This document shows positions 1 through 64,000 of a stretch of DNA of 64,000 bases, in pieces. The position numbers and the translations under genes are program-made. Every line of letters begins with the position of its first letter. Within the stretch, counting starts at the first letter, position 1. Origin of the DNA: Chloroflexota bacterium (GTDB lineage Bacteria > Chloroflexota > Anaerolineae > Anaerolineales > Villigracilaceae); assembly GCA_019873655.1 (NCBI GenBank), contig JAIOAU010000001.1:147984-211983 (forward strand), read 5' to 3'. Below the pieces are notes generated by a model. The model was not told the DNA's origin. It saw nothing but the letters and a program-made list of their open reading frames with translations, and searched no databases.

Positions 1-813
1 GGCCTGGACCTGATCGCGGCTGCCGATCAGCCGGACGATCTCCATGTTTTTCGGGTCGTGAATCTGGGTGACGATGTGGTAGGGTTCGGCGCGCCGGTCG
101 GGGTTGTTGGTCAACGCCAGGATGGTCTTGACAACCTGCGAGTCGGGGTCGTCGCCTTCGGGGGGTAGGATGATGATGGCTTTGGCCGTGTGCGGGTTGG
201 CGATTTCGAGGTCGGTCATGTCGATGGGGTTGCCCGAGCGGCAGATGATGCGCGTCCGGCCGCGGCGCTCGACCCGCGCCCGAATCTCGTCCTCCATCTC
301 GACCTTGTCGCGGTCGGCCAGGACGACGAGGCAGGCTTTCTTCTGATTTTCGTTGGCGATCATCAACTCCGAGAGGATGGTGAAAATCTGCGGCGACCAG
401 CCGAGGATGAGCGTGTGGTCCTCTTCCAGCACTTGCGAGCGGCCCTTGCGCAGTTCGTCCAGTTTGCCCTCCACCCCGGCGGTCAGGACGCCGATCAGGG
501 TGCTGACGATGAGGATGCCGCCGATGGTGACGAAGAGCATGACCAGGCGGAATCCCCAGCCCTGGTCCGATCCCATCGTGCCGGCGTCGAAGGTGCGCAT
601 CAGGCTCTCCCAGGCGGCCTCGACGAAGCCCATCGGCTCGGTGCTGCCCTCGGGCGCGAGGGGCAGCCCGCCCAGGCTGATGACCGCCCCGGCGATCAGG
701 ATGATCAACAGCGAGACCAGCCCCAGACCGCCAATCAGGGCAACGGTGCCTTTGGACATGAAGTTATCGAAAAAGTATTGAAAACGCTGTTTGAGGGTGG
801 GTTTCTTGACCAC
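1..813 (-). CDS. CASTOR/POLLUX-like ion channel, N-terminal part (runs off window)
   Basis: The reading frame stays open from a GTG start at 813 to the window edge (271 codons visible; the C-terminus is missing). An AGGAGG ribosome-binding site lies 7 bases before the GTG. Residues 23-48 and 88-113 are two hydrophobic membrane segments separated by an acidic extracytoplasmic loop. From about residue 133 (HTLILGWSPQ) a Rossmann-like regulatory domain of TrkA-N/RCK type begins. This architecture is that of the CASTOR/POLLUX/DMI1-related putative ion channels, which gate cations through cytoplasmic nucleotide-binding domains. It is divergent from the UPF0173 gene. The family call is good; the transported ion is unknown. 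Confidence 0.8.
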   Translation of the reverse strand, partial: MVKKPTLKQRFQYFFDNFMSKGTVALIGGLGLVSLLIILIAGAVISLGGLPLAPEGSTEPMGFVEAAWESLMRTFDAGTMGSDQGWGFRLVMLFVTIGGILIVSTLIGVLTAGVEGKLDELRKGRSQVLEEDHTLILGWSPQIFTILSELMIANENQKKACLVVLADRDKVEMEDEIRARVERRGRTRIICRSGNPIDMTDLEIANPHTAKAIIILPPEGDDPDSQVVKTILALTNNPDRRAEPYHIVTQIHDPKNMEIVRLIGSRDQVQA

Positions 814-926
814 AGCGAACCTCCTGCTCGAAGGGGATCGACTTTCAGGAAGCCGTCCCTGGGATTTCCAAGACCCCAATGATGCTTCTCTTGGCAGAAC
901 GACGACTTTGCGCCCGGCCTGCCAAT

Positions 927-955
927 ACTATACTGGAAAATCGAAGGACTGGCAA
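927..955 (-). promoter_or_regulatory. Promoter for the ion-channel gene
   Basis: On the minus strand TTGCCA (955-950) is followed after exactly 17 bases by TATAGT (932-927), a good sigma-70-type pair. Transcription would start near 920, leaving a leader of about 107 bases before the GTG at 813. Confidence 0.55.
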
Positions 956-984
956 GCGAAGCCGATGCTTGCGCGTTGTCTCGT

Positions 985-1013
985 TTGACCCCGGCGGCCA
1001 TTTTGCCTATACT
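985..1013 (+). promoter_or_regulatory. Promoter for the UPF0173 hydrolase gene
   Basis: TTGACC (985-990) and TATACT (1008-1013) are separated by 17 bases. The start point would be near 1020, about 36 bases before the ATG at 1056. It forms a divergent pair with the promoter at 927-955. Confidence 0.6.
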
Positions 1014-1055
1014 TAAAGCGACGAATCCTTTGTCCCCATTCTATCAGGAGGAAAA

Positions 1056-1736
1056 ATGACCACCCTCACCTGGTACGGACACGCCACCCTCGGACTCGAG
1101 ACCGTCGGCTACAAAATCCTGATCGACCCGTTCTTCAGCGGCAACCCGGCCGCGGCGGTCAGCGCCGAGACGGTCGCCGCCGACTTCATCCTCGTCACCC
1201 ACGGCCACGGCGACCACATCGGCGACACGGTCGCCATCGCCCGCCGCACCGGCGCGCTGGTCATCAGCAACTACGAAATCGCCACCTGGCTCGGCAATCA
1301 GGGCGTAAAAACGCACGGCCAGCACCTCGGCGGCGGCTTCAAACACCCCTTCGGCTACCTCAAACTGACTCTCGCCCTGCACGGATCCGCCCTGCCCGAC
1401 GGCTCCTACGGCGGCAACCCGGCCGGTTTCCTGCTCACCACCAACGACGGCAAGAAAATCTACCTGGCGGGCGATACCGGTCTGTTCTACGACATGAAAT
1501 TGATCGGCGAGGAGGGCCTCGACCTGGCCGTCCTGCCCATCGGCGACAACTTCACGATGGGCCCGGCCGACGCGCTGCGGGCCGTCAAACTGCTGACGCC
1601 CAAGACCGTCATCCCGATTCACTTCGGGACCTGGGGCCTGATCGACCAGGACCCGGCGTCCTGGGCCGCTCAGGTGGAAAAAGAGACGACCAGCAAGGTG
1701 GTCGTCCTGAAGCCGGGCGAAAGTTTCACCCTGTAG
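1056..1736 (+). CDS. UPF0173-type metal-dependent hydrolase (metallo-beta-lactamase fold)
   Basis: A 226-residue cytoplasmic protein with the metallo-beta-lactamase metal-binding motif THGHGDH at residues 48-54. The later ligands are an Asp in LAGDTGLF (about residue 141) and a His in IPIHFGTWG (about 189). Length and the N-terminal pattern (TWYGHATL) match the UPF0173 family (B. subtilis YtkL-like), whose physiological substrate is not established. The start ATG is preceded by AGGAGGAAAA. It is a single-gene unit closed by a strong hairpin at 1744-1778. Confidence 0.88.
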   Translation: MTTLTWYGHATLGLETVGYKILIDPFFSGNPAAAVSAETVAADFILVTHGHGDHIGDTVAIARRTGALVISNYEIATWLGNQGVKTHGQHLGGGFKHPFGYLKLTLALHGSALPDGSYGGNPAGFLLTTNDGKKIYLAGDTGLFYDMKLIGEEGLDLAVLPIGDNFTMGPADALRAVKLLTPKTVIPIHFGTWGLIDQDPASWAAQVEKETTSKVVVLKPGESFTL

Positions 1737-1743
1737 ATACCAA

Positions 1744-1784
1744 CAGACGCCGCCCTCTCTGCCAGCGGGCGGCGTCTGAATTTT
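1744..1784 (+). terminator. Rho-independent terminator after the UPF0173 gene
   Basis: A 12-base stem (CAGACGCCGCCC at 1744-1755 with its complement at 1767-1778) closes an 11-base loop and is followed by AATTTT. It may also serve the converging minus-strand lipoprotein transcript that ends at 1803. Confidence 0.75.
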
Positions 1785-1802
1785 GGGGCGCGAAGAGTCG
1801 AT

Positions 1803-2777
1803 TTATCGCACCGTCAGCGTGACGGAGTTCATCGTCATCAGTGAGCCGTCGGCCATGCTCACCTCTTGCAGTTCGAGGCGGATGGTCGTCCCGGCGGGGA
1901 TGGCGCTCAGGTCAATGACGTTGTCGAATGCGCCGGGCGCGCCCATATCGGGGGCCGAGACCATGAACGGCAGGGCGGCCAACTCGGCGCCGCGCAAATC
2001 GTAGATGCGGCAGGCCAGATTGGCCTCGAAGGGGGTGATGGTCACGCTCCCGACCACCCGCACCGACCCGCTGACGGTTTCGCCCTCGCGGGGCGAGTCG
2101 ATCGTGATGCGGCGCTCCAATCCGCCCGGGGTGAAAGAGACGCGCTCGCGCAGCGCCAATACGGCTCCTTCCAGCCGATAGCGGTCAACGACGCGGAAAG
2201 ACGGGCAGCAGAGGGCGTCCGCGGAAGTGTGGACGACGACGTCGAGCAGGATGTCGCCGTCCTGCACGGTCAGGGCGTTGACCATCGGGCGATCGTCCAC
2301 CAGGGTGCTGGCGTAGAATTGCGGCTGACCGTTCTGGTCGAGGAAGACGACCAGATAGACGAAGAAGCCGCTGCCGCCGTAGTTCTCTGCAACCAGGGTG
2401 ACGGCGTCGGCGGTGCCGTCTTGGTTGAGATCGGCAAAGGCCAGGAAATCGAGCATGGAGACGGAAACGTAATCGGGGCCTTGCCCGCCCTGATAAGCGC
2501 CGTTGGCCAGTTGGACGGTTCGGAATCCGCCCAGCAGGCCGAGCATGTAACGGGCGTTGCGGACGCTTTCGGGCGTCAGAGGGGCGGGCGCGGAGGTCGG
2601 GCCGGGGGCGGCGGGGGTGGATTCGTCGGGGGCGGGGGCGAAGGGCGTCTCGCTGGGGGCGGGCGTCCAGGTGGGGCTGACCGGCGGGGGCGGCTGGGTT
2701 TCGGGCGTCGGCAGCAGGCCGCAGGCAGTCAGCAGAATGGCTGATACAAGCCAGACCCTTACGAGGTTGCGTGTCAT
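1803..2777 (-). CDS. Lipoprotein with Pro/Thr-rich linker and C-terminal Gmad2-like domain
   Basis: The start is placed at the ATG at 2777 because AGGAGGCGAT precedes it; the frame is open further upstream but that part overlaps the neighbouring gene. The product has 324 residues. Residues 5-18 are hydrophobic and end in the lipobox LTAC (Cys19), so it should be a membrane-anchored lipoprotein. A low-complexity Pro/Thr/Ala linker covers about residues 22-66. The middle region contains DLNQDGTADAV, resembling a dockerin/FG-GAP-type calcium loop. The last 90 or so residues (IDSPREGETVSGSVRVVGSV onward) look like the Gmad2 immunoglobulin-like domain found on spore and envelope lipoproteins. It is probably co-transcribed with the gene ending at 2797, 19 bases upstream. 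Confidence 0.75.
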   Translation of the reverse strand: MTRNLVRVWLVSAILLTACGLLPTPETQPPPPVSPTWTPAPSETPFAPAPDESTPAAPGPTSAPAPLTPESVRNARYMLGLLGGFRTVQLANGAYQGGQGPDYVSVSMLDFLAFADLNQDGTADAVTLVAENYGGSGFFVYLVVFLDQNGQPQFYASTLVDDRPMVNALTVQDGDILLDVVVHTSADALCCPSFRVVDRYRLEGAVLALRERVSFTPGGLERRITIDSPREGETVSGSVRVVGSVTITPFEANLACRIYDLRGAELAALPFMVSAPDMGAPGAFDNVIDLSAIPAGTTIRLELQEVSMADGSLMTMNSVTLTVR

Positions 2778-2796
2778 ATCGCCTCCTGATTTATGC

Positions 2797-4002
2797 TCAC
2801 GGGGTGAGCGGCGTCCAGGTCGTACCGCCGTCGCGGGTGACGTAGAGCAGGTTGCCGCTCTCGCCAGAGGCGAGCGCCCAGCCGGTGGAGGCGTTGACGA
2901 AATCAATGAGCATGAGCGTGTCGCTCAGGTTCAGGTTGGGCATGGTGACGTCCCACGTCAGGCCGCTGTCGTGGGAGAAATACAGCGCCGGGCCGCCGTC
3001 CCACAGGAAGATGTCGAGCAAACTGGCGTAGGAATGCCGGCCGATGGCGTTGATGGGGAAGGTGCGGCCCCAGGTCTGGCCGCCGTCGAAGGTCAGGTAG
3101 AAGACGGTGGTGGGGACGCCCGAGAAGAGGCGGAGGCGCAGGATGCCCTCGGAGGGGTTGAAGAAGTGAGGCGCTTCGGCCTCGGTCATGCTGTTCTCGA
3201 AGCCAGGCGGCAGGGTGAGGGCCTGCTGGTTCCAGGTCAAGCCGCCGTCGGTGGTCAGGTAGAGGTAGGTGAAGCCGTCACGTGGAACCGCGCCGCCCAC
3301 CCAGCCGTAGGCGGCGTCGCGGAAGGTCATGTCGATTTTCTGGCCGCTGAGCGGCAGGCTGTCGCTGGCGCCGGGGACGGTCGGATCGTTGATGTACACC
3401 CGCGTCCAGTTTGCTCCGCCGTCGCTAGTGCGGTAGAAGGCCACCGCCTCGGAACCGGCGCCGCCGCCGAGCGAGGTCATCACGAAGCCGTTGGAGGCGT
3501 CGAAGAATTGAATCTTGCCGTTCGAGAAAGGAACCGGCGAGGAGGTCCAGGACAGGCCGCCGTTGGTGGTGCGATACAGCACGCCGCTGGCGTAGTCCAC
3601 CGGCGTAAGCACCCAGGCCAGTTCGGTGTCCTTGAAGAAGGCGTTCGGCAAGAGGCCCAGCGACCCGATTCCCGGCGGGGTGACGCTGACCCAGTTCAAC
3701 CCGCCGTCGATGGTGCGCAGGACGTACTCTTCGGTGGTGGCCCAGCCGTTGCCCTCGTCGAACATTTCGATGTAGGTCAGGGACGGGGAGGCGATGACCG
3801 GAAAAGCCGTGGCGGTGGGAATCTCCGGCGTGTCGGTGGGAATCAGCGGAGCGGGCGTGTCGGTCGGGGGAACGGGCGGCAGGGTGGGCGTCTCGGTCGG
3901 CGGCGGGACTTCGGTGGCCGGCGAGGGCAGCAGGCTGCAAGCCAGGGTAGCCAACAGCAAGGCGCTGAGGGCGACAAACAGAGATTTGGAATGAGCGGAC
4001 AT
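2797..4002 (-). CDS. YCF48/BNR-repeat lipoprotein
   Basis: The start is placed at the ATG at 4002 rather than the one at 4008, because the AAGGAG ribosome-binding site ends only one base before the 4008 codon. The product has 401 residues: a signal peptide ending in the lipobox LATLAC, a Pro/Thr linker to about residue 60, then repeated DGGxTW units (GGLNWVS, GGLSWTS, GGANWTR, GGLTWNQ, GGQTWGR, SGLTWDV, GGTTWTP). These are the blades of a YCF48/BNR-type beta-propeller. Such lipoproteins are frequent in Chloroflexota, and their role is unknown outside the photosystem assembly factor. It is the first gene of a two-gene unit with the lipoprotein at 1803-2777. Confidence 0.82.
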   Translation of the reverse strand: MSAHSKSLFVALSALLLATLACSLLPSPATEVPPPTETPTLPPVPPTDTPAPLIPTDTPEIPTATAFPVIASPSLTYIEMFDEGNGWATTEEYVLRTIDGGLNWVSVTPPGIGSLGLLPNAFFKDTELAWVLTPVDYASGVLYRTTNGGLSWTSSPVPFSNGKIQFFDASNGFVMTSLGGGAGSEAVAFYRTSDGGANWTRVYINDPTVPGASDSLPLSGQKIDMTFRDAAYGWVGGAVPRDGFTYLYLTTDGGLTWNQQALTLPPGFENSMTEAEAPHFFNPSEGILRLRLFSGVPTTVFYLTFDGGQTWGRTFPINAIGRHSYASLLDIFLWDGGPALYFSHDSGLTWDVTMPNLNLSDTLMLIDFVNASTGWALASGESGNLLYVTRDGGTTWTPLTP

Positions 4003-4045
4003 AGGCATCTCTCCTTTTCACCTTTCCCCGCCCTGACGGCGGAGT

Positions 4046-5254
4046 TCATCCGATGAATTCGACGATCGTGGCTTCGCCCTGGCCGACGCCGACGCACAGC
4101 GTCGCCAGGCCGTATTTTACATTGCCGCGGCGGCGCATTTCGTGCAGCAGGGTGGTCAGGATGCGCGCCCCCGAACAGCCGAGCGGGTGGCCGAGGGCAA
4201 TCGCCCCGCCGTTGACGTTGACAATCTCCATGTCGAGGCCGAGGTCTTCGATGACGGCCAGGGCCTGGACGGCGAAGGCTTCGTTCAGTTCGATCAGGCC
4301 GATGTCAGAGAGCGTCAGCCCGGCGCGGGCGAGGGCCTTTTGCGTCGCCGGGACGGGCCCCAGCCCCATGATGCGCGGCGGGACCCCGGCGGCGGCCGCG
4401 GCGACAATCCGCGCCAGCGGCCGGAGGCCGAGTTGCCGCGCTTTCTCCTCGCTCATGACCAGCAGGGCCGCCGCGCCGTCGTTCAGCCCCGAAGAGTTCC
4501 CGGCCGTCACCGTGCCGCCCTCGCGGAAGGCCGGTTTGAGTTTGGCCAGGCTTTCCAGGGTCGTGTCGCGGCGCGGACGTTCGTCCGTATCCACCACCTT
4601 CGGCTCGCCCTTGCGCTGGGGGATGGTCACGGGGACGATTTCCTCGGCGAATTTACCCGAGTCGATGGCGGCGACGGCGCGCTGATGCGAGCGCAGGGCG
4701 AACTCATCCTGCATTTGCCGCGTGAGGTGCGGCTTCATCTCGGCGATGTTTTCGGCCGTCTCGCCCATCTGCTCGATGCCGTACATTTCCTTCATCTTTG
4801 GGTTGGGGTAGCGCCAGCCGAGGGCCGTGTCCCAGGCGGTCAGGTTGCCGAAGGGGTAGCCGCTCTCGGCCTTGGGCAGGGAGTAGGGGGCGCGGGACAT
4901 GGACTCCACGCCGCCGGCGATGAAGACCTCCCCCTCGCTGGCGCGGATGGCGCGCGCCGCGAAGTTGACCGCCGCCAGCCCCGAAGCGCACAGCCGGTTC
5001 ACGGTCACGCCGCCGACCTCGACCGGCAAACCGGCCAGCAAGGCGGCCATGCGCGCCACGTTGCGGTTGTCCTCCCCGGCCTGGTTGGCGCAGCCGAAAT
5101 AGACTTCCTCCACCAGCGCCGGGTCGAGGCGGTTGCGCTCGACAATCGTGCGGATGACATGCGCGGCCAGGTCGTCCGGGCGGACGGCGGCCAGCGCCCC
5201 GCCCAGCGCGCCAATGGGCGTGCGGATGGCGTCGATGAGGACGGCTTCGGGCAT
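4046..5254 (-). CDS. Thiolase (acetyl-CoA C-acyltransferase)
   Basis: The 402-residue product starts at the ATG at 5254, preceded by GGAGGGTTC. It has the full thiolase catalytic set: the acyl-enzyme cysteine in NRLCASG (Cys89), the [10 protein letters not shown] histidine (His356) and the second cysteine in LCVGVGQG (Cys387), plus the NEAFA loop. It makes or cleaves acyl-CoAs with CoA. The sequence type is near PcaF/beta-ketoadipyl-CoA and acetyl-CoA acetyltransferases, and the chain-length preference cannot be told from sequence. It is divergent from the 2-oxoacid oxidoreductase operon at 5487, which also produces acyl-CoA, so a joint role in branched-chain amino acid or acyl-CoA metabolism is plausible. 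Confidence 0.9.
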
Positions 5255-5486
5255 GAACCCTCCAGACAGCGAGATATGTTCCATGTAATTCTACCACCGG
5301 CCTTGCGAAAAGAAGCGGGAATGAACCGCGCCGGGGCCGGTTTTCCGGACTTCGGACAAGAGGAAGATTGTATGCGCCGAAAAATGACGCTTGGCACTAT
5401 GCGTAACAGGGGAGAAAAGCCATAATCGAAACGGGTAGAAATTTCCACCTAATCTTGTCCCAATTCTCAAGAAGGAGGCAAGGTCC

Positions 5487-5738
5487 ATGCCTGCCAAAGG
5501 AACGATCGAAGTCAACGATCTGTATTGCAAAGGCTGTGAACTGTGCGTCGCTGCCTGCCCGCCGCAGGTGCTGGCGCTCGACATGGAGCGCCTGACGCCC
5601 AAGGGCTATCACCCCGTTCACATCGTCAAAGAAGGCTGCACCGGCTGCGCGATTTGCGCGCTGGTCTGCCCGGACGCGGCCATCACCGTCTATCGCGAAG
5701 TCACCAAGGCCGCCGCGCCGGTTGCGGCAGGAGGTTGA
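5487..5738 (+). CDS. 2-oxoacid:ferredoxin oxidoreductase, delta (2[4Fe-4S]) subunit
   Basis: An 83-residue ferredoxin-type subunit with two CxxCxxCxxxC(P) clusters, at Cys14/17/20/24 and Cys51/54/57/61, each ending in Cys-Pro. It passes electrons from the thiamine-diphosphate centre of the enzyme to ferredoxin. An AAGGAGG site precedes the ATG. It is the first gene of a tight four-gene operon: 3 bases separate it from the alpha-subunit gene. The order delta-alpha-beta-gamma is the usual one for four-subunit 2-oxoacid oxidoreductases. Confidence 0.9.
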   Translation: MPAKGTIEVNDLYCKGCELCVAACPPQVLALDMERLTPKGYHPVHIVKEGCTGCAICALVCPDAAITVYREVTKAAAPVAAGG

Positions 5739-5741
5739 ACC

Positions 5742-6857
5742 ATGGCGCGTGAACTTTGGGAAGGGAACCAGGCGATTGCCGAGGCGGCCATCCGGGTTGG
5801 GCTGGAAGCCTATTTCGGCTATCCGATCACCCCGCAGAACGAAATTCTCGAGTGGATGTCGAAGCGCCTGCCCGAACTGGGGCGCGCCTTCGTCCAGGCC
5901 GAGGCCGAACTGGGGGCGATCAACATGGTCTATGGCGCGGCCTGCACGGGCGCGCGGGTGATGACCTCCTCTTCCAGCCCGGGCATCAGCCTGATGATGG
6001 AGGGCCTCTCGTACATCGCCGGGACCGAGGTGCCGATGGTGCTGGTCAACGTGATGCGCGGCGGCCCGGGGCTGGGCAACATCGCCCCCTCGCAGGCCGA
6101 CTACAATCAAATCTGCAAGGGCGGCGGCCACGGCGACTATCATCCCATCGTCCTCGCCCCTGCTTCCATCCAGGAGGCGGTGGACCTGATGCCGGTGGCT
6201 TTCGACCTGGCCGAGAAATATCTGAATATCTGCTGTATCTTGATTGACGGCTCGATTGGTCAGATGATGGAGCCGGTGGAACTGCCCGAAATGCGCCCGG
6301 TAGTGCGCAAGGACTACCCCTGGGCGGTCAACGGGGCGAAGGGACGCCCGCGCCGCATCCTGACCTCGATCTACCTCGATCCGCCCGAAGAGGAGAAGAC
6401 CAACCTGCGCCTGCTCAAGCGCTGGCGGGAAGCGCAGGAGAAAGAAATCCGTTACAAAGAGTATTTCATCGAGGACGCCGAATTCGTCGTCATCGGCTTT
6501 GGCACGGCCGGACGGGTGGCGCTGTCCGCCGTCCGCGCCGCCCGCGCCCAAGGCATCAAGGTCGGGCTGTTCCGCCCGATCACCGTCGCGCCGTTCCCCT
6601 ACAAGCGCCTCGCCGAACTGGCGCGGCAGGCCAGCGCCTTCCTGGTGGTCGAGATGAACGCCGGTCAGATGCTCGAGGACGTGCGCCTGGCCGTCAACGG
6701 CAGCATCCCCATCGAATTCTACGGACGGCTGGGCGGCGTGGTGCCGTTCCCGGATGAAATCCTGAGCGAAATCCAGCGCGTGGCGAAGGCCAAACTGAGA
6801 GCCGACTCCGACCCGATTGCGGACTGGATGAAGCGCATGGAAATGATTGCGAGGTAA
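5742..6857 (+). CDS. vorB: 2-oxoacid:ferredoxin oxidoreductase alpha subunit (VorB/KorA type)
   Basis: The 371-residue alpha subunit carries the pyrimidine-binding domain ([20 protein letters not shown], about residues 54-73), then the [10 protein letters not shown] segment and the C-terminal transketolase-like domain. The IKGGGHGDY-like stretch (residues 126-134) and overall length resemble proteins usually named 3-methyl-2-oxobutanoate dehydrogenase subunit VorB, but KorA (2-oxoglutarate) is closely related and cannot be excluded. Reaction: oxidative decarboxylation of a 2-oxoacid to acyl-CoA with reduction of ferredoxin. The beta-subunit gene follows after 2 bases. Confidence 0.85.
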
Positions 6858-6859
6858 AC

Positions 6860-7639
6860 ATGGCTACGTTGATGGTTCCCGAAAACCTGGTCTATGAACG
6901 CCCGCATTCCTTCACGGATGCGCCGACCCACTACTGCCCCGGTTGTACACACGGCGTGGCGCACCGCCTGATTGCCGAAGTCCTGGAGGAGATGAACCTG
7001 ACCGAGCGGACGATTGGCGTCGCGCCGGTCGGCTGCGCGGTCTTTGCCTACAACTACTTCGACACCGACTTCGTCGAGGCGGCGCACGGACGCGCCCCGG
7101 CGATGGCGACCGGCATCAAGCGCTGTCTGCCCGATCACATCGTCTTCACCTACCAGGGCGACGGCGACCTGGCCTCCATCGGCATGGGCGAAATCGTCCA
7201 CGCCGCGGCGCGCGGGGAGAACATCACCGTCATCTTCATCAATAACGCCAACTACGGCATGACCGGCGGCCAGATGGCCCCCACCACCCTGCCGGGCATG
7301 AAGACCACCTCCTCGCCCGACGGCCGCGACGTGGAGACGCAGGGCTACCCCATCCGCATGGCCGAGATGCTCGCCACGCTCGACGGCGCGGGCTACGTTG
7401 TCCGCCGCAGTTTGCACGACCCGGCCAACATCCGCAAGGCCAAGAAGGCCATCCGCACCGCCTTCGAGGTCCAGGAGCGCAAACTGGGCTTCTCGATGGT
7501 TGAACTCCTGTCGACCTGCCCCTCGAACTGGAACCTGACGCCGGTCGAGTCGCTCAAGTGGCTGGAGGAACACATGCTTCCCTTCTACCCGCTCGGCGAT
7601 TACAAGGTTGCCCCGGCCGTTGCGGCGGCCAAGATTTAG
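6860..7639 (+). CDS. 2-oxoacid:ferredoxin oxidoreductase beta (thiamine diphosphate) subunit
   Basis: The 259-residue product contains the CPGC motif ([14 protein letters not shown], about residues 23-36), the GDGD(L)AS magnesium/thiamine-diphosphate motif (about 96-102) and the [16 protein letters not shown] segment typical of 2-oxoacid:acceptor oxidoreductase beta subunits. It pairs with the alpha subunit to form the active site. It lies 2 bases after the alpha gene and 10 bases before the gamma gene. Confidence 0.9.
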
Positions 7640-7649
7640 GAGGTCCACG

Positions 7650-8210
7650 ATGCAGACTGAACTGATTCTCTCCGGTTTCGGCGGACAGGGCATCATGTTT
7701 GCCGGTCAGGTGCTTTCGTACGCGGCGATGGACGCTGGCAAGCAGGTGACCTGGATTCCGTCCTACGGTCCCGAAATGCGCGGCGGGACGGCCAACTGCA
7801 CGGTCGTCATCGCGGACGAGGAAATCGGCTCGCCGGTGGTCAAGAACCCGGACGTGGCCCTGGTCATGAATCTGCCCTCGCTCGACAAGTACGAGCCGCT
7901 GGTCAAGCCGGGCGGAATGCTGGTCATCAACGAGTCGATGGTGGACCGCGGGGCGCGGCGCGACGACATCACGGTCGTCACCGTGCCGTGCAGTGAGATT
8001 GCCGAGGAAATCGGCAGCATCAAGATGGCGAACATGGTGGCCGTCGGCGCGCTGTTGAGCGGGCTGAAGGAACTGACCGTCGCCGACGTGGAAGCGGCGC
8101 TCAACGCCCACATGCCCGGCCGCCATAAGCACTTGCTACCCAAGAACATCGAGGCGATTCACAAGGGCTACGAGTACGCCAGGGCGCACACGGTGAAGGC
8201 GAAGGGGTAG
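7650..8210 (+). CDS. 2-oxoacid:ferredoxin oxidoreductase gamma subunit
   Basis: The start is the ATG at 7650, preceded by TTAGGAGGTCC. The 186-residue protein begins with the family's diagnostic GFGGQGIMFAGQVLSYAA (residues 8-25) and continues with SYGPEMRGGTANCTVVI. This domain binds the CoA substrate in the complex. It is the last gene of the operon and is followed by a hairpin at 8252-8279. Confidence 0.9.
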   Translation: MQTELILSGFGGQGIMFAGQVLSYAAMDAGKQVTWIPSYGPEMRGGTANCTVVIADEEIGSPVVKNPDVALVMNLPSLDKYEPLVKPGGMLVINESMVDRGARRDDITVVTVPCSEIAEEIGSIKMANMVAVGALLSGLKELTVADVEAALNAHMPGRHKHLLPKNIEAIHKGYEYARAHTVKAKG

Positions 8211-8251
8211 GGGGAGGGAAACAGGGAGGAGGTAGACAGGTAGTAAAGGAA

Positions 8252-8286
8252 AGCCCCGGCTCGAAGAGAGACCGGGGCTGTTAGTT
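8252..8286 (+). terminator. Terminator after the 2-oxoacid oxidoreductase operon
   Basis: AGCCCCGG (8252-8259) pairs with CCGGGGCT (8272-8279) around a 12-base loop, followed by GTTAGTTT. The T-tract is imperfect, so strength is uncertain. Confidence 0.55.
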
Positions 8287-8322
8287 TCAACCCAAAAAGC
8301 ATGTTCAGGGGCGGAAATTTTG

Positions 8323-8685
8323 TTATCCTGTTTCGGTAAGGTCTGCCCCTTTGTCTCTCAAAATTTCCCTGACCATCTTGACGAGCGCAGGGATTTCATT
8401 TTCCACAATGTCCCAGACCGTCTCTTCGTCAACTCCAAAGTATTCGTGCGCAACGATGTCCCGGAAGCCTGCAATTTTCCGCCATTTGATATCCGGATAC
8501 CTTTGCCTGGTTTCCTCTGATATGTGTTTTGCCGCTTCTCCGATGACTTCCAAATTCCGCAGCACGGCGTCGAAAATCAGGTCGTCACGGACAAAGTCCT
8601 GATACGTTACCCCCTTCGTGTATTTCAAGACTTTTTCGCACGCTTCCTGGATATCGGCAAGGTAAAGGAACTCGTCACGCGACAT
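8323..8685 (-). CDS. HepT-like ribonuclease toxin (DUF86)
   Basis: A 120-residue, mainly helical protein of the HepT/DUF86 (HEPN) family. It has the Rx4H ribonuclease motif in RDIVAH (Arg75 to His80) followed by Tyr82. In characterised pairs HepT cleaves RNA and is silenced by tri-AMPylation of a tyrosine by the partner MntA nucleotidyltransferase. Its start overlaps the 3' end of the MntA-like gene by 11 bases, so the two are translationally coupled. Base composition is lower in GC than the flanking oxidoreductase operons, consistent with acquisition. Confidence 0.85.
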   Translation of the reverse strand: MSRDEFLYLADIQEACEKVLKYTKGVTYQDFVRDDLIFDAVLRNLEVIGEAAKHISEETRQRYPDIKWRKIAGFRDIVAHEYFGVDEETVWDIVENEIPALVKMVREILRDKGADLTETG

Positions 8686-8965
8686 GGATAAGGTCCCGCA
8701 TAATGTAAGGTTTCATGCGCGGCTTGATTGCCTTCGGTGTGACCAGGTCTGTTTTACAGCCCAGCAATCCTTCCAGGTAGAATTTCGTGTCCATGTAACG
8801 GTCGAAGGTCGCCTTACCATCGAATTCGACCAGAATATCCACGTCGCTGCCCGGACGGGCCTCGTCGCGCGCGACCGAACCGAAAAGATACAACGCCTTG
8901 ACCCCCAATTTTTCCAATTGGGCGCGATTCTTGCGGATGCGGGCAATGACCGTTCGGCGTTTCAT
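8675..8965 (-). CDS. MntA-like nucleotidyltransferase antitoxin
   Basis: A 96-residue minimal nucleotidyltransferase with the motif GSVARDEARPGSDVD (Gly29-Ser30, Asp41 and Asp43), the GSx10DxD signature of the MNT family. In known systems this protein AMPylates and neutralises HepT. It is upstream of and overlaps the HepT gene. The start ATG at 8965 has no strong ribosome-binding site. Confidence 0.85.
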   Translation of the reverse strand: MKRRTVIARIRKNRAQLEKLGVKALYLFGSVARDEARPGSDVDILVEFDGKATFDRYMDTKFYLEGLLGCKTDLVTPKAIKPRMKPYIMRDLIHVA

Positions 8966-9013
8966 ACTTTGATTATATCAAGAACTTCAAGCGCGCGTTG
9001 GTCAACGCTTGTG

Positions 9014-9072
9014 GCGCAAATCTCCGATTTGCGCAGGCAGGCCCCACGCGCGGGCAGACCGAAGGTCTGCCC
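9014..9072. repeat. Two adjacent short dispersed-type palindromes
   Basis: GCGCAAATC/GATTTGCGC (9014-9034) and GGGCAGACC/GGTCTGCCC (9052-9072) are two perfect 9-base stems with 3-base loops. They lie between the antitoxin gene and the degraded STAND locus. They have no T-tract and look like small mobile palindromes rather than terminators. Confidence 0.6.
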
Positions 9073-9078
9073 CACGTT

Positions 9079-9177
9079 CTACCCCAGCAATTTCAGCAAC
9101 TTTCCGGCTAGTTCAATCACCGGCGCGCTGACCTTGCTCACATTTTCGGCGGCTTTGATGAGACCCTCGATGCTCAC
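9079..9177 (-). pseudogene. Remnant of a longer ORF (32-codon tail)
   Basis: A short open frame from GTG (9177) to TAG (9081-9079) encodes an amphipathic peptide beginning VSIEGLIKAAENVSK and ending ELAGKLLKLLG. It looks like the helical tail of a larger protein rather than an independent gene: it has no ribosome-binding site and sits just after the stop of the internally deleted DUF4062 gene. Inference: it is the detached C-terminus of that protein or of a lost neighbour. Confidence 0.35.
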
Positions 9178-9194
9178 GCGGTACCACAAAACGG

Positions 9195-10406
9195 CTAGCC
9201 GTTGCCCAACAATGCCTGGAAGCGGGGGTCATCCCGGATGGCGTCGAAATCCGGGTCGCGGCGCGCCCATTCCAGGGAAACTTGCTTTTTCTCCAAGGCA
9301 ATCTGGAGCAGGCGCAGCGCCTCGTCCACATTCCCACAGATGGCCTCGAAACAGGCGCGGTCGTACTCGCTCTCTTTTGCCATCAACGGACGCGCAATTT
9401 CGATTTGCGCCTGCGCTTCCTGCTCGCGCCCCAGTTTGCGTAGGATGCCCACAAGCGAACTGCGATTTGTTCCGCTATCCGGCGCGAGTTCGACCGCTTT
9501 TTGGTGCGCCTGCAAGGCTTTTTGGGGCTCATCCATGAATTGATACACGATGCCGATGCCGTTGTGCGGATAGGCGTCCTTGGGGCCGAGTTCGATGGCG
9601 CGCTGGTAGGCGGCGAGGGCGGCGTCGTACTGCTTCAAGTCAGAATACACGTTGCCGATGCTGTTGTAGAGGCTGGCGAATTTGTGGTCGTCCAGTCCAC
9701 TCAGTTCGATAGCGCGCTGAAAGGCTGATAAGGCAGCGTCGTAGTTGCCCAATTGACACTGCGCGTTGCCGACGCCGCCGGGTTCGTCAATCAGCGCGCC
9801 CCAGGTGCGCGAGTCGGGCGAGAGGGCTTCGGCGATGGTTTGCAGTTCCTTTTCGCGTCCGATGAAGAAGCCGAGGCGGGGGAGAGTGTTTTGGGATTTT
9901 GGATTGACGATTTGCGATTGACGATTTTCGATTGACGATTGACGATTGAAGTTGATTTCGGAAAGGTAGCGTCCAACCGAGGATGCGATGTTTTGGGCGA
10001 GGTTGTCGGGCGTGGTGAAGAATTCGACGGGTTGTTTTCTGACCTTACCCAGAAAGGCGTCGAGGCTGGCTCGCTTGTCATGCTCGATGTGTTTGGGCGG
10101 CCAGGGATGCTCTTCGTGGACGATGAAGGCAAAAATCGGCTTGCCCAGTTTTCGGGCGTGGTCGAATTCCTGCTCGGTGATGGAGCGCTCCGCGCCTGCG
10201 GGGATGTATCCGTAGCGGTGGGCGTAGATGCCGACGAACAAGTCGCACGCTTCGATTTCAGCGAGACACGCGCGGGTGGATTCTTCGGGGCGCGCCCCGA
10301 AGGCTTCCATCCAGATGACATGCAGGCCGAGTTGCTCCAGCGCGTCGTGCGCGGCTTTGCGGTGTTCGATGAGGTCGCTGTAGGTGGAGGAGAGAAAGAC
10401 TTTCAT
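9195..10406 (-). CDS. DUF4062-TPR protein lacking its NTPase core (degraded STAND-type gene)
   Basis: The 403-residue product has an N-terminal DUF4062 domain (MKVFLSSTYSDL, residues 1 to about 100) and a linker with repeat-derived low complexity (about 153-173). GREKELQTIAEAL (183-195) follows, which normally opens a STAND/NB-ARC-like ATPase. The chain then reads DEPGGVGN at 207-214, where an intact protein should show a P-loop GxxGxGKT, and passes directly into tetratricopeptide repeats (about 215-320: YDAALSAFQRAIEL, YDAALAAYQRAIEL, PQKALQAHQKAVEL). The whole NTPase module is missing in frame. Related full-length proteins act as signalling or antiphage ATPases; this one is probably non-functional as an ATPase. 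Confidence 0.7.
   Translation of the reverse strand: MKVFLSSTYSDLIEHRKAAHDALEQLGLHVIWMEAFGARPEESTRACLAEIEACDLFVGIYAHRYGYIPAGAERSITEQEFDHARKLGKPIFAFIVHEEHPWPPKHIEHDKRASLDAFLGKVRKQPVEFFTTPDNLAQNIASSVGRYLSEINFNRQSSIENRQSQIVNPKSQNTLPRLGFFIGREKELQTIAEALSPDSRTWGALIDEPGGVGNAQCQLGNYDAALSAFQRAIELSGLDDHKFASLYNSIGNVYSDLKQYDAALAAYQRAIELGPKDAYPHNGIGIVYQFMDEPQKALQAHQKAVELAPDSGTNRSSLVGILRKLGREQEAQAQIEIARPLMAKESEYDRACFEAICGNVDEALRLLQIALEKKQVSLEWARRDPDFDAIRDDPRFQALLGNG
9891..9950. repeat. Tandem GATTGACGATT-type low-complexity repeat inside the DUF4062 gene
   Basis: Four to five imperfect copies of GATTGACGATT occur here and are translated as the NRQSSIENRQS-like linker. Similar CTGACGATT/ACTGACGACTAA words occur upstream of the gene at 10504-10562 and near 26225, so this is a dispersed simple repeat family that has invaded a coding region in frame. 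Confidence 0.6.
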
Positions 10407-10503
10407 GGCTTTGTTCCTGCGCGGAATGGAAAACCGTCCACGAACATTTTACACGAATGCACGAACGAGCGCGCGCCTGTTCAGCAATCCCTTTCCCTTC
10501 CAC

Positions 10504-10572
10504 TAACAACTGACGATTAACGACTGCCCACTGAACACTGTCCACTGAACACTGACGACTAATCACTCCTCA
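10504..10572. repeat. Simple repeat tract between the DUF4062 gene and iorB
   Basis: Repeated words of the form ACTGACGATTAACG and CACTGAACACTG fill the space just before the 3' end of iorB. They belong to the same dispersed word family as the tract at 9891-9950. No gene is visible in it. Confidence 0.5.
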
Positions 10573-11193
10573 CTATTCACTGCCCCCCGCTCTCCTCCCC
10601 TCCTCAAACGCCCTCCGGTTCACCTCCAGATACTTCGCCGGGACGCGCTCCTCGATGACCCGCATCCACGTCTCGGCGGTGAGGGCCGCGCCCTCCAGGG
10701 CCGGGTGACCCTCCAACAGGGCCGAGAGCGCGCCCAGGAGGACGACGTTGGCGACGCGCAAATTGCCCAGTTCTTCGGCAATCCGCTCGCCGTCCACGAA
10801 GCGGACGTGGGGGGTGACGGCGGCGAAGGCGGCGCGGATTTCCTCGTCTGCGGGGTATTTCTGGCCGCCGGTGGTGACGGTCAGCGGGATGATGGCCTGG
10901 TTGTTGATGACGGCCACGCCGCCCGGACGCAGGAAACCCAGGTTGCGCAGGGCTTCCAGTTTCTCGAAGGCCAGCAGGAGGTCGGCCTCGCCCTGTCCGA
11001 TGATGGGCGCGTGGACCTCGCGCCCCCAGCGGACGTAACTGATGACGCTGCCGCCGCGCTGGCTCATGCCGTGCACTTCGGCCTGCTTGGCGTCCAGCCC
11101 GGCCGCCAGCCCGACGTTGACCAGCACGTCGCTGGCCAGCACCGTCCCCTGGCCGCCGACTCCGCACAGCAGGAAGTTGATGACGTTTTTCAT
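10573..11193 (-). CDS. iorB: Indolepyruvate:ferredoxin oxidoreductase, beta subunit
   Basis: A 206-residue subunit starting MKNVINFLLCGVGGQGTVLASDVL; the GVGGQG motif (residues 11-16) and HGMSQRGGSVISYVRWG are typical of IorB. With IorA it oxidatively decarboxylates arylpyruvates (from transamination of Trp, Phe and Tyr) to aryl-acetyl-CoA, reducing ferredoxin. It is downstream of iorA with a 53-base gap that holds a short palindrome. Ribosome-binding site AGGAGTT. Confidence 0.92.
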   Translation of the reverse strand: MKNVINFLLCGVGGQGTVLASDVLVNVGLAAGLDAKQAEVHGMSQRGGSVISYVRWGREVHAPIIGQGEADLLLAFEKLEALRNLGFLRPGGVAVINNQAIIPLTVTTGGQKYPADEEIRAAFAAVTPHVRFVDGERIAEELGNLRVANVVLLGALSALLEGHPALEGAALTAETWMRVIEERVPAKYLEVNRRAFEEGRRAGGSE

Positions 11194-11205
11194 GAGAACT
11201 CCTTG

Positions 11206-11243
11206 TTCCCCCTCTCCCTGCTGGGAGAGGGGCCGGGGGTGAG
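11206..11243. repeat. Short palindrome in the iorA-iorB gap
   Basis: The complementary words CCCTCTCCC and GGGAGAGGG face each other over a few bases, followed by a GGGGGTGAGGG tail. This resembles a dispersed palindromic element seen in many high-GC genomes. It could stabilise the iorA mRNA end or lower iorB expression; no T-tract is present. Confidence 0.45.
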
Positions 11244-11246
11244 GGA

Positions 11247-13058
11247 TTACCGGCTCTTCTCCACAAAGACGCTATCCGGCCGGAAGGTGATGGCGTCGCG
11301 CGGACAAATCTGGGCGCAGACCTCGCAGCCGGTGCAGAGACTGGCGTCTATCAACGCCTTGGGGCGCCCCGTCTTCTCGTCCAGTTCCTCGCTCTTGAGA
11401 ATCGCCGGACAGCCGATGCGGAAGCACAGCGTACAGCCGTTGCACTTGTCTGCAATCACCTCCAGCGGCGTCCACTTGCGGCGCGCCTCGGGCAGCAGGG
11501 CGCACGGCTCCTGCACAATCAGCGCCGACGGCTCGTCCAGTTTGACGTATTCCTTGAGCGTCTTCTCGATTTCGTCCACGTCCAGCGCCGAAAGGGTGCG
11601 GACGTGTTGAATGCCGCAGGCGCGCACCAGCGGCTCCAGCGCGATGACCGGCGCTTCCTTGCCCAGCAGGGTCTCGCCCGTGCCGGGGTTCTGCTGGTGG
11701 CCGGTCATGCCGGTGATGCGGTTGTCGAGGATGACGGTCACGACCGGAGCGCGGTTGTAGGCGACGTTGATGAGCGCCGGAACGCCGGTGTGGAAGAAGG
11801 TCGAATCGCCGATGACGGCGACGTGCTTTTCGGGACTTCCGGCCTGCGCCGCGCCGTGGGCGACGGCAATCCCCGCGCCCATACAGCCGCAGGTGTGGAT
11901 GGCGCTCAGGGGCGGAATCAGGCCGAGGGTGTAACAGCCGATGTCGCCGTTGACCGGGACCTTGAGTTTGTTCAGCACGTAGAAGGTCGGGCGGTGCGGA
12001 CAGCCCGGACACAGCACCGGCGGCCGGGCGGGGAGCGGACCGACCTCGGGGGCCGCGGCGGCCTCCATGACGGAAGCAGGCAAAAGTCCGGCCCGAACCG
12101 CAGACGAGCGGACGACAAAGGGGTCGAATTCGCCGGTCAGCGGGAAGATGCTCTTCCCTTCGCAGGCGATTCCCATCAGTTTGACGCCTTCCTCGATGAA
12201 CGGGTCGAGTTCCTCGAGGACGATGAGGCGCTCGACCGAGGCGGCGAACTGGCGGATGCGTTTTTCCGGCAGCGGCCAGGACATGCCCAGTTTGAGGATG
12301 GAGGCGTCGGGGAAGACCTCGCGGGCGTACTGGTAGGAGACGCCTGAGGTGATGATGCCCAGGGCGCGGCCGCGCATCTCGACCCGGTTGAGGGGGCTTT
12401 CCTCGGCGTACTCGGCGATGCGGCGGATGCGCTCCTCGATGATGGGATGGCGCTTGACGGCGTTGCCCGGCACCATGACGTACTTGGCCGGGTTGCGGGG
12501 GAAGGGCTTGGCCTCGGCGGGCAGTTCGGGGCGCTCGCCCAGTTCGACGGCGCTCATCGAGTGGCAGATGCGGGTGGTCAGGCGCAGGAGGACGGGCGCG
12601 TCGAAGCGCTCGGAGAGGTCGAAGGCGGCGACGGTGAAGTCTTTGGCCTCCTGGCTGTCGGACGGTTCCAGGCAGGGGACGCGGGCGAACTTGGCGAAGG
12701 TGCGGTTGTCCTGCTCGTTCTGGCTGGAGTGCATGGCCGGGTCGTCGGCGCTGACGATGACCAGCCCGGCCTCCATGCCGGTCATCGAGGCGTACATGAA
12801 CGAGTCGGCGGCCACGTTCAGCCCGACGTGTTTCATCGCCGCCAGGGCGCGCTTGCCCGCGTAGGCCGCGCCGACGGCCACGTCCACGGCGACCTTTTCA
12901 TTCGTCGCCCACTCGGCGTAGATGCCGGGGAAGAGGGCGAAGTTTTCCAGGATTTCGGTGCTGGGCGTGCCGGGGTAGGCCGAGGCGACCTGCACACCCG
13001 CCTCCCACGCGCCGCGGGCGACGGCTTCGTTACCGGAGAGCATTTTTTTGAGGGCCAA
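11247..13058 (-). CDS. iorA: Indolepyruvate:ferredoxin oxidoreductase, alpha subunit
   Basis: A 603-residue protein with an N-terminal pyrimidine-type domain (GNEAVARGAWEAGVQVASAYPGTPSTE, residues 9-35), a central thiamine-diphosphate domain (PVNGDIGCYTLG and the GDSTFFHTG segment near residue 420) and two C-terminal [4Fe-4S] clusters (KCNGCTLCFRIGCP and CTGCEVCAQICP). This is the full IorA layout. The start codon is TTG at 13058, chosen because AAGGAG lies 7 bases upstream and the family begins here. First gene of iorAB. Confidence 0.92.
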   Translation of the reverse strand: MALKKMLSGNEAVARGAWEAGVQVASAYPGTPSTEILENFALFPGIYAEWATNEKVAVDVAVGAAYAGKRALAAMKHVGLNVAADSFMYASMTGMEAGLVIVSADDPAMHSSQNEQDNRTFAKFARVPCLEPSDSQEAKDFTVAAFDLSERFDAPVLLRLTTRICHSMSAVELGERPELPAEAKPFPRNPAKYVMVPGNAVKRHPIIEERIRRIAEYAEESPLNRVEMRGRALGIITSGVSYQYAREVFPDASILKLGMSWPLPEKRIRQFAASVERLIVLEELDPFIEEGVKLMGIACEGKSIFPLTGEFDPFVVRSSAVRAGLLPASVMEAAAAPEVGPLPARPPVLCPGCPHRPTFYVLNKLKVPVNGDIGCYTLGLIPPLSAIHTCGCMGAGIAVAHGAAQAGSPEKHVAVIGDSTFFHTGVPALINVAYNRAPVVTVILDNRITGMTGHQQNPGTGETLLGKEAPVIALEPLVRACGIQHVRTLSALDVDEIEKTLKEYVKLDEPSALIVQEPCALLPEARRKWTPLEVIADKCNGCTLCFRIGCPAILKSEELDEKTGRPKALIDASLCTGCEVCAQICPRDAITFRPDSVFVEKSR

Positions 13059-13192
13059 GGGAAACTCCTTTAGTCAGATAGTCGAATAGTCAAATAGCCG
13101 GAGGATGAGTCGGGTGAGGAAAAGGAGGACGACTGTTGCTATTTTATACGACCTGACGGGGGGAGACAAATGGCAATTGGCAGTTTTTGGCT

Positions 13193-13221
13193 TTGACATT
13201 AGGCACTATAGCCTTTATGAT
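13193..13221 (+). promoter_or_regulatory. Strong promoter directly abutting the diguanylate cyclase gene
   Basis: TTGACA (13193-13198), 17 bases, TATGAT (13216-13221). The predicted start point is near 13228, only about 8 bases before the ATG at 13236, so the message would be nearly leaderless. Confidence 0.65.
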
Positions 13222-13235
13222 TAATGCACGCGGCT

Positions 13236-14141
13236 ATGAGACGCAGGAAATTTCTCCTTTATACATCGCTGCTCTATCTGGAAAATCAACCTCGCGCCAG
13301 GCTGGTATTCCTGTCTGTGGTGCTCGTCTTGCTGCTGGGCGTCATCGATTACCTGACCGGCTTCGAACTGACCTTTTCGTTGTTCTACTTGCTTCCGGTC
13401 TCGATTGTCTCCTGGGGCGTGGGGCGGCGCGCTGGCCTGTTGATCGCTGCCCTGAGTGTGCTGATCTGGAGCCTGTCCAACCTGCTGGCCGGCGAGACAG
13501 TCTCCAGCACCTTTATTGTGGTTTGGAACACGGTGACGCGCCTGCTCATTTTTGTCGTCCTGAGTCTGTTGTTGAACGCCCTGCGGCGCGTCCTGGACGA
13601 GGAGCGCCGCCATGCGCGCACCGATCCGCTCACGGGGGCGCTCAACCGGCGGGCCTTCTACGAACTCGTCAACACCCGCATCCTGTTTGCCCGCCCGACG
13701 CCGCCTCCCTGTACCCTGGTTTATCTCGATCTGGATAATTTCAAAGTCGTCAACGACACTTTTGGCCACAACACCGGCGATGTGGTCCTGCTCACCGTCG
13801 TGGACACGATTGCCCAGAACATCGGCCCGGAGGACGCCGTCGCCCGCCTGGGCGGCGACGAGTTCATCATTCTCATGATGGAGACCGACCCCCAGGCGCT
13901 GACCGCCGTCGTTGCCCGTCTGCAGGATGGGCTGCTCGCCGCCATGCGCGCCCAGGATTGGCCGGTCACGTTCAGCATCGGAGTCCTGACCTTCCTTCGA
14001 CCTGCCGCCAGCGTCGGTCAGATGATTACCCTCGCCGACCGGCTGATGTACCGGGTCAAATCCGGGGCAAAGAATGCAGTGGCCTACGGCGTCTTCTCCG
14101 ATCCTTCTTCCCCCATTTCCTTGCGAACCGACCTCTCATGA
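13236..14141 (+). CDS. Membrane-bound diguanylate cyclase (GGDEF)
   Basis: About 301 residues. The N-terminal half has four or so hydrophobic segments (roughly residues 22-112). The C-terminal GGDEF domain begins at RTDPLTGALNRRAF and carries an intact GGDEF at residues 206-210 (RLGGDEFIIL) and the DLDNFKVVNDTFGH substrate loop, so it should make cyclic di-GMP. No RxxD inhibitory site precedes the GGDEF. The frame also offers an ATG at 13224, but the promoter would start transcription at about 13228, so the ATG at 13236 is preferred. Its stop overlaps the next gene's ATG by 4 bases. Confidence 0.85.
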   Translation: MRRRKFLLYTSLLYLENQPRARLVFLSVVLVLLLGVIDYLTGFELTFSLFYLLPVSIVSWGVGRRAGLLIAALSVLIWSLSNLLAGETVSSTFIVVWNTVTRLLIFVVLSLLLNALRRVLDEERRHARTDPLTGALNRRAFYELVNTRILFARPTPPPCTLVYLDLDNFKVVNDTFGHNTGDVVLLTVVDTIAQNIGPEDAVARLGGDEFIILMMETDPQALTAVVARLQDGLLAAMRAQDWPVTFSIGVLTFLRPAASVGQMITLADRLMYRVKSGAKNAVAYGVFSDPSSPISLRTDLS

Positions 14142-14719
14142 TTCACTCTTTCATAATCAACGGCTTGCGCGTCCAAACCGGCGACGTCATCTGCACCCGT
14201 AATGGGAAGCCGGACATCCTGCCCGGCGAGTTCTGGCGGCTGGTGGGACGCCTCGTCCCCGGCGAGGTGGATCACGTCGCCCTGTACCTCGGCCCGGGCG
14301 GGCGCTGCATCGAGTCGGGGACGCGCGGGGTGGTCGCCTTCCAGGTCCCGGACGGGCGCTGGGAATCCGAGAAGATGGTCGCCCAGCGCGGCCTGCTCAT
14401 CGATGAACTGGTCGGCGTCGCCTATCCGCTCGAGGGGCGCGGCCTTCTGCCCGAGGAGCAGGAGGACATCCGCCGGGAGGTGGCCGAATTCTGCCTGGCG
14501 CAGGTCGGCAAGCCCTATAACTTGAACTTTCTCGACCCTCAGCGCGAAGACGCTTATTATTGCAGCCAGTTGGTGTACAAGGCTTATTTGCGCTGCGGCA
14601 TCGATCTGAACACCGGCCTGGCCGTGGAAACCGTGCCGGGCACGAACCAGATCATCTTCCCTCAGGAAATCTGGAGCGGCTGCACGCACACAAAAGCCGC
14701 CCCCGACTTTGGGGGCTGA
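14138..14719 (+). CDS. Permuted papain-like amidase (YiiX/YaeF type)
   Basis: A 193-residue protein without signal peptide. It has the permuted NlpC/P60-like order: GDVICTRNG (about 15-23), a catalytic histidine in DHVALYLG (His46), and the nucleophile cysteine near the C-terminus in YYCSQLVYKAY (Cys142). Such enzymes hydrolyse peptide or lipid amide bonds; the substrate is unknown. The ATG at 14138 overlaps the stop of the diguanylate cyclase gene (ATGA), so the two are translationally coupled. Confidence 0.72.
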   Translation: MIHSFIINGLRVQTGDVICTRNGKPDILPGEFWRLVGRLVPGEVDHVALYLGPGGRCIESGTRGVVAFQVPDGRWESEKMVAQRGLLIDELVGVAYPLEGRGLLPEEQEDIRREVAEFCLAQVGKPYNLNFLDPQREDAYYCSQLVYKAYLRCGIDLNTGLAVETVPGTNQIIFPQEIWSGCTHTKAAPDFGG

Positions 14720-14749
14720 GGTCTCTCCAATCAGGTATAATCCGCCTGC

Positions 14750-15676
14750 ATGAATTTCCTCATCACCGGCGCGGCCGGATTCCTTGGTTCTCATCTTGCC
14801 AATCGGCTGGCGCGCGAAGGCCACCAGGTGCGCGGCCTGGACGACCTCTCCACCGGCGACCCCGCCTCGCTCGACCCCGGCGTCCACTTCACGCGCGGCG
14901 ACGTCAACGACCGCCCCAAACTGTGGACGCTGCTCCAGGAGGTGGACTGCGTCTATCACCTGGCGGCGCGCGTCTCGGTGCCCGAGTCGGTTCTCTATCC
15001 GCGCGAGTACAACGCTGTCAACGTCGGCGGGACGGTCAGCCTGATGGAGGCGATGCGCGACGTCGGCGTCCGCCGGGTGGTGCTGGCCTCCTCCGGCGCC
15101 ATCTACGGCGATCAGGACGTCCAGCCGCTGGCCGAGGGGCAGACTCCCCGCCCGCGCTCGCCCTACGCGGTCTCCAAACTGGCGGCCGAGTACTACGTCC
15201 GCACCATTGGAACCTTGTGGGGCATCGAGACGGTCAGCCTGCGCATCTTCAACGCCTACGGGCCCGGCCAGCATCTGCCGCCCGCCCATCCGCCGGTGGT
15301 GCCTTACTTCCTGCGCCAGGCCGTCCGCAACGGCACGATCGTCGTCCACAACGACGGCAACCAGACCCGCGACTTCATCTACGTGGACGATGTGGTCGCG
15401 GCGATGGTCGCCGCCTCGACCGCGCCGGGCATCAACGGCCTGGTCATCAACGTCGGCTCCGGGACGGAGTGCAGCATCCGCGACTTGGTCCGACTCGTGC
15501 TCGATGTCACCGGCAGTCAGTCCAACGTGGTCTACAATCAGCAGATCGAAGGCGGAGTCTCGCGCATGTGCGCCAACATCGCCCTGGCCGAGAAGCGCCT
15601 GAACTTCAAGCCGGCCATCGGCCTGAAGGACGGCTTGCGGTTGACGCTCGAGCGCGATCCGCGCTTCAGGCCGTAA
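14750..15676 (+). CDS. NAD-dependent epimerase/dehydratase (extended SDR, GalE-like)
   Basis: A 308-residue nucleotide-sugar enzyme with an N-terminal GAAGFLGS NAD-binding motif (residues 7-14), a catalytic serine in LASSGAIYG (about 113-120) and YAVSK (Tyr139, Lys143). It continues with the RIFNAYGPGQ and RDFIYVDD segments typical of UDP-glucose 4-epimerase-like proteins. The exact sugar nucleotide cannot be told. It is followed by a perfect 15-base hairpin. Confidence 0.85.
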   Translation: MNFLITGAAGFLGSHLANRLAREGHQVRGLDDLSTGDPASLDPGVHFTRGDVNDRPKLWTLLQEVDCVYHLAARVSVPESVLYPREYNAVNVGGTVSLMEAMRDVGVRRVVLASSGAIYGDQDVQPLAEGQTPRPRSPYAVSKLAAEYYVRTIGTLWGIETVSLRIFNAYGPGQHLPPAHPPVVPYFLRQAVRNGTIVVHNDGNQTRDFIYVDDVVAAMVAASTAPGINGLVINVGSGTECSIRDLVRLVLDVTGSQSNVVYNQQIEGGVSRMCANIALAEKRLNFKPAIGLKDGLRLTLERDPRFRP

Positions 15677-15683
15677 TCGAGAC

Positions 15684-15718
15684 CGAGAACCCGTTTCCTT
15701 GCAGGAAACGGGTTCTCG
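15684..15718. repeat. Perfect 15-base hairpin before the glycosylase gene
   Basis: The arms at 15684-15698 and 15704-15718 are exact complements with a 5-base TTGCA loop, starting 7 bases after the epimerase stop and ending 11 bases before the glycosylase ATG. There is no T-tract. Placed immediately before the ribosome-binding site of the next gene, it could limit read-through translation or be a small mobile palindrome. Confidence 0.6.
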
Positions 15719-15729
15719 AGGGTGGAAAC

Positions 15730-16296
15730 ATGCCCATTCTCCCTCGAACATTCTACGCCCGCCCCACCCTGACCGTCGCCCGCGAATTGCTCGGGGCGCG
15801 GCTGGTGCGCCTCCTCGACGGCGTCCGCCTGGCCGGCCTCATCACCGAGACCGAGGCCTACATCGGCGAGACGGATTTGGGCTGTCACGCCCGCGCCGGG
15901 CGGACAAAACGCACCGAGGTCATGTACGGCCCGCCCGGGCTCGCCTACGTCTATTTCACCTACGGCATGCACTGGTGCCTGAACGCCGTCACCGAGGCGG
16001 AAGGGTTCCCAGCCGCGGTCTTGATTCGCGCCATCCGGCCGGTCGAGGGCGTCGAGGTCATCGCCGCCCGCCGCCGGGGCCGGGACGCCGACGGCCCGGC
16101 CAAACTGACCCAGGCCCTGGGCATCGATGGCGCCCTCAACGGCGCCGACTTGTGTTCGGCCGACAACGGCCTGTGGATCGAGGCGGGCGACCCCGTCCCC
16201 GACCAGGCCGTGACCATCGGCCCGCGTGTGGGGTTATATACAGTGCCGGAACCCTGGAAGAGCCAGCCCTGGCGGTTCCGGGCGCGTCTGGATTGA
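15730..16296 (+). CDS. DNA-3-methyladenine glycosylase (AAG/MPG family)
   Basis: A 188-residue base-excision repair enzyme with the family motifs [10 protein letters not shown] (17-26), ITETEAYIG (38-46, with the catalytic glutamate), the [10 protein letters not shown] loop, [23 protein letters not shown] (65-87) and [12 protein letters not shown]. It removes alkylated purines such as 3-methyladenine. The start is the ATG at 15730; the upstream open frame overlaps the epimerase gene and is not coding. Confidence 0.92.
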
Positions 16297-16387
16297 GCGT
16301 CGGCCGCCCGTCTGGGTTCAGGAGGCGGATGGCCGCTCTGCCGGGACGCAACTCTCGACCTCTCCATCCCCAGCCAAAGGAGGAAAC

Positions 16388-17191
16388 ATGGGTTTATTAG
16401 ATGGGAAGACCGCGCTCGTTTTTGGCGTCGCCAACGAACGCTCGATCGCCTGGGGCATCGCCCAGGCGTTGCACGCCCAGGGAGCGCGCCTGGGACTCAG
16501 TTACGCCGGCGAGGCGCTCGAAAAGCGCGTCCGCCCGCTGGCCGAAAGCCTCGGCTGCGACTTCGTTGAACCCTGCGACGTGACCAGCGACGAGCAAATC
16601 GCCGCCCTGGCCGAAAAGGCCGCCCAGGCCTTCGGCCAGATCGACATCTTGATTCATTCCATCGCCTTCGCCCGCCGCGAAGAACTGAGCGGCCCCTTCT
16701 ACCAGACTAGCCGGGAGGGATTCCGCCTGGCGATGGACGTCAGCGTCTATTCGTTCGTCGCCCTGGCGCGCGCCTTCGCCCCGCGTATGAGACCCGGCGG
16801 GGCGCTGCTCTGCCTGACCTATTACGGGGCCGAGAAGGTCGTCCCCGGCTACAATGTGATGGGGGTGGCCAAAGCCGCCCTGGAGGCCGCTGCCCGCTAT
16901 CTGGCCTACGACTTCGGCCCGCAGGGGCTGCGCGTCAACGCCATCTCGGCCGGGCCGATTCGCACCCTGGCCGCCTCCGGCGTGGGCGGATTCAAGACCC
17001 TCTACCATCAATTCGCCTCCGTGGCTCCCCTGCGCCAGAACGTCGCCATCGAAGATGTCGGCGGGGCGGCTGTGTTCCTGTGCTCCGACCTCTCGGCCCG
17101 CATCACCGGCGAGGTGCTCTACGTGGACAGCGGCTATCACATCCTGGGCGCGCCGACGCCGTCCGCGCCGGAAGAAGCCGGCCAGGGCTGA
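16388..17191 (+). CDS. fabI: Enoyl-[acyl-carrier-protein] reductase (NADH)
   Basis: 267 residues, start at the ATG at 16388 preceded by AAAGGAGGAAAC. It shows the FabI-specific nucleotide motif [16 protein letters not shown] (13-28), SIAFA (91-95) and the Tyr145/Tyr155/Lys162 active site ([20 protein letters not shown]). It catalyses the last reduction of fatty-acid elongation in the cytoplasm. A terminator follows at 17254. Confidence 0.93.
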
Positions 17192-17253
17192 CCGTCGCCG
17201 GGGCGCGGCGTCTGGACAAGAAAGACGCAAATTCCTCGAAGATGATAAAATAG

Positions 17254-17286
17254 GGGACGCGGAACCGCTCCGCGTCCCGATTTTTA
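17254..17286 (+). terminator. Terminator after fabI
   Basis: GGGACGCGG (17254-17262) pairs with CCGCGTCCC (17270-17278) around a 7-base loop, followed by GATTTTTA. Confidence 0.8.
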
Positions 17287-17308
17287 TCTCTGATCGAACA
17301 GGAAAATC

Positions 17309-17752
17309 ATGTTCAAACGCAACGGACAAACAACTTCTCCCGCTGCCGTGCAGGCCGTGGAGCGCATCACCTCGGTGCTGGGGGCGGGAATCATCTGGCA
17401 GGGCAGCATCACCGGCTCGGGCGGGGTGCGCATCGAGGGCGCCTTCGAGGGGCCAATCGCCCTGAAAGGCATGCTCGTCGTCGGCGAGACCGGCAAAGTG
17501 ACCTGTGAGAACGTGCGCGCCGTCCACGTCATCGTGGCGGGGGCGGTCAAGGGCAACATCACCGCCCAAAAGGTCGAGATTCGCTCGACTGGCCGCGTCT
17601 GGGGCGACATCGTCACCGCCGCTTTCGCCACCGAGGAAGGTTCCTTCCTGCGCGGCCAGATTCGCATGGAAGACGCCGTTGACCTGGGCCTGGAGGGCGT
17701 CCCCGAGGCGCCCGCCGGCGAGACCCCGGCCGTCGAACCCCCCAAGGCCTGA
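17309..17752 (+). CDS. Bactofilin (polymer-forming cytoskeletal protein)
   Basis: A 147-residue protein of the bactofilin/DUF583 family. The core (about residues 27-120) is a right-handed beta-helix with regularly spaced glycines and hydrophobics (WQGSITGSGGVRIEGAFEGPI, VVGETGKVTCENVRA, VIVAGAVKGNITAQ). It is flanked by a disordered head and a Pro/Glu-rich tail. Bactofilins form non-polar cytoskeletal filaments without nucleotide. One base separates its stop from the next gene's ATG. Confidence 0.88.
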   Translation: MFKRNGQTTSPAAVQAVERITSVLGAGIIWQGSITGSGGVRIEGAFEGPIALKGMLVVGETGKVTCENVRAVHVIVAGAVKGNITAQKVEIRSTGRVWGDIVTAAFATEEGSFLRGQIRMEDAVDLGLEGVPEAPAGETPAVEPPKA

Positions 17753-17753
17753 G

Positions 17754-19019
17754 ATGACCGACAAACCTGCCTACCGCGTCCCCATGTCCTCCCCCGACCT
17801 GAATGGCTCGGAGCGCGGCGAGGTCGAAGACGCCCTGCGCGGCGCCCGCATCCCCGAACCGGACTTGCAGGAAGTGCTGCGCATTCTGGAAGGTCCCACC
17901 CTCAGCATGGGACCCAAAGTACCGGCCTTCGAGCGTCTGTTCTGCGAGTACACCGGCAGCAAACACGCCATCGCCGTCAATTCCGGGACGGCCGGCCTGC
18001 ACCTGTGCATCCGCGCCGCCGGCGTCGGCCCGGGCGATTTCGTCCTGACCACGCCCTTCTCCTTCGTCGCCTCGACCAATGTGATTCTTTTCGAACAGGC
18101 CGTGCCGATCTTCGTGGACGTCGAACCGGAGACCGGCAACCTCGACCCCGCCCTGGCCGCCGAGGCGGCCCGCGACCTGGCGGCGGGCGGCGAACAAGCC
18201 CGGCGCTGGCTGCCCCGCCGAGGAGCCTTCGACTACGCTCGGGCCAGGCCGGGAGAGCCGCGGCCGCTCAAAGCCCTCTTGCCGGTGGATGTCTTCGGCC
18301 AACCGGCCGACCTGGACGCCATGCGCCGGATCGCCGAGGAATATGGCATCAAAGTCATCGAGGATTCCTGCGAGGCGCTCGGCTCGGAATACAAGGGCCG
18401 CAAAGCCGGTACGCTCGGCGATTATGGCGTCTTTGCCTTTTATCCGAACAAACAAATCACCACCGGAGAGGGCGGCGTGATCGTCACCGATGACGACGAA
18501 GCCGCCGCCTACATGCGCGCCCTGCGCAACCAGGGCCGCGCCCCCGGCGACACCTGGCTGCAACATACTTACCTGGGCTACAACTATCGCTTGGACGAAA
18601 TGTCCGCCGCGCTGGGCATCGCCCAGATGGCCCGCATCGAGGAACTGCTGGCCAAGCGCGAGCGCGTCGCCGCCTGGTACGACGAGCGCCTGGCCGAAAT
18701 TCCCCAGGTGGAGCGTTACCTGATTCGCCCCGAGACGACCCGCATGTCCTGGTTCGTCTATGTGGTCAAGTTTGCCCCGCAGGTGGACCGCGACGCCCTC
18801 GCCCAGCGGCTGGAGGGACGCGGCATCCCCGTCCGGCCGTATTTCTTACCCATTCACCTTCAACCTTACATGGTTGAACGCTTCGGCTACCGGCCGGGCG
18901 ATTTTCCCGTCAGCGAGGACCTCGGACGGCGTAGCCTGGCCCTGCCTTTCTCCAGCGTCATGACCGAGGCCATGGTCGATCAGGTTTGTCGAATTCTGGC
19001 CGAAGAGTTGAACGCCTGA
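17754..19019 (+). CDS. DegT/DnrJ/EryC1/StrS aminotransferase
   Basis: A 421-residue PLP enzyme that aminates keto sugars of nucleotide sugars. The PLP lysine is in YPNKQITTGEGG (Lys233), with the EDSCEALGSEY segment (203-213) and the NYRLDEMSAALG loop typical of the family. The start is the ATG at 17754. Unusual: residues about 147-171 form an extra charged stretch (RRWLPRRGAFDYARARPGE) before LKALLPVDVFGQ that is longer than is usual at this position. Its DNA matches a dispersed palindromic element type (see the repeat at 18222). Confidence 0.88.
   Translation: MTDKPAYRVPMSSPDLNGSERGEVEDALRGARIPEPDLQEVLRILEGPTLSMGPKVPAFERLFCEYTGSKHAIAVNSGTAGLHLCIRAAGVGPGDFVLTTPFSFVASTNVILFEQAVPIFVDVEPETGNLDPALAAEAARDLAAGGEQARRWLPRRGAFDYARARPGEPRPLKALLPVDVFGQPADLDAMRRIAEEYGIKVIEDSCEALGSEYKGRKAGTLGDYGVFAFYPNKQITTGEGGVIVTDDDEAAAYMRALRNQGRAPGDTWLQHTYLGYNYRLDEMSAALGIAQMARIEELLAKRERVAAWYDERLAEIPQVERYLIRPETTRMSWFVYVVKFAPQVDRDALAQRLEGRGIPVRPYFLPIHLQPYMVERFGYRPGDFPVSEDLGRRSLALPFSSVMTEAMVDQVCRILAEELNA
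18222..18258. repeat. Dispersed small element embedded in the DegT aminotransferase gene
   Basis: The DNA contains CCTTCGACTACGCTCGGG followed by CCAGGC, resembling the CCCTTCGACTTCGCT / CTCAGGG element that also occurs at 46284-46311. In frame it is read as GAFDYARARPGE. It appears to be a tolerated in-frame insertion. Confidence 0.45.
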
Positions 19020-19029
19020 CAGCCGCCCT

Positions 19030-19935
19030 ATGAATCAGTCTTTTGTCCCTCCCCGGCAGCCTGGGCTGACCCTCCACATCCTGCTCCTGATCTTCCTGGC
19101 CGTCCTCGGCGGGACGGCGGTCTGGCTGGCGATGCAGACCGGCCTGGGCGTGAACCAGACGCTCTACATTCTCCTGGCGGCGGCGGCGCTCTTCCCGATC
19201 CCTTTCCTCGCCTATCGCCTCTCGGCGCTGACCCGGGCGATCTACACCCTCGACCGCGACAAGTTCACCATCTCCTGGGGCCTGCGCCTCGAACAGATTC
19301 CGGTCTCGGATGTCGAGTGGGTCCGTCCGGCGGCCGACCTGGACTTTCCCCTGCCCAAGCCGTGGCTGCGCCTGCCGGGTTCGGTGCTGGGGACGCGCCG
19401 CCACCCCGACCTGGGGCTGATCGAGTTCCTGGCCTCGGATGCAGATAACCTCCTGCTGGTGGCCACGGCGCGGCGCATTTTCGCCATCTCGCCGGCCGAC
19501 GCGGCCGGTTTTACCCATGCTTTCCAGCGCGCCATCGAGATGGGCAGTCTGGTCGCTGCCCCGTCGCAATCGGTTTATCCCTCGTTTGTGATTGTCCAGG
19601 CGTGGGAGAGTTTGCTGGCCCGCTTCCTGTGGCTGTCGGGCCTGGTTCTCAACGTCGGCCTGCTGTTGTGGGTCAACTTGCTGGTCGCCTCGCTGGAAAC
19701 GGTTCCTCTCGGCTTTCTGCCTTCCGGCCGGCCAGCAGAAGTCGTCCCCGCGGTGCGGTTGATGATGTTGCCGTTGATCAGCCTGTTTCTCTTCGCCCTC
19801 GGCTGGGGCGTCGGCCTGCTGCTCTACCGTCAGCCCGAAAGACGCCTCGCCGCCCACGTCCTCTGGGCGGGCAGTCTGGTCTCTTCGCTGGTCTTCCTGC
19901 TGGCGGTGATGTTCCTCGTCACCACGCCGGCCTGA
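19030..19935 (+). CDS. Membrane protein with bacterial PH-like domain
   Basis: 301 residues. Two N-terminal membrane segments (about 13-38 and 43-64) are followed by a cytoplasmic beta-rich domain with the TLDRDKFTISWGLRLEQIPVSDVEWVRPA pattern of bacterial PH domains (about residues 75-185). The C-terminal part adds three more membrane segments (about 197-225, 236-262, 275-298). The function is unknown. It is 10 bases downstream of the aminotransferase gene and likely in the same transcript. Confidence 0.7.
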   Translation: MNQSFVPPRQPGLTLHILLLIFLAVLGGTAVWLAMQTGLGVNQTLYILLAAAALFPIPFLAYRLSALTRAIYTLDRDKFTISWGLRLEQIPVSDVEWVRPAADLDFPLPKPWLRLPGSVLGTRRHPDLGLIEFLASDADNLLLVATARRIFAISPADAAGFTHAFQRAIEMGSLVAAPSQSVYPSFVIVQAWESLLARFLWLSGLVLNVGLLLWVNLLVASLETVPLGFLPSGRPAEVVPAVRLMMLPLISLFLFALGWGVGLLLYRQPERRLAAHVLWAGSLVSSLVFLLAVMFLVTTPA

Positions 19936-19975
19936 TTCTCCGGCGGCCGCCTTGGCCGCCCCTCTACGGTGAAGA

Positions 19976-20767
19976 ATGGTTCTTCAAATTGTCATTGGCT
20001 TCGTTGCTGCGTTGTTGATCGCCTACGCCGCCTACCGCGCCGGCAGTTTGAGCAAATCCGGCGCGTTGGGCGCGCTGGTCGAAGGGACGCTCATCTTTGG
20101 GCTGGGCGGCTGGCGGTGGGCGGTCTTGCTGCTCGGTTTTTTCGTTTCCTCCAGTGCGCTGACCCGTCTGTTCGGCAAAAAGAAAGCCGCCCTGGATGAA
20201 AAATTCGACAAGGGCGGCCGGCGCGACCTCGGCCAGGTGCTGGCGAATGGAGGCGTCGCCTCGCTCTTTGCCGTGCTGCATTTCTTCTTCCCCGCCGCCG
20301 ACTGGACCTGGGCCGGTTTCGCCGCCTCCCTGGCCGCCGTCAACGCCGACACCTGGGCCACCGAACTCGGCGTGCTCAACCCGACCGCGCCGCGCCTGAT
20401 CACCAACGGCCGGAAGGTCGAGCGGGGCACTTCGGGCGGCGTTTCGGCTTACGGGACGCTTGCGGCGGCCGGCGGGGCGACCTTCATCGCCCTGTTGGCG
20501 GCGCTGATCAGCCCGCTTCCGCTCCTGTTCGCCGCCTCCATTGCTCTGGCAGGACTGTTTGGCGCGCTGGTGGATTCGCTGCTCGGCGCCACCGTCCAGG
20601 CCATGTATCGCTGCCCGCAGTGCAATAAAGAGACCGAGAAACATCCCCTCCACAAGTGCGGCGCGCCGACGGTCCAAATTCGCGGCTGGAAGTGGCTCAA
20701 CAACGACCTGGTCAACCTGGCCTGCGCCCTGAGCGGGGCGATCCTGGGGGCGCTGCTCGCGCTTTGA
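19976..20767 (+). CDS. DUF92 family membrane protein
   Basis: A 263-residue polytopic membrane protein of the DUF92/TIGR00297 family: GSLSKSGALGALVEGTLIFGLGGWRWAVLLLGFFVSSSALT near the N-terminus, and the conserved NADTWATELGVL and RGTSGGVSAYGT motifs in the middle. A CxxC-x10-HxC-like insert (CPQCNKETEKHPLHKCGAP, about 212-230) lies near the C-terminus. A plant homologue (VTE6) phosphorylates phytyl phosphate; the bacterial role is unsettled. Several tandem hairpins and a strong terminator follow. Confidence 0.82.
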   Translation: MVLQIVIGFVAALLIAYAAYRAGSLSKSGALGALVEGTLIFGLGGWRWAVLLLGFFVSSSALTRLFGKKKAALDEKFDKGGRRDLGQVLANGGVASLFAVLHFFFPAADWTWAGFAASLAAVNADTWATELGVLNPTAPRLITNGRKVERGTSGGVSAYGTLAAAGGATFIALLAALISPLPLLFAASIALAGLFGALVDSLLGATVQAMYRCPQCNKETEKHPLHKCGAPTVQIRGWKWLNNDLVNLACALSGAILGALLAL

Positions 20768-20790
20768 GTCTCCGAGGCCGGGTCTCTTTT

Positions 20791-20915
20791 TGGTAAATCG
20801 GGGGCAAAGCCCCCTCTGAAGCAAAGGATAAGGTAGAGAGAATTTTCGGGGGCGAAGCCCCCTCCGAAGCAGGGAGTTATCGGAGAGAGATTTTGGGGAC
20901 AAAGTCCCTCGGAAA
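20791..20915. repeat. Three tandem ~48-base units, each with a GGGGGC-AAA-GCCCCC hairpin
   Basis: Hairpins at 20800-20814, 20848-20862 and 20895-20908 repeat with a period of 48 and 47 bases. The flanks also repeat (a T-rich lead and a GAAGCA/GGAGAGAG spacer), and the third unit is truncated and mutated but its stem still pairs (GGGAC/GTCCC). They lie in the 3' untranslated region of the DUF92 gene, before the terminator. Confidence 0.75.
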
Positions 20916-20921
20916 AACAGC

Positions 20922-20953
20922 AAGCAGGCGGGAGACGATCCCGCCTGCTTTTT
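20922..20953 (+). terminator. Strong intrinsic terminator (convergent genes)
   Basis: A perfect 12-base stem (20922-20933 with 20939-20950, loop GACGA) ends in a run of T. It lies between the convergent DUF92 and nitroreductase genes and can serve both strands, since the 5' arm is preceded by AAAAAC. Confidence 0.88.
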
Positions 20954-20975
20954 CGACAGCCCTGAAAACAGCGCA

Positions 20976-21461
20976 TCAATATCTTTCCCAGTGAATCACT
21001 TGTTCGAGGGATTTCTTTTCCCTCGTCGGGCTTTCGTCTGGGATGCCGACCGGCACCAGCGCCATCAGCCGCTTGCCGGCCGGGACTCCCAGCAGGCGCT
21101 TGAATTCCTCTTCGCGCGGCAGGGCGTCGCCCTCCACCCAGCAGGAGCCGTAGCCCAGGGCGGTGCAGGCCAGCAGCATGTTCTCGATGGCCGCCGCGCC
21201 GTCCTCCACCCACCAGCGCGAGGACGAGTCGAGCACCACGGCGATGACGGCCGGCGCCGATTCGATCCACGCCCCGGCCGATTTGAACTGGGCGATGGTC
21301 GCCCGGTCTTGAACCACGATGAAATCCCACGGCTGACGGTTGCTGCCGGTGGCCGCCAGCCGCCCGGCGTCGACAATCGTCTCCAGGTCCTGGCGCGGGA
21401 TCGGATCGGGTTTGTATTTGCGGATGCTGCGCCGCTTGCGAATGGCTTCCAACGTTTCCAT
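20976..21461 (-). CDS. Nitroreductase family protein
   Basis: A 161-residue FMN-dependent oxidoreductase, starting METLEAIRKRRSIRKYK with the FMN-phosphate-binding RRSIRKY (residues 10-16) and the GSNRQPWDFIVV motif (39-50), then LACTALGYGSCWVEG (about 101-115). The length is at the short end of the family. NAD(P)H-dependent reduction of nitro or quinone compounds is typical; the substrate is unknown. The MntP gene upstream is separated by 22 bases. Confidence 0.88.
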   Translation of the reverse strand: METLEAIRKRRSIRKYKPDPIPRQDLETIVDAGRLAATGSNRQPWDFIVVQDRATIAQFKSAGAWIESAPAVIAVVLDSSSRWWVEDGAAAIENMLLACTALGYGSCWVEGDALPREEEFKRLLGVPAGKRLMALVPVGIPDESPTREKKSLEQVIHWERY

Positions 21462-21483
21462 GAGACGCCTCCTCGCTGCACGT

Positions 21484-22044
21484 TCAGGTCAACAAATGGG
21501 CGACCACGATGCGGATGCCGATGCCGATCAACACCAGGCCGCCCAGGATTTCCATGCGCTTGCCGAATTTCCTGCCCAAGCCGCCCCCCAGCCGCAAGCC
21601 CAGCCAGGACATCAGACCGGTCACCAGGCCGATGACAATGGCCGGATACCAGATCGACACGCCGATCAACCCCAGGCTCAGGCCGATGGCCAGAGCGTCG
21701 ATGCTGACGGCGATCGAGAGCATGACCAGCGTCCAGCCGCGCGAGGGGTCGAGGGAGTCGTGCTCGCCGTTCGGGTCCAGCCCGGAGCGAATCATGCGCG
21801 TCCCGACGAAGGTCAGCAGGCCGAAGGCAATCCAGTGATCGTAGGCGGCGATGTAGCGCTCAACGGTGACGCCTGCAATCCAGCCGACCAGCGGCATCAA
21901 GAACTGAAAGAGTCCGAAGTGGAACGCCAGCCGAAAGGTCGGCCGGGGACCGTTGGCCTGGCCCGCCGTCCCCGCGCCGAGGCAAACGGCGAAGGCATCC
22001 ATGGCCATGCTGAGCGCGATGAGCAGGACTTCGATGAACGTCAT
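21484..22044 (-). CDS. mntP: Putative manganese efflux pump MntP
   Basis: A 186-residue inner-membrane protein with six predicted helices and the duplicated MntP core motifs MAMDAFAVCLGAG (about 11-23) and VSIDALAIGLSLG (about 108-120), whose aspartates are needed for manganese export. The start is the ATG at 22044, which overlaps the stop of the nucleoside kinase gene (ATGA). No yybP-ykoY-like leader was seen, since the gene lies inside an operon. Confidence 0.9.
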   Translation of the reverse strand: MTFIEVLLIALSMAMDAFAVCLGAGTAGQANGPRPTFRLAFHFGLFQFLMPLVGWIAGVTVERYIAAYDHWIAFGLLTFVGTRMIRSGLDPNGEHDSLDPSRGWTLVMLSIAVSIDALAIGLSLGLIGVSIWYPAIVIGLVTGLMSWLGLRLGGGLGRKFGKRMEILGGLVLIGIGIRIVVAHLLT

Positions 22045-23750
22045 ACTTTCCAAATCTTGAAATCTTTGAGAATCGACCCGCCGATAAACTCGCGCAGGAT
22101 GGAATTGTCGGGGATCAAATCGGCCTCGACCGGCAGGAACCATTCCAGGAAGGCCAGCAGGCGCTTGGCCTCGATGTGTTCGGGCGTCCCATACGAGACC
22201 TGGCGCAGGAGCGGCTCGGCCAGCGGCTGCAGGGCGGCCAGTTCGTACACCAGCGCCGAATTGAACATCACGTCGGCGTTCTCCTGATAGGGGAAGATAT
22301 GCCGTTCCTCGCCGCGCTGGACCGACTCCCAGCGGCGGATGGTCTCCTGGGCGGTGTAGCCGCGCTCGCGGGCGTCGCGCACGATGCGGCGGATGAGACG
22401 CGTGTCAGTGGTCGAGACGCGGTTGTGGCGGTCGAGGTTGAGCTGCGTCAGGGCCGCGCCGTAGATGCGGAAGGCGCGTCCGGCCAGGGAGGCGGGCAGC
22501 AGGCGCGGGTTCAGGCCGTGGATGCCCTCCAGGATGATGAGATGGTCGCGGCTCAACTGGACGGTCTCGCCCGGTTCGCGCTTGCCGGTCTTGAAGTTGT
22601 AACGCGGAACCTGGACCGCTTCTCCCGCCAGCAGGCGCTGGAGCGTCCTGGCCAGCAGGTCCAGGTCGATCGCCTCGAGGGCCTCGAAATCGTACTGCCC
22701 CTGTTCGTCGAGGGGGGTCTGCTCGCGGTCGACGAAGAAGTTGTCCAGTTCGAGGGCGAAGGGCGAGAGGCCGAGCGCCAGCAACTGAACGGCCAGGCGG
22801 CGCGAGAAGGTGGTCTTGCCCGAGGAGGACGGCCCGGAGATGAGTACGATGCGGGCGTCCTGGCGGCGGCCGGCAATCTGACGGGCGATGTCGGCGATGT
22901 GCTGCTCGTGGAGCGCCTCGGAGACGAGGATGACCTCGCGGCTGCGTCCCGCCTGGATGGCGTCGTTCAGCGCCCCGACGTTGTCGATGCCGAGGCGCTC
23001 GAGCCAGTCGCCGTAGAGGCGGAAGGCGGCCAGCAGTTTGGGGTAATCCTGGAGCGGAGAGAGGGTGGTCGGGCTGCGGCGGCGCGGGAAGCGCAGGGTG
23101 AAACCGCTCTCGGCCGGCAGGAGGGAAAACCACTTGAGATAACCGGTCGAGGGCACCATGTAGCCGTGATGATAGTCAATGTGGCCGTTCAAATTGTAGA
23201 GGGTGACGTAGGGCTTGCGGCGGTGGCGCAGCAGGCGCACTTTGTCGGGATAATTCTCTTGCTCGAAATAGGCGATGGCCTCCTCCAGCGGCATTTCGCG
23301 GCGTTCGAAGGGCAGGTCGGCCTCCACCAGGCGCTGCATCTCGGCTTCCAGGCGGTGCAGTTCGACCCGGTCGAGGGGCGGACGGCCGTTGAGGTGGCAG
23401 TAGTAGCCGCCGCTGGTGATGGAGTGGTCGATGATCAACACGCCGCTGTTGGGAAAGAGGGCGGCGAAGGCGGTCTCCAGCAGGAAGGTCAGCGAGCGGC
23501 GGTAGATGCGCGCCCCGTCGGCGTCGGCCATGGTGACCGGTACGACGTTCGATTCCATCGTGATGGGGTAGGTCAGTTCGTGCAGGACGTTGTTGACCAC
23601 CGCGCCCATCAACGGGCCGGGCAGTTCGGTCTCGATGGGATGCAGGAATTCGGCCGCCGTAGCGCCGCGCGGCCCGGCCAGGGTGCGGCCGTCGGGCAAA
23701 TGCACCTCGACCGTGTCGCTCGGCGAGACGAGTTGAATCTTGGCGTTCAT
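22041..23750 (-). CDS. Nucleoside kinase with N-terminal TGS/ThrRS-like domains and uridine kinase domain
   Basis: 569 residues. Residues about 12-75 form a TGS-like domain and about 76-230 a region like the second additional domain of threonyl-tRNA synthetase (HLNGRPPLDRVELHRLE; HHGYMVPSTGYLKWFSLLP). The C-terminal half is a phosphoribulokinase/uridine kinase ATPase with the P-loop SGPSSSGKTTFSRRL (about 304-318) and ELDNFFVDREQTP. Proteins of this fusion type are annotated as nucleoside (uridine/cytidine) kinases. It is translationally coupled to mntP. Confidence 0.85.
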   Translation of the reverse strand: MNAKIQLVSPSDTVEVHLPDGRTLAGPRGATAAEFLHPIETELPGPLMGAVVNNVLHELTYPITMESNVVPVTMADADGARIYRRSLTFLLETAFAALFPNSGVLIIDHSITSGGYYCHLNGRPPLDRVELHRLEAEMQRLVEADLPFERREMPLEEAIAYFEQENYPDKVRLLRHRRKPYVTLYNLNGHIDYHHGYMVPSTGYLKWFSLLPAESGFTLRFPRRRSPTTLSPLQDYPKLLAAFRLYGDWLERLGIDNVGALNDAIQAGRSREVILVSEALHEQHIADIARQIAGRRQDARIVLISGPSSSGKTTFSRRLAVQLLALGLSPFALELDNFFVDREQTPLDEQGQYDFEALEAIDLDLLARTLQRLLAGEAVQVPRYNFKTGKREPGETVQLSRDHLIILEGIHGLNPRLLPASLAGRAFRIYGAALTQLNLDRHNRVSTTDTRLIRRIVRDARERGYTAQETIRRWESVQRGEERHIFPYQENADVMFNSALVYELAALQPLAEPLLRQVSYGTPEHIEAKRLLAFLEWFLPVEADLIPDNSILREFIGGSILKDFKIWKV

Positions 23751-23762
23751 ACGACCCTCCGG

Positions 23763-24830
23763 TTATTTTGCCAGCGCCAGGAATTTTTCCGGCTGGCGGG
23801 CGTAGGTTTCGAGGGGGAGTTCACCGCGCGTCAGGGCCAGGAGGGTCTCGGTGAGCAGGCGGTTGACCGGCGTCGGGACGCCGGCCCGTTCCCCGTAGCG
23901 GACGACCGCGCCGTTCAGCCACTCGACCTCCGAGCGGCCGCGCCCGGAGTGCAGGTCAATGTGGAAGGAGGGCATCTTCCCGCCGCGCCCTCCGCCGATG
24001 GCTTTGCGCATCAGCGGGCGGGCGATGACCTCCGGCAGGCGCGTCCCCAGCGCCAGGGCGCGCACCGGCGCGCCGGGCAGGTCAATCACCCGCAGGCCCA
24101 GCGCCCGCATCACGGCCAGCGCCTCGCCCAGCATCGCCATTTCCAGGCGGAACAGCCCCGGATGGGCGAACACCTCGGCGGGGGTCATGTCCAGGATGGC
24201 GGCGGCGGCGTTGGCTGGCAGGTTGGTGAGCATCTTCGACCATTTCATCTCGGCGGCAGAGGGGAAGAGACGGGCGTTCAGCCCGGCCGCGTCGAGGGCG
24301 GCGACCAGCGCCGCGGCGTCGATTCCGCTGGCGGGGGCCGGGCGCGCCACGCCCACGCCGCGCAGCCGCTCGAGGACGATGTCGCCCACGCCGCGGCGGC
24401 CCACCGAGGAGGTCACCGTCCCGGCGATGACCCGCTCGGGTCCGAGCGCCGTCGCCAGGTCCGGCTCGTTGTCCACGCCGTTGGAGAGACACAGGATGGG
24501 CGGGAGCGCCGCGCCCAGGCCGCCGAGCGATTCGAGGAAGGCGGCGGTGTCGAAGGATTTGAGGGCGTAGATGGCGACGTCGAAGGGGCCGTGTTCGAGG
24601 GCCTCCGCCAGGGTCGGGAAGAACGCTACGGAGGGAGGGCGGCAAATCGCCGACGCCGCACCCCGGCGCCGATCGGCGCTCAGGTCGAGGCGCAGGCCGC
24701 GTTCCCGCAGTTCCTCCACTGCTTTCGGCTGCTCGACGAAAACGACGCGATGTCCGGCCAGGGCCAGCGACCCGCCGACGTAGGTCCCGATGGCCCCGGC
24801 GCCGAAGGTCAGCACGTGCAAGGGCTTCAT
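23763..24830 (-). CDS. Ketopantoate reductase family protein (PanE/ApbA-like)
   Basis: A 355-residue NADP-binding protein with GAGAIGTYVGGSLALAGH (10-27) and the C-terminal helical domain holding the conserved lysine in AEMKWSKMLTNLPANA. It is longer than classical PanE (about 300 residues). The family includes 2-dehydropantoate 2-reductase, but many members have other 2-oxoacid substrates and no other pantothenate gene is nearby, so the pathway is uncertain. The stop of the upstream phosphatase gene overlaps its ATG by 4 bases. Confidence 0.8.
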   Translation of the reverse strand: MKPLHVLTFGAGAIGTYVGGSLALAGHRVVFVEQPKAVEELRERGLRLDLSADRRRGAASAICRPPSVAFFPTLAEALEHGPFDVAIYALKSFDTAAFLESLGGLGAALPPILCLSNGVDNEPDLATALGPERVIAGTVTSSVGRRGVGDIVLERLRGVGVARPAPASGIDAAALVAALDAAGLNARLFPSAAEMKWSKMLTNLPANAAAAILDMTPAEVFAHPGLFRLEMAMLGEALAVMRALGLRVIDLPGAPVRALALGTRLPEVIARPLMRKAIGGGRGGKMPSFHIDLHSGRGRSEVEWLNGAVVRYGERAGVPTPVNRLLTETLLALTRGELPLETYARQPEKFLALAK

Positions 24831-25465
24831 TCGGCCTCCTCTTCCGGCGCGCCGCTGTCGAAGCCGACCAGGTACCAGTTGTGGCGCTCGGCGTGGTATT
24901 CGAAGGTCGCGAAGGCGGTGTTGCGGAACAGGAAACGCGGTCCGCTGGAGTTTGCCTGCACGGGGATGTTGAGCAGCGCGTACATGGTCATGTTGAGGAT
25001 GCCGCCGTGGGCCACGACCAGGATGCGCCCCGGCGGCGAATCGACCAGTTTTTGGATATTCGCGCCCGCCCGCAGGTACAGTTGCCAGCGGCTCTCGCCG
25101 GTTTCCCCGTAATGCGTGTAGGGAGTGGTGAAAGCGGGGCGCGGGAAGAGACGGTCGCCCTCCTCGGCGGTCAGGCCGGCCATCCGGCCGTTGTTGATTT
25201 CCATCCAGCCGGGGTCGAATTCGAGCGGGACGCCGAGGGCGGCGCAGACGATCTCAGCCGTCTGACGGGCGCGCAGGAGCGGGCTGGCGACGGCGCGGTC
25301 GAAGGTCACGCCCGCCGCCTGCCAGCGTTCGGCCAGGGCGCGGGCCTGGGCCCGGCCGCGCTCGGTCAACGGGAAATCGGCGTGCCCCTGGAAGCGGTTC
25401 TCGGCGTTGCCGACCGATTCGCCGTGGCGCAGGAAGACGACGTGGTGAAGGACAGAGGAGTTCAT
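24827..25465 (-). CDS. Histidine phosphatase family protein
   Basis: A 212-residue protein with the catalytic LRHGES (Arg13, His14) and QGHADFPLTERGRAQARAL signature of phosphoglycerate-mutase-like phosphatases. The second catalytic histidine is in VVAHGGIL (about 171-178). The substrate is unknown. It lies next to SCO1664-like and DUF3090 genes, an arrangement also known in Actinobacteria. Confidence 0.88.
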   Translation of the reverse strand: MNSSVLHHVVFLRHGESVGNAENRFQGHADFPLTERGRAQARALAERWQAAGVTFDRAVASPLLRARQTAEIVCAALGVPLEFDPGWMEINNGRMAGLTAEEGDRLFPRPAFTTPYTHYGETGESRWQLYLRAGANIQKLVDSPPGRILVVAHGGILNMTMYALLNIPVQANSSGPRFLFRNTAFATFEYHAERHNWYLVGFDSGAPEEEAE

Positions 25466-25502
25466 GGAGCAAGATTGTACTATAAAACCGTCGCCGTCTC
25501 TC

Positions 25503-26210
25503 TCATATCGGAGGGTAGGGGAAGGCGCGCCGATCGGCGGGCGGGAAGGGAAAGACGGGATCGGCGATCAGCGCCTCCAGCCGCCTGGCCAGGGCGGCGA
25601 TTTCGTCGGGCGCGAGGTAGGGGGTCAGCGCCTGGGCGTGGTCATCGAAGGCCCGGCGGAAGCCTTCCAGGGCTGCCAGCAGGTCGGCCGGGAACGGTTC
25701 GCCGGCGAAGTCCCAGATGACGGTGCGCAATTTGTCCTCGACGTGAAAGCACAGGCCGTGATCGATGGCGAAGAGACGCCGCGTCCGCTTCTGGATGAGG
25801 AGGTGGCTGCCCTTGCGGTCGGCGTTGTTGACCAGCAGGTCGAACAGCGCCACCGGGCGCAGGCGCTGGCGGTCGGCGGATTTGAAGTTGAAATAATGAT
25901 AGCGGGGGTTGTAGTCAATGAATTGTTGCAGCGAACCGGGGCCGAAGGGGCCGTCGCGCAGGACGGTGGGAGGGACGAAACCGAAGCCGAGCGCCTCGCT
26001 GACCAGGTAAGCCGCCGTCTCGCGGGCGGCCAGCGAATGGGCGGGGAAATCCCACAGCGGCTGTTCGCCGCGCACCGGTTTGTACACGGCGGCGATCTCT
26101 TGGTCGGCTTCTCTGACCGTGACCAGAAAGGTGTAGTTCGAGCCAAGCAAGAACTGACCCTTGAGTTCGATTTCCCCTCGTTGCAGGACGGCTGCCAAAG
26201 TCTCTTTCAC
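25503..26210 (-). CDS. SCO1664 family protein (kinase-like fold)
   Basis: 235 residues, with a GTG start at 26210 that has only a weak ribosome-binding site. The sequence has the SCO1664-family features: GSNYTFLV near the N-terminus, VYKPVRGEQPLWDFP (42-56), RETAAYLVSEALGFGFVPPTVLRDGPFGPGSLQQF, DLLVNNADRKGSHLL (about 124-138) and FAIDHGLCFH (about 147-156). The NNADRK and DHGLCFH segments resemble the catalytic and metal loops of PI3K-like kinases. No activity is established. It is adjacent to DUF3090. Confidence 0.82.
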   Translation of the reverse strand: MKETLAAVLQRGEIELKGQFLLGSNYTFLVTVREADQEIAAVYKPVRGEQPLWDFPAHSLAARETAAYLVSEALGFGFVPPTVLRDGPFGPGSLQQFIDYNPRYHYFNFKSADRQRLRPVALFDLLVNNADRKGSHLLIQKRTRRLFAIDHGLCFHVEDKLRTVIWDFAGEPFPADLLAALEGFRRAFDDHAQALTPYLAPDEIAALARRLEALIADPVFPFPPADRRAFPYPPI

Positions 26211-26245
26211 TGCGCCCGAAAACCAAAGACCGACGACTAATGACT

Positions 26246-26782
26246 TTATTTCCTCTTATGCCCGTTCTTCTTCGGGCAGAAATGTCCTTCCGGCTCGATG
26301 GGCTCGCCGCACTGCGGACAGATGGGCCGGCCGCGGCTGATGACCTCGGCCGCCCAGTGGGCCATCCGCCGCGCCTGCGGACGCGTGCACCAGAAGCGCA
26401 CCACCGCGGCCTGCTCCGGGTCGTCGCCCTCGACCAGAATCTCGCGCGCCAGGACGACCACCAGATCGCGGGCGGCGTCGTAGCCCAGGCCCAGTTCGCC
26501 GGCCCGGAAGAGCGGATCGACCGGCGGATGGATGCGCATCTTCTCCTCGTCGTAGTCGGCGGGGGCCTCGGTCAGTTCCGGGTGCTGACGGGCCACTTCG
26601 GCCAGCAGTTGTTCGATGCCCACCGCCAGCGACTGTAACTGAATCTTTTCCAGGATGATGGTCACCGGCTGGGGGTCGGCGGCGCGCCAGCCCTGGAGGT
26701 AGAACACGCGCTGGCCCGGCTGGCCGATGGCGTCGGCGGTGATGTGCGCGACAGGGTCGAGATCAAGTTCGAAGCGGGGCAT
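26246..26782 (-). CDS. DUF3090 family protein
   Basis: A 178-residue protein, ending in a zinc-ribbon-like CPQCGEPIEPEGHFCPKKNGHKR (about 153-175) typical of DUF3090. The middle reads FYLQGW, ILEKIQLQSLAVGIEQLL and VRFWCTRPQARRMAHWAAEVISRGRP. The function is unknown. In Actinobacteria the family is found beside SCO1664-like and histidine phosphatase genes and often mshC; here mshC is absent. Two bases separate it from RNase Z upstream. Confidence 0.85.
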   Translation of the reverse strand: MPRFELDLDPVAHITADAIGQPGQRVFYLQGWRAADPQPVTIILEKIQLQSLAVGIEQLLAEVARQHPELTEAPADYDEEKMRIHPPVDPLFRAGELGLGYDAARDLVVVLAREILVEGDDPEQAAVVRFWCTRPQARRMAHWAAEVISRGRPICPQCGEPIEPEGHFCPKKNGHKRK

Positions 26783-26784
26783 AC

Positions 26785-27705
26785 TCAGCCTTCTTGTTTG
26801 ATTTGATAGACGTCGAAATCGCGCGCCACCTGCGTCTCTGGGAAAACGGCCTGGGCCTCGGCCAGGACTTCCTTCTCGCGGTAGCGGCGCGAAATATGGG
26901 TCAAGACCAGGCGCTTGACGCCCGCCTGGACGGCCAGTTCGGCGGCCTGACGGGCGGTCAGGTGCGAGAACTGACGGGCCATCTCGGCTTCCTGCTCGAG
27001 GTAGGTCGCCTCGATGACGAGCAGGTCGGCGCCGCGGCAGGCCTCGACCAGGTCCTCGGTCTGGCCGGCGTCGCCGACGTGGACCAGTTTCAGGCCGGGG
27101 CGCAGCGGGCCGAGCACGTCGTCGGGCCGAATCTGGCGTCCGTCGGGCAGGCGGACGGTCTTGCCCTCCACCAGGTCGCGGCGCAGCGGGCCGACCGGCA
27201 CCCCCAGGGCTTCGGCCTGCTCGGGCAGAAAAGGCCGCCGGGCGCGTTCCTCGAATTTGAATCCCAAACTGTCGGAGCCGCGGTGATAGACCGGGAAGGC
27301 CGCAATCTCGAAGTCTTCGGCCTGGAAGAAGACGCCGGGCTTGATTTCATGCAGGTTGAGGGTCATCGGCGGGCGGGCGCCGCGCAGCACCACCCCGAAG
27401 AGCAGGTCGTGGATGCGATCCAGCGCCCAGCGGCCGCTGTAGATGTTCAGTTCGTCGATCGTTTCCCAGCGCATGAAAGTGGAGAGCAGCCCCGCCAGGC
27501 CGAGGATGTGGTCGAGATGGCCGTGCGTGATCAGGATGTGATTGAGATGCCGGAAGCCGATCCCGGCCTGGAGGATTTGGCGCTGCGTCCCCTCGCCGCA
27601 ATCGATCAGGAAGCGGTATTCGTCATGCTTGACGAGTTGCGCCGAGAGACCGCGCCGGGCCGAGGGGGCCGAGGCCGAGGTGCCGAGGAAGACAATTTCG
27701 AACAT
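26785..27705 (-). CDS. rnz: Ribonuclease Z (tRNA 3'-end processing)
   Basis: A 306-residue metallo-beta-lactamase nuclease with the start FLGTSASAPSARRGLSAQLV (6-25), the metal motif HGHLDH (61-66), an Asp in HVGDAGQTEDL and a C-terminal histidine in LTHISRRY. The exosite-like region (about 150-190) is present, so it looks catalytically complete. It trims the 3' trailer of tRNA precursors. It is the first gene of a run with DUF3090, SCO1664 and phosphatase genes. Confidence 0.9.
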   Translation of the reverse strand: MFEIVFLGTSASAPSARRGLSAQLVKHDEYRFLIDCGEGTQRQILQAGIGFRHLNHILITHGHLDHILGLAGLLSTFMRWETIDELNIYSGRWALDRIHDLLFGVVLRGARPPMTLNLHEIKPGVFFQAEDFEIAAFPVYHRGSDSLGFKFEERARRPFLPEQAEALGVPVGPLRRDLVEGKTVRLPDGRQIRPDDVLGPLRPGLKLVHVGDAGQTEDLVEACRGADLLVIEATYLEQEAEMARQFSHLTARQAAELAVQAGVKRLVLTHISRRYREKEVLAEAQAVFPETQVARDFDVYQIKQEG

Positions 27706-27768
27706 TGGGTTATTTTACCTCACTCTCTTGCCCATTCCTTCTTCCCGCTGGCGTTTTCTGGCCTGCTC

Positions 27769-27797
27769 TTGACAGAACCCCGCGCCCCGACTATGAT
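27769..27797 (+). promoter_or_regulatory. Promoter of the ROK/PIG-L operon
   Basis: TTGACA (27769-27774), 17 bases, TATGAT (27792-27797). The start point would be near 27804, about 10 bases before the palindromic operator. Confidence 0.8.
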
Positions 27798-27813
27798 TTA
27801 GCCGTTCTTGTTG

Positions 27814-27827
27814 TGTAACCGGTTACA
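27814..27827 (+). promoter_or_regulatory. LacI-family-type operator
   Basis: TGTAACCGGTTACA is a perfect 14-base palindrome with the central CG typical of LacI/GalR-family sites. It lies just downstream of the predicted start point, an ideal place for repression. A near-identical site (one mismatch) lies at 51684-51697. Confidence 0.8.
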
Positions 27828-27853
27828 TCATCGTTTTCTCAAAAGGATAGCCC

Positions 27854-29263
27854 ATGCCTGCTTCTCTGCCTCTCGTCGCCCCGCGTTTTGTCCCGCCGCT
27901 GGACGAAGCCTTCCGCCCCGCTGTGCTGGCCAACCGGCGCTTCCGGCAGCGGGTTGCCGAGGCGGGCGGCGGCGTCCCGCTCGTCCTCGGCCTGGAGCGC
28001 AGCGACGGCGAACTCTCGCGCTTCGAGACGCGCCTCCTCCCCGAGGGGCATCCCGAAGCCGAAGCCAATCTGATGTACGTCGAGCGCCTGGTCAAATTCC
28101 TGCTGTGGGCGCGCGGCGGCTGGCGGCTGTATGTCGGCGGGCCGAGGCCGGTCGCCGATTTCCTCGCCCGCGTCTATTCGCCGGAGGGGGAACGCGCCTT
28201 CGACTACCATTTCATGGGCGAACAGGTCTATGAACAGACCTTCACGGTCGTGCATTGCGCGCCGGAGGAGGTCCCCCCGGCCAACGAGCGCGGCAAGCCC
28301 CTCGGCCGCCATCTGGACGGCTGCCGCATCGGCTTCGACCTGGGCGCTTCCGACCGCAAGGTCTCGGCGGTCATCGACGGTCAGCCCGTCTATAGCGAAG
28401 AGGTCGTCTGGGAGCCGCGCAAACACGCCGACCCGGAATATCACTACCGCGAAATCATGACCGCCCTGCGCACCGCCGCCTCGAAGATGCCGCGCCTGGA
28501 CGCGATTGGCGGCTCCTCGGCGGGCATCTACATCAATAACCGGCCGATGGTCGCCTCGCTCTTTCGCAGCGTGCCCAAGGAGGAGTATCACAAGGTGCGC
28601 GACCTGTTCCTGCGCATCCGCCGCGAACTGGGCGTCCCGCTCGAAATCATCAACGACGGCGACGTGACCGCCCTGGCCGGTTCGATGTCGCTGGAGGACA
28701 ACGGCATCCTGGGGATTGCGCTGGGTTCCTCCGAGGCCGCCGGTTACGTGGATATGGACGGTCACATCGTCACCTGGCTGAGCGAACTGGCCTTTGCGCC
28801 GGTCGATTACCAGCCGCAGGCCGCCGTCGACGAGTGGTCCGGCGACCGCGGCGTGGGGTCGCAGTATTTTTCCCAGCAGTGCGTCTTCCGGCTGGCGCCG
28901 CGCGCCGGCATCCAGATTCCCGCCGAGGTGACCGACGCCGAGAAACTCAAATTCGTGCAGGAGAAACTGGAAGCGGGTCACGAGGGAGCGGTCAAAATCT
29001 GGCAGACGATGGGCGTCTACATGGGCTACGCGATTGCCCATTACGCCGAGTTCTATCCCATCAAACACGTCCTGATTCTGGGCCGCTGCACCTCCGGCCG
29101 CGGCGGACAGTTGATTCTGGACGGCGCGCAGCAGGTCTTGCAGGCCGAATTCCCCGACCTGGCGCACATTCACATCCAATTGCCCGATGAAAAGAGCCGC
29201 CGGGTCGGGCAATCGATCGCCGCAGCCAGCCTGCCGGAAATTCCCAAGAAGGAGAACCGATGA
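27854..29263 (+). CDS. ROK-family (sugar kinase/actin-fold) protein
   Basis: 469 residues. The N-terminal 150 are unlike known domains to me. From about 157 an actin-like ATPase fold follows: IGFDLGASDRKVSAVIDG (phosphate-1 loop), INDGDVTALAGSM (phosphate-2 region, about 269-281) and GIALGSSEAAGY (about 287-298). This matches ROK proteins, which include sugar kinases; no helix-turn-helix is seen at the N-terminus, so it is not an obvious repressor. The CxCGxC zinc motif of classical ROK kinases is not seen, so kinase activity is uncertain. It is controlled by the operator upstream, and its stop overlaps the deacetylase ATG (ATGA). Confidence 0.75.
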   Translation: MPASLPLVAPRFVPPLDEAFRPAVLANRRFRQRVAEAGGGVPLVLGLERSDGELSRFETRLLPEGHPEAEANLMYVERLVKFLLWARGGWRLYVGGPRPVADFLARVYSPEGERAFDYHFMGEQVYEQTFTVVHCAPEEVPPANERGKPLGRHLDGCRIGFDLGASDRKVSAVIDGQPVYSEEVVWEPRKHADPEYHYREIMTALRTAASKMPRLDAIGGSSAGIYINNRPMVASLFRSVPKEEYHKVRDLFLRIRRELGVPLEIINDGDVTALAGSMSLEDNGILGIALGSSEAAGYVDMDGHIVTWLSELAFAPVDYQPQAAVDEWSGDRGVGSQYFSQQCVFRLAPRAGIQIPAEVTDAEKLKFVQEKLEAGHEGAVKIWQTMGVYMGYAIAHYAEFYPIKHVLILGRCTSGRGGQLILDGAQQVLQAEFPDLAHIHIQLPDEKSRRVGQSIAAASLPEIPKKENR

Positions 29264-30108
29264 AATTCACCCTGCCCGCGGCCGAATTGTTCATCCCCGA
29301 TGGCGTTTCCGAAGAGGAGGCGCTGGCGCGCACCACCCACCTGGCGATTGCCGCCCACCAGGACGACCTGGAAATCATGGCCGCCGCCCCCATCCTGGAA
29401 TGCTTCCAGCAGAGCCACAAATGGTTCACCGGCGTGATCGTCACCGACGGGCGCGGCTCGCCGCGCGACGGCCTGTACCGCGACTACAGCGACGAAGAGA
29501 TGCGCCTGGTGCGCTTCAAGGAGCAGAAGAAGGCCGCCGTCGTGGGCGAATATTCCGCCCTGATCCTGCTCGATCATCCCAGCAAAGCCATCAAGGACGG
29601 CGCTCACCCCGGCCCGGTGGATGATTTGTTCGAGATTCTGCGCGCCTGCCGCCCGCAGGTCGTCTATACGCATAACCTGGCCGACAAGCACGACACCCAC
29701 GTGGCCGTGGCCCTGCGGACGATCGCCGCCATCCGCCGCATGGCCGAGAACGAACGTCCGCAGCGCCTCTACGGCTGCGAGGTCTGGCGCGACCTGGACT
29801 GGACGGTGGACGACGACAAGGTGGCCTTCGACGTCTCGGCCCACGAGAACCTGCAGGCGGCCCTGCTGGGCGTCTTCGATTCGCAGATCGCCGGCGGCAA
29901 ACGCTACGACCTGGCCTCGATGGGACGCCGGCGCGCCAACGCCACCTACTTCGCCTCGCACGGCACCGACGTGACCACCGGCATGACCTACGCCCTCGAC
30001 CTGACGCCGTTGATTCTCGACCTGACCCTCGACCCGGGCGATTTCATCCAGCAGTTCATTGCCCGCTTCGCGGCCGACGTCCGCGACCGGGTCGGACGTC
30101 TGCGCTGA
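29260..30108 (+). CDS. PIG-L/LmbE family deacetylase
   Basis: A 282-residue zinc-dependent deacetylase with the AHQDD motif (residues 32-36) and the second metal motif HDTHVAVA (about 148-155). Family members remove N-acetyl groups from GlcNAc-containing molecules. Translational coupling to the ROK protein suggests an amino-sugar pathway, with the deacetylase and a sugar-binding or kinase partner. No signal peptide is seen. A terminator follows at 30178. Confidence 0.85.
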   Translation: MKFTLPAAELFIPDGVSEEEALARTTHLAIAAHQDDLEIMAAAPILECFQQSHKWFTGVIVTDGRGSPRDGLYRDYSDEEMRLVRFKEQKKAAVVGEYSALILLDHPSKAIKDGAHPGPVDDLFEILRACRPQVVYTHNLADKHDTHVAVALRTIAAIRRMAENERPQRLYGCEVWRDLDWTVDDDKVAFDVSAHENLQAALLGVFDSQIAGGKRYDLASMGRRRANATYFASHGTDVTTGMTYALDLTPLILDLTLDPGDFIQQFIARFAADVRDRVGRLR

Positions 30109-30177
30109 AAACCGGGGAGAAAAAAGCCCCCGGCCGTCGGTCGAGACGGCGAGGGCCTGAAGACGGGCAAGACAATA

Positions 30178-30216
30178 TCCTGGTTACGGAAGACTCCATA
30201 ACCAGGAATTGTTTTT
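30178..30216 (+). terminator. Terminator of the ROK/PIG-L operon
   Basis: TCCTGGTTA (30178-30186) pairs with TAACCAGGA (30199-30207) around a 12-base loop, followed by ATTGTTTTT. Confidence 0.8.
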
Positions 30217-30229
30217 CAACCGGGCTAAA

Positions 30230-30571
30230 TTAGGCCGCCGGAGGCAGGGGTTCGGCAGGAGCCTCGGCTTTGGGTTTCTTCTCCCGCAGGGTCAGGATGC
30301 CCACCACGATCGGGATGGCGACGAAGACGACGCCGCCGCACAGCGCGCCAACGCCGACAAAGAAGGCCGTGTTCGGGTCGCTGCTGCCGCCAATGTTGAT
30401 ATCAGCGTTGGGGAAGAAACTGACAATCGCCGAGAGAGCGCCCCAGCAGATGGCGAACAGGCCGGGGCAGCCGCACAAGATGGCCGTCGCGATGGTGGCG
30501 ATTAGAGCGCCGGTCTTGGACTTCTTCTTGGGTTCCTCGGGAATGACGGGGGATACAGGCGTGGCTTCCAT
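30230..30571 (-). CDS. Small membrane protein, unknown function
   Basis: 113 residues. The start is placed at the ATG at 30571 because AAGGAGG lies 5 bases upstream. It has a Lys/Pro-rich head, then two hydrophobic helices (about residues 21-50, including a Cys-Gly-Cys-Pro, and about 68-92). A Pro/Ala/Glu tail ends the chain. It should be an integral membrane protein with both ends on the same side. No family was recognised. Confidence 0.6.
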   Translation of the reverse strand: MEATPVSPVIPEEPKKKSKTGALIATIATAILCGCPGLFAICWGALSAIVSFFPNADINIGGSSDPNTAFFVGVGALCGGVVFVAIPIVVGILTLREKKPKAEAPAEPLPPAA

Positions 30572-30636
30572 TGCTTCCTCCTTCGACAAATCGGATTTCT
30601 GACAGTATACATGCGAATTGTCGGCTTGGCAAGCGC

Positions 30637-33183
30637 TCAGGCGCGCAAAGTTGCGCCCAATTCCTGCTCCAGCCGCCGGACGATGCGCGTCCGGATGCCG
30701 GCGACATCGCGGTCGCTGAGGGTCTTGTCGGGGGCCTGATAGGTGATGCGGTAGGCCAGGCTCTTCTTGCCCGCCCCAATCTGCTCGCCGCGGTAGACGT
30801 CGAACAGGCGCACCTCGGCGACGACTTTGCCGCCGGTCTGACGAATCAGTTCGGCGACGCGCCCGGCCGGCAGGTCTTCATCCACCACCACGGCCAGGTC
30901 CTCGAGGACGGGCGGGTACTCCGGCACGGGGGCGACCGGGTAGAGGGCGGGGATGCGCGCCAGAATCAGGTCCAGGTCGAGGTCGGCGGCCAGGATGGGG
31001 AGGCGGGCGTAGGCGGCCGGCCAGTCGTAGCGGTCGCGCACGAGCGGATGCAGTTCGCCGAAGACGCCCAGCGTCTCGCCGCGGCTGGTCAGGCGGGCGC
31101 ACTTGCCGGGATGAAAGGTCGGATGCTCGGCCGGTTCGCAGGCGATCTCCGGCAGGCGCAGGCCGTCGCACAGGGCGGTCAGGATGCCCTTCAGGTCGTA
31201 GAAATCCAGCGGGGCGGAGTCGGCGGGCTGCCAGGTGGGCAGAGCGCGCGGCCCGACCAGGACGATGGCCAGGCGCTGGCGTTCATCGGGCAGGCCGCTG
31301 GGATCCTCGCTGGCCAGGAAGATCGGGCCGATTTCGAACAGCGCCAGGCGCTCGCGGACGCGGGCGTTGCGCTCGGCCGCCTCCAGGACGCTGGCCAGCA
31401 CGCTGTGACGCAGGACGACCTTGTCGGTCGAGATCGGGTTGACCAGCCGCAGATAAGGCTGGTCGTCGGGCGGCGAATCGGGGCGCAGACGGCGGGCCTC
31501 CCGCTCGGGCGTGGTCAGGCGGTAACTGATGATTTCCTGCAAGCCCTGCACCACGAGCAGGTCGCGGACGCGCTCCTCCTTCTCGAGGGTCGGGTTGCCC
31601 AGTTGGGGCGGCAGGCGGTCGGCCATGCGCGTCTCCGGGATGCGGTCGTAGCCGTAGATGCGGGCGACCTCCTCGATCAGGTCGGCCACGCCGGTGACGC
31701 CCTCGCCGATGTCGAGGCGGTGGTCGGGGGTGGTCACCCGCAGACGGTCTCCGCCCAGGGGCTGACAGGCGAACTCCAACCGTTCCAGACAGCGGCGGAT
31801 TTCCTCGATGGGGATGGGAATGCCCAGCCAGCGTTCGACGTCGGCGGCGCTCAGTTCGATGACCGGGTCTTTGGGCGGCAGTGGATAGGCGTCCACCAGG
31901 TTGGCCGCCACCGTCCCGCCCGCCCACTGACGCATGCGCTCCAGCCCGGCCAGCAGGCCGCGCTCGGCCATCGCCGGGTGGACGCCGCGCGAGAAGCGGT
32001 AGGAGGCCTCGGAGGGCAGATTCTGGGCGCGGGCCGTCTTGCGGATGTTAATGAAGTTCCAGGCCGCGCCCTCGAGCAGGATGTTGCGGGTCGTCGCGCT
32101 GACCTCGGACTCGCGTCCGCCCATCACCCCGGCGATGGACAACGCCCCGGCCGTATCGCAGACCAGGACGGTGCTCTCGTCCAGGGCGCGCTCGACGTCG
32201 TCCAGGGTGGTCAGTTTTTCGCCTTTCTTTGCCGTGCGGGTGATGATTTTGACTGGCTTGCCGCCGGCGCGCCTTGCCAGCACGTCGTAGTCGAAGGCGT
32301 GCAGCGGCTCGCCGATTTCGAGCATCACGTAGTTGGTGGCGTCCACCACGTTGTTGATCGGGCGCATGCCGGCCAGTTTCAGGCGCAGTTGCACCCGGTA
32401 GGGGCTGGGGCCGATGTGGACGTCGCGAATCAGGCCGAGGACGAAGCGCGGGTTCAGTTCCGGGTTGGTGATCTCGATGGTGGCCTCGAAGGGCGGGCCT
32501 TCGCGCACGGCCTCGAAGCGCGGCTGACGCAGGGGCCGGTCGAGGATGGCGGCCACCTCGCGGGCGATTCCCAGGATGCTGGCGCAGCGGGCCATGTTGG
32601 GCAGGAGCGAGACATCCAGGACGGCGTCGCCGATGTAATCGGCCAGCGGCGCGCCGACCGGGGCGTCGTCGTCGAAGAGGATGACGCCCTCGTGTTCGTC
32701 CGAGATGCCCAGTTCTTTCTCCGAGCAGGCCATCGAGTACGAATCCACGCCGCGGATTTTGGCGCGCTTGAGCGTGACCAGCACCTGGCCCGGCTGGTGG
32801 CCGTCGTAGATTTGGGCGCCCTCCTTGGCGTAGGCCACCTTGAGCGGCTTGGGCAGCGGGCCCTGGCCCTTGTACTCGAACAGATTCGGCGCGCCGGTCA
32901 GGACGATGTGTTCCTGCTGGCCGTCGAACAGTTTGCACAGCACCAGCCGGTCGGCGTTGGGGTGCGGCATGACCTCGTGGATGGCGGCGACGACGATCTT
33001 CTCGCGGTCCCAGGCCAGGCCGCTGATTTTGGTGTCGGCCTTGCCCGCCCCGGCGGGCAGGGGCAGGCCCACGTAGCGGATTTCTTCCACTTCCAGCCCG
33101 GCCATGGTCATCTTGTAGGCCAGGTCGGTCAGGGGGATGTCGATGTCAACGAACTCTTTGAGCCAGGAAATGGGGACTTTCAT
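30637..33183 (-). CDS. pheT: Phenylalanine--tRNA ligase beta subunit
   Basis: 848 residues with the whole bacterial PheT layout. The N-terminal tRNA-binding (EMAPII-like) domain follows MKVPISWLKEFVDIDIPLTDLAYKM and includes HPNADRLVLCKL (about residues 76-87). B3/4 editing, B5 and catalytic-like domains follow, and a C-terminal FDX-ACB anticodon-binding domain lies at about 750-848 (YPPVLEDLAVVVDEDLPAG). It forms the alpha2-beta2 synthetase with PheS. It starts 9 bases after pheS. Confidence 0.95.
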   Translation of the reverse strand: MKVPISWLKEFVDIDIPLTDLAYKMTMAGLEVEEIRYVGLPLPAGAGKADTKISGLAWDREKIVVAAIHEVMPHPNADRLVLCKLFDGQQEHIVLTGAPNLFEYKGQGPLPKPLKVAYAKEGAQIYDGHQPGQVLVTLKRAKIRGVDSYSMACSEKELGISDEHEGVILFDDDAPVGAPLADYIGDAVLDVSLLPNMARCASILGIAREVAAILDRPLRQPRFEAVREGPPFEATIEITNPELNPRFVLGLIRDVHIGPSPYRVQLRLKLAGMRPINNVVDATNYVMLEIGEPLHAFDYDVLARRAGGKPVKIITRTAKKGEKLTTLDDVERALDESTVLVCDTAGALSIAGVMGGRESEVSATTRNILLEGAAWNFINIRKTARAQNLPSEASYRFSRGVHPAMAERGLLAGLERMRQWAGGTVAANLVDAYPLPPKDPVIELSAADVERWLGIPIPIEEIRRCLERLEFACQPLGGDRLRVTTPDHRLDIGEGVTGVADLIEEVARIYGYDRIPETRMADRLPPQLGNPTLEKEERVRDLLVVQGLQEIISYRLTTPEREARRLRPDSPPDDQPYLRLVNPISTDKVVLRHSVLASVLEAAERNARVRERLALFEIGPIFLASEDPSGLPDERQRLAIVLVGPRALPTWQPADSAPLDFYDLKGILTALCDGLRLPEIACEPAEHPTFHPGKCARLTSRGETLGVFGELHPLVRDRYDWPAAYARLPILAADLDLDLILARIPALYPVAPVPEYPPVLEDLAVVVDEDLPAGRVAELIRQTGGKVVAEVRLFDVYRGEQIGAGKKSLAYRITYQAPDKTLSDRDVAGIRTRIVRRLEQELGATLRA

Positions 33184-33192
33184 GACAGACTC

Positions 33193-34251
33193 CTAAAATT
33201 GTTCGAGGAAGCGCAGGTCGTTTTGCCAGAAGTAGCGGATGTCTTCGATGCGGTGGCGCAGCATGGCGATGCGCTGCGGGCCGAGGCCGAAGGCGAAGCC
33301 GGTGTAGCGGGCGGGGTCGTAGCCGCCGTTTTGCAGGACGACCGGGTGGACCATGCCGCAGCCGCCGATTTCCAGCCAGCCGGCCCCCTTGCAGACGCCG
33401 CAGCCGGTCCCGCCGCACAGGAAGCATTCGACGTCGAACTCGGCGGACGGTTCGGTGAAGGGGAAGTGCGAGGCGCGGAAGCGGGTGCGGACGCTCTGCC
33501 CGAACATGCGGCGGGCGAAGTCGGCCAGCGTGCCTTTCAGGTCGCTGAAGGTGATGCCTGGCCCGACGGCCAACCCTTCCACCTGGTCGAACTGGGTCTC
33601 GTGGCGGGTGGTCACCTGCTCGTAGCGGTAACACATGCCGGGCAGGATGATGCGGACGGGGGGCGGATCGGCCGGGTTCATGGCCGAGAACTCGCGCATC
33701 GAGCGGATCTGACCGGGCGAGGTGTGGGTGCGCAGCAGGAGGGGATTGTCGCCGCGCCCCTCGGCTTCGAGGAAGTAGGTGTCCTGCATGTCGCGGGCCG
33801 GGTGGCCGATGGGGAAGTTGAGCAACTGGTAGTTGTACTCGTCCGTCTCGACCTCGCGGGCGCGGTAGACCTGGAATCCCATTTCGCCGAAGACGCGGTA
33901 GATTTCGCGCAGCGTTTGGGTATCGGGGTGCAGGCGGCCGCGCGGCAGGGGGCGGCCCGGCAGGGTGACGTCCAGCCGCTCGCCGGCCAGCGAACGCTGC
34001 AGGGCAGCTGCCTTCAGCGCCGCGGCCCGGTCGGCGAAGGCGGCCTCGAGGGCTTTCTTGACCTGGTTGGCCGCCTGTCCCAGGCGCGGACGCTCCTCTT
34101 TGGAGAGCGCGCCCAAGGCGCCGAAGAGATTCATCAGCGCCGAAGAGCGGCCCAGGTAGGTCACGCGCCAGGCTTCCAGGGCGGATTCGTCCTGCACCTT
34201 TTCCAGCGCGGCGAGGGCGGTGGTTTCGATTTCCTTCAATTTGTCCAGCAT
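33193..34251 (-). CDS. pheS: Phenylalanine--tRNA ligase alpha subunit
   Basis: A 352-residue class II synthetase subunit: an N-terminal coiled-coil arm (1-90), then motif 2 (MCYRYEQVTTRHETQFDQVEGLAVG) and motif 3 (GFAFGLGPQRIAMLRHRIEDIRYFWQNDLRFLEQF) at the C-terminus. A zinc-site-like CFLCGGTGCGVCKGAGWLEIGGCGMVHP insert lies at about 277-304. It activates phenylalanine with ATP. Expression should be controlled by the T-box leader at 34296-34593. Confidence 0.95.
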   Translation of the reverse strand: MLDKLKEIETTALAALEKVQDESALEAWRVTYLGRSSALMNLFGALGALSKEERPRLGQAANQVKKALEAAFADRAAALKAAALQRSLAGERLDVTLPGRPLPRGRLHPDTQTLREIYRVFGEMGFQVYRAREVETDEYNYQLLNFPIGHPARDMQDTYFLEAEGRGDNPLLLRTHTSPGQIRSMREFSAMNPADPPPVRIILPGMCYRYEQVTTRHETQFDQVEGLAVGPGITFSDLKGTLADFARRMFGQSVRTRFRASHFPFTEPSAEFDVECFLCGGTGCGVCKGAGWLEIGGCGMVHPVVLQNGGYDPARYTGFAFGLGPQRIAMLRHRIEDIRYFWQNDLRFLEQF

Positions 34252-34295
34252 ATGACCTCCTGAAGAATGGCTCGGCCTTCGTTGTCCGTTGCGTT

Positions 34296-34593
34296 TAAAA
34301 GTATTCTCCCGTCCACATGGGACGGGAGGGGGTTTCCCGCGGTACCACCCAATTTGGCATCCCTGGGTTGTCGCCAGGGCAGGCCCACTCAGCGCCGACC
34401 AGCATCGGCTTCCCGGTTAACGCTGGGAGGGCGGCTCCGACTACTGGCGGCTTGCGCCGCGTTCCCCGGAGCGGCTCGGGAGGGAACTTCGGTCAGGTTC
34501 GCGGCGGGCAGGGGTCTCAGTCTGCGCCCCGGCCTCCCTGTCGTCCTCTGCTGACGTACTTTCCTCCGTCATGGCCGTTGGAGAGATGAATTG
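34296..34593 (-). ncRNA. T-box riboswitch leader (tRNA-Phe sensing) of pheST
   Basis: Read on the minus strand, the leader contains the T-box antitermination sequence GGGTGGTACCGCG (34350-34338), the most diagnostic T-box word. It is followed by a terminator stem (CTCCCGTCC and GGACGGGAG at 34306-34328) and a loosely T-rich tail. A GGAAAGTACG segment near the 5' end fits the Stem I AGTA region. The specifier should be UUC; a candidate UUC is at 34486-34484 but I did not fold the stem. The design turns pheST on when uncharged tRNA-Phe accumulates. This accounts for most of the 442-base gene-free stretch 34252-34693. Confidence 0.88.
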
Positions 34594-34599
34594 CTGGTT

Positions 34600-34627
34600 A
34601 TTATCCGCAGTTTTGGGCGGCTGTCAA
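34600..34627 (-). promoter_or_regulatory. Promoter of the T-box-pheST transcript
   Basis: On the minus strand TTGACA (34627-34622), 16 bases, GATAAT (34605-34600). The start point is predicted near 34593. Confidence 0.7.
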
Positions 34628-34648
34628 GGGGGCGGACCTGTCAGGAAG

Positions 34649-34680
34649 AGACCCGGCCTCTTGGAGAGACCGGGTCTTTC
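34649..34680 (-). terminator. Hairpin after the metallopeptidase lipoprotein gene
   Basis: AGACCCGG (34649-34656) pairs with CCGGGTCT (34670-34677). The tail on the minus strand is only pyrimidine-rich (CTCTTCC), so it may be a weak terminator that lies between this gene and the T-box promoter. Confidence 0.5.
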
Positions 34681-34693
34681 TCGATTCTACCGG

Positions 34694-36799
34694 CTACCGG
34701 CCGACGCGGCGGTATTCGATCGGGTGGACGTCCGGGATGCCGGTCACCGGCGGCCACATCGTCAGGGTGGTTGCGGAGCAGGTGTAACGCGTCGGGAGCG
34801 GCGCGCCGGCGGGGAAATCCTCCGGCCGGATCGGGATGGTGTTCGTCCCCATGAACTGGTTGTTCACGTAGGTGTCCACGGTGACGACAATCCCCGCGCC
34901 AGGGCCAGAGCCGATGATGTTCGTACCGTCGGCCGTGTACCTGCCAGTGGATGTGCCGCTGAATGAGATGAACATATCTGTCTCGATGGCGGGGCCGCCC
35001 AGGACGCCGGAGCCGGTCACCACCTGATGGACGACCAGGTTGTCGTAACCGCCAATTGCCGTGCCGTCGGCCCGGAATTCTGCCACGATCGCTCCAGAGA
35101 CTTCATCCACATAGACCGAGGTGGAGCCGTCGCCGGTCTGGGCGATGATGGAGCGGAAGTATCCCAGGACGCTTTCGGGCGTCGAGCGCCATTGGCCGAT
35201 GACGCATTGGTCGCAGGGGTTGTCCCTGGTCAGGGCGGCGCTCACCGTTTCGGCGCGCTCGGCGCCGATGGTCGTTGTGAGGGTGTAGACCAGATAGGGC
35301 ACGTCGCCGCATCCGGTAATCGTCGCCGGCAGCGGCAGCCAGGCGTCTGTCGTTCCGCTGATTCGCGCCGCGGAGCGGCCCGGGCCGGCGGAGGTCGCCG
35401 TGACGGCGAACTCCTTCTCGCCGCTGAAGACGACGAGGTGGCGGGCCAGGACGAAGGGCGCGCCGCGCAGGGTGGCGCTGTTGGCCTCGTTGAAGGTGAA
35501 TTGGGTGGTGACGCTGGCGGGGATGTTGGCTACCGAACCGTCGCTGTCCAGCAGGGTGCGGTCGAAGACGGCGCGGGCGAATTGCTCCCACGTGTCCTCG
35601 ATGCCCGGGATGGCGGAGAGGGCGGCCAGTTGCCGGTCTGCGCCGGGAGTGTCCGGCATCTGGCGCAGAAAGGCGATCACACCGTTCGGCCCGGCGCGGT
35701 TGCCCAGGAACTGGAAGAAGGCGAAGTTCTCGTACGTCATGCGGGTCAGCGGCTCGGTATTCGAGCGGTTCGAGAAACTGGCGGCGAAGCGGTACTCATA
35801 GTTCGTCGAGGGATAGACCAGGTTGCTGAAATACTCGGCTGCGCCTTCCACCCACCACTTGGAGGATTCGTAACCGGCCCCGATGCCCTGGTCGCGCAGA
35901 TTCCAGGCTTCGAAGCAGTGGAAGACCTCGTGAGCGACCGTCTGCTGGAACTGGAGGCGGGAGAGCGCGAACATGCTTGGATAGAGAATCACGGGGCAGG
36001 CTTCGCCCGGCCGGAAGTGTTCCCACATGGCGGTTGCCAGGGTGGTGGCGTTGACGGCGTCATCCCGAGGGGTGAAGACGAAATAAATCGGCCGAATCTC
36101 GCCGTAAGCCCGAAAGAGGTCGAGCGAGGCGGCGGCGGCGTCGAGCGTGCCTTCGTAGTAGGGAAGCAGCCTGGCGTCATCGCGCCATTCCAGGGGATAG
36201 TAGACGCGAAAGTTCTGACCGACGACGTTTCCCTCTCCGTACATGAAGCAGCGGAACGAGGGATCGCGGCTGTCGGGGAAACCGGACGCCCACAGGGCGG
36301 CGCACTCCTGATCCTGGCGGACGGGGGCGGCCGCGCCGGGGGGACGATGGCCAGCCTGCTCGGCGGGAATCGAATACTGGTCGAGGGCGGCCTGCGAGGG
36401 GATGAGGAGGTTCAACAGGCGGGTGATCTCGGCCTTGGCGGCCTCGTCCGAGCCGATCAGCAGGTACTCGATGGCCAGGTCGAGCACGCCAGCGCCCTCG
36501 GCTTCGAGGACGCCCGCTCCCAGGGAGGCCTCTGCGGGCTGGATTTCGCCGGCGAAGAGTTTGAGCAGGATGATCAGGCCCTCCTCCAGGGTCCACTCGC
36601 CGGAGGCGATTTTGGCCTCGAGCAGGTCGGTGAAGCCGGTCGGGAGAGTCTCCGGGGCGGGGACTTCGGTGGGGGTCGGCTCGGCCGCGCCCGGGTCGGA
36701 GGGCGGCTGGGGCGTCGCCGCGCCGGGCAGGCGGCAGGCGGTCAGCGCGAGGGCGAGGATGACGGATAAAGACATGAGTTTGAACAGGGCAATTTTCAT
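34694..36799 (-). CDS. Large lipoprotein with HExxH metallopeptidase-like domain
   Basis: 701 residues, with the start at the ATG at 36799 preceded by AAGGAGGAAAGTC. A signal peptide ends in the lipobox LALTAC, followed by a Pro/Thr/Glu linker. At 290-294 the sequence has VAHEVFHCFEAWN (HEVFH), and about 35 residues later WWVEGAAEYFSN, where the glutamate would be the third zinc ligand, as in clan MA (gluzincin) peptidases. The C-terminal third is beta-rich with several Cys pairs (TGCGDVPY, PCDQCVIGQW). No specific peptidase family was recognised. It should sit on the outer face of the membrane. Confidence 0.7.
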   Translation of the reverse strand: MKIALFKLMSLSVILALALTACRLPGAATPQPPSDPGAAEPTPTEVPAPETLPTGFTDLLEAKIASGEWTLEEGLIILLKLFAGEIQPAEASLGAGVLEAEGAGVLDLAIEYLLIGSDEAAKAEITRLLNLLIPSQAALDQYSIPAEQAGHRPPGAAAPVRQDQECAALWASGFPDSRDPSFRCFMYGEGNVVGQNFRVYYPLEWRDDARLLPYYEGTLDAAAASLDLFRAYGEIRPIYFVFTPRDDAVNATTLATAMWEHFRPGEACPVILYPSMFALSRLQFQQTVAHEVFHCFEAWNLRDQGIGAGYESSKWWVEGAAEYFSNLVYPSTNYEYRFAASFSNRSNTEPLTRMTYENFAFFQFLGNRAGPNGVIAFLRQMPDTPGADRQLAALSAIPGIEDTWEQFARAVFDRTLLDSDGSVANIPASVTTQFTFNEANSATLRGAPFVLARHLVVFSGEKEFAVTATSAGPGRSAARISGTTDAWLPLPATITGCGDVPYLVYTLTTTIGAERAETVSAALTRDNPCDQCVIGQWRSTPESVLGYFRSIIAQTGDGSTSVYVDEVSGAIVAEFRADGTAIGGYDNLVVHQVVTGSGVLGGPAIETDMFISFSGTSTGRYTADGTNIIGSGPGAGIVVTVDTYVNNQFMGTNTIPIRPEDFPAGAPLPTRYTCSATTLTMWPPVTGIPDVHPIEYRRVGR

Positions 36800-36957
36800 T
36801 GACTTTCCTCCTTGAAAGTTGACATATATTATCTGAATAATCATATTATGTCAAATACAAATCCTGCCCCATCGGTACTATTGGGAGCGGGCTGCTGGGG
36901 AGAGGCGGGATGGATTTTGTCGTAAAATTGGGGGAAATTCATGGAGGAGGGAATGGC

Positions 36958-37665
36958 ATGAACGTTCCAGCATCTCGAGCCGTGTACCGCATCGCCGACC
37001 TGCCGGTTTCCGACCGGCCGCGCGAGCGCCTGGCCAGCCTGGGGCCTCAGGCGTTGAGCAGCGCCGAATTGCTGGCCATCCTGCTGCGGGTGGGGGTGGC
37101 GGGGGAGAGCGCCGTCCAGGTGGGGCAGCGGCTGCTGGCGGCGTTTGGCGGGCTGACGGGGCTGCACCGCGCCCCGTTCGAGGAGTTGTGCAATCAGCGC
37201 GGCATGGGGGCGGCCAAGGCAGCCCAGATCAAGGCGGCGATCGAACTCGGCCGGCGGCTGGCGCTCGAAGCCCCGGAGGAACGTCCGGTCATCAACAGTC
37301 CGGCGGACGCGGCCGCGCTGGTGGCCTACGAGATGTCGGCCCTCGAGCAGGAGCATCTGCGCGTCTTTCTACTCGACACGCGCAATCGGGTTCTCGATGT
37401 GATCGAGGTGTACAAGGGATCGGTCAACTCATCCCAGGTGCGCGTCGGCGAACTGTTCAAGCCGGCCATCCGACGCGGCGCGTCTGGGATTCTGGTGGCG
37501 CACAATCATCCCTTGGGCGACCCGACGCCCAGCCCCGAAGATGTGGCCGTGACGCGCGCCATCGTCCAGGCCGGGCGGCTGCTGGACGTGGAGGTGCTCG
37601 ATCACCTGGTCATCGGCCAGGGACGCTGGGTTTCGCTCAAGGAGAGGGGGCTGGGGTTCGCCTGA
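36958..37665 (+). CDS. radC: RadC family JAB/MPN protein
   Basis: 235 residues, with the start at the ATG at 36958 after GGAGGAGG. An N-terminal helix-hairpin-helix part ([23 protein letters not shown]) is followed by the JAB domain with the metal motif [14 protein letters not shown] (about 182-195) and [10 protein letters not shown]. The historical DNA-repair assignment of RadC is doubtful; the protein is a putative metalloenzyme. Confidence 0.92.
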
Positions 37666-37674
37666 GGGCGCGGG

Positions 37675-37968
37675 TCAGGGGGTGCTGGCGTCGGCGTCGT
37701 CGAAGCGGCCGGTGGGGGCTTCCCATTCGATCGAGTGCCAGTCGACGCGGGCGGCGCGCGGCCCGGCGACCACGATTTCGGCAAATTTTTCCAGGACGGC
37801 GCGGGGGCCTTCGGCGGCGATTTCGACCCGGTCGTAGCCGACGTTGCGCGCCCAGGCTTTCAATCCCAGGCGAAAGGCGTTTTGAATCACGAAGGCGCGG
37901 AATCCCACGCCCTGGACGATTCCTTGCACCCAGATGTGCAGGCGAGTCTTAGCGCTTGAGTCTGACAT
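37675..37968 (-). CDS. Acylphosphatase
   Basis: 97 residues, with the start at the ATG at 37968 (AGAAAGGACAAG upstream). The signature HIWVQGIVQGVGFRAFV (residues 11-27) holds the phosphate-binding Arg24, and Asn42 (ARNVGYDRVEI) is the catalytic asparagine. It hydrolyses acyl phosphates in the cytoplasm. It overlaps the 3' end of the upstream peptidase-like gene by 20 bases. Confidence 0.93.
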   Translation of the reverse strand: MSDSSAKTRLHIWVQGIVQGVGFRAFVIQNAFRLGLKAWARNVGYDRVEIAAEGPRAVLEKFAEIVVAGPRAARVDWHSIEWEAPTGRFDDADASTP

Positions 37969-39154
37969 CTTGTCCTTTCTCGCGGCGGATGCCGACGCGC
38001 CACAAGGGGATGACCAGCATGAGCGCCAGGAGGATGAAGTAAGGCGCCAGATTCTGCCAGGCGACGCTGGCGACATCTTCTCCCAGCACGGCTTGCCGCC
38101 AGCGCAGGTCGAGTTGCGAGAGCGGCAGACCGAGGGCGCGCAGGGCGCCGCGTTCGCAGTCCAGGCCGTCGGCGTAGGCGTCGAGCAGGGCGCGCAGGCC
38201 GGAGGCGCCGTAGGTTTGGCGCAGGTAGCCGACGAAGGAGCCGGACTGGGCGTAGGCCAACATCGCGCCGGAGACATCGGCCGGGAAGGGTCCGCACAGG
38301 TTGGCGAGCGGAATCAGGGTCCCGTTTTGGCTGGCGACCGACAGGATGTAGTTGTAATCGGCGTTGGGGTAGAGTTCGGCCTGGGTGGCCAGGCCCTCGA
38401 TCAGCCAGGTGGGCAGGTTTGCGTAGGCGCTGCCCGTGTATTGGTAGAGCAGGATGTGGGCCAGTTCGTGGGGAATCTGGCGCTCCATTTCGATGCTCTG
38501 GACCTCGCCGGGGGCGATCGAGACGAGCACCACCCCCAGGTGCGGGTCGGCGTGACCGGCGACCCAGGATTCGCCGCCCAGGCCGAGGGTCTGCTGGACG
38601 TCGGCGGCGGTGGGGTAGATGTAGATGTCGATGGGGCGGTTCAGGCTGACGGGGATGAGGTCGGCCACGGATTGCAGGCCGCGGTGGGCGGTGTCGAAAG
38701 CGGCCTGGCCGAAGGGGGTGTCGCCGGTGTACCAGTGCAGGCGAATCTGGTCGTCTTCGAGGATTTGCCAGGGAGGCCGGTTGTCGTCGTATTTGAAGTT
38801 GTAGGTGGGGCTGGTGTAGACTTCGCCGCCGCTCAGTTCGAGCCGGAACCAGAAGGCAACCATGGCAAAGGGGCGCAGGAGGCCCTCGGCGATGCGATGC
38901 GTGTGGGCGACTGTTCCATCGTTTGCGAGGGTCAGCGGGGCGACGCGGGCGATGGGGTCGCCTTCGGCTTGAAAGATGAGGTAGGCGGCCTGGACGGGGA
39001 CCGAGGCGGCGATGCGCGCCGAGAAGGTGATTTCCTGCCCGTACAGATAGGTGACGCTGACATTTTCGATGACGACGGCAGTCTGCGCCCGGGCTGGGGT
39101 GGAGAGGCCCAAAGCCAGCCCGCAGAGCAGCAGTAAACAGAGAGCGCGGCGCAT
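37949..39154 (-). CDS. Secreted/membrane peptidase-MA-like protein
   Basis: 401 residues. A signal peptide (1-23, ALGLSTPARA) is followed by a beta-rich domain and then a metallopeptidase-like motif, HELAH (His229, Glu230, His233), with WLIEGLATQAE (Glu253) as the likely third ligand. This is the layout of the peptidase MA-like family. A C-terminal membrane anchor lies at about 367-386, followed by a basic tail, so the catalytic part should be extracytoplasmic. The last 20 bases overlap the acylphosphatase start. Confidence 0.78.
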   Translation of the reverse strand: MRRALCLLLLCGLALGLSTPARAQTAVVIENVSVTYLYGQEITFSARIAASVPVQAAYLIFQAEGDPIARVAPLTLANDGTVAHTHRIAEGLLRPFAMVAFWFRLELSGGEVYTSPTYNFKYDDNRPPWQILEDDQIRLHWYTGDTPFGQAAFDTAHRGLQSVADLIPVSLNRPIDIYIYPTAADVQQTLGLGGESWVAGHADPHLGVVLVSIAPGEVQSIEMERQIPHELAHILLYQYTGSAYANLPTWLIEGLATQAELYPNADYNYILSVASQNGTLIPLANLCGPFPADVSGAMLAYAQSGSFVGYLRQTYGASGLRALLDAYADGLDCERGALRALGLPLSQLDLRWRQAVLGEDVASVAWQNLAPYFILLALMLVIPLWRVGIRREKGQDVRLKR

Positions 39155-39155
39155 C

Positions 39156-40067
39156 TCAGCCTCCCAGGAAGAACAGGAGCGGGGTCAGGGTGAGCGGACT
39201 CAAGAGGGTGCTGAAGAAGACGATGGCGGTGACCAGTTGCGGTTCGAGGTCGTATTCGGAGGCCAGGACGGTGGTGATGACGGCGGTGGGCATGGCGGTC
39301 TGGGTGACGCCTGCCTGACGGGCAGCGCCCTCCAGGCCGAAGAGCGGAGCGAGGTTGATGCCTACCAGCGGGCTCACCCCCAGGCGCAGGAGGATGCTGA
39401 CCAGCAGGGCCGAGGTGTGCTTGCTCCAGGCAAAGCGGGATAGTTCCAGGCCGAGCAGAATCAACATGCTGGGGATGGCCGCGCCGGCCAGGAGGGTGAC
39501 CGTGCGGTCGAGCGGGGCGGGGAGGACCCAGCCGGCGCGAAGGAAGAGGAGAGCCAGTCCAAGAGCGTAGAGCATAGGCACTTTGAGCAGGCCGAGCAGG
39601 GCCTGTTTGAAATCCATGCGGCCGAGCGAGGCCCACAACACGCCGACCGTGTTGGTGAGGACGGCGATGACGACGTAATAGAGGCTGGCGTAGGCCAGGG
39701 CTTCTTCGCCGAAGGCAAAACCGATGAGCGGCATGCCGTAGTTGCCGTTGTTGGAAAGGGCCACGGCCAGGACGACGGCCACCAGGACGGGACGCGGCAG
39801 TTTCAAGAGACGGCCGACCAGGTAAGCCAGGCCGCCCATCAGGAAGAAGACGGCGGAGGTGAATCCCAGCATCTGGGCGATGCGGCCGACTTCGAGGCGG
39901 CTGTCGATCAGCAGGCGGAAGATCAGGACAGGGCTGAAGATGTTAAAGGTCACCCGACCGAGGGTGCGCGGTTCGATACGAGTGGTTCGGCCGAGGGCGA
40001 AGCCGCAGGCGGCGATGAGCAGGATGGGCAGCAGGTTGTTGGCGAAGATGGCGAGCAGCGCGGCCAC
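39156..40067 (-). CDS. AEC family (auxin efflux carrier-like) transporter
   Basis: A 303-residue protein with about ten hydrophobic segments and the family hallmark GNYGMPL (about 107-113, following LSNN). AEC proteins export organic anions such as malate. The start codon is GTG at 40067. It lies one base before the peptidase gene downstream, so the two are probably co-transcribed. Confidence 0.83.
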   Translation of the reverse strand: MAALLAIFANNLLPILLIAACGFALGRTTRIEPRTLGRVTFNIFSPVLIFRLLIDSRLEVGRIAQMLGFTSAVFFLMGGLAYLVGRLLKLPRPVLVAVVLAVALSNNGNYGMPLIGFAFGEEALAYASLYYVVIAVLTNTVGVLWASLGRMDFKQALLGLLKVPMLYALGLALLFLRAGWVLPAPLDRTVTLLAGAAIPSMLILLGLELSRFAWSKHTSALLVSILLRLGVSPLVGINLAPLFGLEGAARQAGVTQTAMPTAVITTVLASEYDLEPQLVTAIVFFSTLLSPLTLTPLLFFLGG

Positions 40068-40078
40068 GGTGCGTCTCG

Positions 40079-41056
40079 TTAGAGGCTGTCAGGGTCTTCT
40101 TCTTCGGTTTCGAAGTCGAACATATCGAAGAGGCTGGTATCTTCGGTGAAGGCCAGGTTGGAGAGCGCCTCTTCCAGGAATTCGGCCTCCTCGTCGTCGG
40201 CTTCGGCGTCGGCGGCGTCGGCGAGTTCCTCCAGCCGTTCGCGCACGCCCTCGCCGCCGATTTGCGAGAGCGCCCAGATGATTTCGTGCCGCACGAGGGG
40301 GTCTTCTTCGTCTTCCAGTTGATCGAGCAGGGTCGGACGGGCGGCGGCGAGGCCCAGTTCTCCGGCGGCCTGCATGGCCTCGGTGCGGACGGCCTGGTTG
40401 GGGTCGTTCAATTTGGACAGAATCTGTTTGCTCCAGCGCAGGTCGTTCGAACGCCCCATGGCAAACAGGGCGCTGACGACCCAATCGGGGTCTTGCTGGT
40501 GATAGGCGGCCTCGATCAGGGCGGGCAGTTCGGGCCGCGAGGAAGCGCCGAGCGCCTCCAGCGAGCGCCGCCGGACGAGGGGGTAGGCATCCCGCGTGGC
40601 GGCCAGGAGGTGGTCTTCGACTTCGCGCAGGGTTTCGGCCGGGATTTTTTCCAGTTCGCCCAAGTAAATGAATTGGCCCAGCACGACGGCGGCGGCGGCG
40701 CGCACCTCGGGTTCGTCGTCGGCGTTGAGCAGGTCGAGCAGGTCGGGGATCAGGCGGACGTCCTCGCATTCGATCAGCAGACGCAGCGCCCCGGCGCGCA
40801 CGGCCGGCTCGGGGTCCTTCAGGCGGGCGCGGGCGAAGGCCTCGAAGGAGACCAGGGTGTCGTCTTCGGCCAGGTCTTGCAGGTCTTCGAGCAGGGCCAC
40901 TTTGCGCGCCAGCGGCACGCGCGGCCAGACCTCGGCCAGGGCCTCCAGTTGATCCGGTTCGAGGTCCGAGAAGCGCGCCAGGTAGCGGGCCGGGAAGGCG
41001 GCCGATCTGTCCAGCAGGGCTTCCAGGATGGTTTGGAAGGAAGTCTCTTTAGGCAT
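40079..41056 (-). CDS. HEAT-repeat protein
   Basis: A 325-residue acidic alpha-solenoid protein. Repeats of about 35 residues occur throughout (DPEPAVRAGALRLLIECED, DDEPEVRAAAAVVLGQF, AYPLVRRRSLEALGAS, NDPNQAVRTEAMQAAGELG, DEEDPLVRHEIIWALSQIG). The tail is very Glu/Asp-rich. It is probably a protein-interaction scaffold; its partner is unknown. It lies between the site-2 protease gene upstream and the AEC gene downstream. Confidence 0.82.
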   Translation of the reverse strand: MPKETSFQTILEALLDRSAAFPARYLARFSDLEPDQLEALAEVWPRVPLARKVALLEDLQDLAEDDTLVSFEAFARARLKDPEPAVRAGALRLLIECEDVRLIPDLLDLLNADDEPEVRAAAAVVLGQFIYLGELEKIPAETLREVEDHLLAATRDAYPLVRRRSLEALGASSRPELPALIEAAYHQQDPDWVVSALFAMGRSNDLRWSKQILSKLNDPNQAVRTEAMQAAGELGLAAARPTLLDQLEDEEDPLVRHEIIWALSQIGGEGVRERLEELADAADAEADDEEAEFLEEALSNLAFTEDTSLFDMFDFETEEEDPDSL

Positions 41057-41065
41057 GCGGATTGC

Positions 41066-42391
41066 TCATGGCAGTTTGATGACCAGCGGGTTGAGGATGT
41101 CGGCGATGTAGAAGTAGCCCATCAGCGAGATGGCCAGGAAGAAGCCGATGGTGTGGACGGCGGTTTCGAGGCGCGGCGGGACGCGCCGCCGGAAGACGAG
41201 TTCGATGAGTGAGAAGAAGATGCGGCCGCCGTCGAGGGCCGGGAAGGGCAGCAGATTGAAGACGCCGACCGTGATGGTCAGGGAGATGATGACGGCCAGG
41301 GTGTAGTTGGTCGGGGCGGCCTGTTCGCCCGCGGCGACCTCCTGGCGGCTTTCCACATCCCGCGCCACCGATTGCTGGAAGAGATTCCAGATGCTGCGCG
41401 GTCCGGCGATTTGGGCCTGCTCCGGCGTGAGGGTCCCGGCAATCAGCCGTCCGGGCAGGGACAGGATTTCGCGCACGCCCTGGCCGGTGGCCTGGAAACT
41501 GTAGCCGAGAGTCTCAAAGATGGATTTCATCGGCCGCATTTCTTGATAGGTCAGGACGCCCATGCGTCCCTGCCCCTCGGGCGGGTTCTGGCGCGGGACG
41601 ATGGGGACGACCAGAGTCTGGCCGCCGCGCAGCAGGGTCACTTGCACTTCCTGACCGGCGTGCTGGGCGGTGTAGAGTTGCAGTTCGGAGATGCGGTGAA
41701 TCTCCTGGCCGTCCACGGCCAGAATCACGTCGCCGGGCAGCATGCCGGCGGCCTCGGCCGGCGAGGCGGGGGCGACCTCCTCGATCCGCACCCGGTCGGG
41801 CAGGCCGGTCTGGTTGAACAGGATGGCATAGACGACCACGGCGGTCAGCAGGTTCATCGCCGCCCCGGCCAGGAGCACCAGGATGCGCTGCCAGGGTTTG
41901 GCGGCCGCCAGCCCGCCGGGGACGGTCGGGTCGTCCTCGCCCTTGGGGCGGACGAAGCCGCCCAGGGGAATCCAGTTGAGCGAAAACAGCGTCCCCTGGT
42001 GGATTTCTTTGAGCGTCCCATGCAGTTTGACGACGCCATCGGGCGTTTCGAGGGCGTCTGCCTGTCCGCCTTCGGCGGCCGCCAGCGCAATGGAGCGCAG
42101 GATGAGTTTGTCGCCGCGGCGGACGGCCTCCGCCTCGACCACGCGCCCCTCGGCCTCGAGGGGGCGGAAGGGCAGGGTGGTGTTGGCAGGGATTTTGAGG
42201 CGCGTCCGGCCGATGACCAGCCAGCCCGGGGCGCGCCAGAGTCGCAGCAGGCGCGGCGGAAAGCCGACGCCGAACTCCTCGATCTCGATGCGCAGCAGGC
42301 GGGCGACGATGAAGTGCCCAAATTCGTGCAGGAGGATGATGCCGGCCAGGACCAGAACGAAAGTCAGACCGCCCAGGAAACCAGTGTCCAT
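41066..42391 (-). CDS. Site-2 protease (M50, RseP/RIP-like)
   Basis: A 441-residue intramembrane zinc protease with HEFGH (residues 22-26) in the first membrane helix, a PDZ domain (about 200-275: VAPASPAEAAGMLPGDVILAVDGQEI) and the second metal motif LDGGR (386-390, in LLPFPALDGGRIFF). The region of about 75-140 (RTRLKIPANTTLPFRPLEAEGRVVEAE) is an insertion not present in short RseP homologues. It should cleave membrane-spanning anti-sigma factors or peptides; no target is seen nearby. Confidence 0.88.
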   Translation of the reverse strand: MDTGFLGGLTFVLVLAGIILLHEFGHFIVARLLRIEIEEFGVGFPPRLLRLWRAPGWLVIGRTRLKIPANTTLPFRPLEAEGRVVEAEAVRRGDKLILRSIALAAAEGGQADALETPDGVVKLHGTLKEIHQGTLFSLNWIPLGGFVRPKGEDDPTVPGGLAAAKPWQRILVLLAGAAMNLLTAVVVYAILFNQTGLPDRVRIEEVAPASPAEAAGMLPGDVILAVDGQEIHRISELQLYTAQHAGQEVQVTLLRGGQTLVVPIVPRQNPPEGQGRMGVLTYQEMRPMKSIFETLGYSFQATGQGVREILSLPGRLIAGTLTPEQAQIAGPRSIWNLFQQSVARDVESRQEVAAGEQAAPTNYTLAVIISLTITVGVFNLLPFPALDGGRIFFSLIELVFRRRVPPRLETAVHTIGFFLAISLMGYFYIADILNPLVIKLP

Positions 42392-42415
42392 GTTTTGCCT
42401 CTCAACGATAAACGC

Positions 42416-42437
42416 ACGCCTCCGTTGAGGCGTTTTT
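42416..42437. promoter_or_regulatory. Hairpin in the leader of the site-2 protease gene
   Basis: ACGCCTC and GAGGCGT (42416-42422 with 42427-42433) form a stem with a T-run on the plus-strand side. On the gene's own strand it lies about 25 bases before the ATG. The arm CGTTGAGG can instead pair with CCTCTCAACG at 42399-42408, next to the ribosome-binding site, giving two alternative folds. Confidence 0.4.
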
Positions 42438-42572
42438 CTTGATTATATCGCTATTCCAGCGGGAGAAATTTTAGAGAAGTGTAAGAGTTCTCCTCCGGGC
42501 GGCATCGAAGAAGAACTGAGTCAAGGCATCGAATTGCGCGAACGATGCAAAAAGACGGACGCGCCGACAGTC

Positions 42573-43562
42573 TCAAGGAGCCGAAATCAGCCGCGCCGCG
42601 CCGCCGACCCGGGAGCGCAGCACCTGCCGGACCCCCGGCAGGCCGGCGACGAGGGCGGCGGCCTGTTCGGCCGCTTCGGCCTGGCAGACGACGTGGACGT
42701 TGGGGCCGGCGTCCACGGTGTAGAAGACGGGCAGGCCGCCGGCGCGGGCCTCCCGCACGGCCTGCATGACGGTCAGCGTGGCGGGCTGCCAGTAGAACAG
42801 CGGCGGCGAGGAGGTCATCATCACGGCGTGCATCATGTCCGAGTCCAGTTCGGCGACGGCGGCCAGGGCCTCGAAGTCGCGGCCCAGAATGGCGGCGCGG
42901 CACCAGTCGAGGCGGCGGGGGGCGTCGGCCAGGCGGGCGGCCTGGAGGGGCGATGTGGCGGCCAGGGCGCTGCCGCGCGCCGAGCCGGTGGCCTTGTGCT
43001 CGCGGCTGATGACGGCGATGCAGTCGGCCAGGTCCCAGTGCTCCGGCGGGGCAAGCGAGACGGCGTAGGAGTCGGCGTCGCCCGCGCCGGGCAGCCACTC
43101 GACGAAGCCGCCGGGGATGGAGCGGCAGGCCGAGCCGGAGCCGCGCCGCGCCAGGCGCGAGAGTTCGCTCTCGCTCAGGGTCAGCCCGGCGGCGCGGGTC
43201 GCCGCCAAGGCCAGGGCGGCGAAGGCCGAGGCCGAGGAGGCGATGCCCGTCCCCATCGGGAAGTTGTTCTCGCTGACCACCTCGGCGCGCCAGTCGAAGC
43301 CCGCCATCCGGCGGACGAGGTCGAGCAGGGCGGAGACGCGCGCCAGCGGTTCGCCGGTCGCGGCGACGCCGTTGAGGGTCAGCGAATCGTCTCCCGCCGC
43401 CCGGCTCTCGTTCCACGTCACGGTGGTGCGCGTGTGCAGGCCGTCCAGGTTCATGGAAATCGAACCGCTGGCGGGCAGGCGCAGGGCGTCGTCGCGGTTG
43501 CCCCAGTATTTGATGAAGGCAATGTTGGGGTGGGCGAGGGCGGTCGCAGAGCGGGTGTTCAT
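42573..43562 (-). CDS. mvaD: Mevalonate (di)phosphate decarboxylase
   Basis: A 329-residue GHMP-kinase-fold enzyme. Key features are AHPNIAFIKYWGNRDD (10-25), the phosphate loop PMGTGIASSASAFAAL (102-117), RRGSGSACRSIPGGFVEW (139-156) and the catalytic Asp284 in YTVDAGPN. In diphosphomevalonate decarboxylases the segment is usually KYWGKRD; here Asn22 replaces the lysine. Some Chloroflexota enzymes of this family act on mevalonate 5-phosphate instead of the diphosphate, giving isopentenyl phosphate, so the substrate is open. The start is the ATG at 43562. It is divergent from the UbiD-like gene across 101 bases. Confidence 0.85.
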   Translation of the reverse strand: MNTRSATALAHPNIAFIKYWGNRDDALRLPASGSISMNLDGLHTRTTVTWNESRAAGDDSLTLNGVAATGEPLARVSALLDLVRRMAGFDWRAEVVSENNFPMGTGIASSASAFAALALAATRAAGLTLSESELSRLARRGSGSACRSIPGGFVEWLPGAGDADSYAVSLAPPEHWDLADCIAVISREHKATGSARGSALAATSPLQAARLADAPRRLDWCRAAILGRDFEALAAVAELDSDMMHAVMMTSSPPLFYWQPATLTVMQAVREARAGGLPVFYTVDAGPNVHVVCQAEAAEQAAALVAGLPGVRQVLRSRVGGAARLISAP

Positions 43563-43663
43563 GGGGCATAGTTTACCACTGTCGCGGGGTCGGGTGGCCA
43601 ATCCGACCTACAACCGCTGATTGGATGCTACAATTGGGGCGAATCCACCGGTCAGGAAATCTC

Positions 43664-45025
43664 ATGTCTCTGCGCGAATACTTGCACAAACTCGATTCCC
43701 ACGGCCAACTGCTGCGCGTCTCGGCGCCCATCTCGAAGCGCCTGGAAATCTCCGGCGTGCTGAAGCGCGTCGAGCCGCGCCCGGCGCTGTTCGAGCGCGT
43801 CCGCGAGTCGGAGTTCGCGGTCGCCGGCAACCTGTTCTGCTCGAAGGCGGCCTTCGCCGACTATTTCGGCATCCGCCCGGCGGAGATCATCCCCTTCCTG
43901 ACCGCCGCCATCGAGAACCGCCGTCCGCCTGAAATAGTGGGCGACGCCCCCTGCCAGGAGGTCGTGGATTTGCACCCCGACCTCGACCACCTGCCGATTC
44001 TCTTCCACTGCGAGCAGGACGGCGGCAACTACATCAGTTCGGGCGTGGTGCTGGCGCGTCATCCGGTCTACGGGCAGAACGCCGACTTTCACCGCTGCAT
44101 GCAGTTCTCACCGACCGAGATGGCCGTGCGCGTGGTGCGCGGCCGTCACTTCGACCGCTTCCTGCGCGACCTGGGGCAGGTGGACGTGGCCATCTGCATC
44201 GGCAACGCCCCCAACATCCTGGCTGCCGCGGCCACCTCGGTCGAACTGGGCGTGAACGAACTGGAGATCGCCAACGCCATGCAGCCGTTCCAGGTGGTGA
44301 AGGCCGTGACCAGCGACTTGCTCGTCCCGGCCGAGAGCGAATTCGTCCTCGAGGGGACGGTCTACCTCGACCGGACGCACGCCGAAGGTCCGTTCGTGGA
44401 CCTGACCGAGACCTACGATGTGATCCGCCAGGAGCCGGTGCTGGAGGTCAAGGCGGTCACCCATCGCCGCGACGCCGTCTGGCACGCCCTGCTGCCCGGC
44501 GGCCTGGAGCACAAACTGCTGATGGGCATGCCGCGCGAACCGACCATTTTCCGCAAGGTCAACGAGGTCGTCCGCTGCCTGGACGTGCACATCAACCCGG
44601 GCGGCTGTTCCTGGCTGCACGCCATCGTCCAGATCGACAAGCGGGCCGAGGACGACGGGCGCAAGGCCATCGAGGCGGCCTTCGCCGGGCACAGTTCCTG
44701 CAAGCATGTCTTCGTGGTGGACGCCGACATCGACATCTACGACCCGCTCTCGGTGGAGTGGGCGATGGCGACCCGCTTCCAGGGCGACCGCGACCTGGTC
44801 GTCTATCCGCGCGCCCCCGGCTCCAGCCTCGATCCCTCCGCCGAGGCCGGGACTCACCTCACGACCCGCCTGGGCTTCGACCTGACCGCCCCGCTCGAGA
44901 CGGCCGGGAAGTCCTTCCGCAAGGCGGCGTTTCCGAAGGTGGAAGAGAAGTTTCTGGAGGAGATTTTTAAACACGAAGGGCACGAAGGAGGCACGAAGGG
45001 ACGCAAACAGAGGAATCCTTCGTGA
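43664..45025 (+). CDS. UbiD-family decarboxylase, probably anhydromevalonate phosphate decarboxylase
   Basis: A 453-residue UbiD-fold enzyme that needs prenylated FMN, supplied by the UbiX encoded three genes on. It has the GNYISSGVVLARHP segment (about 121-134) and the catalytic acidic pair in EGPFVDLTETYD (Glu241, Asp246). Being next to aconitase-X subunits, UbiX and a mevalonate decarboxylase suggests it converts trans-anhydromevalonate 5-phosphate to isopentenyl phosphate, as in the archaeal mevalonate route. The last 17 or so residues (KHEGHEGGTKG...) are encoded by a dispersed repeat and replace or extend the natural C-terminus. The start ATG at 43664 follows a GGTCAGGAAATCTC stretch. 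Confidence 0.85.
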   Translation: MSLREYLHKLDSHGQLLRVSAPISKRLEISGVLKRVEPRPALFERVRESEFAVAGNLFCSKAAFADYFGIRPAEIIPFLTAAIENRRPPEIVGDAPCQEVVDLHPDLDHLPILFHCEQDGGNYISSGVVLARHPVYGQNADFHRCMQFSPTEMAVRVVRGRHFDRFLRDLGQVDVAICIGNAPNILAAAATSVELGVNELEIANAMQPFQVVKAVTSDLLVPAESEFVLEGTVYLDRTHAEGPFVDLTETYDVIRQEPVLEVKAVTHRRDAVWHALLPGGLEHKLLMGMPREPTIFRKVNEVVRCLDVHINPGGCSWLHAIVQIDKRAEDDGRKAIEAAFAGHSSCKHVFVVDADIDIYDPLSVEWAMATRFQGDRDLVVYPRAPGSSLDPSAEAGTHLTTRLGFDLTAPLETAGKSFRKAAFPKVEEKFLEEIFKHEGHEGGTKGRKQRNPS

Positions 45026-45060
45026 TTCCTTTGTGTACCTTGGTGTCCTTTGTGTTGACT
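44969..45060. repeat. ACACGAAGG/CCTTTGTGT inverted repeat cluster
   Basis: Three CACGAAGG words (44970-44999) on the left face CCTTCGTG, CCTTTGTGT and CCTTTGTGTT words (45017-45057) on the right, forming an imperfect inverted repeat about 90 bases long. It spans the end of the UbiD-like gene and the gap before the aconitase-X gene. Confidence 0.65.
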
Positions 45061-45065
45061 CGCGT

Positions 45066-46262
45066 ATGGAACTGACCCCTGAAGAACGACGCATGCTCTC
45101 CGGCGAGGACGGCCCGGCGACGAAGAAGGCGATGGAAATCCTGCTCGCCCTGGGCGCGATTTACGGCGCCGACCGCCTGCTGCCGGTGACCTCGGTCCAG
45201 ATTTCCGGCGTCAGTTTCGACAACCTGGGCGAGGCCGGCCTGGAATTCCTGACCGAGATGGCCGAGGGCGGCGGCCGCGTCCGCGTTCTGACTACCCTCA
45301 ACCCGGCCGGCATGGACGTCGAGAACTGGCAGGCGCTGGGAATCGACCCGGACTTCGCCCGCAACCAGCAGCGCGTGATTCAGGCCTACGCCCGCATGGG
45401 CGCGGCGACGACCTGCTCCTGCACGCCGTACCTCTTCGGCAACCTGCCGCGCTTCGGCGAGCACATCGCTTGGGCCGAGTCCAGCGCCGTCTGCTACGCC
45501 AACGCCGTGCTGGGAGCGCGCACCAACCGCGAGGGCGGTCCCTCCGCCCTGGCCGCCGCGCTGACCGGGCGCACGCCGCGCTACGGCCTGCACCTGGATG
45601 AGAATCGCCGCCCCGGGCTGACGGTGCGCGTCGAGGCCGACCTGCGCGGCACGCGCGACTTCGGCGCCCTGGGCGTCGCCGTCGGGCGGGCGGTCGAGGC
45701 GCGGCCGGGCAAGCCGATTCCCTACCTGCGCGGCGTCGCCGCGGCGGGCGTGGACGAACTCAAGTCCTTCTGCGCCAGCCTGGCGACCTACGGCGGCCTG
45801 GCCATGTTCCACATGGAGGGCGTCACGCCCGAGAGCGGCCTGCACGCTCCGCCCGCCGAAACCCTGACCCTCACCCGCCGCGACCTGGACGAGGCCATCC
45901 GCTCGCTGGATTCGGCCCAGGGTGAGGCCGATTTCGTCAGCCTGGGCTGCCCGCACCTCTCGCTGGACGAGGTGCGCCGTCTGGCCGAGCGGCTGGCCGG
46001 GCGGCGCGTCCGCAAGACGTTCTGGATCACCACGTCGCGGCCGGTCAAGCGCCTGGCCGATGAGATGGGCTACACGGCGGTCATCGAGGCCGCCGGGGCG
46101 GTCTTTGCCGTGGACACCTGCTGCGTGGTCGCCCCCATCCGCGGCCGCTTCAAGGTCCTGGTCACCGACAGCGCCAAGGCCTGCTACTACGCCGCCGCCA
46201 AGAACGGCTTCGCCACCCGCTTCCTGCCTTTCGAGGAAGTCATCGAAGAGGCGTTGAAATAA
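45066..46262 (+). CDS. Aconitase X large subunit, probable phosphomevalonate dehydratase large subunit
   Basis: 398 residues of the aconitase-X catalytic family. Candidate iron-sulfur cysteines are Cys117/Cys119 (TTCSCTPYLFGN), Cys295 (SLGCPHLSLDE) and Cys352/353 (VDTCCVVAP). The large and small parts are separate genes, as in archaeal mevalonate-5-phosphate dehydratase. Other aconitase-X enzymes dehydrate cis-3-hydroxyproline, but no proline gene is near while UbiD, UbiX and mevalonate decarboxylase genes are. Proposed reaction: mevalonate 5-phosphate to trans-anhydromevalonate 5-phosphate. The start is the ATG at 45066. A strong hairpin follows. Confidence 0.85.
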   Translation: MELTPEERRMLSGEDGPATKKAMEILLALGAIYGADRLLPVTSVQISGVSFDNLGEAGLEFLTEMAEGGGRVRVLTTLNPAGMDVENWQALGIDPDFARNQQRVIQAYARMGAATTCSCTPYLFGNLPRFGEHIAWAESSAVCYANAVLGARTNREGGPSALAAALTGRTPRYGLHLDENRRPGLTVRVEADLRGTRDFGALGVAVGRAVEARPGKPIPYLRGVAAAGVDELKSFCASLATYGGLAMFHMEGVTPESGLHAPPAETLTLTRRDLDEAIRSLDSAQGEADFVSLGCPHLSLDEVRRLAERLAGRRVRKTFWITTSRPVKRLADEMGYTAVIEAAGAVFAVDTCCVVAPIRGRFKVLVTDSAKACYYAAAKNGFATRFLPFEEVIEEALK

Positions 46263-46270
46263 CATTCCTG

Positions 46271-46324
46271 GTGTCATTGCCGCCCTTCGACTTCGCTGCG
46301 CTCCGCTCAGGGCGGCGATGACAC
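46271..46324 (+). repeat. Long hairpin between the aconitase-X subunit genes
   Basis: A 15-base stem (46271-46285 with 46310-46324, one G-T wobble) encloses a 24-base loop built from the CTTCGACTTCGCTGCGCTCCG dispersed element. It is 8 bases after the large-subunit stop and 19 before the small-subunit ATG. There is no T-tract. Confidence 0.7.
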
Positions 46325-46343
46325 AAACATAATGAGGCGAATC

Positions 46344-46733
46344 ATGATTCTTACTGGCAGAAAAATCTCCCCCGGCGCGGCCTCCGGCGAGGCGCTGACG
46401 ACCACGATGGGAATCTCCTTCTACGGCGGCGTGGACCCGGAGACCGGCCGCGTCGTCGAGAAGGGCCACGAACTGGAGGGCCAGTCGGTGGCCGGGCGGG
46501 TGCTGGTCTTCCCGACCGGCAAAGGCTCGACGGTCGGCTCGTACACGCTCTACCGGCTGAAGAAGGCCGGGCTGGCCCCGTCGGCGATTGTCAACGCCGA
46601 GGCCGAGCCGATCACCGCCGTCGGCTGCATCATCGCCGGGATTCCCTGCGTGGACCACATTCCGATCGAGAAACTGCGCAGCGGTATGCGCCTGCGCGTC
46701 GACGGCGAGCGCGGCGTGGTGGAGGTCGAATGA
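46344..46733 (+). CDS. Aconitase X swivel (small) subunit, probable phosphomevalonate dehydratase small subunit
   Basis: 129 residues, matching the DUF126/aconitase-X swivel domain: MILTGRKISPGAASGEAL at the start, then VFPTGKGSTVGSYTLYRL (56-73) with the conserved Ser62, and a C-terminal GIPCVDHIP segment. The ATG at 46344 (GAGG 6 bases upstream) is preferred to the one at 46332. Its stop overlaps the ubiX ATG (ATGA). It completes the active site of the large subunit. Confidence 0.87.
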   Translation: MILTGRKISPGAASGEALTTTMGISFYGGVDPETGRVVEKGHELEGQSVAGRVLVFPTGKGSTVGSYTLYRLKKAGLAPSAIVNAEAEPITAVGCIIAGIPCVDHIPIEKLRSGMRLRVDGERGVVEVE

Positions 46734-47311
46734 AGCGCATCATCCTGGCCATCAGCGGGGCGAGCGGGGCGGTCCTGGGCGTCCGCGCCCTCGAACTGCT
46801 GCGCGCCGCGGCCGTCGAGACGCATCTCATCGTCAGCCCGGCGGCGCGGCGGACGATTCTCGCCGAGACCGGCCGCCCGGCCGAGCAGGTCGAGGCGCTA
46901 GCGTCGTTCTGCTACGCCTTTGATGACATCGGGGCGCGCCTGGCCTCCGGCTCGTTCGTGACCGACGGGATGCTGGTTGCGCCCTGCTCCATCAAGACCC
47001 TCTCGGCGATTGCCAACTCCTACGCCGACAACCTCCTCGTGCGCGCCGCCGACGTCTGCCTGAAGGAGGGTCGTCCGCTGGTGCTGGCCGTGCGCGAGAC
47101 GCCGCTGCACCGCGGCCACCTGCGGCTGATGGACCTGGCGGCCCGCGCCGGCGCGGTCATCTTTCCGCCCATCCCGGCCTTCTACGGCGGCCCGCAGACG
47201 GTGGACGACCTGGTCACGGCCCTGGCCGGGCGGATGCTGTTGCGGCTGGGAATCGAAACCGACGCCTATCCGCGCTGGGGAGGGGATGGCGCTGCTACCC
47301 AGGGCGAATAA
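46730..47311 (+). CDS. ubiX: UbiX-type flavin prenyltransferase
   Basis: A 193-residue flavoprotein with AISGASGAVLGVRALELL (7-24) and the conserved CSIKTLSAIANSYADNLLVRAADV (about 87-110) and RPLVLAVRETPLH segments. It makes prenylated FMN from FMN and dimethylallyl phosphate, the cofactor needed by the UbiD-like enzyme in the same operon. It is translationally coupled to the aconitase-X small subunit. Its stop abuts the convergent response regulator gene. Confidence 0.93.
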   Translation: MKRIILAISGASGAVLGVRALELLRAAAVETHLIVSPAARRTILAETGRPAEQVEALASFCYAFDDIGARLASGSFVTDGMLVAPCSIKTLSAIANSYADNLLVRAADVCLKEGRPLVLAVRETPLHRGHLRLMDLAARAGAVIFPPIPAFYGGPQTVDDLVTALAGRMLLRLGIETDAYPRWGGDGAATQGE

Positions 47312-47953
47312 TTATCCTTCCCCCAAGCCGTGCTGGATGGCGATGACGGCCGCCTGGGTGCGGTCGCTGACCCCCAGTTTGCTCAGGATGGCGCTGACGT
47401 GGTTGCGCACCGTGCCCTCCGAGAGCGCCAGCCGCTCGGCGATGTCGGCGTTGGTCAGGCCGCGGGCAATCAGACGCAGCACGTCCACTTCGCGCTCGGT
47501 CAGTTTTTCGGTCAGGAGCGTTTCTGGCTGCTTGCCTGCGCTGGTGACCTGTTCGAGGACTTTGCCGGCCACGCCGGGGTCGAGAAAGGTCTTGCCCGCC
47601 AGCGTGCCGCGGATGGCGCGCACGATTTCTTCGCGGGGCATGTCCTTGAGAAGGTAGCCGTGCGCGCCGGCGCGCAGGGCGTCGAAGAGCCATTCGTCAT
47701 CGTCGTAGGTGGTCAGGACGAGGATTTTGACCTCGGGGTGGCGCGCCCGAATCTGACGCGTCGCCTCGATGCCGTTCATACCCGGCATTTTCAGATCCAT
47801 CAGCACCAGGTCGGGCTTGCGGCTGGCGGTCATCTCCAGCGCCTCGGCGCCATCGCTGGCTGCGCCGACCACCTCGAAATCGCGTTCCAGTTTGAGGAGC
47901 AGTTCCAGCCCGTCGCGGACCACCGCCTGGTCATCGCAAATCAGGATTTTCAT
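47312..47953 (-). CDS. NarL/FixJ-type response regulator
   Basis: 213 residues: a receiver domain with the phospho-acceptor Asp53 (LVLMDLKMPGMNG), Thr in VLTTYDDD and Lys in GYLLKDMP, then a LuxR-type helix-turn-helix (LTEREVDVLRLIARGLTNADIAERLALSEGTVRNHVSAILSKLG, about 147-190). It is encoded after its kinase with a 4-base overlap. Confidence 0.93.
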   Translation of the reverse strand: MKILICDDQAVVRDGLELLLKLERDFEVVGAASDGAEALEMTASRKPDLVLMDLKMPGMNGIEATRQIRARHPEVKILVLTTYDDDEWLFDALRAGAHGYLLKDMPREEIVRAIRGTLAGKTFLDPGVAGKVLEQVTSAGKQPETLLTEKLTEREVDVLRLIARGLTNADIAERLALSEGTVRNHVSAILSKLGVSDRTQAAVIAIQHGLGEG

Positions 47954-49242
47954 AGCGCGGCTCCGATGGTAAGGAGGATGGTCGTCCCTTGCCCGCGACC
48001 GCTGACGATGTGCAACTCGCCGCCGACCAGGCGGGCGCGCTCGCGCATCCCCACCAGACCGAAACGGCCGCTCTTCTCGGCCGCGGCCGCGTCGAAGCCC
48101 AGACCGTCATCCTGCACGCTCAGGCGGATGGCCTGCTCCGACTGCTCCAGGCGGAGGGTCAGGCGGCGCGCCCGGGCGTGCAAAACGACGTTCTCGACGG
48201 CCTCCTGAGCGATGCGATAGATGGCCTGCTCCACGTCGGGGGAGAGGGCGGGGAGGCGGTCGGGGAGGGCCAGTTCGAGGTCCAGGCCGGCGCGGGCGGC
48301 GGCGGATTCGGCCAGTTGACGCAGGGCCAGCAGGAGGCCGAGTTCCTCCAGCGGCGAGGCGCGCAGGGCCTTCAGCGCCCGGCGCGTCTCCTCCAGCCCG
48401 GAACGGGTGGCGGCCAGCGCCTGCTCCATCAGTTCCCGCGCTTTGACGCGGTTCTTGTTCCAGTAGGCGCGGGCGGTTTCCAGTTGCACCGAAATGGCGG
48501 TCAGCGAGTGAGCCAGGGTGTCGTGCAATTCGTGCGCCAGGCGGTTGCGCTCGCGGCTGATGGTCAAACTTTCGAGGGTTGAGGCGTAATGGGTCAGGCG
48601 GGCGTTGGCCTCCTGGAGAGATTTTTGCTGCTGATGGAGGCGCTCGATCAACTGGCTGACGAAGACGCCGACGGCGACGAAACTGATCGTGCGGACGACG
48701 GCCAGGATCAGGAAAACGTTGATTCCTTGAAGCGGGACGGGCGCGAAAGGCTGCGGCAGGCCGGGGCGGGGGACAAGGAGGAAATGCATCAACGGGACGA
48801 GCAAAACGACGGTCAGAAGTTCGAGCAGGGCGGTCGCGCCGCTGAACAACAGGACGCCGGCCAGCCGGTACTGCCAGGCGGTGATGACCAGCGCGATGAA
48901 CAGGACGGGCAACTGACGCAGGGCCATCCCCTCGGCATTGGACAGGGGCCCCGGCGGCAGGCGCGGCAGGAGCAGATGATTGCCCACCAGCGGCAGGGCC
49001 GAGAGCAGGAGCAGCATCAGCGGCAGGTAGGCTACCCCCAGCCAGCGGCGCGGGCCGTCCCAGTAGGCCAGCAGGAGGAAGAGCAGCGCCGCGCAACCGT
49101 TGAGGAAATAGTAAACGAGCAACAGGTCCAGGCGCGGGTACAGCCAGCGGTCGATCAGCAGGAGGGCGAGCAGATACCCCAGCCACATCCAGGCGGCGGC
49201 GCGCAGCAGGCGGACGATGTCGGTTTCGGCGCGGAGGTTCAC
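47950..49242 (-). CDS. Sensor histidine kinase (NarX/DesK-like, HisKA_3)
   Basis: 430 residues: six or so membrane helices in the first 200 residues with little periplasmic sequence, then a dimerisation domain (ISRERNRLAHELHDTLAHSL, phospho-acceptor His240 in LHD) and a C-terminal HATPase_c domain (VQDDGLGFDAAAAEKSGRFGLVGMRERARLVGG). The start codon is GTG at 49242. With almost no extracytoplasmic loop, it should sense within the membrane, like DesK. It is paired with the response regulator. Confidence 0.9.
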   Translation of the reverse strand: MNLRAETDIVRLLRAAAWMWLGYLLALLLIDRWLYPRLDLLLVYYFLNGCAALLFLLLAYWDGPRRWLGVAYLPLMLLLLSALPLVGNHLLLPRLPPGPLSNAEGMALRQLPVLFIALVITAWQYRLAGVLLFSGATALLELLTVVLLVPLMHFLLVPRPGLPQPFAPVPLQGINVFLILAVVRTISFVAVGVFVSQLIERLHQQQKSLQEANARLTHYASTLESLTISRERNRLAHELHDTLAHSLTAISVQLETARAYWNKNRVKARELMEQALAATRSGLEETRRALKALRASPLEELGLLLALRQLAESAAARAGLDLELALPDRLPALSPDVEQAIYRIAQEAVENVVLHARARRLTLRLEQSEQAIRLSVQDDGLGFDAAAAEKSGRFGLVGMRERARLVGGELHIVSGRGQGTTILLTIGAAL

Positions 49243-49270
49243 GCCTTTATCATATCACGGACGAGGGGCG

Positions 49271-49355
49271 GTGTCGCCTGCTGCCTGTCATCCTTTTGGG
49301 CCCTTTTCCATGACAGCAGTCATGGATGACGGGCAAAAAACGTGACCGGCGACAC
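49271..49355. promoter_or_regulatory. Nested palindromes between the two-component genes and the GT39 gene
   Basis: Three nested inverted repeats: GTGTCGCC/GGCGACAC (49271-49278 and 49348-49355), an 11-base arm at 49283-49293 with 49324-49334, and the central palindrome CATGAC-AGCA-GTCATG (49309-49324). A possible promoter for the GT39 gene is TTGGCG (49357-49362), 16 bases, TAAACT (49379-49384). The central palindrome is the type of site a LuxR-family dimer could bind. Confidence 0.5.
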
Positions 49356-49420
49356 TTTGGCGGCTGCAACCGATGGAGTAAACTGGAAGAAACGAACAAG
49401 ACCCTGCCAAGGAATGGAAA

Positions 49421-51574
49421 ATGACCGATTCGACTCCCACCCAACCTGCCGCCTTTCGAATTGCCTGGCTCGAGCGTCCTCTCTGGAAGCGCCTGACCCC
49501 CGCTGGCCTGTTCGTGCTGGCGATCATGCTGCTTTCGGCTTTCTTGCATTTCTACAACATCCGGGCGATTGGCGATTCGAACGCCTACTATACCGCGGCG
49601 GTCAAGTCCATGCTGCAATCCTGGCATAACTTTTTCTTCGTCGCCGCCGAACCGGGCGGCTCGGTGACGGTGGACAAGCCGCCGCTCGGCCTGTGGATCG
49701 AGGCCGCCTTTGCCGCCGTGCTGGGGGTGAGCGGATTTTCGGTCAGCCTGCCGAACATCCTGGCCGGCATCTTCAGCATTCCGCTTCTCTATCACCTGGT
49801 CAAAAAGCACCTCGGCGCGCTGGCCGGGTTGATCGCCGCCCTGGTCTTGGCCCTGACCCCGACCGTGATCGGCACCGACCGCAACAGCACCATGGACGGG
49901 ATGCTGGTCTTCTTCTTGCTGCTGGCGGCCTGGGCTTTCGTCAAAGCGACCGAATCGGGCAAGTTGGGCTGGCTTCTGACGGGCGCGTTCCTGCTTGGGC
50001 TGGGCTTCAACATTAAGATGCTCCAGGCTTTCCTGCCGCTGCCGGCTTTCTATGCCCTGTATTTCCTGGGGGCAAAGAAGAAATGGGGACAGAAAATCCT
50101 CCACCTGACCGCCGCGACCGTGCTGCTGCTGATCGTCTCGCTGGCCTGGGCGGTCGCCGTGGACCTGACGCCGCCCGAAGCGCGTCCCTACGTGGGCAGC
50201 AGCGAGAACAATTCGGTGGTGGAACTGGCCATCGGCTATAACGGCATGAACCGTCTCCTCGGCGGGATGCGCCGCGGCGGAGGAAACGCTCCGGCGATGA
50301 ACCCGCCCCAGGGTCCGCTCCCGCTCCGGCAGGCTCCCCAGGGCGGACTTCAGCCTCAGGGCGGACAGCCGCCGCGTCTGGCCGTCGAGGCCTGCCGCGG
50401 GCTGACGGCAGGAGCGTCCTGCACCATTCGGCTGCCTAACGGCGGGACGGACGCTGGCGTCTGCGCCGAGGTGCAGGGTGCGCTGACCTGCGTCACGGCG
50501 CGTGCGCCGCAGCCGGCAGGACAGCCCGCCGCCCAGGATGACCCGCGCGCCGCTCAGTTCAGCCCGAATGGCAGGACCCCGTTCTCCAACGAGGTCGGTA
50601 CGCCCTCGGCCATTCGTCTCTTCATCCCGCCGCTGGCGAAGGAGGTCAGTTGGCTGCTGCCCTTTGCGCTGATCAGCCTGGTTTTGCTGGCGCTGGGGGC
50701 CCGCCTGGAATGGCCGCTCGGCGCGGCGCATCAGGCGCTGGTCTTGTGGGGCGGGTGGCTGATGACCTGCGTGGTCTTCTTCAGCGTGGCCGAGTTCTTT
50801 CACGATTACTACATGATCATGCTCGCTGCGCCGCTGGCCGCGGCGGTGGGCGGCGGGGTTAGTCTCTTGTGGCAGAAGCGCGCCAGGGCCTGGAGCGGCT
50901 GGATTCTGGCGCTGGCGGCGATTGGAACGCTGGCTTTCGAATGGCGGCTGGCCGTCCAGTTTGGGCAGGATGCCTGGTGGCTGCGCCTGGCGGCGGTTCT
51001 GCTGGCGGCCGGACTGGCGGCTCTCCTTGCAGGACGGCGCGTTGTCTCGCGGCTCGTTCTGTCCCTGGCCTATGCCCTGATTCTCGCCGCCTTGCTGGTC
51101 ACGCCCCTGGCCTGGTCCGTGCTGACGGTGGCCGAGCAAAGCCCGGATGTCAACCTGCCCGGCGCTTACGGCGGACAACCCGTCGGCGCGCCCCGCGCCC
51201 TGGCCGGGAACCCGCCGCAGGCTGGCCGCCTCGACCCGACCCGCGCCGTCGCCGACGCCGCCCTGCTGGAGTACTTGCAGGTCAACACGCAGGGGATCGA
51301 ATACCTGGTCGCCGTGCCGAACGCGCAGAGCGGCGCGCCGCTCGTCCTGGCGACCGGGCGGCCGGTGCTCTACATGGGCGGCTTCAGCGGCAGCGACCCG
51401 GTGATCGACGCGGCCGGGCTGGAGGAGATGGTCGCCGCCGGGCGTCTGAGATACGTCCTTTTCGGCGAGCGCGATCCTCGTCCTGAGATTGCTCAGTGGG
51501 TGGAGGCGAATTGCGCCGCCGTGCCGCGTTTCAGCCAGGGCGAGCGGGTGTTGTACGATTGCGCGAGAAAGTGA
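49421..51574 (+). CDS. Glycosyltransferase family 39 membrane protein (ArnT/PMT-like)
   Basis: A 717-residue polytopic membrane protein. The N-terminal acidic loop SNAYYTAAVKSML and DKPPLGLWIEAAF (about 86-98) match GT39-type lipid-linked sugar transferases; multiple membrane helices follow. Between helices at about residues 283-390 lies a Pro/Gln-rich extracytoplasmic insert with four cysteines (ACRGLTAGASCTI, VCAEVQGALTCVT), and a soluble C-terminal domain ends the protein. It should transfer a sugar from a polyprenyl carrier to an extracytoplasmic acceptor. A terminator follows at 51606. Confidence 0.83.
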   Translation: MTDSTPTQPAAFRIAWLERPLWKRLTPAGLFVLAIMLLSAFLHFYNIRAIGDSNAYYTAAVKSMLQSWHNFFFVAAEPGGSVTVDKPPLGLWIEAAFAAVLGVSGFSVSLPNILAGIFSIPLLYHLVKKHLGALAGLIAALVLALTPTVIGTDRNSTMDGMLVFFLLLAAWAFVKATESGKLGWLLTGAFLLGLGFNIKMLQAFLPLPAFYALYFLGAKKKWGQKILHLTAATVLLLIVSLAWAVAVDLTPPEARPYVGSSENNSVVELAIGYNGMNRLLGGMRRGGGNAPAMNPPQGPLPLRQAPQGGLQPQGGQPPRLAVEACRGLTAGASCTIRLPNGGTDAGVCAEVQGALTCVTARAPQPAGQPAAQDDPRAAQFSPNGRTPFSNEVGTPSAIRLFIPPLAKEVSWLLPFALISLVLLALGARLEWPLGAAHQALVLWGGWLMTCVVFFSVAEFFHDYYMIMLAAPLAAAVGGGVSLLWQKRARAWSGWILALAAIGTLAFEWRLAVQFGQDAWWLRLAAVLLAAGLAALLAGRRVVSRLVLSLAYALILAALLVTPLAWSVLTVAEQSPDVNLPGAYGGQPVGAPRALAGNPPQAGRLDPTRAVADAALLEYLQVNTQGIEYLVAVPNAQSGAPLVLATGRPVLYMGGFSGSDPVIDAAGLEEMVAAGRLRYVLFGERDPRPEIAQWVEANCAAVPRFSQGERVLYDCARK

Positions 51575-51605
51575 GACTCAAAACCGAAGGGAAGCGGCTC
51601 CTGGC

Positions 51606-51650
51606 GGGAAGACCCTTTCCATTCCAATGGAGTGGGTCTTCCCCTTTTCT
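51606..51650 (+). terminator. Terminator after the GT39 gene
   Basis: GGGAAGACCC (51606-51615) pairs with GGGTCTTCCC (51634-51643), with a second inner stem CCATT/AATGG, followed by CTTTTCTGATTTTTG. Confidence 0.8.
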
Positions 51651-51683
51651 GATTTTTGTAACCCCCTTGCAGGTGATTTGACA

Positions 51684-51697
51684 TGTAACCGGTTTCA
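51684..51697 (+). promoter_or_regulatory. LacI-family-type operator of the cellobiose phosphorylase operon
   Basis: TGTAACCGGTTTCA differs by one base from the perfect palindrome at 27814. A TATAAT (51708-51713) lies 10 bases downstream, so the operator covers the -35 region and would block RNA polymerase. The TTGACA at 51678 is too far (24 bases) from this TATAAT to be its partner. Confidence 0.75.
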
Positions 51698-51781
51698 TAA
51701 AAAGTGCTATAATTGGGCTATCGGCCTTCTCCACAAGGTCGCGATTTCTCCCTTCCGCACGGCGGAGGCAGCGCAGGCATT

Positions 51782-54226
51782 ATGCAATTCGGTTACTTCG
51801 ACGACAACCGCCGGGAATATGTGATCACCCGGCCCGACACGCCCTTGCCCTGGATCAATTATCTGGGCTGCGAATCGTTTTTTGGGTTGATTTCCAACAC
51901 GGCAGGCGGGTATTCCTTTTATCGGGACGCCCGCCTGCGCCGTTTGACGCGCTATCGCTACAACAACGCGCCGCTCGATATGGGCGGACGTTATCTCTAC
52001 CTGCGCGATGAGGCCGATGGGTTCTTCTGGTCTCCAACCTGGATGCCCGTCCGCCGTCCCCTGGACGAATACACCTGCCGCCACGGTCAGGGCTACACCA
52101 TCATCGCTTCGGCGCTGCGCGGCATCGCCGCCGAGATTCGCTATTTTGTCCCTCCCGGCGAGACGTTGGAAATCTGGGAGTTGACCCTGACCAACCGGCG
52201 CGACGCCAAGGCCAACCTGTCGCTCTTTTCGGCGGTCGAGTTCTGCCTTTGGGATGCCTGGGACGACGCCACCAATTTCCAGCGCAATTTCAATACCGGC
52301 GAGGTCGAGATTGCCGAGGGGGTGATCTATCACAAGACCGAGTACCGCGAGCGGCGCGATCACTTCGCCTATTTTGCCTGCTCTGAGCCGATCGCCGGCT
52401 ACGACACCCAGCGCGAGGCCTTCCTGGGGCCTTACCGGGGCTGGGATTCGCCTCAGGCGGTGGAGGTCGGCCGGACGTCCGATTCGGTGGCGCACGGCTG
52501 GCAGCCGGTCGGCGTGCATCACGTCCGGCTTTCGCTGGCGGCCGGGGCGCAGAAGAAAATCGTCTTTCTGCTCGGTTACCACGAGAACCCGCGCGACCAG
52601 AAGTTCGACCCTCCCGGTTCGCAGACCATCAACAAGCGCACCGTCACGCCGGTCATTCACAAATATTTGCAGCCGGCCCAGGTAGAGACCGCTTTCCAGG
52701 CGCTGCGCCAGGTGTGGGATGACCTTCTGGGAGCGTTCCAGGTTCAGACGCCCGAGGTGCACGTCAACCGGATGGTCAACATCTGGAATGCCTATCAGTG
52801 CATGGTCACCTTCAACATATCGCGCTCGGCCTCGTACTTCGAGTCGGGCATCGGGCGCGGGATGGGGTTTCGCGACTCGGCTCAGGACTTGCTGGGGTTC
52901 GTCCACATGATTCCCGAGCGGGCGCGCGAGCGGCTGCTCGACCTGGCCGCCACGCAACTGCCCAGCGGCGGCGCGTTTCATCAGTATCAGCCGCTGACCA
53001 AACGCGGCAACGACGACATCGGCTCGGGCTTCAACGACGATCCGCTCTGGCTGGTGCTGGCCGCGGCGGCGTATCTCAAGGAGACCGGCGATTGGAGCAT
53101 CCTCGATGAGCAGGTGCCTTATGCCAATCAGGCTGGCACCGAGAGGCCGCTGGTCGAACACCTTCAGCGGGCGTTGCAATACACGCTCGAGCGGCTGGGT
53201 CCGCACGGTTTGCCGCTCATCGGCCGCGCCGACTGGAACGATTGCCTGAACTTGAATTGCTTTTCCGATACGCCCGGCCAGTCGTTCCAGACGACGACCA
53301 ACAAGGACGGCAAGGTGGCCGAAAGCGTCTTCATCGCCGGGTTGTTCGTCCTGGCGGCGAAGGAAATGGCCGAGATCGTCGAGCGGCTGGATTGGAAAAA
53401 AGAGGCGGGACGGTATCGCGAGGCTGCTCGTCAGATGAGCGAGGTGGTTTTGCTGCACGGCTGGGACGGCGAGTGGTTCCGGCGCGCCTACGACGACGCC
53501 GGCCGGCCGATTGGTTCGCAGCAGTGCGAGGAGGGCCAGATTTTCATCGAACCGCAGGGCATGTGTGTCCTGGCCGGGATTGGGGTGGAGAGCGGCGAGG
53601 CGCAGAAGGCGCTCGATTCGGTCGGCGACCGGCTGGCCACCGAGCACGGCATCCTGCTCTTGCAGCCGGCGTACAGCCGCTATTATCTGAACCTGGGCGA
53701 GATTTCCTCCTACCCCCCCGGCTACAAAGAAAACGCCAGCGTTTTCTGTCACACCAATCCCTGGATCATCCTGGCCGAGGCGCGGCTCGGGCGCGGCGAC
53801 CGGGCGCTCGATTACTACTTGCGCATCAATCCCTCGCGGCGCGAGGCCATCAGCGAAGTCCATCGCTGCGAACCTTACGTCTATGCTCAGATGATCGCCG
53901 GCCGCGACGCCGCCACGTACGGCGAGGCCAAGAATTCCTGGCTGACCGGCACGGCGGCCTGGAATTACGTCGCCGTCACCCAGGGCCTCTTGGGGATTCG
54001 CCCCTCTTACGATGGGTTGGAAATTCGACCCGCCCTGCCCTCCGCCTGGGAGGGATTCGAAGCCTGGCGCCTCTTCCGCGGCGTGCGCTATCACATTCGG
54101 GTCGAGCGGCGCGGACCCGGCAACGGCGTCCGGCTCGAGGTCGAGGGCCAACCCGTCGAGGGCTGCCTCGTCCCGCTCCCCCCGCCGGAGGTCCGCGAAG
54201 TTCACGTCAAAGCATTGGTTGGATAG
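51782..54226 (+). CDS. Cellobiose phosphorylase (GH94)
   Basis: An 814-residue cytoplasmic enzyme, the usual length for cellobiose phosphorylase. The start [21 protein letters not shown] and [27 protein letters not shown] are characteristic. The catalytic acid is Asp484 in [12 protein letters not shown], and [17 protein letters not shown] marks the (alpha/alpha)6 barrel. It cleaves cellobiose with phosphate to glucose 1-phosphate and glucose. First gene of a five-gene operon behind a LacI-type operator. Confidence 0.9.
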
Positions 54227-54233
54227 CAGGTTT

Positions 54234-55271
54234 ATGGAAAAGACATCCCTTCGAGCCGGTGTCAACTTGGGCGGCTGGCTTTCCCAGTATCCCGCCTACG
54301 ATCATCAACATTTCAAGACGTTCATCACTGCGGCGGATATCCGCCGGATTGCCGACTGGGGGTTCGACCACGTCCGCCTGCCGGTGGATTATCCCGTCCT
54401 GGCCGATGAGGCGCGGCCGGGCATCTATCTCAGCAGCGGATTCGACTACCTCCTGCAGGCAGTCGAGTGGTGTCGGGAGGCCGGCCTGCGGGTCGTCCTG
54501 GACTTGCACCGGGCGCCCGGCTACCGCTTCGACGCGCTGCAGGAAAACACCCTCTTCAGCGACGAGGCGAAGCAGGAACAATTCGTTGCTTTGTGGGGGG
54601 TGCTGGCCGAACGGTTGGAGGAGGTCGGGACCGACTGGCTGGCCTTCGAACTGCTCAACGAGGTGGTCCTGCCCGAAAGCGAGCCGTGGAACCGGCTGGC
54701 CCAGGCTGCGCTGGCGCGCATCCGCCAGGTGGACCGCGGGCGGCTCATCGTCATCGGCGCAAACCGCTACGCCAGCCCCGACCAGTTGCAATACCTGGAC
54801 ATCTCGCCGGACCCGCATGTCTTGTACACCTTTCATTTCTACGAGCCGCTGGTGGTCACGCACCAGCGGGCGTATTGGGTGCCGTGGCTGCTGGAGTTCG
54901 ACCGGGCGGTCGAATACCCCGGCCGCGTTCCCGAACCGAAGCGTCTGTTGAGCCTGAAGCCGGAGATGCAGGCCTTTGTCGAGAAATACAGCCGTCAGCC
55001 GATGGACGGCGAACTCTTGCGTCAATACCTTCGGCCGGCGCTCGATTTCGTCCGCCGCAGCGGGCAGACGGTGTACTGCGGCGAGTACGGCGTCATCGAC
55101 CGCGCCTCGCCCGAGACGCGCGTCCGCTGGACGCGGGATTTCGTCGAGTTGCTGCGCGAATATAATATCGGCCGGGCGTGGTGGTCCTACAAGGCGATGG
55201 ATTTTGGCCTGGTGGACGGCGCCGGCAACATCGTCAACGAGGAACTCATTCGAATTACAAGTCAGCCTTGA
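54234..55271 (+). CDS. Cytoplasmic GH5-family glycoside hydrolase
   Basis: 345 residues with no signal peptide. A TIM barrel with GVNLGGWLSQY at the start, DHVRLPVDYP (45-54), the acid/base Glu143 in FELLNEVV and the nucleophile Glu284 in YCGEYG. Family 5 includes endoglucanases and exo-acting beta-glucosidases. Lack of a secretion signal and its place between two GH94 phosphorylases suggest it trims imported oligosaccharides inside the cell. It starts 7 bases after the cellobiose phosphorylase stop. Confidence 0.85.
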   Translation: MEKTSLRAGVNLGGWLSQYPAYDHQHFKTFITAADIRRIADWGFDHVRLPVDYPVLADEARPGIYLSSGFDYLLQAVEWCREAGLRVVLDLHRAPGYRFDALQENTLFSDEAKQEQFVALWGVLAERLEEVGTDWLAFELLNEVVLPESEPWNRLAQAALARIRQVDRGRLIVIGANRYASPDQLQYLDISPDPHVLYTFHFYEPLVVTHQRAYWVPWLLEFDRAVEYPGRVPEPKRLLSLKPEMQAFVEKYSRQPMDGELLRQYLRPALDFVRRSGQTVYCGEYGVIDRASPETRVRWTRDFVELLREYNIGRAWWSYKAMDFGLVDGAGNIVNEELIRITSQP

Positions 55272-55279
55272 GGTGAGTC

Positions 55280-57694
55280 ATGCAATACGGCCATTTCGAC
55301 CCCCAACATCGCGAGTACGTCATCACCGACCCGCACACGCCGGTCAAATGGATCAATTACATCGGCACGCTGAGTTTTGGCGGCTTTGTCGATCACACCG
55401 GCGGGGCGCTGATTTGCAAGAACGACCCCACTTACAACCGAATCACAAAATACATTCAGCAAATGCCCGCCTCGGACTTCAAGGGCGAGACGCTCTACCT
55501 GCGCATCAATCAGGGGCGCGACCGAATCGTCTTCTCGCCCTTCTATGTGCCGACCCTTGACTCGTTCGACCGCTACGAGTGCCACGTCGGCCTGGGCTAC
55601 ACCCGAATCATCTCCGAGTTCTACGGCCTGCGCACCGATGTGACCATCTTCGTGCCGATGGGCGAGAGCCGCGAGATTCGCGATATTCGCATCACCAACA
55701 TTTCCAACCGCGCCCAGGATGTGGATGCCATTCCGGTGGTCGAGTACACCCATCCCAACGCCCTGCAACAGTTCACCAACGCCGATTGGGTGCCGCAGAC
55801 GATGCAGAGCCGCGCTGTCTGCGAGCCGAGCGGGTTGAAGGTGCTCTTGCAGTATCCCTTCATGTTCCGCGATCTGAAGGTCAACTATTTCACTTCCAAC
55901 CGGCCGGCTTCCTCTTTCGAGACGGTGCGGGCGCGCTTTCTGGGCAATCACGAGTATGGCACGTGGGCCAATCCGCTCAGTTTGCGCCAGGCGGAACTGA
56001 GCAACTCGGAGGCCCTGCGCGGCGACAACATCGCTGCGCTGTTGCACCATTTGGGCAAAATCCGGCCGGGCGAGACGGTGCGGCTGATCACCCAACTCGG
56101 TCAGGAGGCGAACCTGGAGGCGGCCCGCCCGGGGATCGAAAAGTTCCGCCGCCCCGAATCGGTGGACGCCGCTCTGGCCGAACTCTCGGCCTTTTGGGAC
56201 GCCTATCTCGCAGCGCTGCAGGTCGAGACGCCCGATCCCCTCATGAACATCATGCTCAACGTCCACAACCCGCATCAGTGTTACATTACGAAGACCTGGT
56301 CGCGCTATCTTTCTTACTATCAATTGGGGCTGGGATCGCGCGGCATCGGCATCCGCGATAGTTCCCAGGACGTGATGGCTGTGCTGGCTTCTATCCCGGA
56401 GGAGGGGCGTTCGTTCATCCGTTTGCTGCTTTCGATGCAGCGCCGCGACGGCTCGGCCTATCACCAATTCAACCCGCTCACGCTCGAGGCCAGCGAGGGC
56501 GATTCGCTCGAGCGCGAAGACCGGCCGCATTACTACAGCGACGACCATCTCTGGCTGGTGCTGGCGACGACGGCGTATCTCAAAGAAACCGGCGACTTTG
56601 CCTTCTTAAAGGAAAAGGTTCCCTTCTACGATAAGGATAAGAAAGACAAGCCCCTGGAAAGCGCCCCTGTGATCGAGCATCTGGAGCGGGCGCTGGCCTT
56701 CACCCGCCGGGATGTTGGTCAGCACGGCCTGCCGTTGCTGGGCTTCGCCGACTGGAACGACACCGTCAATTTGCCGGCGGGGGCCGAGTCGCTGTTTACG
56801 GCCAACTTATATGGAAAAGCCTTGCTGGAGATGATCGCCTTGCTCCAACATCTGGGGGAAAGCCAGCAGATTGCCGAGTATCTGAATGCCTACAACGAAA
56901 TGCACACGCGGGTCGAGCAATTGGCCTGGGATGGGGAATGGTACATCCGGTATTTCGATCACAACGGCAAGCCGCTGGGATCGCGCCGCAACGCGCATGG
57001 TCAAATCTATGTCAATGGGCAATCGTGGCCGATCATTTCCGGCTTTGCCTCGCGCGCCCGGGGCGAGAAAGCGATGGATTCGGTCTATCGCCGCCTGAAT
57101 ACCCGCTTCGGCATCAAACTCAGCGCCCCGGGATATAATGGCTTCGACGGCAAAATCGGCGGCATCTCGACCTATCCGCCGGGGGCGAAGGAGAACGGCG
57201 GCATTTTCCTGCACGCCAATCCCTGGGCGATCATCGCCGAGACCATCCTGGGGCGCGGCGACCGCGCCTATCAGTATTACGCCCAAATCAACCCGGCGGC
57301 CAAAAACGACATGATAGAAGTGTACGAGTGCGAGCCGTATGTGTATCCGCAAAACATTCTGGGCGACGAACACCCTCAGTTCGGCCTGGCGCGCAATTCC
57401 TGGCTTTCGGGTACGGCTTCGTGGGCCTATCAGGCGGCCACGCAGTGGATTCTGGGCGTGCGGCCCGATTACGGCGGCCTGCGCATCGATCCTTGCATCC
57501 CGGCCGAGTGGGACGGCTTCAAGATGACGCGCCGTTTCCGCGGCCATGTGTATCGCATCGAGGTCCACAATCCCAAACACGTCTGCCAGGGGGTGGCGCA
57601 AATCATCGTGGACGGCAGCAAGATTCGGGGCGAGGTGGTGCCGGTCGAACTGCGCGGGTTCGAACACAAAGTGGAGGTCTGGTTGGGAAGGTAG
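55280..57694 (+). CDS. Second GH94 glycoside phosphorylase, specificity unknown
   Basis: 804 residues. It shares the GH94 plan (MQYGHFDPQHREYVITDPHTPVKWINYIG; GIGIRDSSQDVMAVL; catalytic Asp491 in GFADWNDTVNLP) but differs from the first copy at substrate-determining places: VDHTGGAL instead of [10 protein letters not shown] near residue 35, and TVNLPAGAESL after the catalytic motif. It therefore probably phosphorolyses a different beta-linked disaccharide. Known GH94 substrates include laminaribiose, cellobionate, chitobiose and cellodextrins; I cannot choose among them. It follows the GH5 gene by 8 bases. Confidence 0.85.
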   Translation: MQYGHFDPQHREYVITDPHTPVKWINYIGTLSFGGFVDHTGGALICKNDPTYNRITKYIQQMPASDFKGETLYLRINQGRDRIVFSPFYVPTLDSFDRYECHVGLGYTRIISEFYGLRTDVTIFVPMGESREIRDIRITNISNRAQDVDAIPVVEYTHPNALQQFTNADWVPQTMQSRAVCEPSGLKVLLQYPFMFRDLKVNYFTSNRPASSFETVRARFLGNHEYGTWANPLSLRQAELSNSEALRGDNIAALLHHLGKIRPGETVRLITQLGQEANLEAARPGIEKFRRPESVDAALAELSAFWDAYLAALQVETPDPLMNIMLNVHNPHQCYITKTWSRYLSYYQLGLGSRGIGIRDSSQDVMAVLASIPEEGRSFIRLLLSMQRRDGSAYHQFNPLTLEASEGDSLEREDRPHYYSDDHLWLVLATTAYLKETGDFAFLKEKVPFYDKDKKDKPLESAPVIEHLERALAFTRRDVGQHGLPLLGFADWNDTVNLPAGAESLFTANLYGKALLEMIALLQHLGESQQIAEYLNAYNEMHTRVEQLAWDGEWYIRYFDHNGKPLGSRRNAHGQIYVNGQSWPIISGFASRARGEKAMDSVYRRLNTRFGIKLSAPGYNGFDGKIGGISTYPPGAKENGGIFLHANPWAIIAETILGRGDRAYQYYAQINPAAKNDMIEVYECEPYVYPQNILGDEHPQFGLARNSWLSGTASWAYQAATQWILGVRPDYGGLRIDPCIPAEWDGFKMTRRFRGHVYRIEVHNPKHVCQGVAQIIVDGSKIRGEVVPVELRGFEHKVEVWLGR

Positions 57695-57702
57695 GAGATC
57701 GC

Positions 57703-58134
57703 ATGGACGAGAGACTGATTCAGGTGCGCGAGTACAACGGGGAAGGTTACCAGCCGTTGGTGGACTATGGCGCCTGGCGGGTAGCCGTTCTGAACTATCT
57801 GGAGGGCCTCCATCCGGAACGAATCGATTCGGTCGAACGTCACACGGCCACCGACGAGGTCTTTGTCTTGCTCAAAGGGCAGGGGGTGCTCTTTGCAGGG
57901 GAGGGCGATCCACAGGTCGAGACGTTAGAGCCGATTGTCATGCAGACGGGCAAGATTTACAACGTTCGCAAGAATATCTGGCATACCCTTGTGCTCAGCC
58001 GGGACGCCTCGGTGCTGATCGTCGAGAACTGCGATACCGGCCGGCACAACACAGAATTTTCTCCTTTGAAGGCAGCGCATCGGAGCCTGATTCTCGAAAC
58101 GGCCCGCCGCGAACAGCCGACGTGGTGGAAGTAA
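57703..58134 (+). CDS. Cupin-like protein
   Basis: 143 residues. The start is the ATG at 57703 with AGGAGATCG upstream. A central double-stranded beta-helix-like region contains ERHTATDEVFVLLKGQGVLF (about 46-65) and IYNVRKNIWHTLVLSRDASVLIVENCDTG (about 84-112), with His47, Glu52 and His94 as possible metal ligands. It looks like a sugar-binding or sugar-isomerising cupin and sits in the phosphorylase operon; no exact family was recognised. Confidence 0.65.
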   Translation: MDERLIQVREYNGEGYQPLVDYGAWRVAVLNYLEGLHPERIDSVERHTATDEVFVLLKGQGVLFAGEGDPQVETLEPIVMQTGKIYNVRKNIWHTLVLSRDASVLIVENCDTGRHNTEFSPLKAAHRSLILETARREQPTWWK

Positions 58135-58135
58135 T

Positions 58136-59320
58136 ATGCAAGAAATCACGTTTTCGGTTTTCAATCATGGACAAGCCGCCGTGGAAAACATGCGCGGGCT
58201 GCTCAAAGAGTTCGAACAGAAGGAGGGGATTCACGTCCGCCTGGAGATGATTCCCTGGGGGACGGCCTGGGCGCGGCTGGTGGAGATTGCCCTGTATCAC
58301 ACCGGCCCGGATGTTTCGCAGGTCGGCAGCACATGGGTGGGCGATTTGGTCCGGATGGGGGCGCTGCGCGCCTTTTCCGAGGCGGAAATCGAAAGCCTCA
58401 AGGGGCCGGCGGCGTTCTTCGACAGCGTCTGGGTGCGCGGCTTCTCGGATGAACTCGACCCGAATGCGTACTACTCGATTCCGTGGACGGGAGACGCCCG
58501 GGTGGTGTATTACCGCCGCGACTTGCTCTACCGGGCCGGCATCGACGAGCGCACTGCTTTTTCCAGCCCGGCGCAGTTCGAACGCACGGTCGCCCGTCTG
58601 CGCGAAAAGGGCGGCGTCATCCCGTTTGTGCTTCCGACCCGCCGTTCGCGCATGGCGGTTCACAATCTGGCTTCCTGGGTGTGGGGAGCGGGCGGCGATT
58701 TTCTCAGCCCGGATGGCAAGCAGGTGCTGTTCCATCAACCGCAGGCGCTGGAGGGATTCAAGGCCTATTTCCGCCTGGGGCGTTATCTTGACCAGGAGCA
58801 TCATTTCATCGAGGAAACCGACGCCGATCGCTTGTTCTCTGCCGGCCAGGCGGCCATTCTGATCAGCGGCAATTGGGTGCTCCATCTTCCCGACCAGACG
58901 ACCGAGGTGCGCAACAATCTGGCGACCGCGCCGGCGCCTGGCGTGCCGTTCGTCGGCGGGCATCACCTGGTCATCTGGCGGCATACCCGCAACGAGCAGG
59001 CCGCCCGCAAACTGGTCGCTTTCCTGCACAGCGAGCGCGCCAACCAGGTCTTGTATCCCCTCTATGGTCTGCCCATCAGCGAAAGCGGCTGGAAGCGTCC
59101 CCCGTTCGATCTGGAACAGTATCAGGCGTTCAAACAGGCCTTTATCCGCGGGCGCACGTTCCCGGGCCAGCATTTGTGGGGCCTGGTCGAGAAGCGCCTG
59201 GTCGACGTGCTGGCCCAGGCTTGGGAGGAAATGTTCTCCAGTCCCGAAACGCAGTGGGATTCGATCGTCGAGCGATATATCACCGCCCTCGGAGAACGCC
59301 TGCAACTTTCCCTCAAGTGA
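58136..59320 (+). CDS. Solute-binding-protein homologue without signal peptide
   Basis: 394 residues with the fold of ABC sugar-binding proteins (SBP family 1): ITFSVFNHGQAAVENMRGLLKEFEQKEGIHV at the start, GPDVSQVGSTWVGDLVRMGAL, YSIPWTGDARVVYYRRDLL, SAGQAAILISGNWVL and a HHLVIW segment. Unlike family members it begins directly at the first beta-strand: there is no signal peptide or lipobox, and no ABC permease genes follow. It starts one base after the cupin stop, so it is a genuine last gene of the operon. It may act as a cytoplasmic sugar sensor or chaperone. Confidence 0.78.
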   Translation: MQEITFSVFNHGQAAVENMRGLLKEFEQKEGIHVRLEMIPWGTAWARLVEIALYHTGPDVSQVGSTWVGDLVRMGALRAFSEAEIESLKGPAAFFDSVWVRGFSDELDPNAYYSIPWTGDARVVYYRRDLLYRAGIDERTAFSSPAQFERTVARLREKGGVIPFVLPTRRSRMAVHNLASWVWGAGGDFLSPDGKQVLFHQPQALEGFKAYFRLGRYLDQEHHFIEETDADRLFSAGQAAILISGNWVLHLPDQTTEVRNNLATAPAPGVPFVGGHHLVIWRHTRNEQAARKLVAFLHSERANQVLYPLYGLPISESGWKRPPFDLEQYQAFKQAFIRGRTFPGQHLWGLVEKRLVDVLAQAWEEMFSSPETQWDSIVERYITALGERLQLSLK

Positions 59321-59340
59321 GAAAATCGGCGGTGTAGAAA
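59313..59340 (+). repeat. Left copy of an imperfect direct repeat flanking the methyltransferase gene
   Basis: TCAAGTGAGA...GGCGGT...AG.AA; 22 of 28 bases match the copy at 60472-60499. Confidence 0.5.
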
Positions 59341-59399
59341 TGACCGCCCTTGCCCGGCGCGCCCGCGCCAGGTGGCAATTTCATTCCCCGCCGCGGCGA

Positions 59400-59427
59400 T
59401 TGCTCAGGCCCCATCTTCTGCTATAAT
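59400..59427 (+). promoter_or_regulatory. Promoter of the methyltransferase gene
   Basis: TTGCTC (59400-59405), 16 bases, TATAAT (59422-59427). The start point is near 59434, about 33 bases before the GTG. Confidence 0.6.
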
Positions 59428-59466
59428 GGCCGGGTCAAGTTGACGAGAGTCTTAGGAGAAACCAAA

Positions 59467-60375
59467 GTGAGCCTTTCCCGACGGGCATTGCGTTCCCTGA
59501 TCAACTCGCTGCGAAAAGCGCGGGATACGTTGCACGGCTTGCGGGTTGCCGGGCTGAAAGGCGCGCTCAGCGCGGTTCGCGCCCGGCTGAAGGAGTCCGT
59601 CAGACAGGCCAGGGACGACCTCTTCGGAACCGAACCCATGTTCCGTTATGCTACCTGCAACGACCTGGTCAACCTGATGGCAAAATACCCGCAGTATTGC
59701 CGCATAGACCGCGAGTCGGATCGCAGCCCTGCCTACGGTCTGAAAGCGGCTGGCACGCTCTTCTGCGCCGCCAAGATTGTCGCCCTCGCGCCGAGACGCG
59801 TCCTCGAAATCGGCCCCGGTTGGAACACTCACTTCGACTCGCACTTTGGCGCCGAACTGGAATACTGGATGATTGACGATGCCACCAGTATCGGAGAGAC
59901 CGACGCCAGCAAGGAGAAATTCGAAGCCGCCGTCCGCAGCCGCCAACACACCCGCTTCGTCCGCGGCTTCTTGGGGGACTTTCTGCCCGAACTGCCGGAC
60001 GAATACTTCGATCTCGTCTTTTCGATTTCCACCATCGAACATGTCCCTCCCGGCCAAAAGCAAAAGTTCTACCGAGACATGTTCCGGGTGCTCAAGCCGG
60101 GCGGGTATATCGCCCACTCGATTGACCTCGCCGACGAATTCTTGGGCCGCGCCGAATTCGAGGCCATCAAACAGGCCGGCTTCCTGCTGCCCAGGCAGCC
60201 GGACCTGCGCATCCGCGTCCGCCCCTCAGAGGGCGACCCCACCCTGTTCGAGGATTTTTGGACGGTCTTTCATGCCTACCTGGGATTGAACCGCCCCGAC
60301 AAGTGGACTAATCTCCAGGAAATCCCCGGCCACTATCCTACCATCTTCGTCTTCGGACAGAAGCCGGCGGCGTGA
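59467..60375 (+). CDS. Class I SAM-dependent methyltransferase
   Basis: 302 residues from a GTG start at 59467 (TTAGGAG, 8 bases upstream). An N-terminal basic helical stretch (1-55) is followed by the SAM fold: VLEIGPGWNTHFD (motif I, about 107-119), YWMIDDATS, FDLVFSISTIEHVPP (motif IV-like, about 184-198) and LKPGGYIAHSID. The substrate is unknown; similar proteins occur in cell-surface sugar loci. It is a single transcription unit between imperfect direct repeats. Confidence 0.8.
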   Translation: MSLSRRALRSLINSLRKARDTLHGLRVAGLKGALSAVRARLKESVRQARDDLFGTEPMFRYATCNDLVNLMAKYPQYCRIDRESDRSPAYGLKAAGTLFCAAKIVALAPRRVLEIGPGWNTHFDSHFGAELEYWMIDDATSIGETDASKEKFEAAVRSRQHTRFVRGFLGDFLPELPDEYFDLVFSISTIEHVPPGQKQKFYRDMFRVLKPGGYIAHSIDLADEFLGRAEFEAIKQAGFLLPRQPDLRIRVRPSEGDPTLFEDFWTVFHAYLGLNRPDKWTNLQEIPGHYPTIFVFGQKPAA

Positions 60376-60471
60376 TTGGGGCGCACAGGATGGCCGCCAG
60401 AATCGCGCCGCGGACCAGACGGCTGCTGGACTGGACGGTTGTTCTATACCGCCAGCGCCTGCCGCCCGCGT

Positions 60472-60499
60472 TCAAGTGAGAGGATTGGCGGTTCAGGAA
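60472..60499 (+). repeat. Right copy of the imperfect direct repeat
   Basis: See the copy at 59313-59340. Together they bracket the methyltransferase gene and its promoter, about 1.16 kb apart. Confidence 0.5.
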
Positions 60500-60524
60500 C
60501 AGGGCTGTGCTACAGTTGCCATTT

Positions 60525-60558
60525 AATGACCGCTGGATTTGGCGGTCATTCTGTTTTT
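60525..60558 (+). terminator. Intrinsic terminator before the restriction-modification pair
   Basis: AATGACCGC (60525-60533) pairs with GCGGTCATT (60542-60550) around an 8-base loop, followed by CTGTTTTT. It lies 150 bases after the methyltransferase stop. Confidence 0.8.
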
Positions 60559-60600
60559 AAAAATGCTTTTGAGACAGTCCCGCACGTATTGGGCTCGCTC

Positions 60601-61524
60601 TCACAAATAGGGTTGAAGTGTATAAGCAGTTATATCTTTCTGCCCCTGTTTGTAAACCAGCAAAATGCGCTCCTCTTCAAAGCGAATAAAAATGTCCACT
60701 GTGTCTCTATTCAAAGCGTGCGCGTCGGTTGCGGCTATTAAAGATTGAACTTCATGCAATGGGAGAAAAACCACTTTCCCTCTTGGCATAAGCAAGAAAC
60801 CGCTCCCATTTTTCAACTGAGCCAGTGATTTGCTTCCTCGGAAAGTAACCTGCCAGCCTTTTTCTTTCTTACTTCCTGGGCGGATGATGGTAGGTTGCCC
60901 GTCAATGGTGCTGTACAACGTTCCCCATTCCTGAACAGTATGTCCTTTTTGGATAAGCATTTTCTTGACATCGTCGAGGTAAACTTCATCATCCTGTCGC
61001 CCAGAAATAAAGCGAGAGACCTTTTCCTTGTTGGAAAGGAGCAGGTTGATTTCCTCCCGAAAAGCGTTCACCAGAACGGTTTGCTGCGCAGAGAGAACAG
61101 GGGCGCGTGTCGCCGAAGTGACCACTTCATAGCGATTTATCTTGAACAATCGAACCAGGTAATCTTCCAAGGCAAGGCGGACGTTTTCTTCAGTCAAATC
61201 CGATTGCGGCGAACTGCGGCCATCGTTGAAAAGTAGAGCGCGTTGCCAGTTCTTGATTTTCGGCTCTGGCGTTTTGATATGAGTCGCCAAACGAGTCGAG
61301 ATGTTTTCGGTCTGACCGATATACACCCTTTTATTTGGACGTTCATCTATCAGAACATAAACCCCTGGGATGGGTGCTTGGCTGATTTCTTGAATAACCT
61401 GCGAGAGCGCGGCTTCGGAACGAGGAAAATCCCACAGTCGCAAATTTCCTAGCAGCGTTCTGGCGCGCACGATTCCTAGACCGTTCGCGGGAATGCTCCA
61501 GTAGCCGAGGTCTTCTCTGGTCAT
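60601..61524 (-). CDS. GIY-YIG nuclease, candidate restriction endonuclease
   Basis: 307 residues. The GIY-YIG core covers about 52-130: GVY (54-56), VYIG (67-70), Arg78 (STRLATH) and a candidate catalytic Glu120. The remaining 170 residues are unlike anything I recognise and include SGRQDDEVYLDDVKKMLIQKG and a glycine-rich beta region. It is encoded three bases after a DNA methyltransferase gene and shares its low GC (around 50%), so a type II restriction role is likely, with precedents such as Eco29kI and Hpy188I in the GIY-YIG class. A DNA-repair role is possible. Confidence 0.72.
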   Translation of the reverse strand: MTREDLGYWSIPANGLGIVRARTLLGNLRLWDFPRSEAALSQVIQEISQAPIPGVYVLIDERPNKRVYIGQTENISTRLATHIKTPEPKIKNWQRALLFNDGRSSPQSDLTEENVRLALEDYLVRLFKINRYEVVTSATRAPVLSAQQTVLVNAFREEINLLLSNKEKVSRFISGRQDDEVYLDDVKKMLIQKGHTVQEWGTLYSTIDGQPTIIRPGSKKEKGWQVTFRGSKSLAQLKNGSGFLLMPRGKVVFLPLHEVQSLIAATDAHALNRDTVDIFIRFEEERILLVYKQGQKDITAYTLQPYL

Positions 61525-61527
61525 TGC

Positions 61528-62910
61528 CTAATCCTTTTTGAGTGTGACGATTGTTTCGCGCAGACGGTAACTGCGCACCTGACCCGAGCGCCGTTCACGC
61601 GCTTTTTCCAGTCGCTCGATGCGCAATCCCAAATCCTGGCCAATGCGAGCCAGAATCAAATCCGTAGGCACATATACATCTGCAATCAGGCTGTCGCCGA
61701 CCACCAGGATAAATCGCCCACCTGGACGGAGAATCTGAGCCACATTTCGCATCACCCGATACATATCATCAAAGTACTTGTGAACGATAGAGGGCATATC
61801 ATGCCGGCGATAATTCCCTCTGCGCTTGATATGAAAGACAATTTGTTCTTTGATCGTTTCAATCCAGGGATGGGTATAGGGTTCGGCCTGTTCGAAGGAA
61901 CGGATGAGGCCTTTGGAGACATTATCGCACACAACCATTTCATCTTTGATATGTTTCAACTCTCGGTGACTCTGTCCATACCCTAGCCAGCCCATTTCGA
62001 TTTTGTAGTTCATCACGTAATCCAGGCCGTTCATATAGGGTGGAGAAGTGATAATCAAATCACACGGATCATCCGGTCGCGTTTGCATCGAATTCCCCCA
62101 GAGAACCTCCGCTGGCGTATCAAGGCAACCGGCATACCGGCTCTGACAGAGGCGCAAATCGTCAGTAATCTGTTGAACTTTCTGGGAAAACAGCCGCATC
62201 GGAGCGTCGTCTTCCACGACTTTTTTTGGCGCGTAGCCGAGACACGGCGCGCGTTTCAAATTGCTGCTATCTACCAGAATCGAAGCAAAGGCCAGCAGCA
62301 ACAAGTCTTTGATTTGGGCATCCTCTTCATCCCCAGGCCGAAAAGAGTCAATGCCCCCTTTCAACCGCCTGAGATGAAAAAGCACTTGGGGGCGAAACTG
62401 GGTTTCTGATTTTAGGAAAGGAGGGGGATCGGCTAGCGTCTGGCTGGCCAGCACGCCATCGGCGATCGCGAAGAGTCTCTCTACAGACACTTTCCAGGAA
62501 TTAACCTTTGTGCGAGCAATGAAGTGCAATAAGGGATTTAACTCAATTCCCCACGACGACACCCCATTCATCTTTGCCTGCACCAGAACCGTGCCACTCC
62601 CGGCAAAGGGATCCAGGACAACCGGATTCGCATACTCATGACGGTATCGCTCCAGCGTACGTTGGACAAAACTAGCCGAAAACCCTTGCACGTAAGGCGA
62701 CCAGCGGTGAACTGGCTCTGCCGTATTCGGCTGGAATTGAATGGCTTGCGGAGCGGGAATGAGTTCCTGTCCCAGTGCAGCCAGGTACGGGCGCGCGTCC
62801 TCATCAGCGCTACCATATTGCTTGGGCGAACGCAATACGTTTTTGCGACGCGCTGTCAACTCAGTAACTGTCGTTAGATCGAAAAGGGTTTCCTGAAGAG
62901 GCCTGCTCAT
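61528..62910 (-). CDS. DNA (N4-cytosine or N6-adenine) methyltransferase
   Basis: 460 residues. SAM motif I is DPFAGSGTVLVQAKMNG (residues 100-116) and the catalytic motif IV is TSPPYMNGLDYV (288-299); the SPPY form favours N4-cytosine. About 170 residues between the two motifs could hold the target-recognition domain. LRPGGRFILVVGDSL lies near the C-terminus. The composition is clearly lower in GC than the flanking genes, suggesting transfer together with the GIY-YIG gene. Confidence 0.82.
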   Translation of the reverse strand: MSRPLQETLFDLTTVTELTARRKNVLRSPKQYGSADEDARPYLAALGQELIPAPQAIQFQPNTAEPVHRWSPYVQGFSASFVQRTLERYRHEYANPVVLDPFAGSGTVLVQAKMNGVSSWGIELNPLLHFIARTKVNSWKVSVERLFAIADGVLASQTLADPPPFLKSETQFRPQVLFHLRRLKGGIDSFRPGDEEDAQIKDLLLLAFASILVDSSNLKRAPCLGYAPKKVVEDDAPMRLFSQKVQQITDDLRLCQSRYAGCLDTPAEVLWGNSMQTRPDDPCDLIITSPPYMNGLDYVMNYKIEMGWLGYGQSHRELKHIKDEMVVCDNVSKGLIRSFEQAEPYTHPWIETIKEQIVFHIKRRGNYRRHDMPSIVHKYFDDMYRVMRNVAQILRPGGRFILVVGDSLIADVYVPTDLILARIGQDLGLRIERLEKARERRSGQVRSYRLRETIVTLKKD

Positions 62911-62944
62911 TGAGAGCGATTATACATGAAACTAGGCATTCTAC

Positions 62945-62985
62945 AGAGGCCAGGCTTCTTGTAAAAAACCTGGCCTCTCGTTTTT
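62945..62985. terminator. Hairpin between the methyltransferase and ABC permease genes
   Basis: AGAGGCCAGG (62945-62954) pairs with CCTGGCCTCT (62969-62978), followed on the plus strand by CGTTTTTCG. The T-run is on the plus side while both neighbours are on the minus strand, so its role is unclear. It would separate the two minus-strand units as a roadblock hairpin. Confidence 0.5.
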
Positions 62986-63010
62986 CGACTGAGTCAATAG
63001 TTATCCTTTG

Positions 63011-64000
63011 TTACTCATACCTCAGCGCCTCGACGACCTGCAACCTGGCCGCCTGCCGAGCCGGGATGACCGCCGCCAGCGCGCCGAAGAGCAGACCGAC
63101 GGCAATCGCCGCCAGGACGCCCGCCAGCGGGAACTCGTAGGTCATCGGGAACATGACGCCGATTCCGGCGACGATGACATAGCCCAGGTACAGCCCGGCC
63201 AGGATGCCGAAGGCCGTCCCGACCGCCGCCAGGAGCAGCGCCTCGGCCACCACCAGGCGGCGCACCTGCTTGCGGGTCGCGCCCACGGCGCGCACCATGC
63301 CGATTTCGCGCGTCCGCTCGATGACGTTGATGGCCAGCGTGTTCATCATCGCAATCAGCGAGGGGATGGCCAGGAAGATGAGCAGGAGGAACATGACCGC
63401 CCAGACGGCGTTCATGTACTGCATCATGTCGTCAATGTATTTCTTGCCGGCCATGACGGTGAACTGCGGATAATCGGCGGCGATGGCCTTGATTTGGGCC
63501 TCCACGTCTTCGAGCGCCACGCCGGGCTTCAGGTTGAGCATGATGAAGACGTCATCCGTGCGGCCAAAGTCGGCGGCGAGGTTGGCCTGCGAGATGTAGG
63601 CCGTGACCACTTTGGCGTTCAGCAAGTCCACCGCCTCGGCGACGATGGTGTACGAGCGCGGACCTTCGGGCGTAGTCACCTCGACCGTATCGCCGACCTT
63701 CACGCCCAGGGTGGCGAGGAACGCGCCGTTGACAATCATGTTGCGGCCGGAGGCCAGGGCGGCGTAGGCTTCGGCCTCGTCTCCTTCGGTGAAGTCCAGC
63801 CCGGCGACCTGTGGGAAGGTCTGCGGGTCGAGGCCCAGCACCGAGACGGCCTGCCCGTTGATGGCTCCGGCGGCGAAGCGCAAACTGGCGACGGCCTCCA
63901 CGCCTTCCACCTCCCCCAGGCGGGCGGCAAAGTCGGGACTTGCGCCCAGATCGCTGTTCCAGACGGCGACCGAGGGCGGGATGAAGAGATAGTCGCTGCC
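63011..64000 (-). CDS. FtsX-like ABC transporter permease, C-terminal part (runs off window)
   Basis: The frame is open from the window edge (begins GSDYLFIPPSVAVWN) to a stop at 63011, 329 residues visible; the N-terminus is missing. The extracytoplasmic MacB-like domain (about the first 180 visible residues) is followed by three membrane helices of the FtsX domain (AVWAVMFLLLIFLAIPSLIAMMNTLAINVIERTREIGMVRAVGATRKQ; then AEALLLAAVGTAFGILAGLYLGY; then GVLAAIAVGLLFGALAAVIPARQAARLQVVEALRYE). It belongs to MacB/LolCE-type lipoprotein or peptide exporters. Confidence 0.88.
   Translation of the reverse strand, partial: GSDYLFIPPSVAVWNSDLGASPDFAARLGEVEGVEAVASLRFAAGAINGQAVSVLGLDPQTFPQVAGLDFTEGDEAEAYAALASGRNMIVNGAFLATLGVKVGDTVEVTTPEGPRSYTIVAEAVDLLNAKVVTAYISQANLAADFGRTDDVFIMLNLKPGVALEDVEAQIKAIAADYPQFTVMAGKKYIDDMMQYMNAVWAVMFLLLIFLAIPSLIAMMNTLAINVIERTREIGMVRAVGATRKQVRRLVVAEALLLAAVGTAFGILAGLYLGYVIVAGIGVMFPMTYEFPLAGVLAAIAVGLLFGALAAVIPARQAARLQVVEALRYE

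Follow-up and report, generated by a model that had tools for sequence, protein, structure and literature searches.

A solute-binding protein without a leader in a beta-glucan phosphorylase operon of Anaerolineae, possibly a cytosolic oligosaccharide receptor

What is a solute-binding protein (SBP) for when its gene provides no leader and no permease genes are at hand? Proteins of this kind are treated as extracytoplasmic by definition and are annotated on sight as parts of transporters. The case arises in an operon (Table 1) of the window, by which is meant the whole stretch of 64,000 nucleotides of Chloroflexota DNA analysed here. There the genes for a cellobiose phosphorylase, a GH5 endoglucanase, a further GH94 phosphorylase (GH94_b) and a cupin-like protein are followed by one whose product belongs by sequence to the SBP_bac_1 family but has neither of the transporter-defining features, leader and permeases. 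The explanation preferred, taken as a whole, falls somewhat short of probable and is put forward tentatively: a CUT1 SBP that lost its leader may now be a cytosolic receptor for beta-gluco-oligosaccharides, accessory to beta-glucan operons.

Table 1. Genes of the operon containing the SBP, in window coordinates
Feature	Coordinates	Strand	Evidence
Cellobiose phosphorylase (GH94)	51782..54226	+	8ho7 cellobiose phosphorylase, 1118.7 bits over 1-799
CelC-like GH5 endoglucanase, leaderless	54234..55271	+	PF00150 1.7e-36; CelC 1cec 5.4e-95
GH94_b, GH94 phosphorylase without assigned specificity	55280..57694	+	PF17167 8.3e-132
Small cupin-like protein, 143 aa	57703..58134	+	Cupin_2 4.9e-4 (under the curated cut-off); 3d0j CA_C3497 4.3e-12
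Leaderless CUT1-type SBP	58136..59320	+	PF01547 3.4e-22; 394 aa

Could the start simply have been mis-called, or the gene be frameshifted or decaying after a recent loss of its leader? Leader loss is, after all, a common annotation error. The open reading frame is complete, with its ATG at 58136, 394 codons and its stop at 59318-59320. The TAA of the cupin-like gene occupies 58132-58134, and a preliminary description of the locus was right that the start is fixed by a gap of one base. Upstream, the SBP frame is closed by a TGA at 58088-58090, 16 codons before the ATG, and as there is no start codon between the two, the gene cannot encode a leader. Neither signal peptide nor lipobox is present in the protein, as that description had also held, and its further statement that the protein opens directly on the first strand of the fold is borne out by an AlphaFold2 model, built from 38 leaderless sequences (mean pLDDT 93.4), in which that strand comprises residues 3-9. 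Close leaderless pairs have dN/dS of 0.07-0.22, and so are under purifying selection. With the in-frame stop, this selection, a complete high-confidence fold and the same start at the ~42 loci considered next, a mis-called start or decay is rejected on the evidence of sequence, its probability being negligible.

Is the lack of a leader a peculiarity of this one gene? Relatives of the SBP were gathered from GTDB contigs and from 396 genomes of the class Anaerolineae. At ~42 Anaerolineae loci the full-length homologues begin at the same strand as the window SBP, and none of these full-length members would gain a hydrophobic segment from any upstream extension that its frame allows. Many of their starts are pinned by the gene upstream, at +1 nt in the window, -8 nt in L011 and L009, and -4 nt in a paralog from the source genome, the second leaderless SBP of that genome being at G000:C9:81830-83032. 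(L009, counted among the ~42, bears a Bacteroidetes title; its cluster is nearly the same as that of L011, so that misbinning of the contig is probable.) Conservation of the truncated start had been suggested as a check, and it holds across these loci, the relatives of the same clade being without signal peptide. As the missing leader is common to the whole clade, it is not a local truncation. Relatives that do bear leaders are L021-L023, L093 and L100-L102, together with ten elsewhere in the phylum, and are only 28-33% identical; L100, which runs off its contig, was scored with its close kin. In a maximum-likelihood tree of 57 rows the leaderless ones fall on one side of a single branch, 41 against 16, and the leader state changes once, as compared with 14 times when labels are shuffled, though the branch itself has modest support (57/83). 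Did the leader go once, probably within Anaerolineae, with subsequent duplication of the SBPs into successive pathways, each reporting the sugar of its adjoining enzyme? That history is conceivable, though on balance we doubt it. No description of a cytoplasmic, intracellular or leaderless SBP clade was found in the open-access literature searched. Tandem leaderless SBPs occur in L009 (2440-3330 with 1092-2270) and L078 (579-1760 with 1809-2996), which suggests that tandem copies diverge in ligand.

Where, then, does the protein reside? On the presumption that exported and cytosolic proteins differ here as in the controls used, composition points to the cytosol. In the source genome a lipoprotein leader is present on seven further SBP_bac_1 proteins, whose mature parts have a pI of 4.05-4.40, while the pI of its two leaderless SBPs is 6.37 and 5.48, with cytosolic controls from the window at about 5.2-7.2 (5.5 for the cupin-like protein). 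The median R/(R+K) across the family is 0.74 in leaderless rows, where values follow those of GH94 enzymes from the loci concerned, and 0.255 in leader-bearing relatives; within the source genome alone R/K does not separate leaderless from lipoprotein SBPs and it is pI that does so. The cytosolic location proposed in the preliminary description is thereby well supported, by the missing leader at ~42 loci, by composition and by the setting in operons of cytosolic phosphorylases, and for the window SBP is highly probable.

An opposing thought is that the protein leaves the cell by a non-classical route and serves permeases encoded elsewhere, and ~8 of the leaderless loci do have CUT1 permeases within the same gene run. 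However, where such permease operons are readable they carry an SBP with its own leader: in L018, L019, L089 and on C9 of the source genome, one operon encodes the leaderless SBP along with a permease pair and a further SBP that has a leader, so that the leaderless one is not in the transporter's SBP slot there. A permease pair making use of the protein, envisaged earlier as a possible objection, is thus not what the readable runs contain. No permease is near the window SBP either; a PF00528 search gives none in the window, in accord with the preliminary description, and the nearest on the contig is at C1:97,899-99,581, ~107 kb off. With pI and R/K also cytosol-like, a role as transporter component is very improbable.

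What might such a protein bind? Its match to SBP_bac_1 scores 80.3 bits against a curated cut-off of 26, SBP_bac_8 also matches (8.7e-16), and the two-domain binding-protein fold takes up its full length. The structures closest to the model, for which neighbours were also sought by Foldseek, are 7x0i, 7c6y and 7c63, all of sugar SBPs (Z 47-48, rmsd 1.9-2.0 over 385-388 residues). The fold is in common with the beta-glycosides-binding protein of T. thermophilus (7c63 series) and CbpB of C. thermocellum (7x0i series), at 28% and 23% identity, respectively, over ~386 residues, and the two tryptophans and the acidic residue of that type are kept: in the alignment W41, W67 and D120 of the SBP are matched to T. 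thermophilus W41, W67 and E117. The latter three are probably ligand contacts, to judge from the titles of mutant structure entries (W41A, W67A and E117A). Those two proteins are SBPs of ABC importers; the window protein, in contrast, is leaderless, has a cytosol-like pI and has lost the aromatic residue of the W177 type. W177, at which the T. thermophilus protein was also mutated, is not conserved in leaderless SBPs, and the ligand may therefore differ from that of the T. thermophilus protein. The nearest exported relatives, the leader-bearing CUT1 SBPs of Anaerolineae (L021-L023, L093, L100-L102; 28-32% identical), have most conserved positions in common with it, but differ in having leaders, a pI of ~4.5, low R/K and operons that include a permease pair and are usually preceded by a LacI gene.

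All leaderless SBPs of the set have G64, W67, Y126, W183, W281, W348 and E352, and the window SBP keeps W41, W67, D120, W183, W348 and E352 from the beta-glucoside SBPs. In this site the core has been retained and one loop has diversified, which would be expected if ligands differ between pathways. The sugar ligand that the preliminary description supposed is well supported by these residues and by the phosphorylase operons, and that the window SBP binds a sugar is, judged from sequence, very likely. Might the fold instead have been turned into an enzyme, say one with epimerase, mutarotase or lyase activity towards an oligosaccharide or its phosphate? It sits in catabolic operons, and binding-protein-type folds became cytosolic enzymes in HisG, MqnA and Thi5. 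Yet leader-bearing transport SBPs share the invariant residues, W67, W183, W348 and E352 among them, so that no residue specific to catalysis stands out, and the enzymatic alternative is improbable.

What company do the leaderless SBPs keep? At 22 of the 42 loci there is a glycoside phosphorylase in the fetched neighbourhood, the types including cellobiose, GH94_b, laminaribiose (6ggy, 1169 bits), GH161 (9qqk) and the sucrose-6F-phosphate phosphorylase type (6s9v). Other loci have GH4, GH3 or GH32, and ~12 have no recognised sugar-catabolic neighbour, e.g. L086 with purine genes. The subclade made up of the window SBP, L009, L010, L011, L063 and L066 (99/97) is the one linked with phosphorylases of beta-1,3-glucan, a hint that its ligand is a laminari- or cello-oligosaccharide. 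An earlier account of GH161/GH94 clusters has them together with ordinary transporters, with no leaderless SBPs in the part of it drawn on here (PMC6484121). With 22 of 42 loci beside phosphorylases, and at least four more in operons whose complete transporter has its own SBP, the protein is, as far as gene context and sequence can tell, very probably a cytosolic beta-gluco-oligosaccharide receptor rather than part of a transporter.

Within the window operon the N-terminus of the GH5 endoglucanase, read directly, is MEKTSLRAGVNLGGWL, and GH94_b has only ~37% identity to the cellobiose phosphorylase encoded beside it. The pairing of these two phosphorylases recurs (window 51782-57694, L067, L070, L072, L080, L081, L115-L119 and L121-L124), and GH94_b, which is 60-83% identical between genomes and has a specificity close to that of no solved structure, is by its sequence a recurring, uncharacterised predicted phosphorylase of Anaerolineae. 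The cupin-like protein, with relatives in L009, L011, L063 and L115 and 3d0j as nearest structure, accompanies phosphorylase clusters even where these lack an SBP.

How tight is the tie of the SBP to the phosphorylases? Orthologues of GH94_b occur in 31 of the 396 class genomes and leaderless SBPs in 24, with both in 12 where ~2 would be expected (Fisher p 8e-9, kinship among genomes being ignored). An obligate phosphorylase subunit is, nevertheless, rejected: in 19 of the 31 GH94_b is present without a detected leaderless SBP, and in the same-genus genome G382 the order GH94_cbp, GH3, GH94_b (83%) and cupin (67%) is followed by no SBP, from which it follows that the SBP is an accessory and not a needed subunit. 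The same figures bear on a substrate holder, i.e. a soluble counterpart of a carbohydrate-binding module that would keep the imported oligosaccharide or deliver it to the cytosolic endoglucanase and phosphorylases without any signal being involved. Phosphorylases of several linkage types are the strongest recurring neighbours, the co-occurrence exceeds expectation and no regulator is conserved, all of which a holder would accommodate. But the enzymes evidently do not need it, the phosphorylase pair often being without it, a stoichiometric role demands very high abundance, and the SBP also adjoins enzymes of unrelated chemistry (GH4, GH3). A holder is accordingly unlikely, if the most plausible of the alternatives to a receptor.

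If the protein is a receptor, to what does it report? Presentation of the ligand to a LacI-type regulator, or a role as substrate buffer, had been suggested, and either may be so; a dedicated LacI partner, however, was set aside for want of support in gene context, LacI genes being present at ~6 of 42 loci and absent from the window. Searches of the window with LacI, BTAD-regulator and permease queries gave nothing significant, and no regulator gene recurs among the ~42 leaderless loci. A BTAD-AAA (SARP-like) regulator is rejected as a general partner, since it adjoins the SBP only in L018, L019 and L074; in that subclade it lies on the opposite strand directly after the leaderless SBP (6900-8879 in L018) and could be its reader. 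No kinase-regulator pair adjoins the SBP, the nearest (47312-49242, minus strand) being divergent and ~9 kb away, with no conserved linkage to the SBP seen in relatives. Nor is there fusion to a helix-turn-helix (HTH) domain, as SBP_bac_1 and SBP_bac_8 are the only matches and the fold fills the 394 residues, and no fusion protein that would name a partner was seen in the clade's open frames.

Precedents that go part of the way come from two directions. CuaD of Ruminiclostridium cellulolyticum is an SBP for cellobiose that serves signalling and not uptake (PMC10384115), and its host has a cytosolic cellobiose phosphorylase, as does the SBP operon. CuaD, however, does its work extracellularly, its binding partner there being the outer domain of the kinase CuaS, while the SBP here is leaderless and without an adjacent kinase. 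Regulators of the SgrR type consist of an HTH and an SBP_bac_5 domain (PMC13060122), and so have an intracellular solute-binding domain tied to sugar regulation, like the role proposed here; theirs is a different SBP family and is fused to the DNA-binding domain, whereas the window SBP stands alone.

The preferred reading of the SBP as a cytosolic receptor would then run as follows. It would derive from a CUT1 sugar importer, whose exported SBP lost its leader. Synthesised in the cytosol and accessory to operons for the phosphorolysis of beta-glucan, the protein would close, like a Venus flytrap, on an imported cello- or laminari-oligosaccharide. Its closed form may then be read by another cytosolic protein, the level of intracellular oligosaccharide being reported and the pathway tuned; this last step is the weaker one, there being no conserved partner gene in the leaderless loci to identify the reader. 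That the job of the SBP is sensing is a possibility to which we give rather less than an even weighting. If the clade is cytosolic, many Anaerolineae annotations as 'ABC transporter substrate-binding protein' are wrong as to both role and place, and if the receptor reading is true, a new kind of intracellular sugar receptor is at hand, with ready-made cytosolic sensors for cello- and laminari-oligosaccharides.

Two other parts of the window merit mention. Aconitase X (PF04412) is encoded at 45063-46262, with its likely small subunit at ~46345-46733, and near it are UbiD (43664-45025) and a UbiX-like flavoprotein (46730-47311); grouped with these is a diphosphomevalonate decarboxylase-like (MVD-like) protein (42573-43601, minus strand), and 42573-47308 looks like an archaeal-type mevalonate route beside an MVD-like enzyme. 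On the minus strand at 60601-62910, an N6/N4 DNA methylase-like protein and a GIY-YIG-like nuclease are encoded in tandem, with third-position GC near 0.5 as against ~0.8-0.9 in neighbours, possibly an acquired restriction-modification unit.
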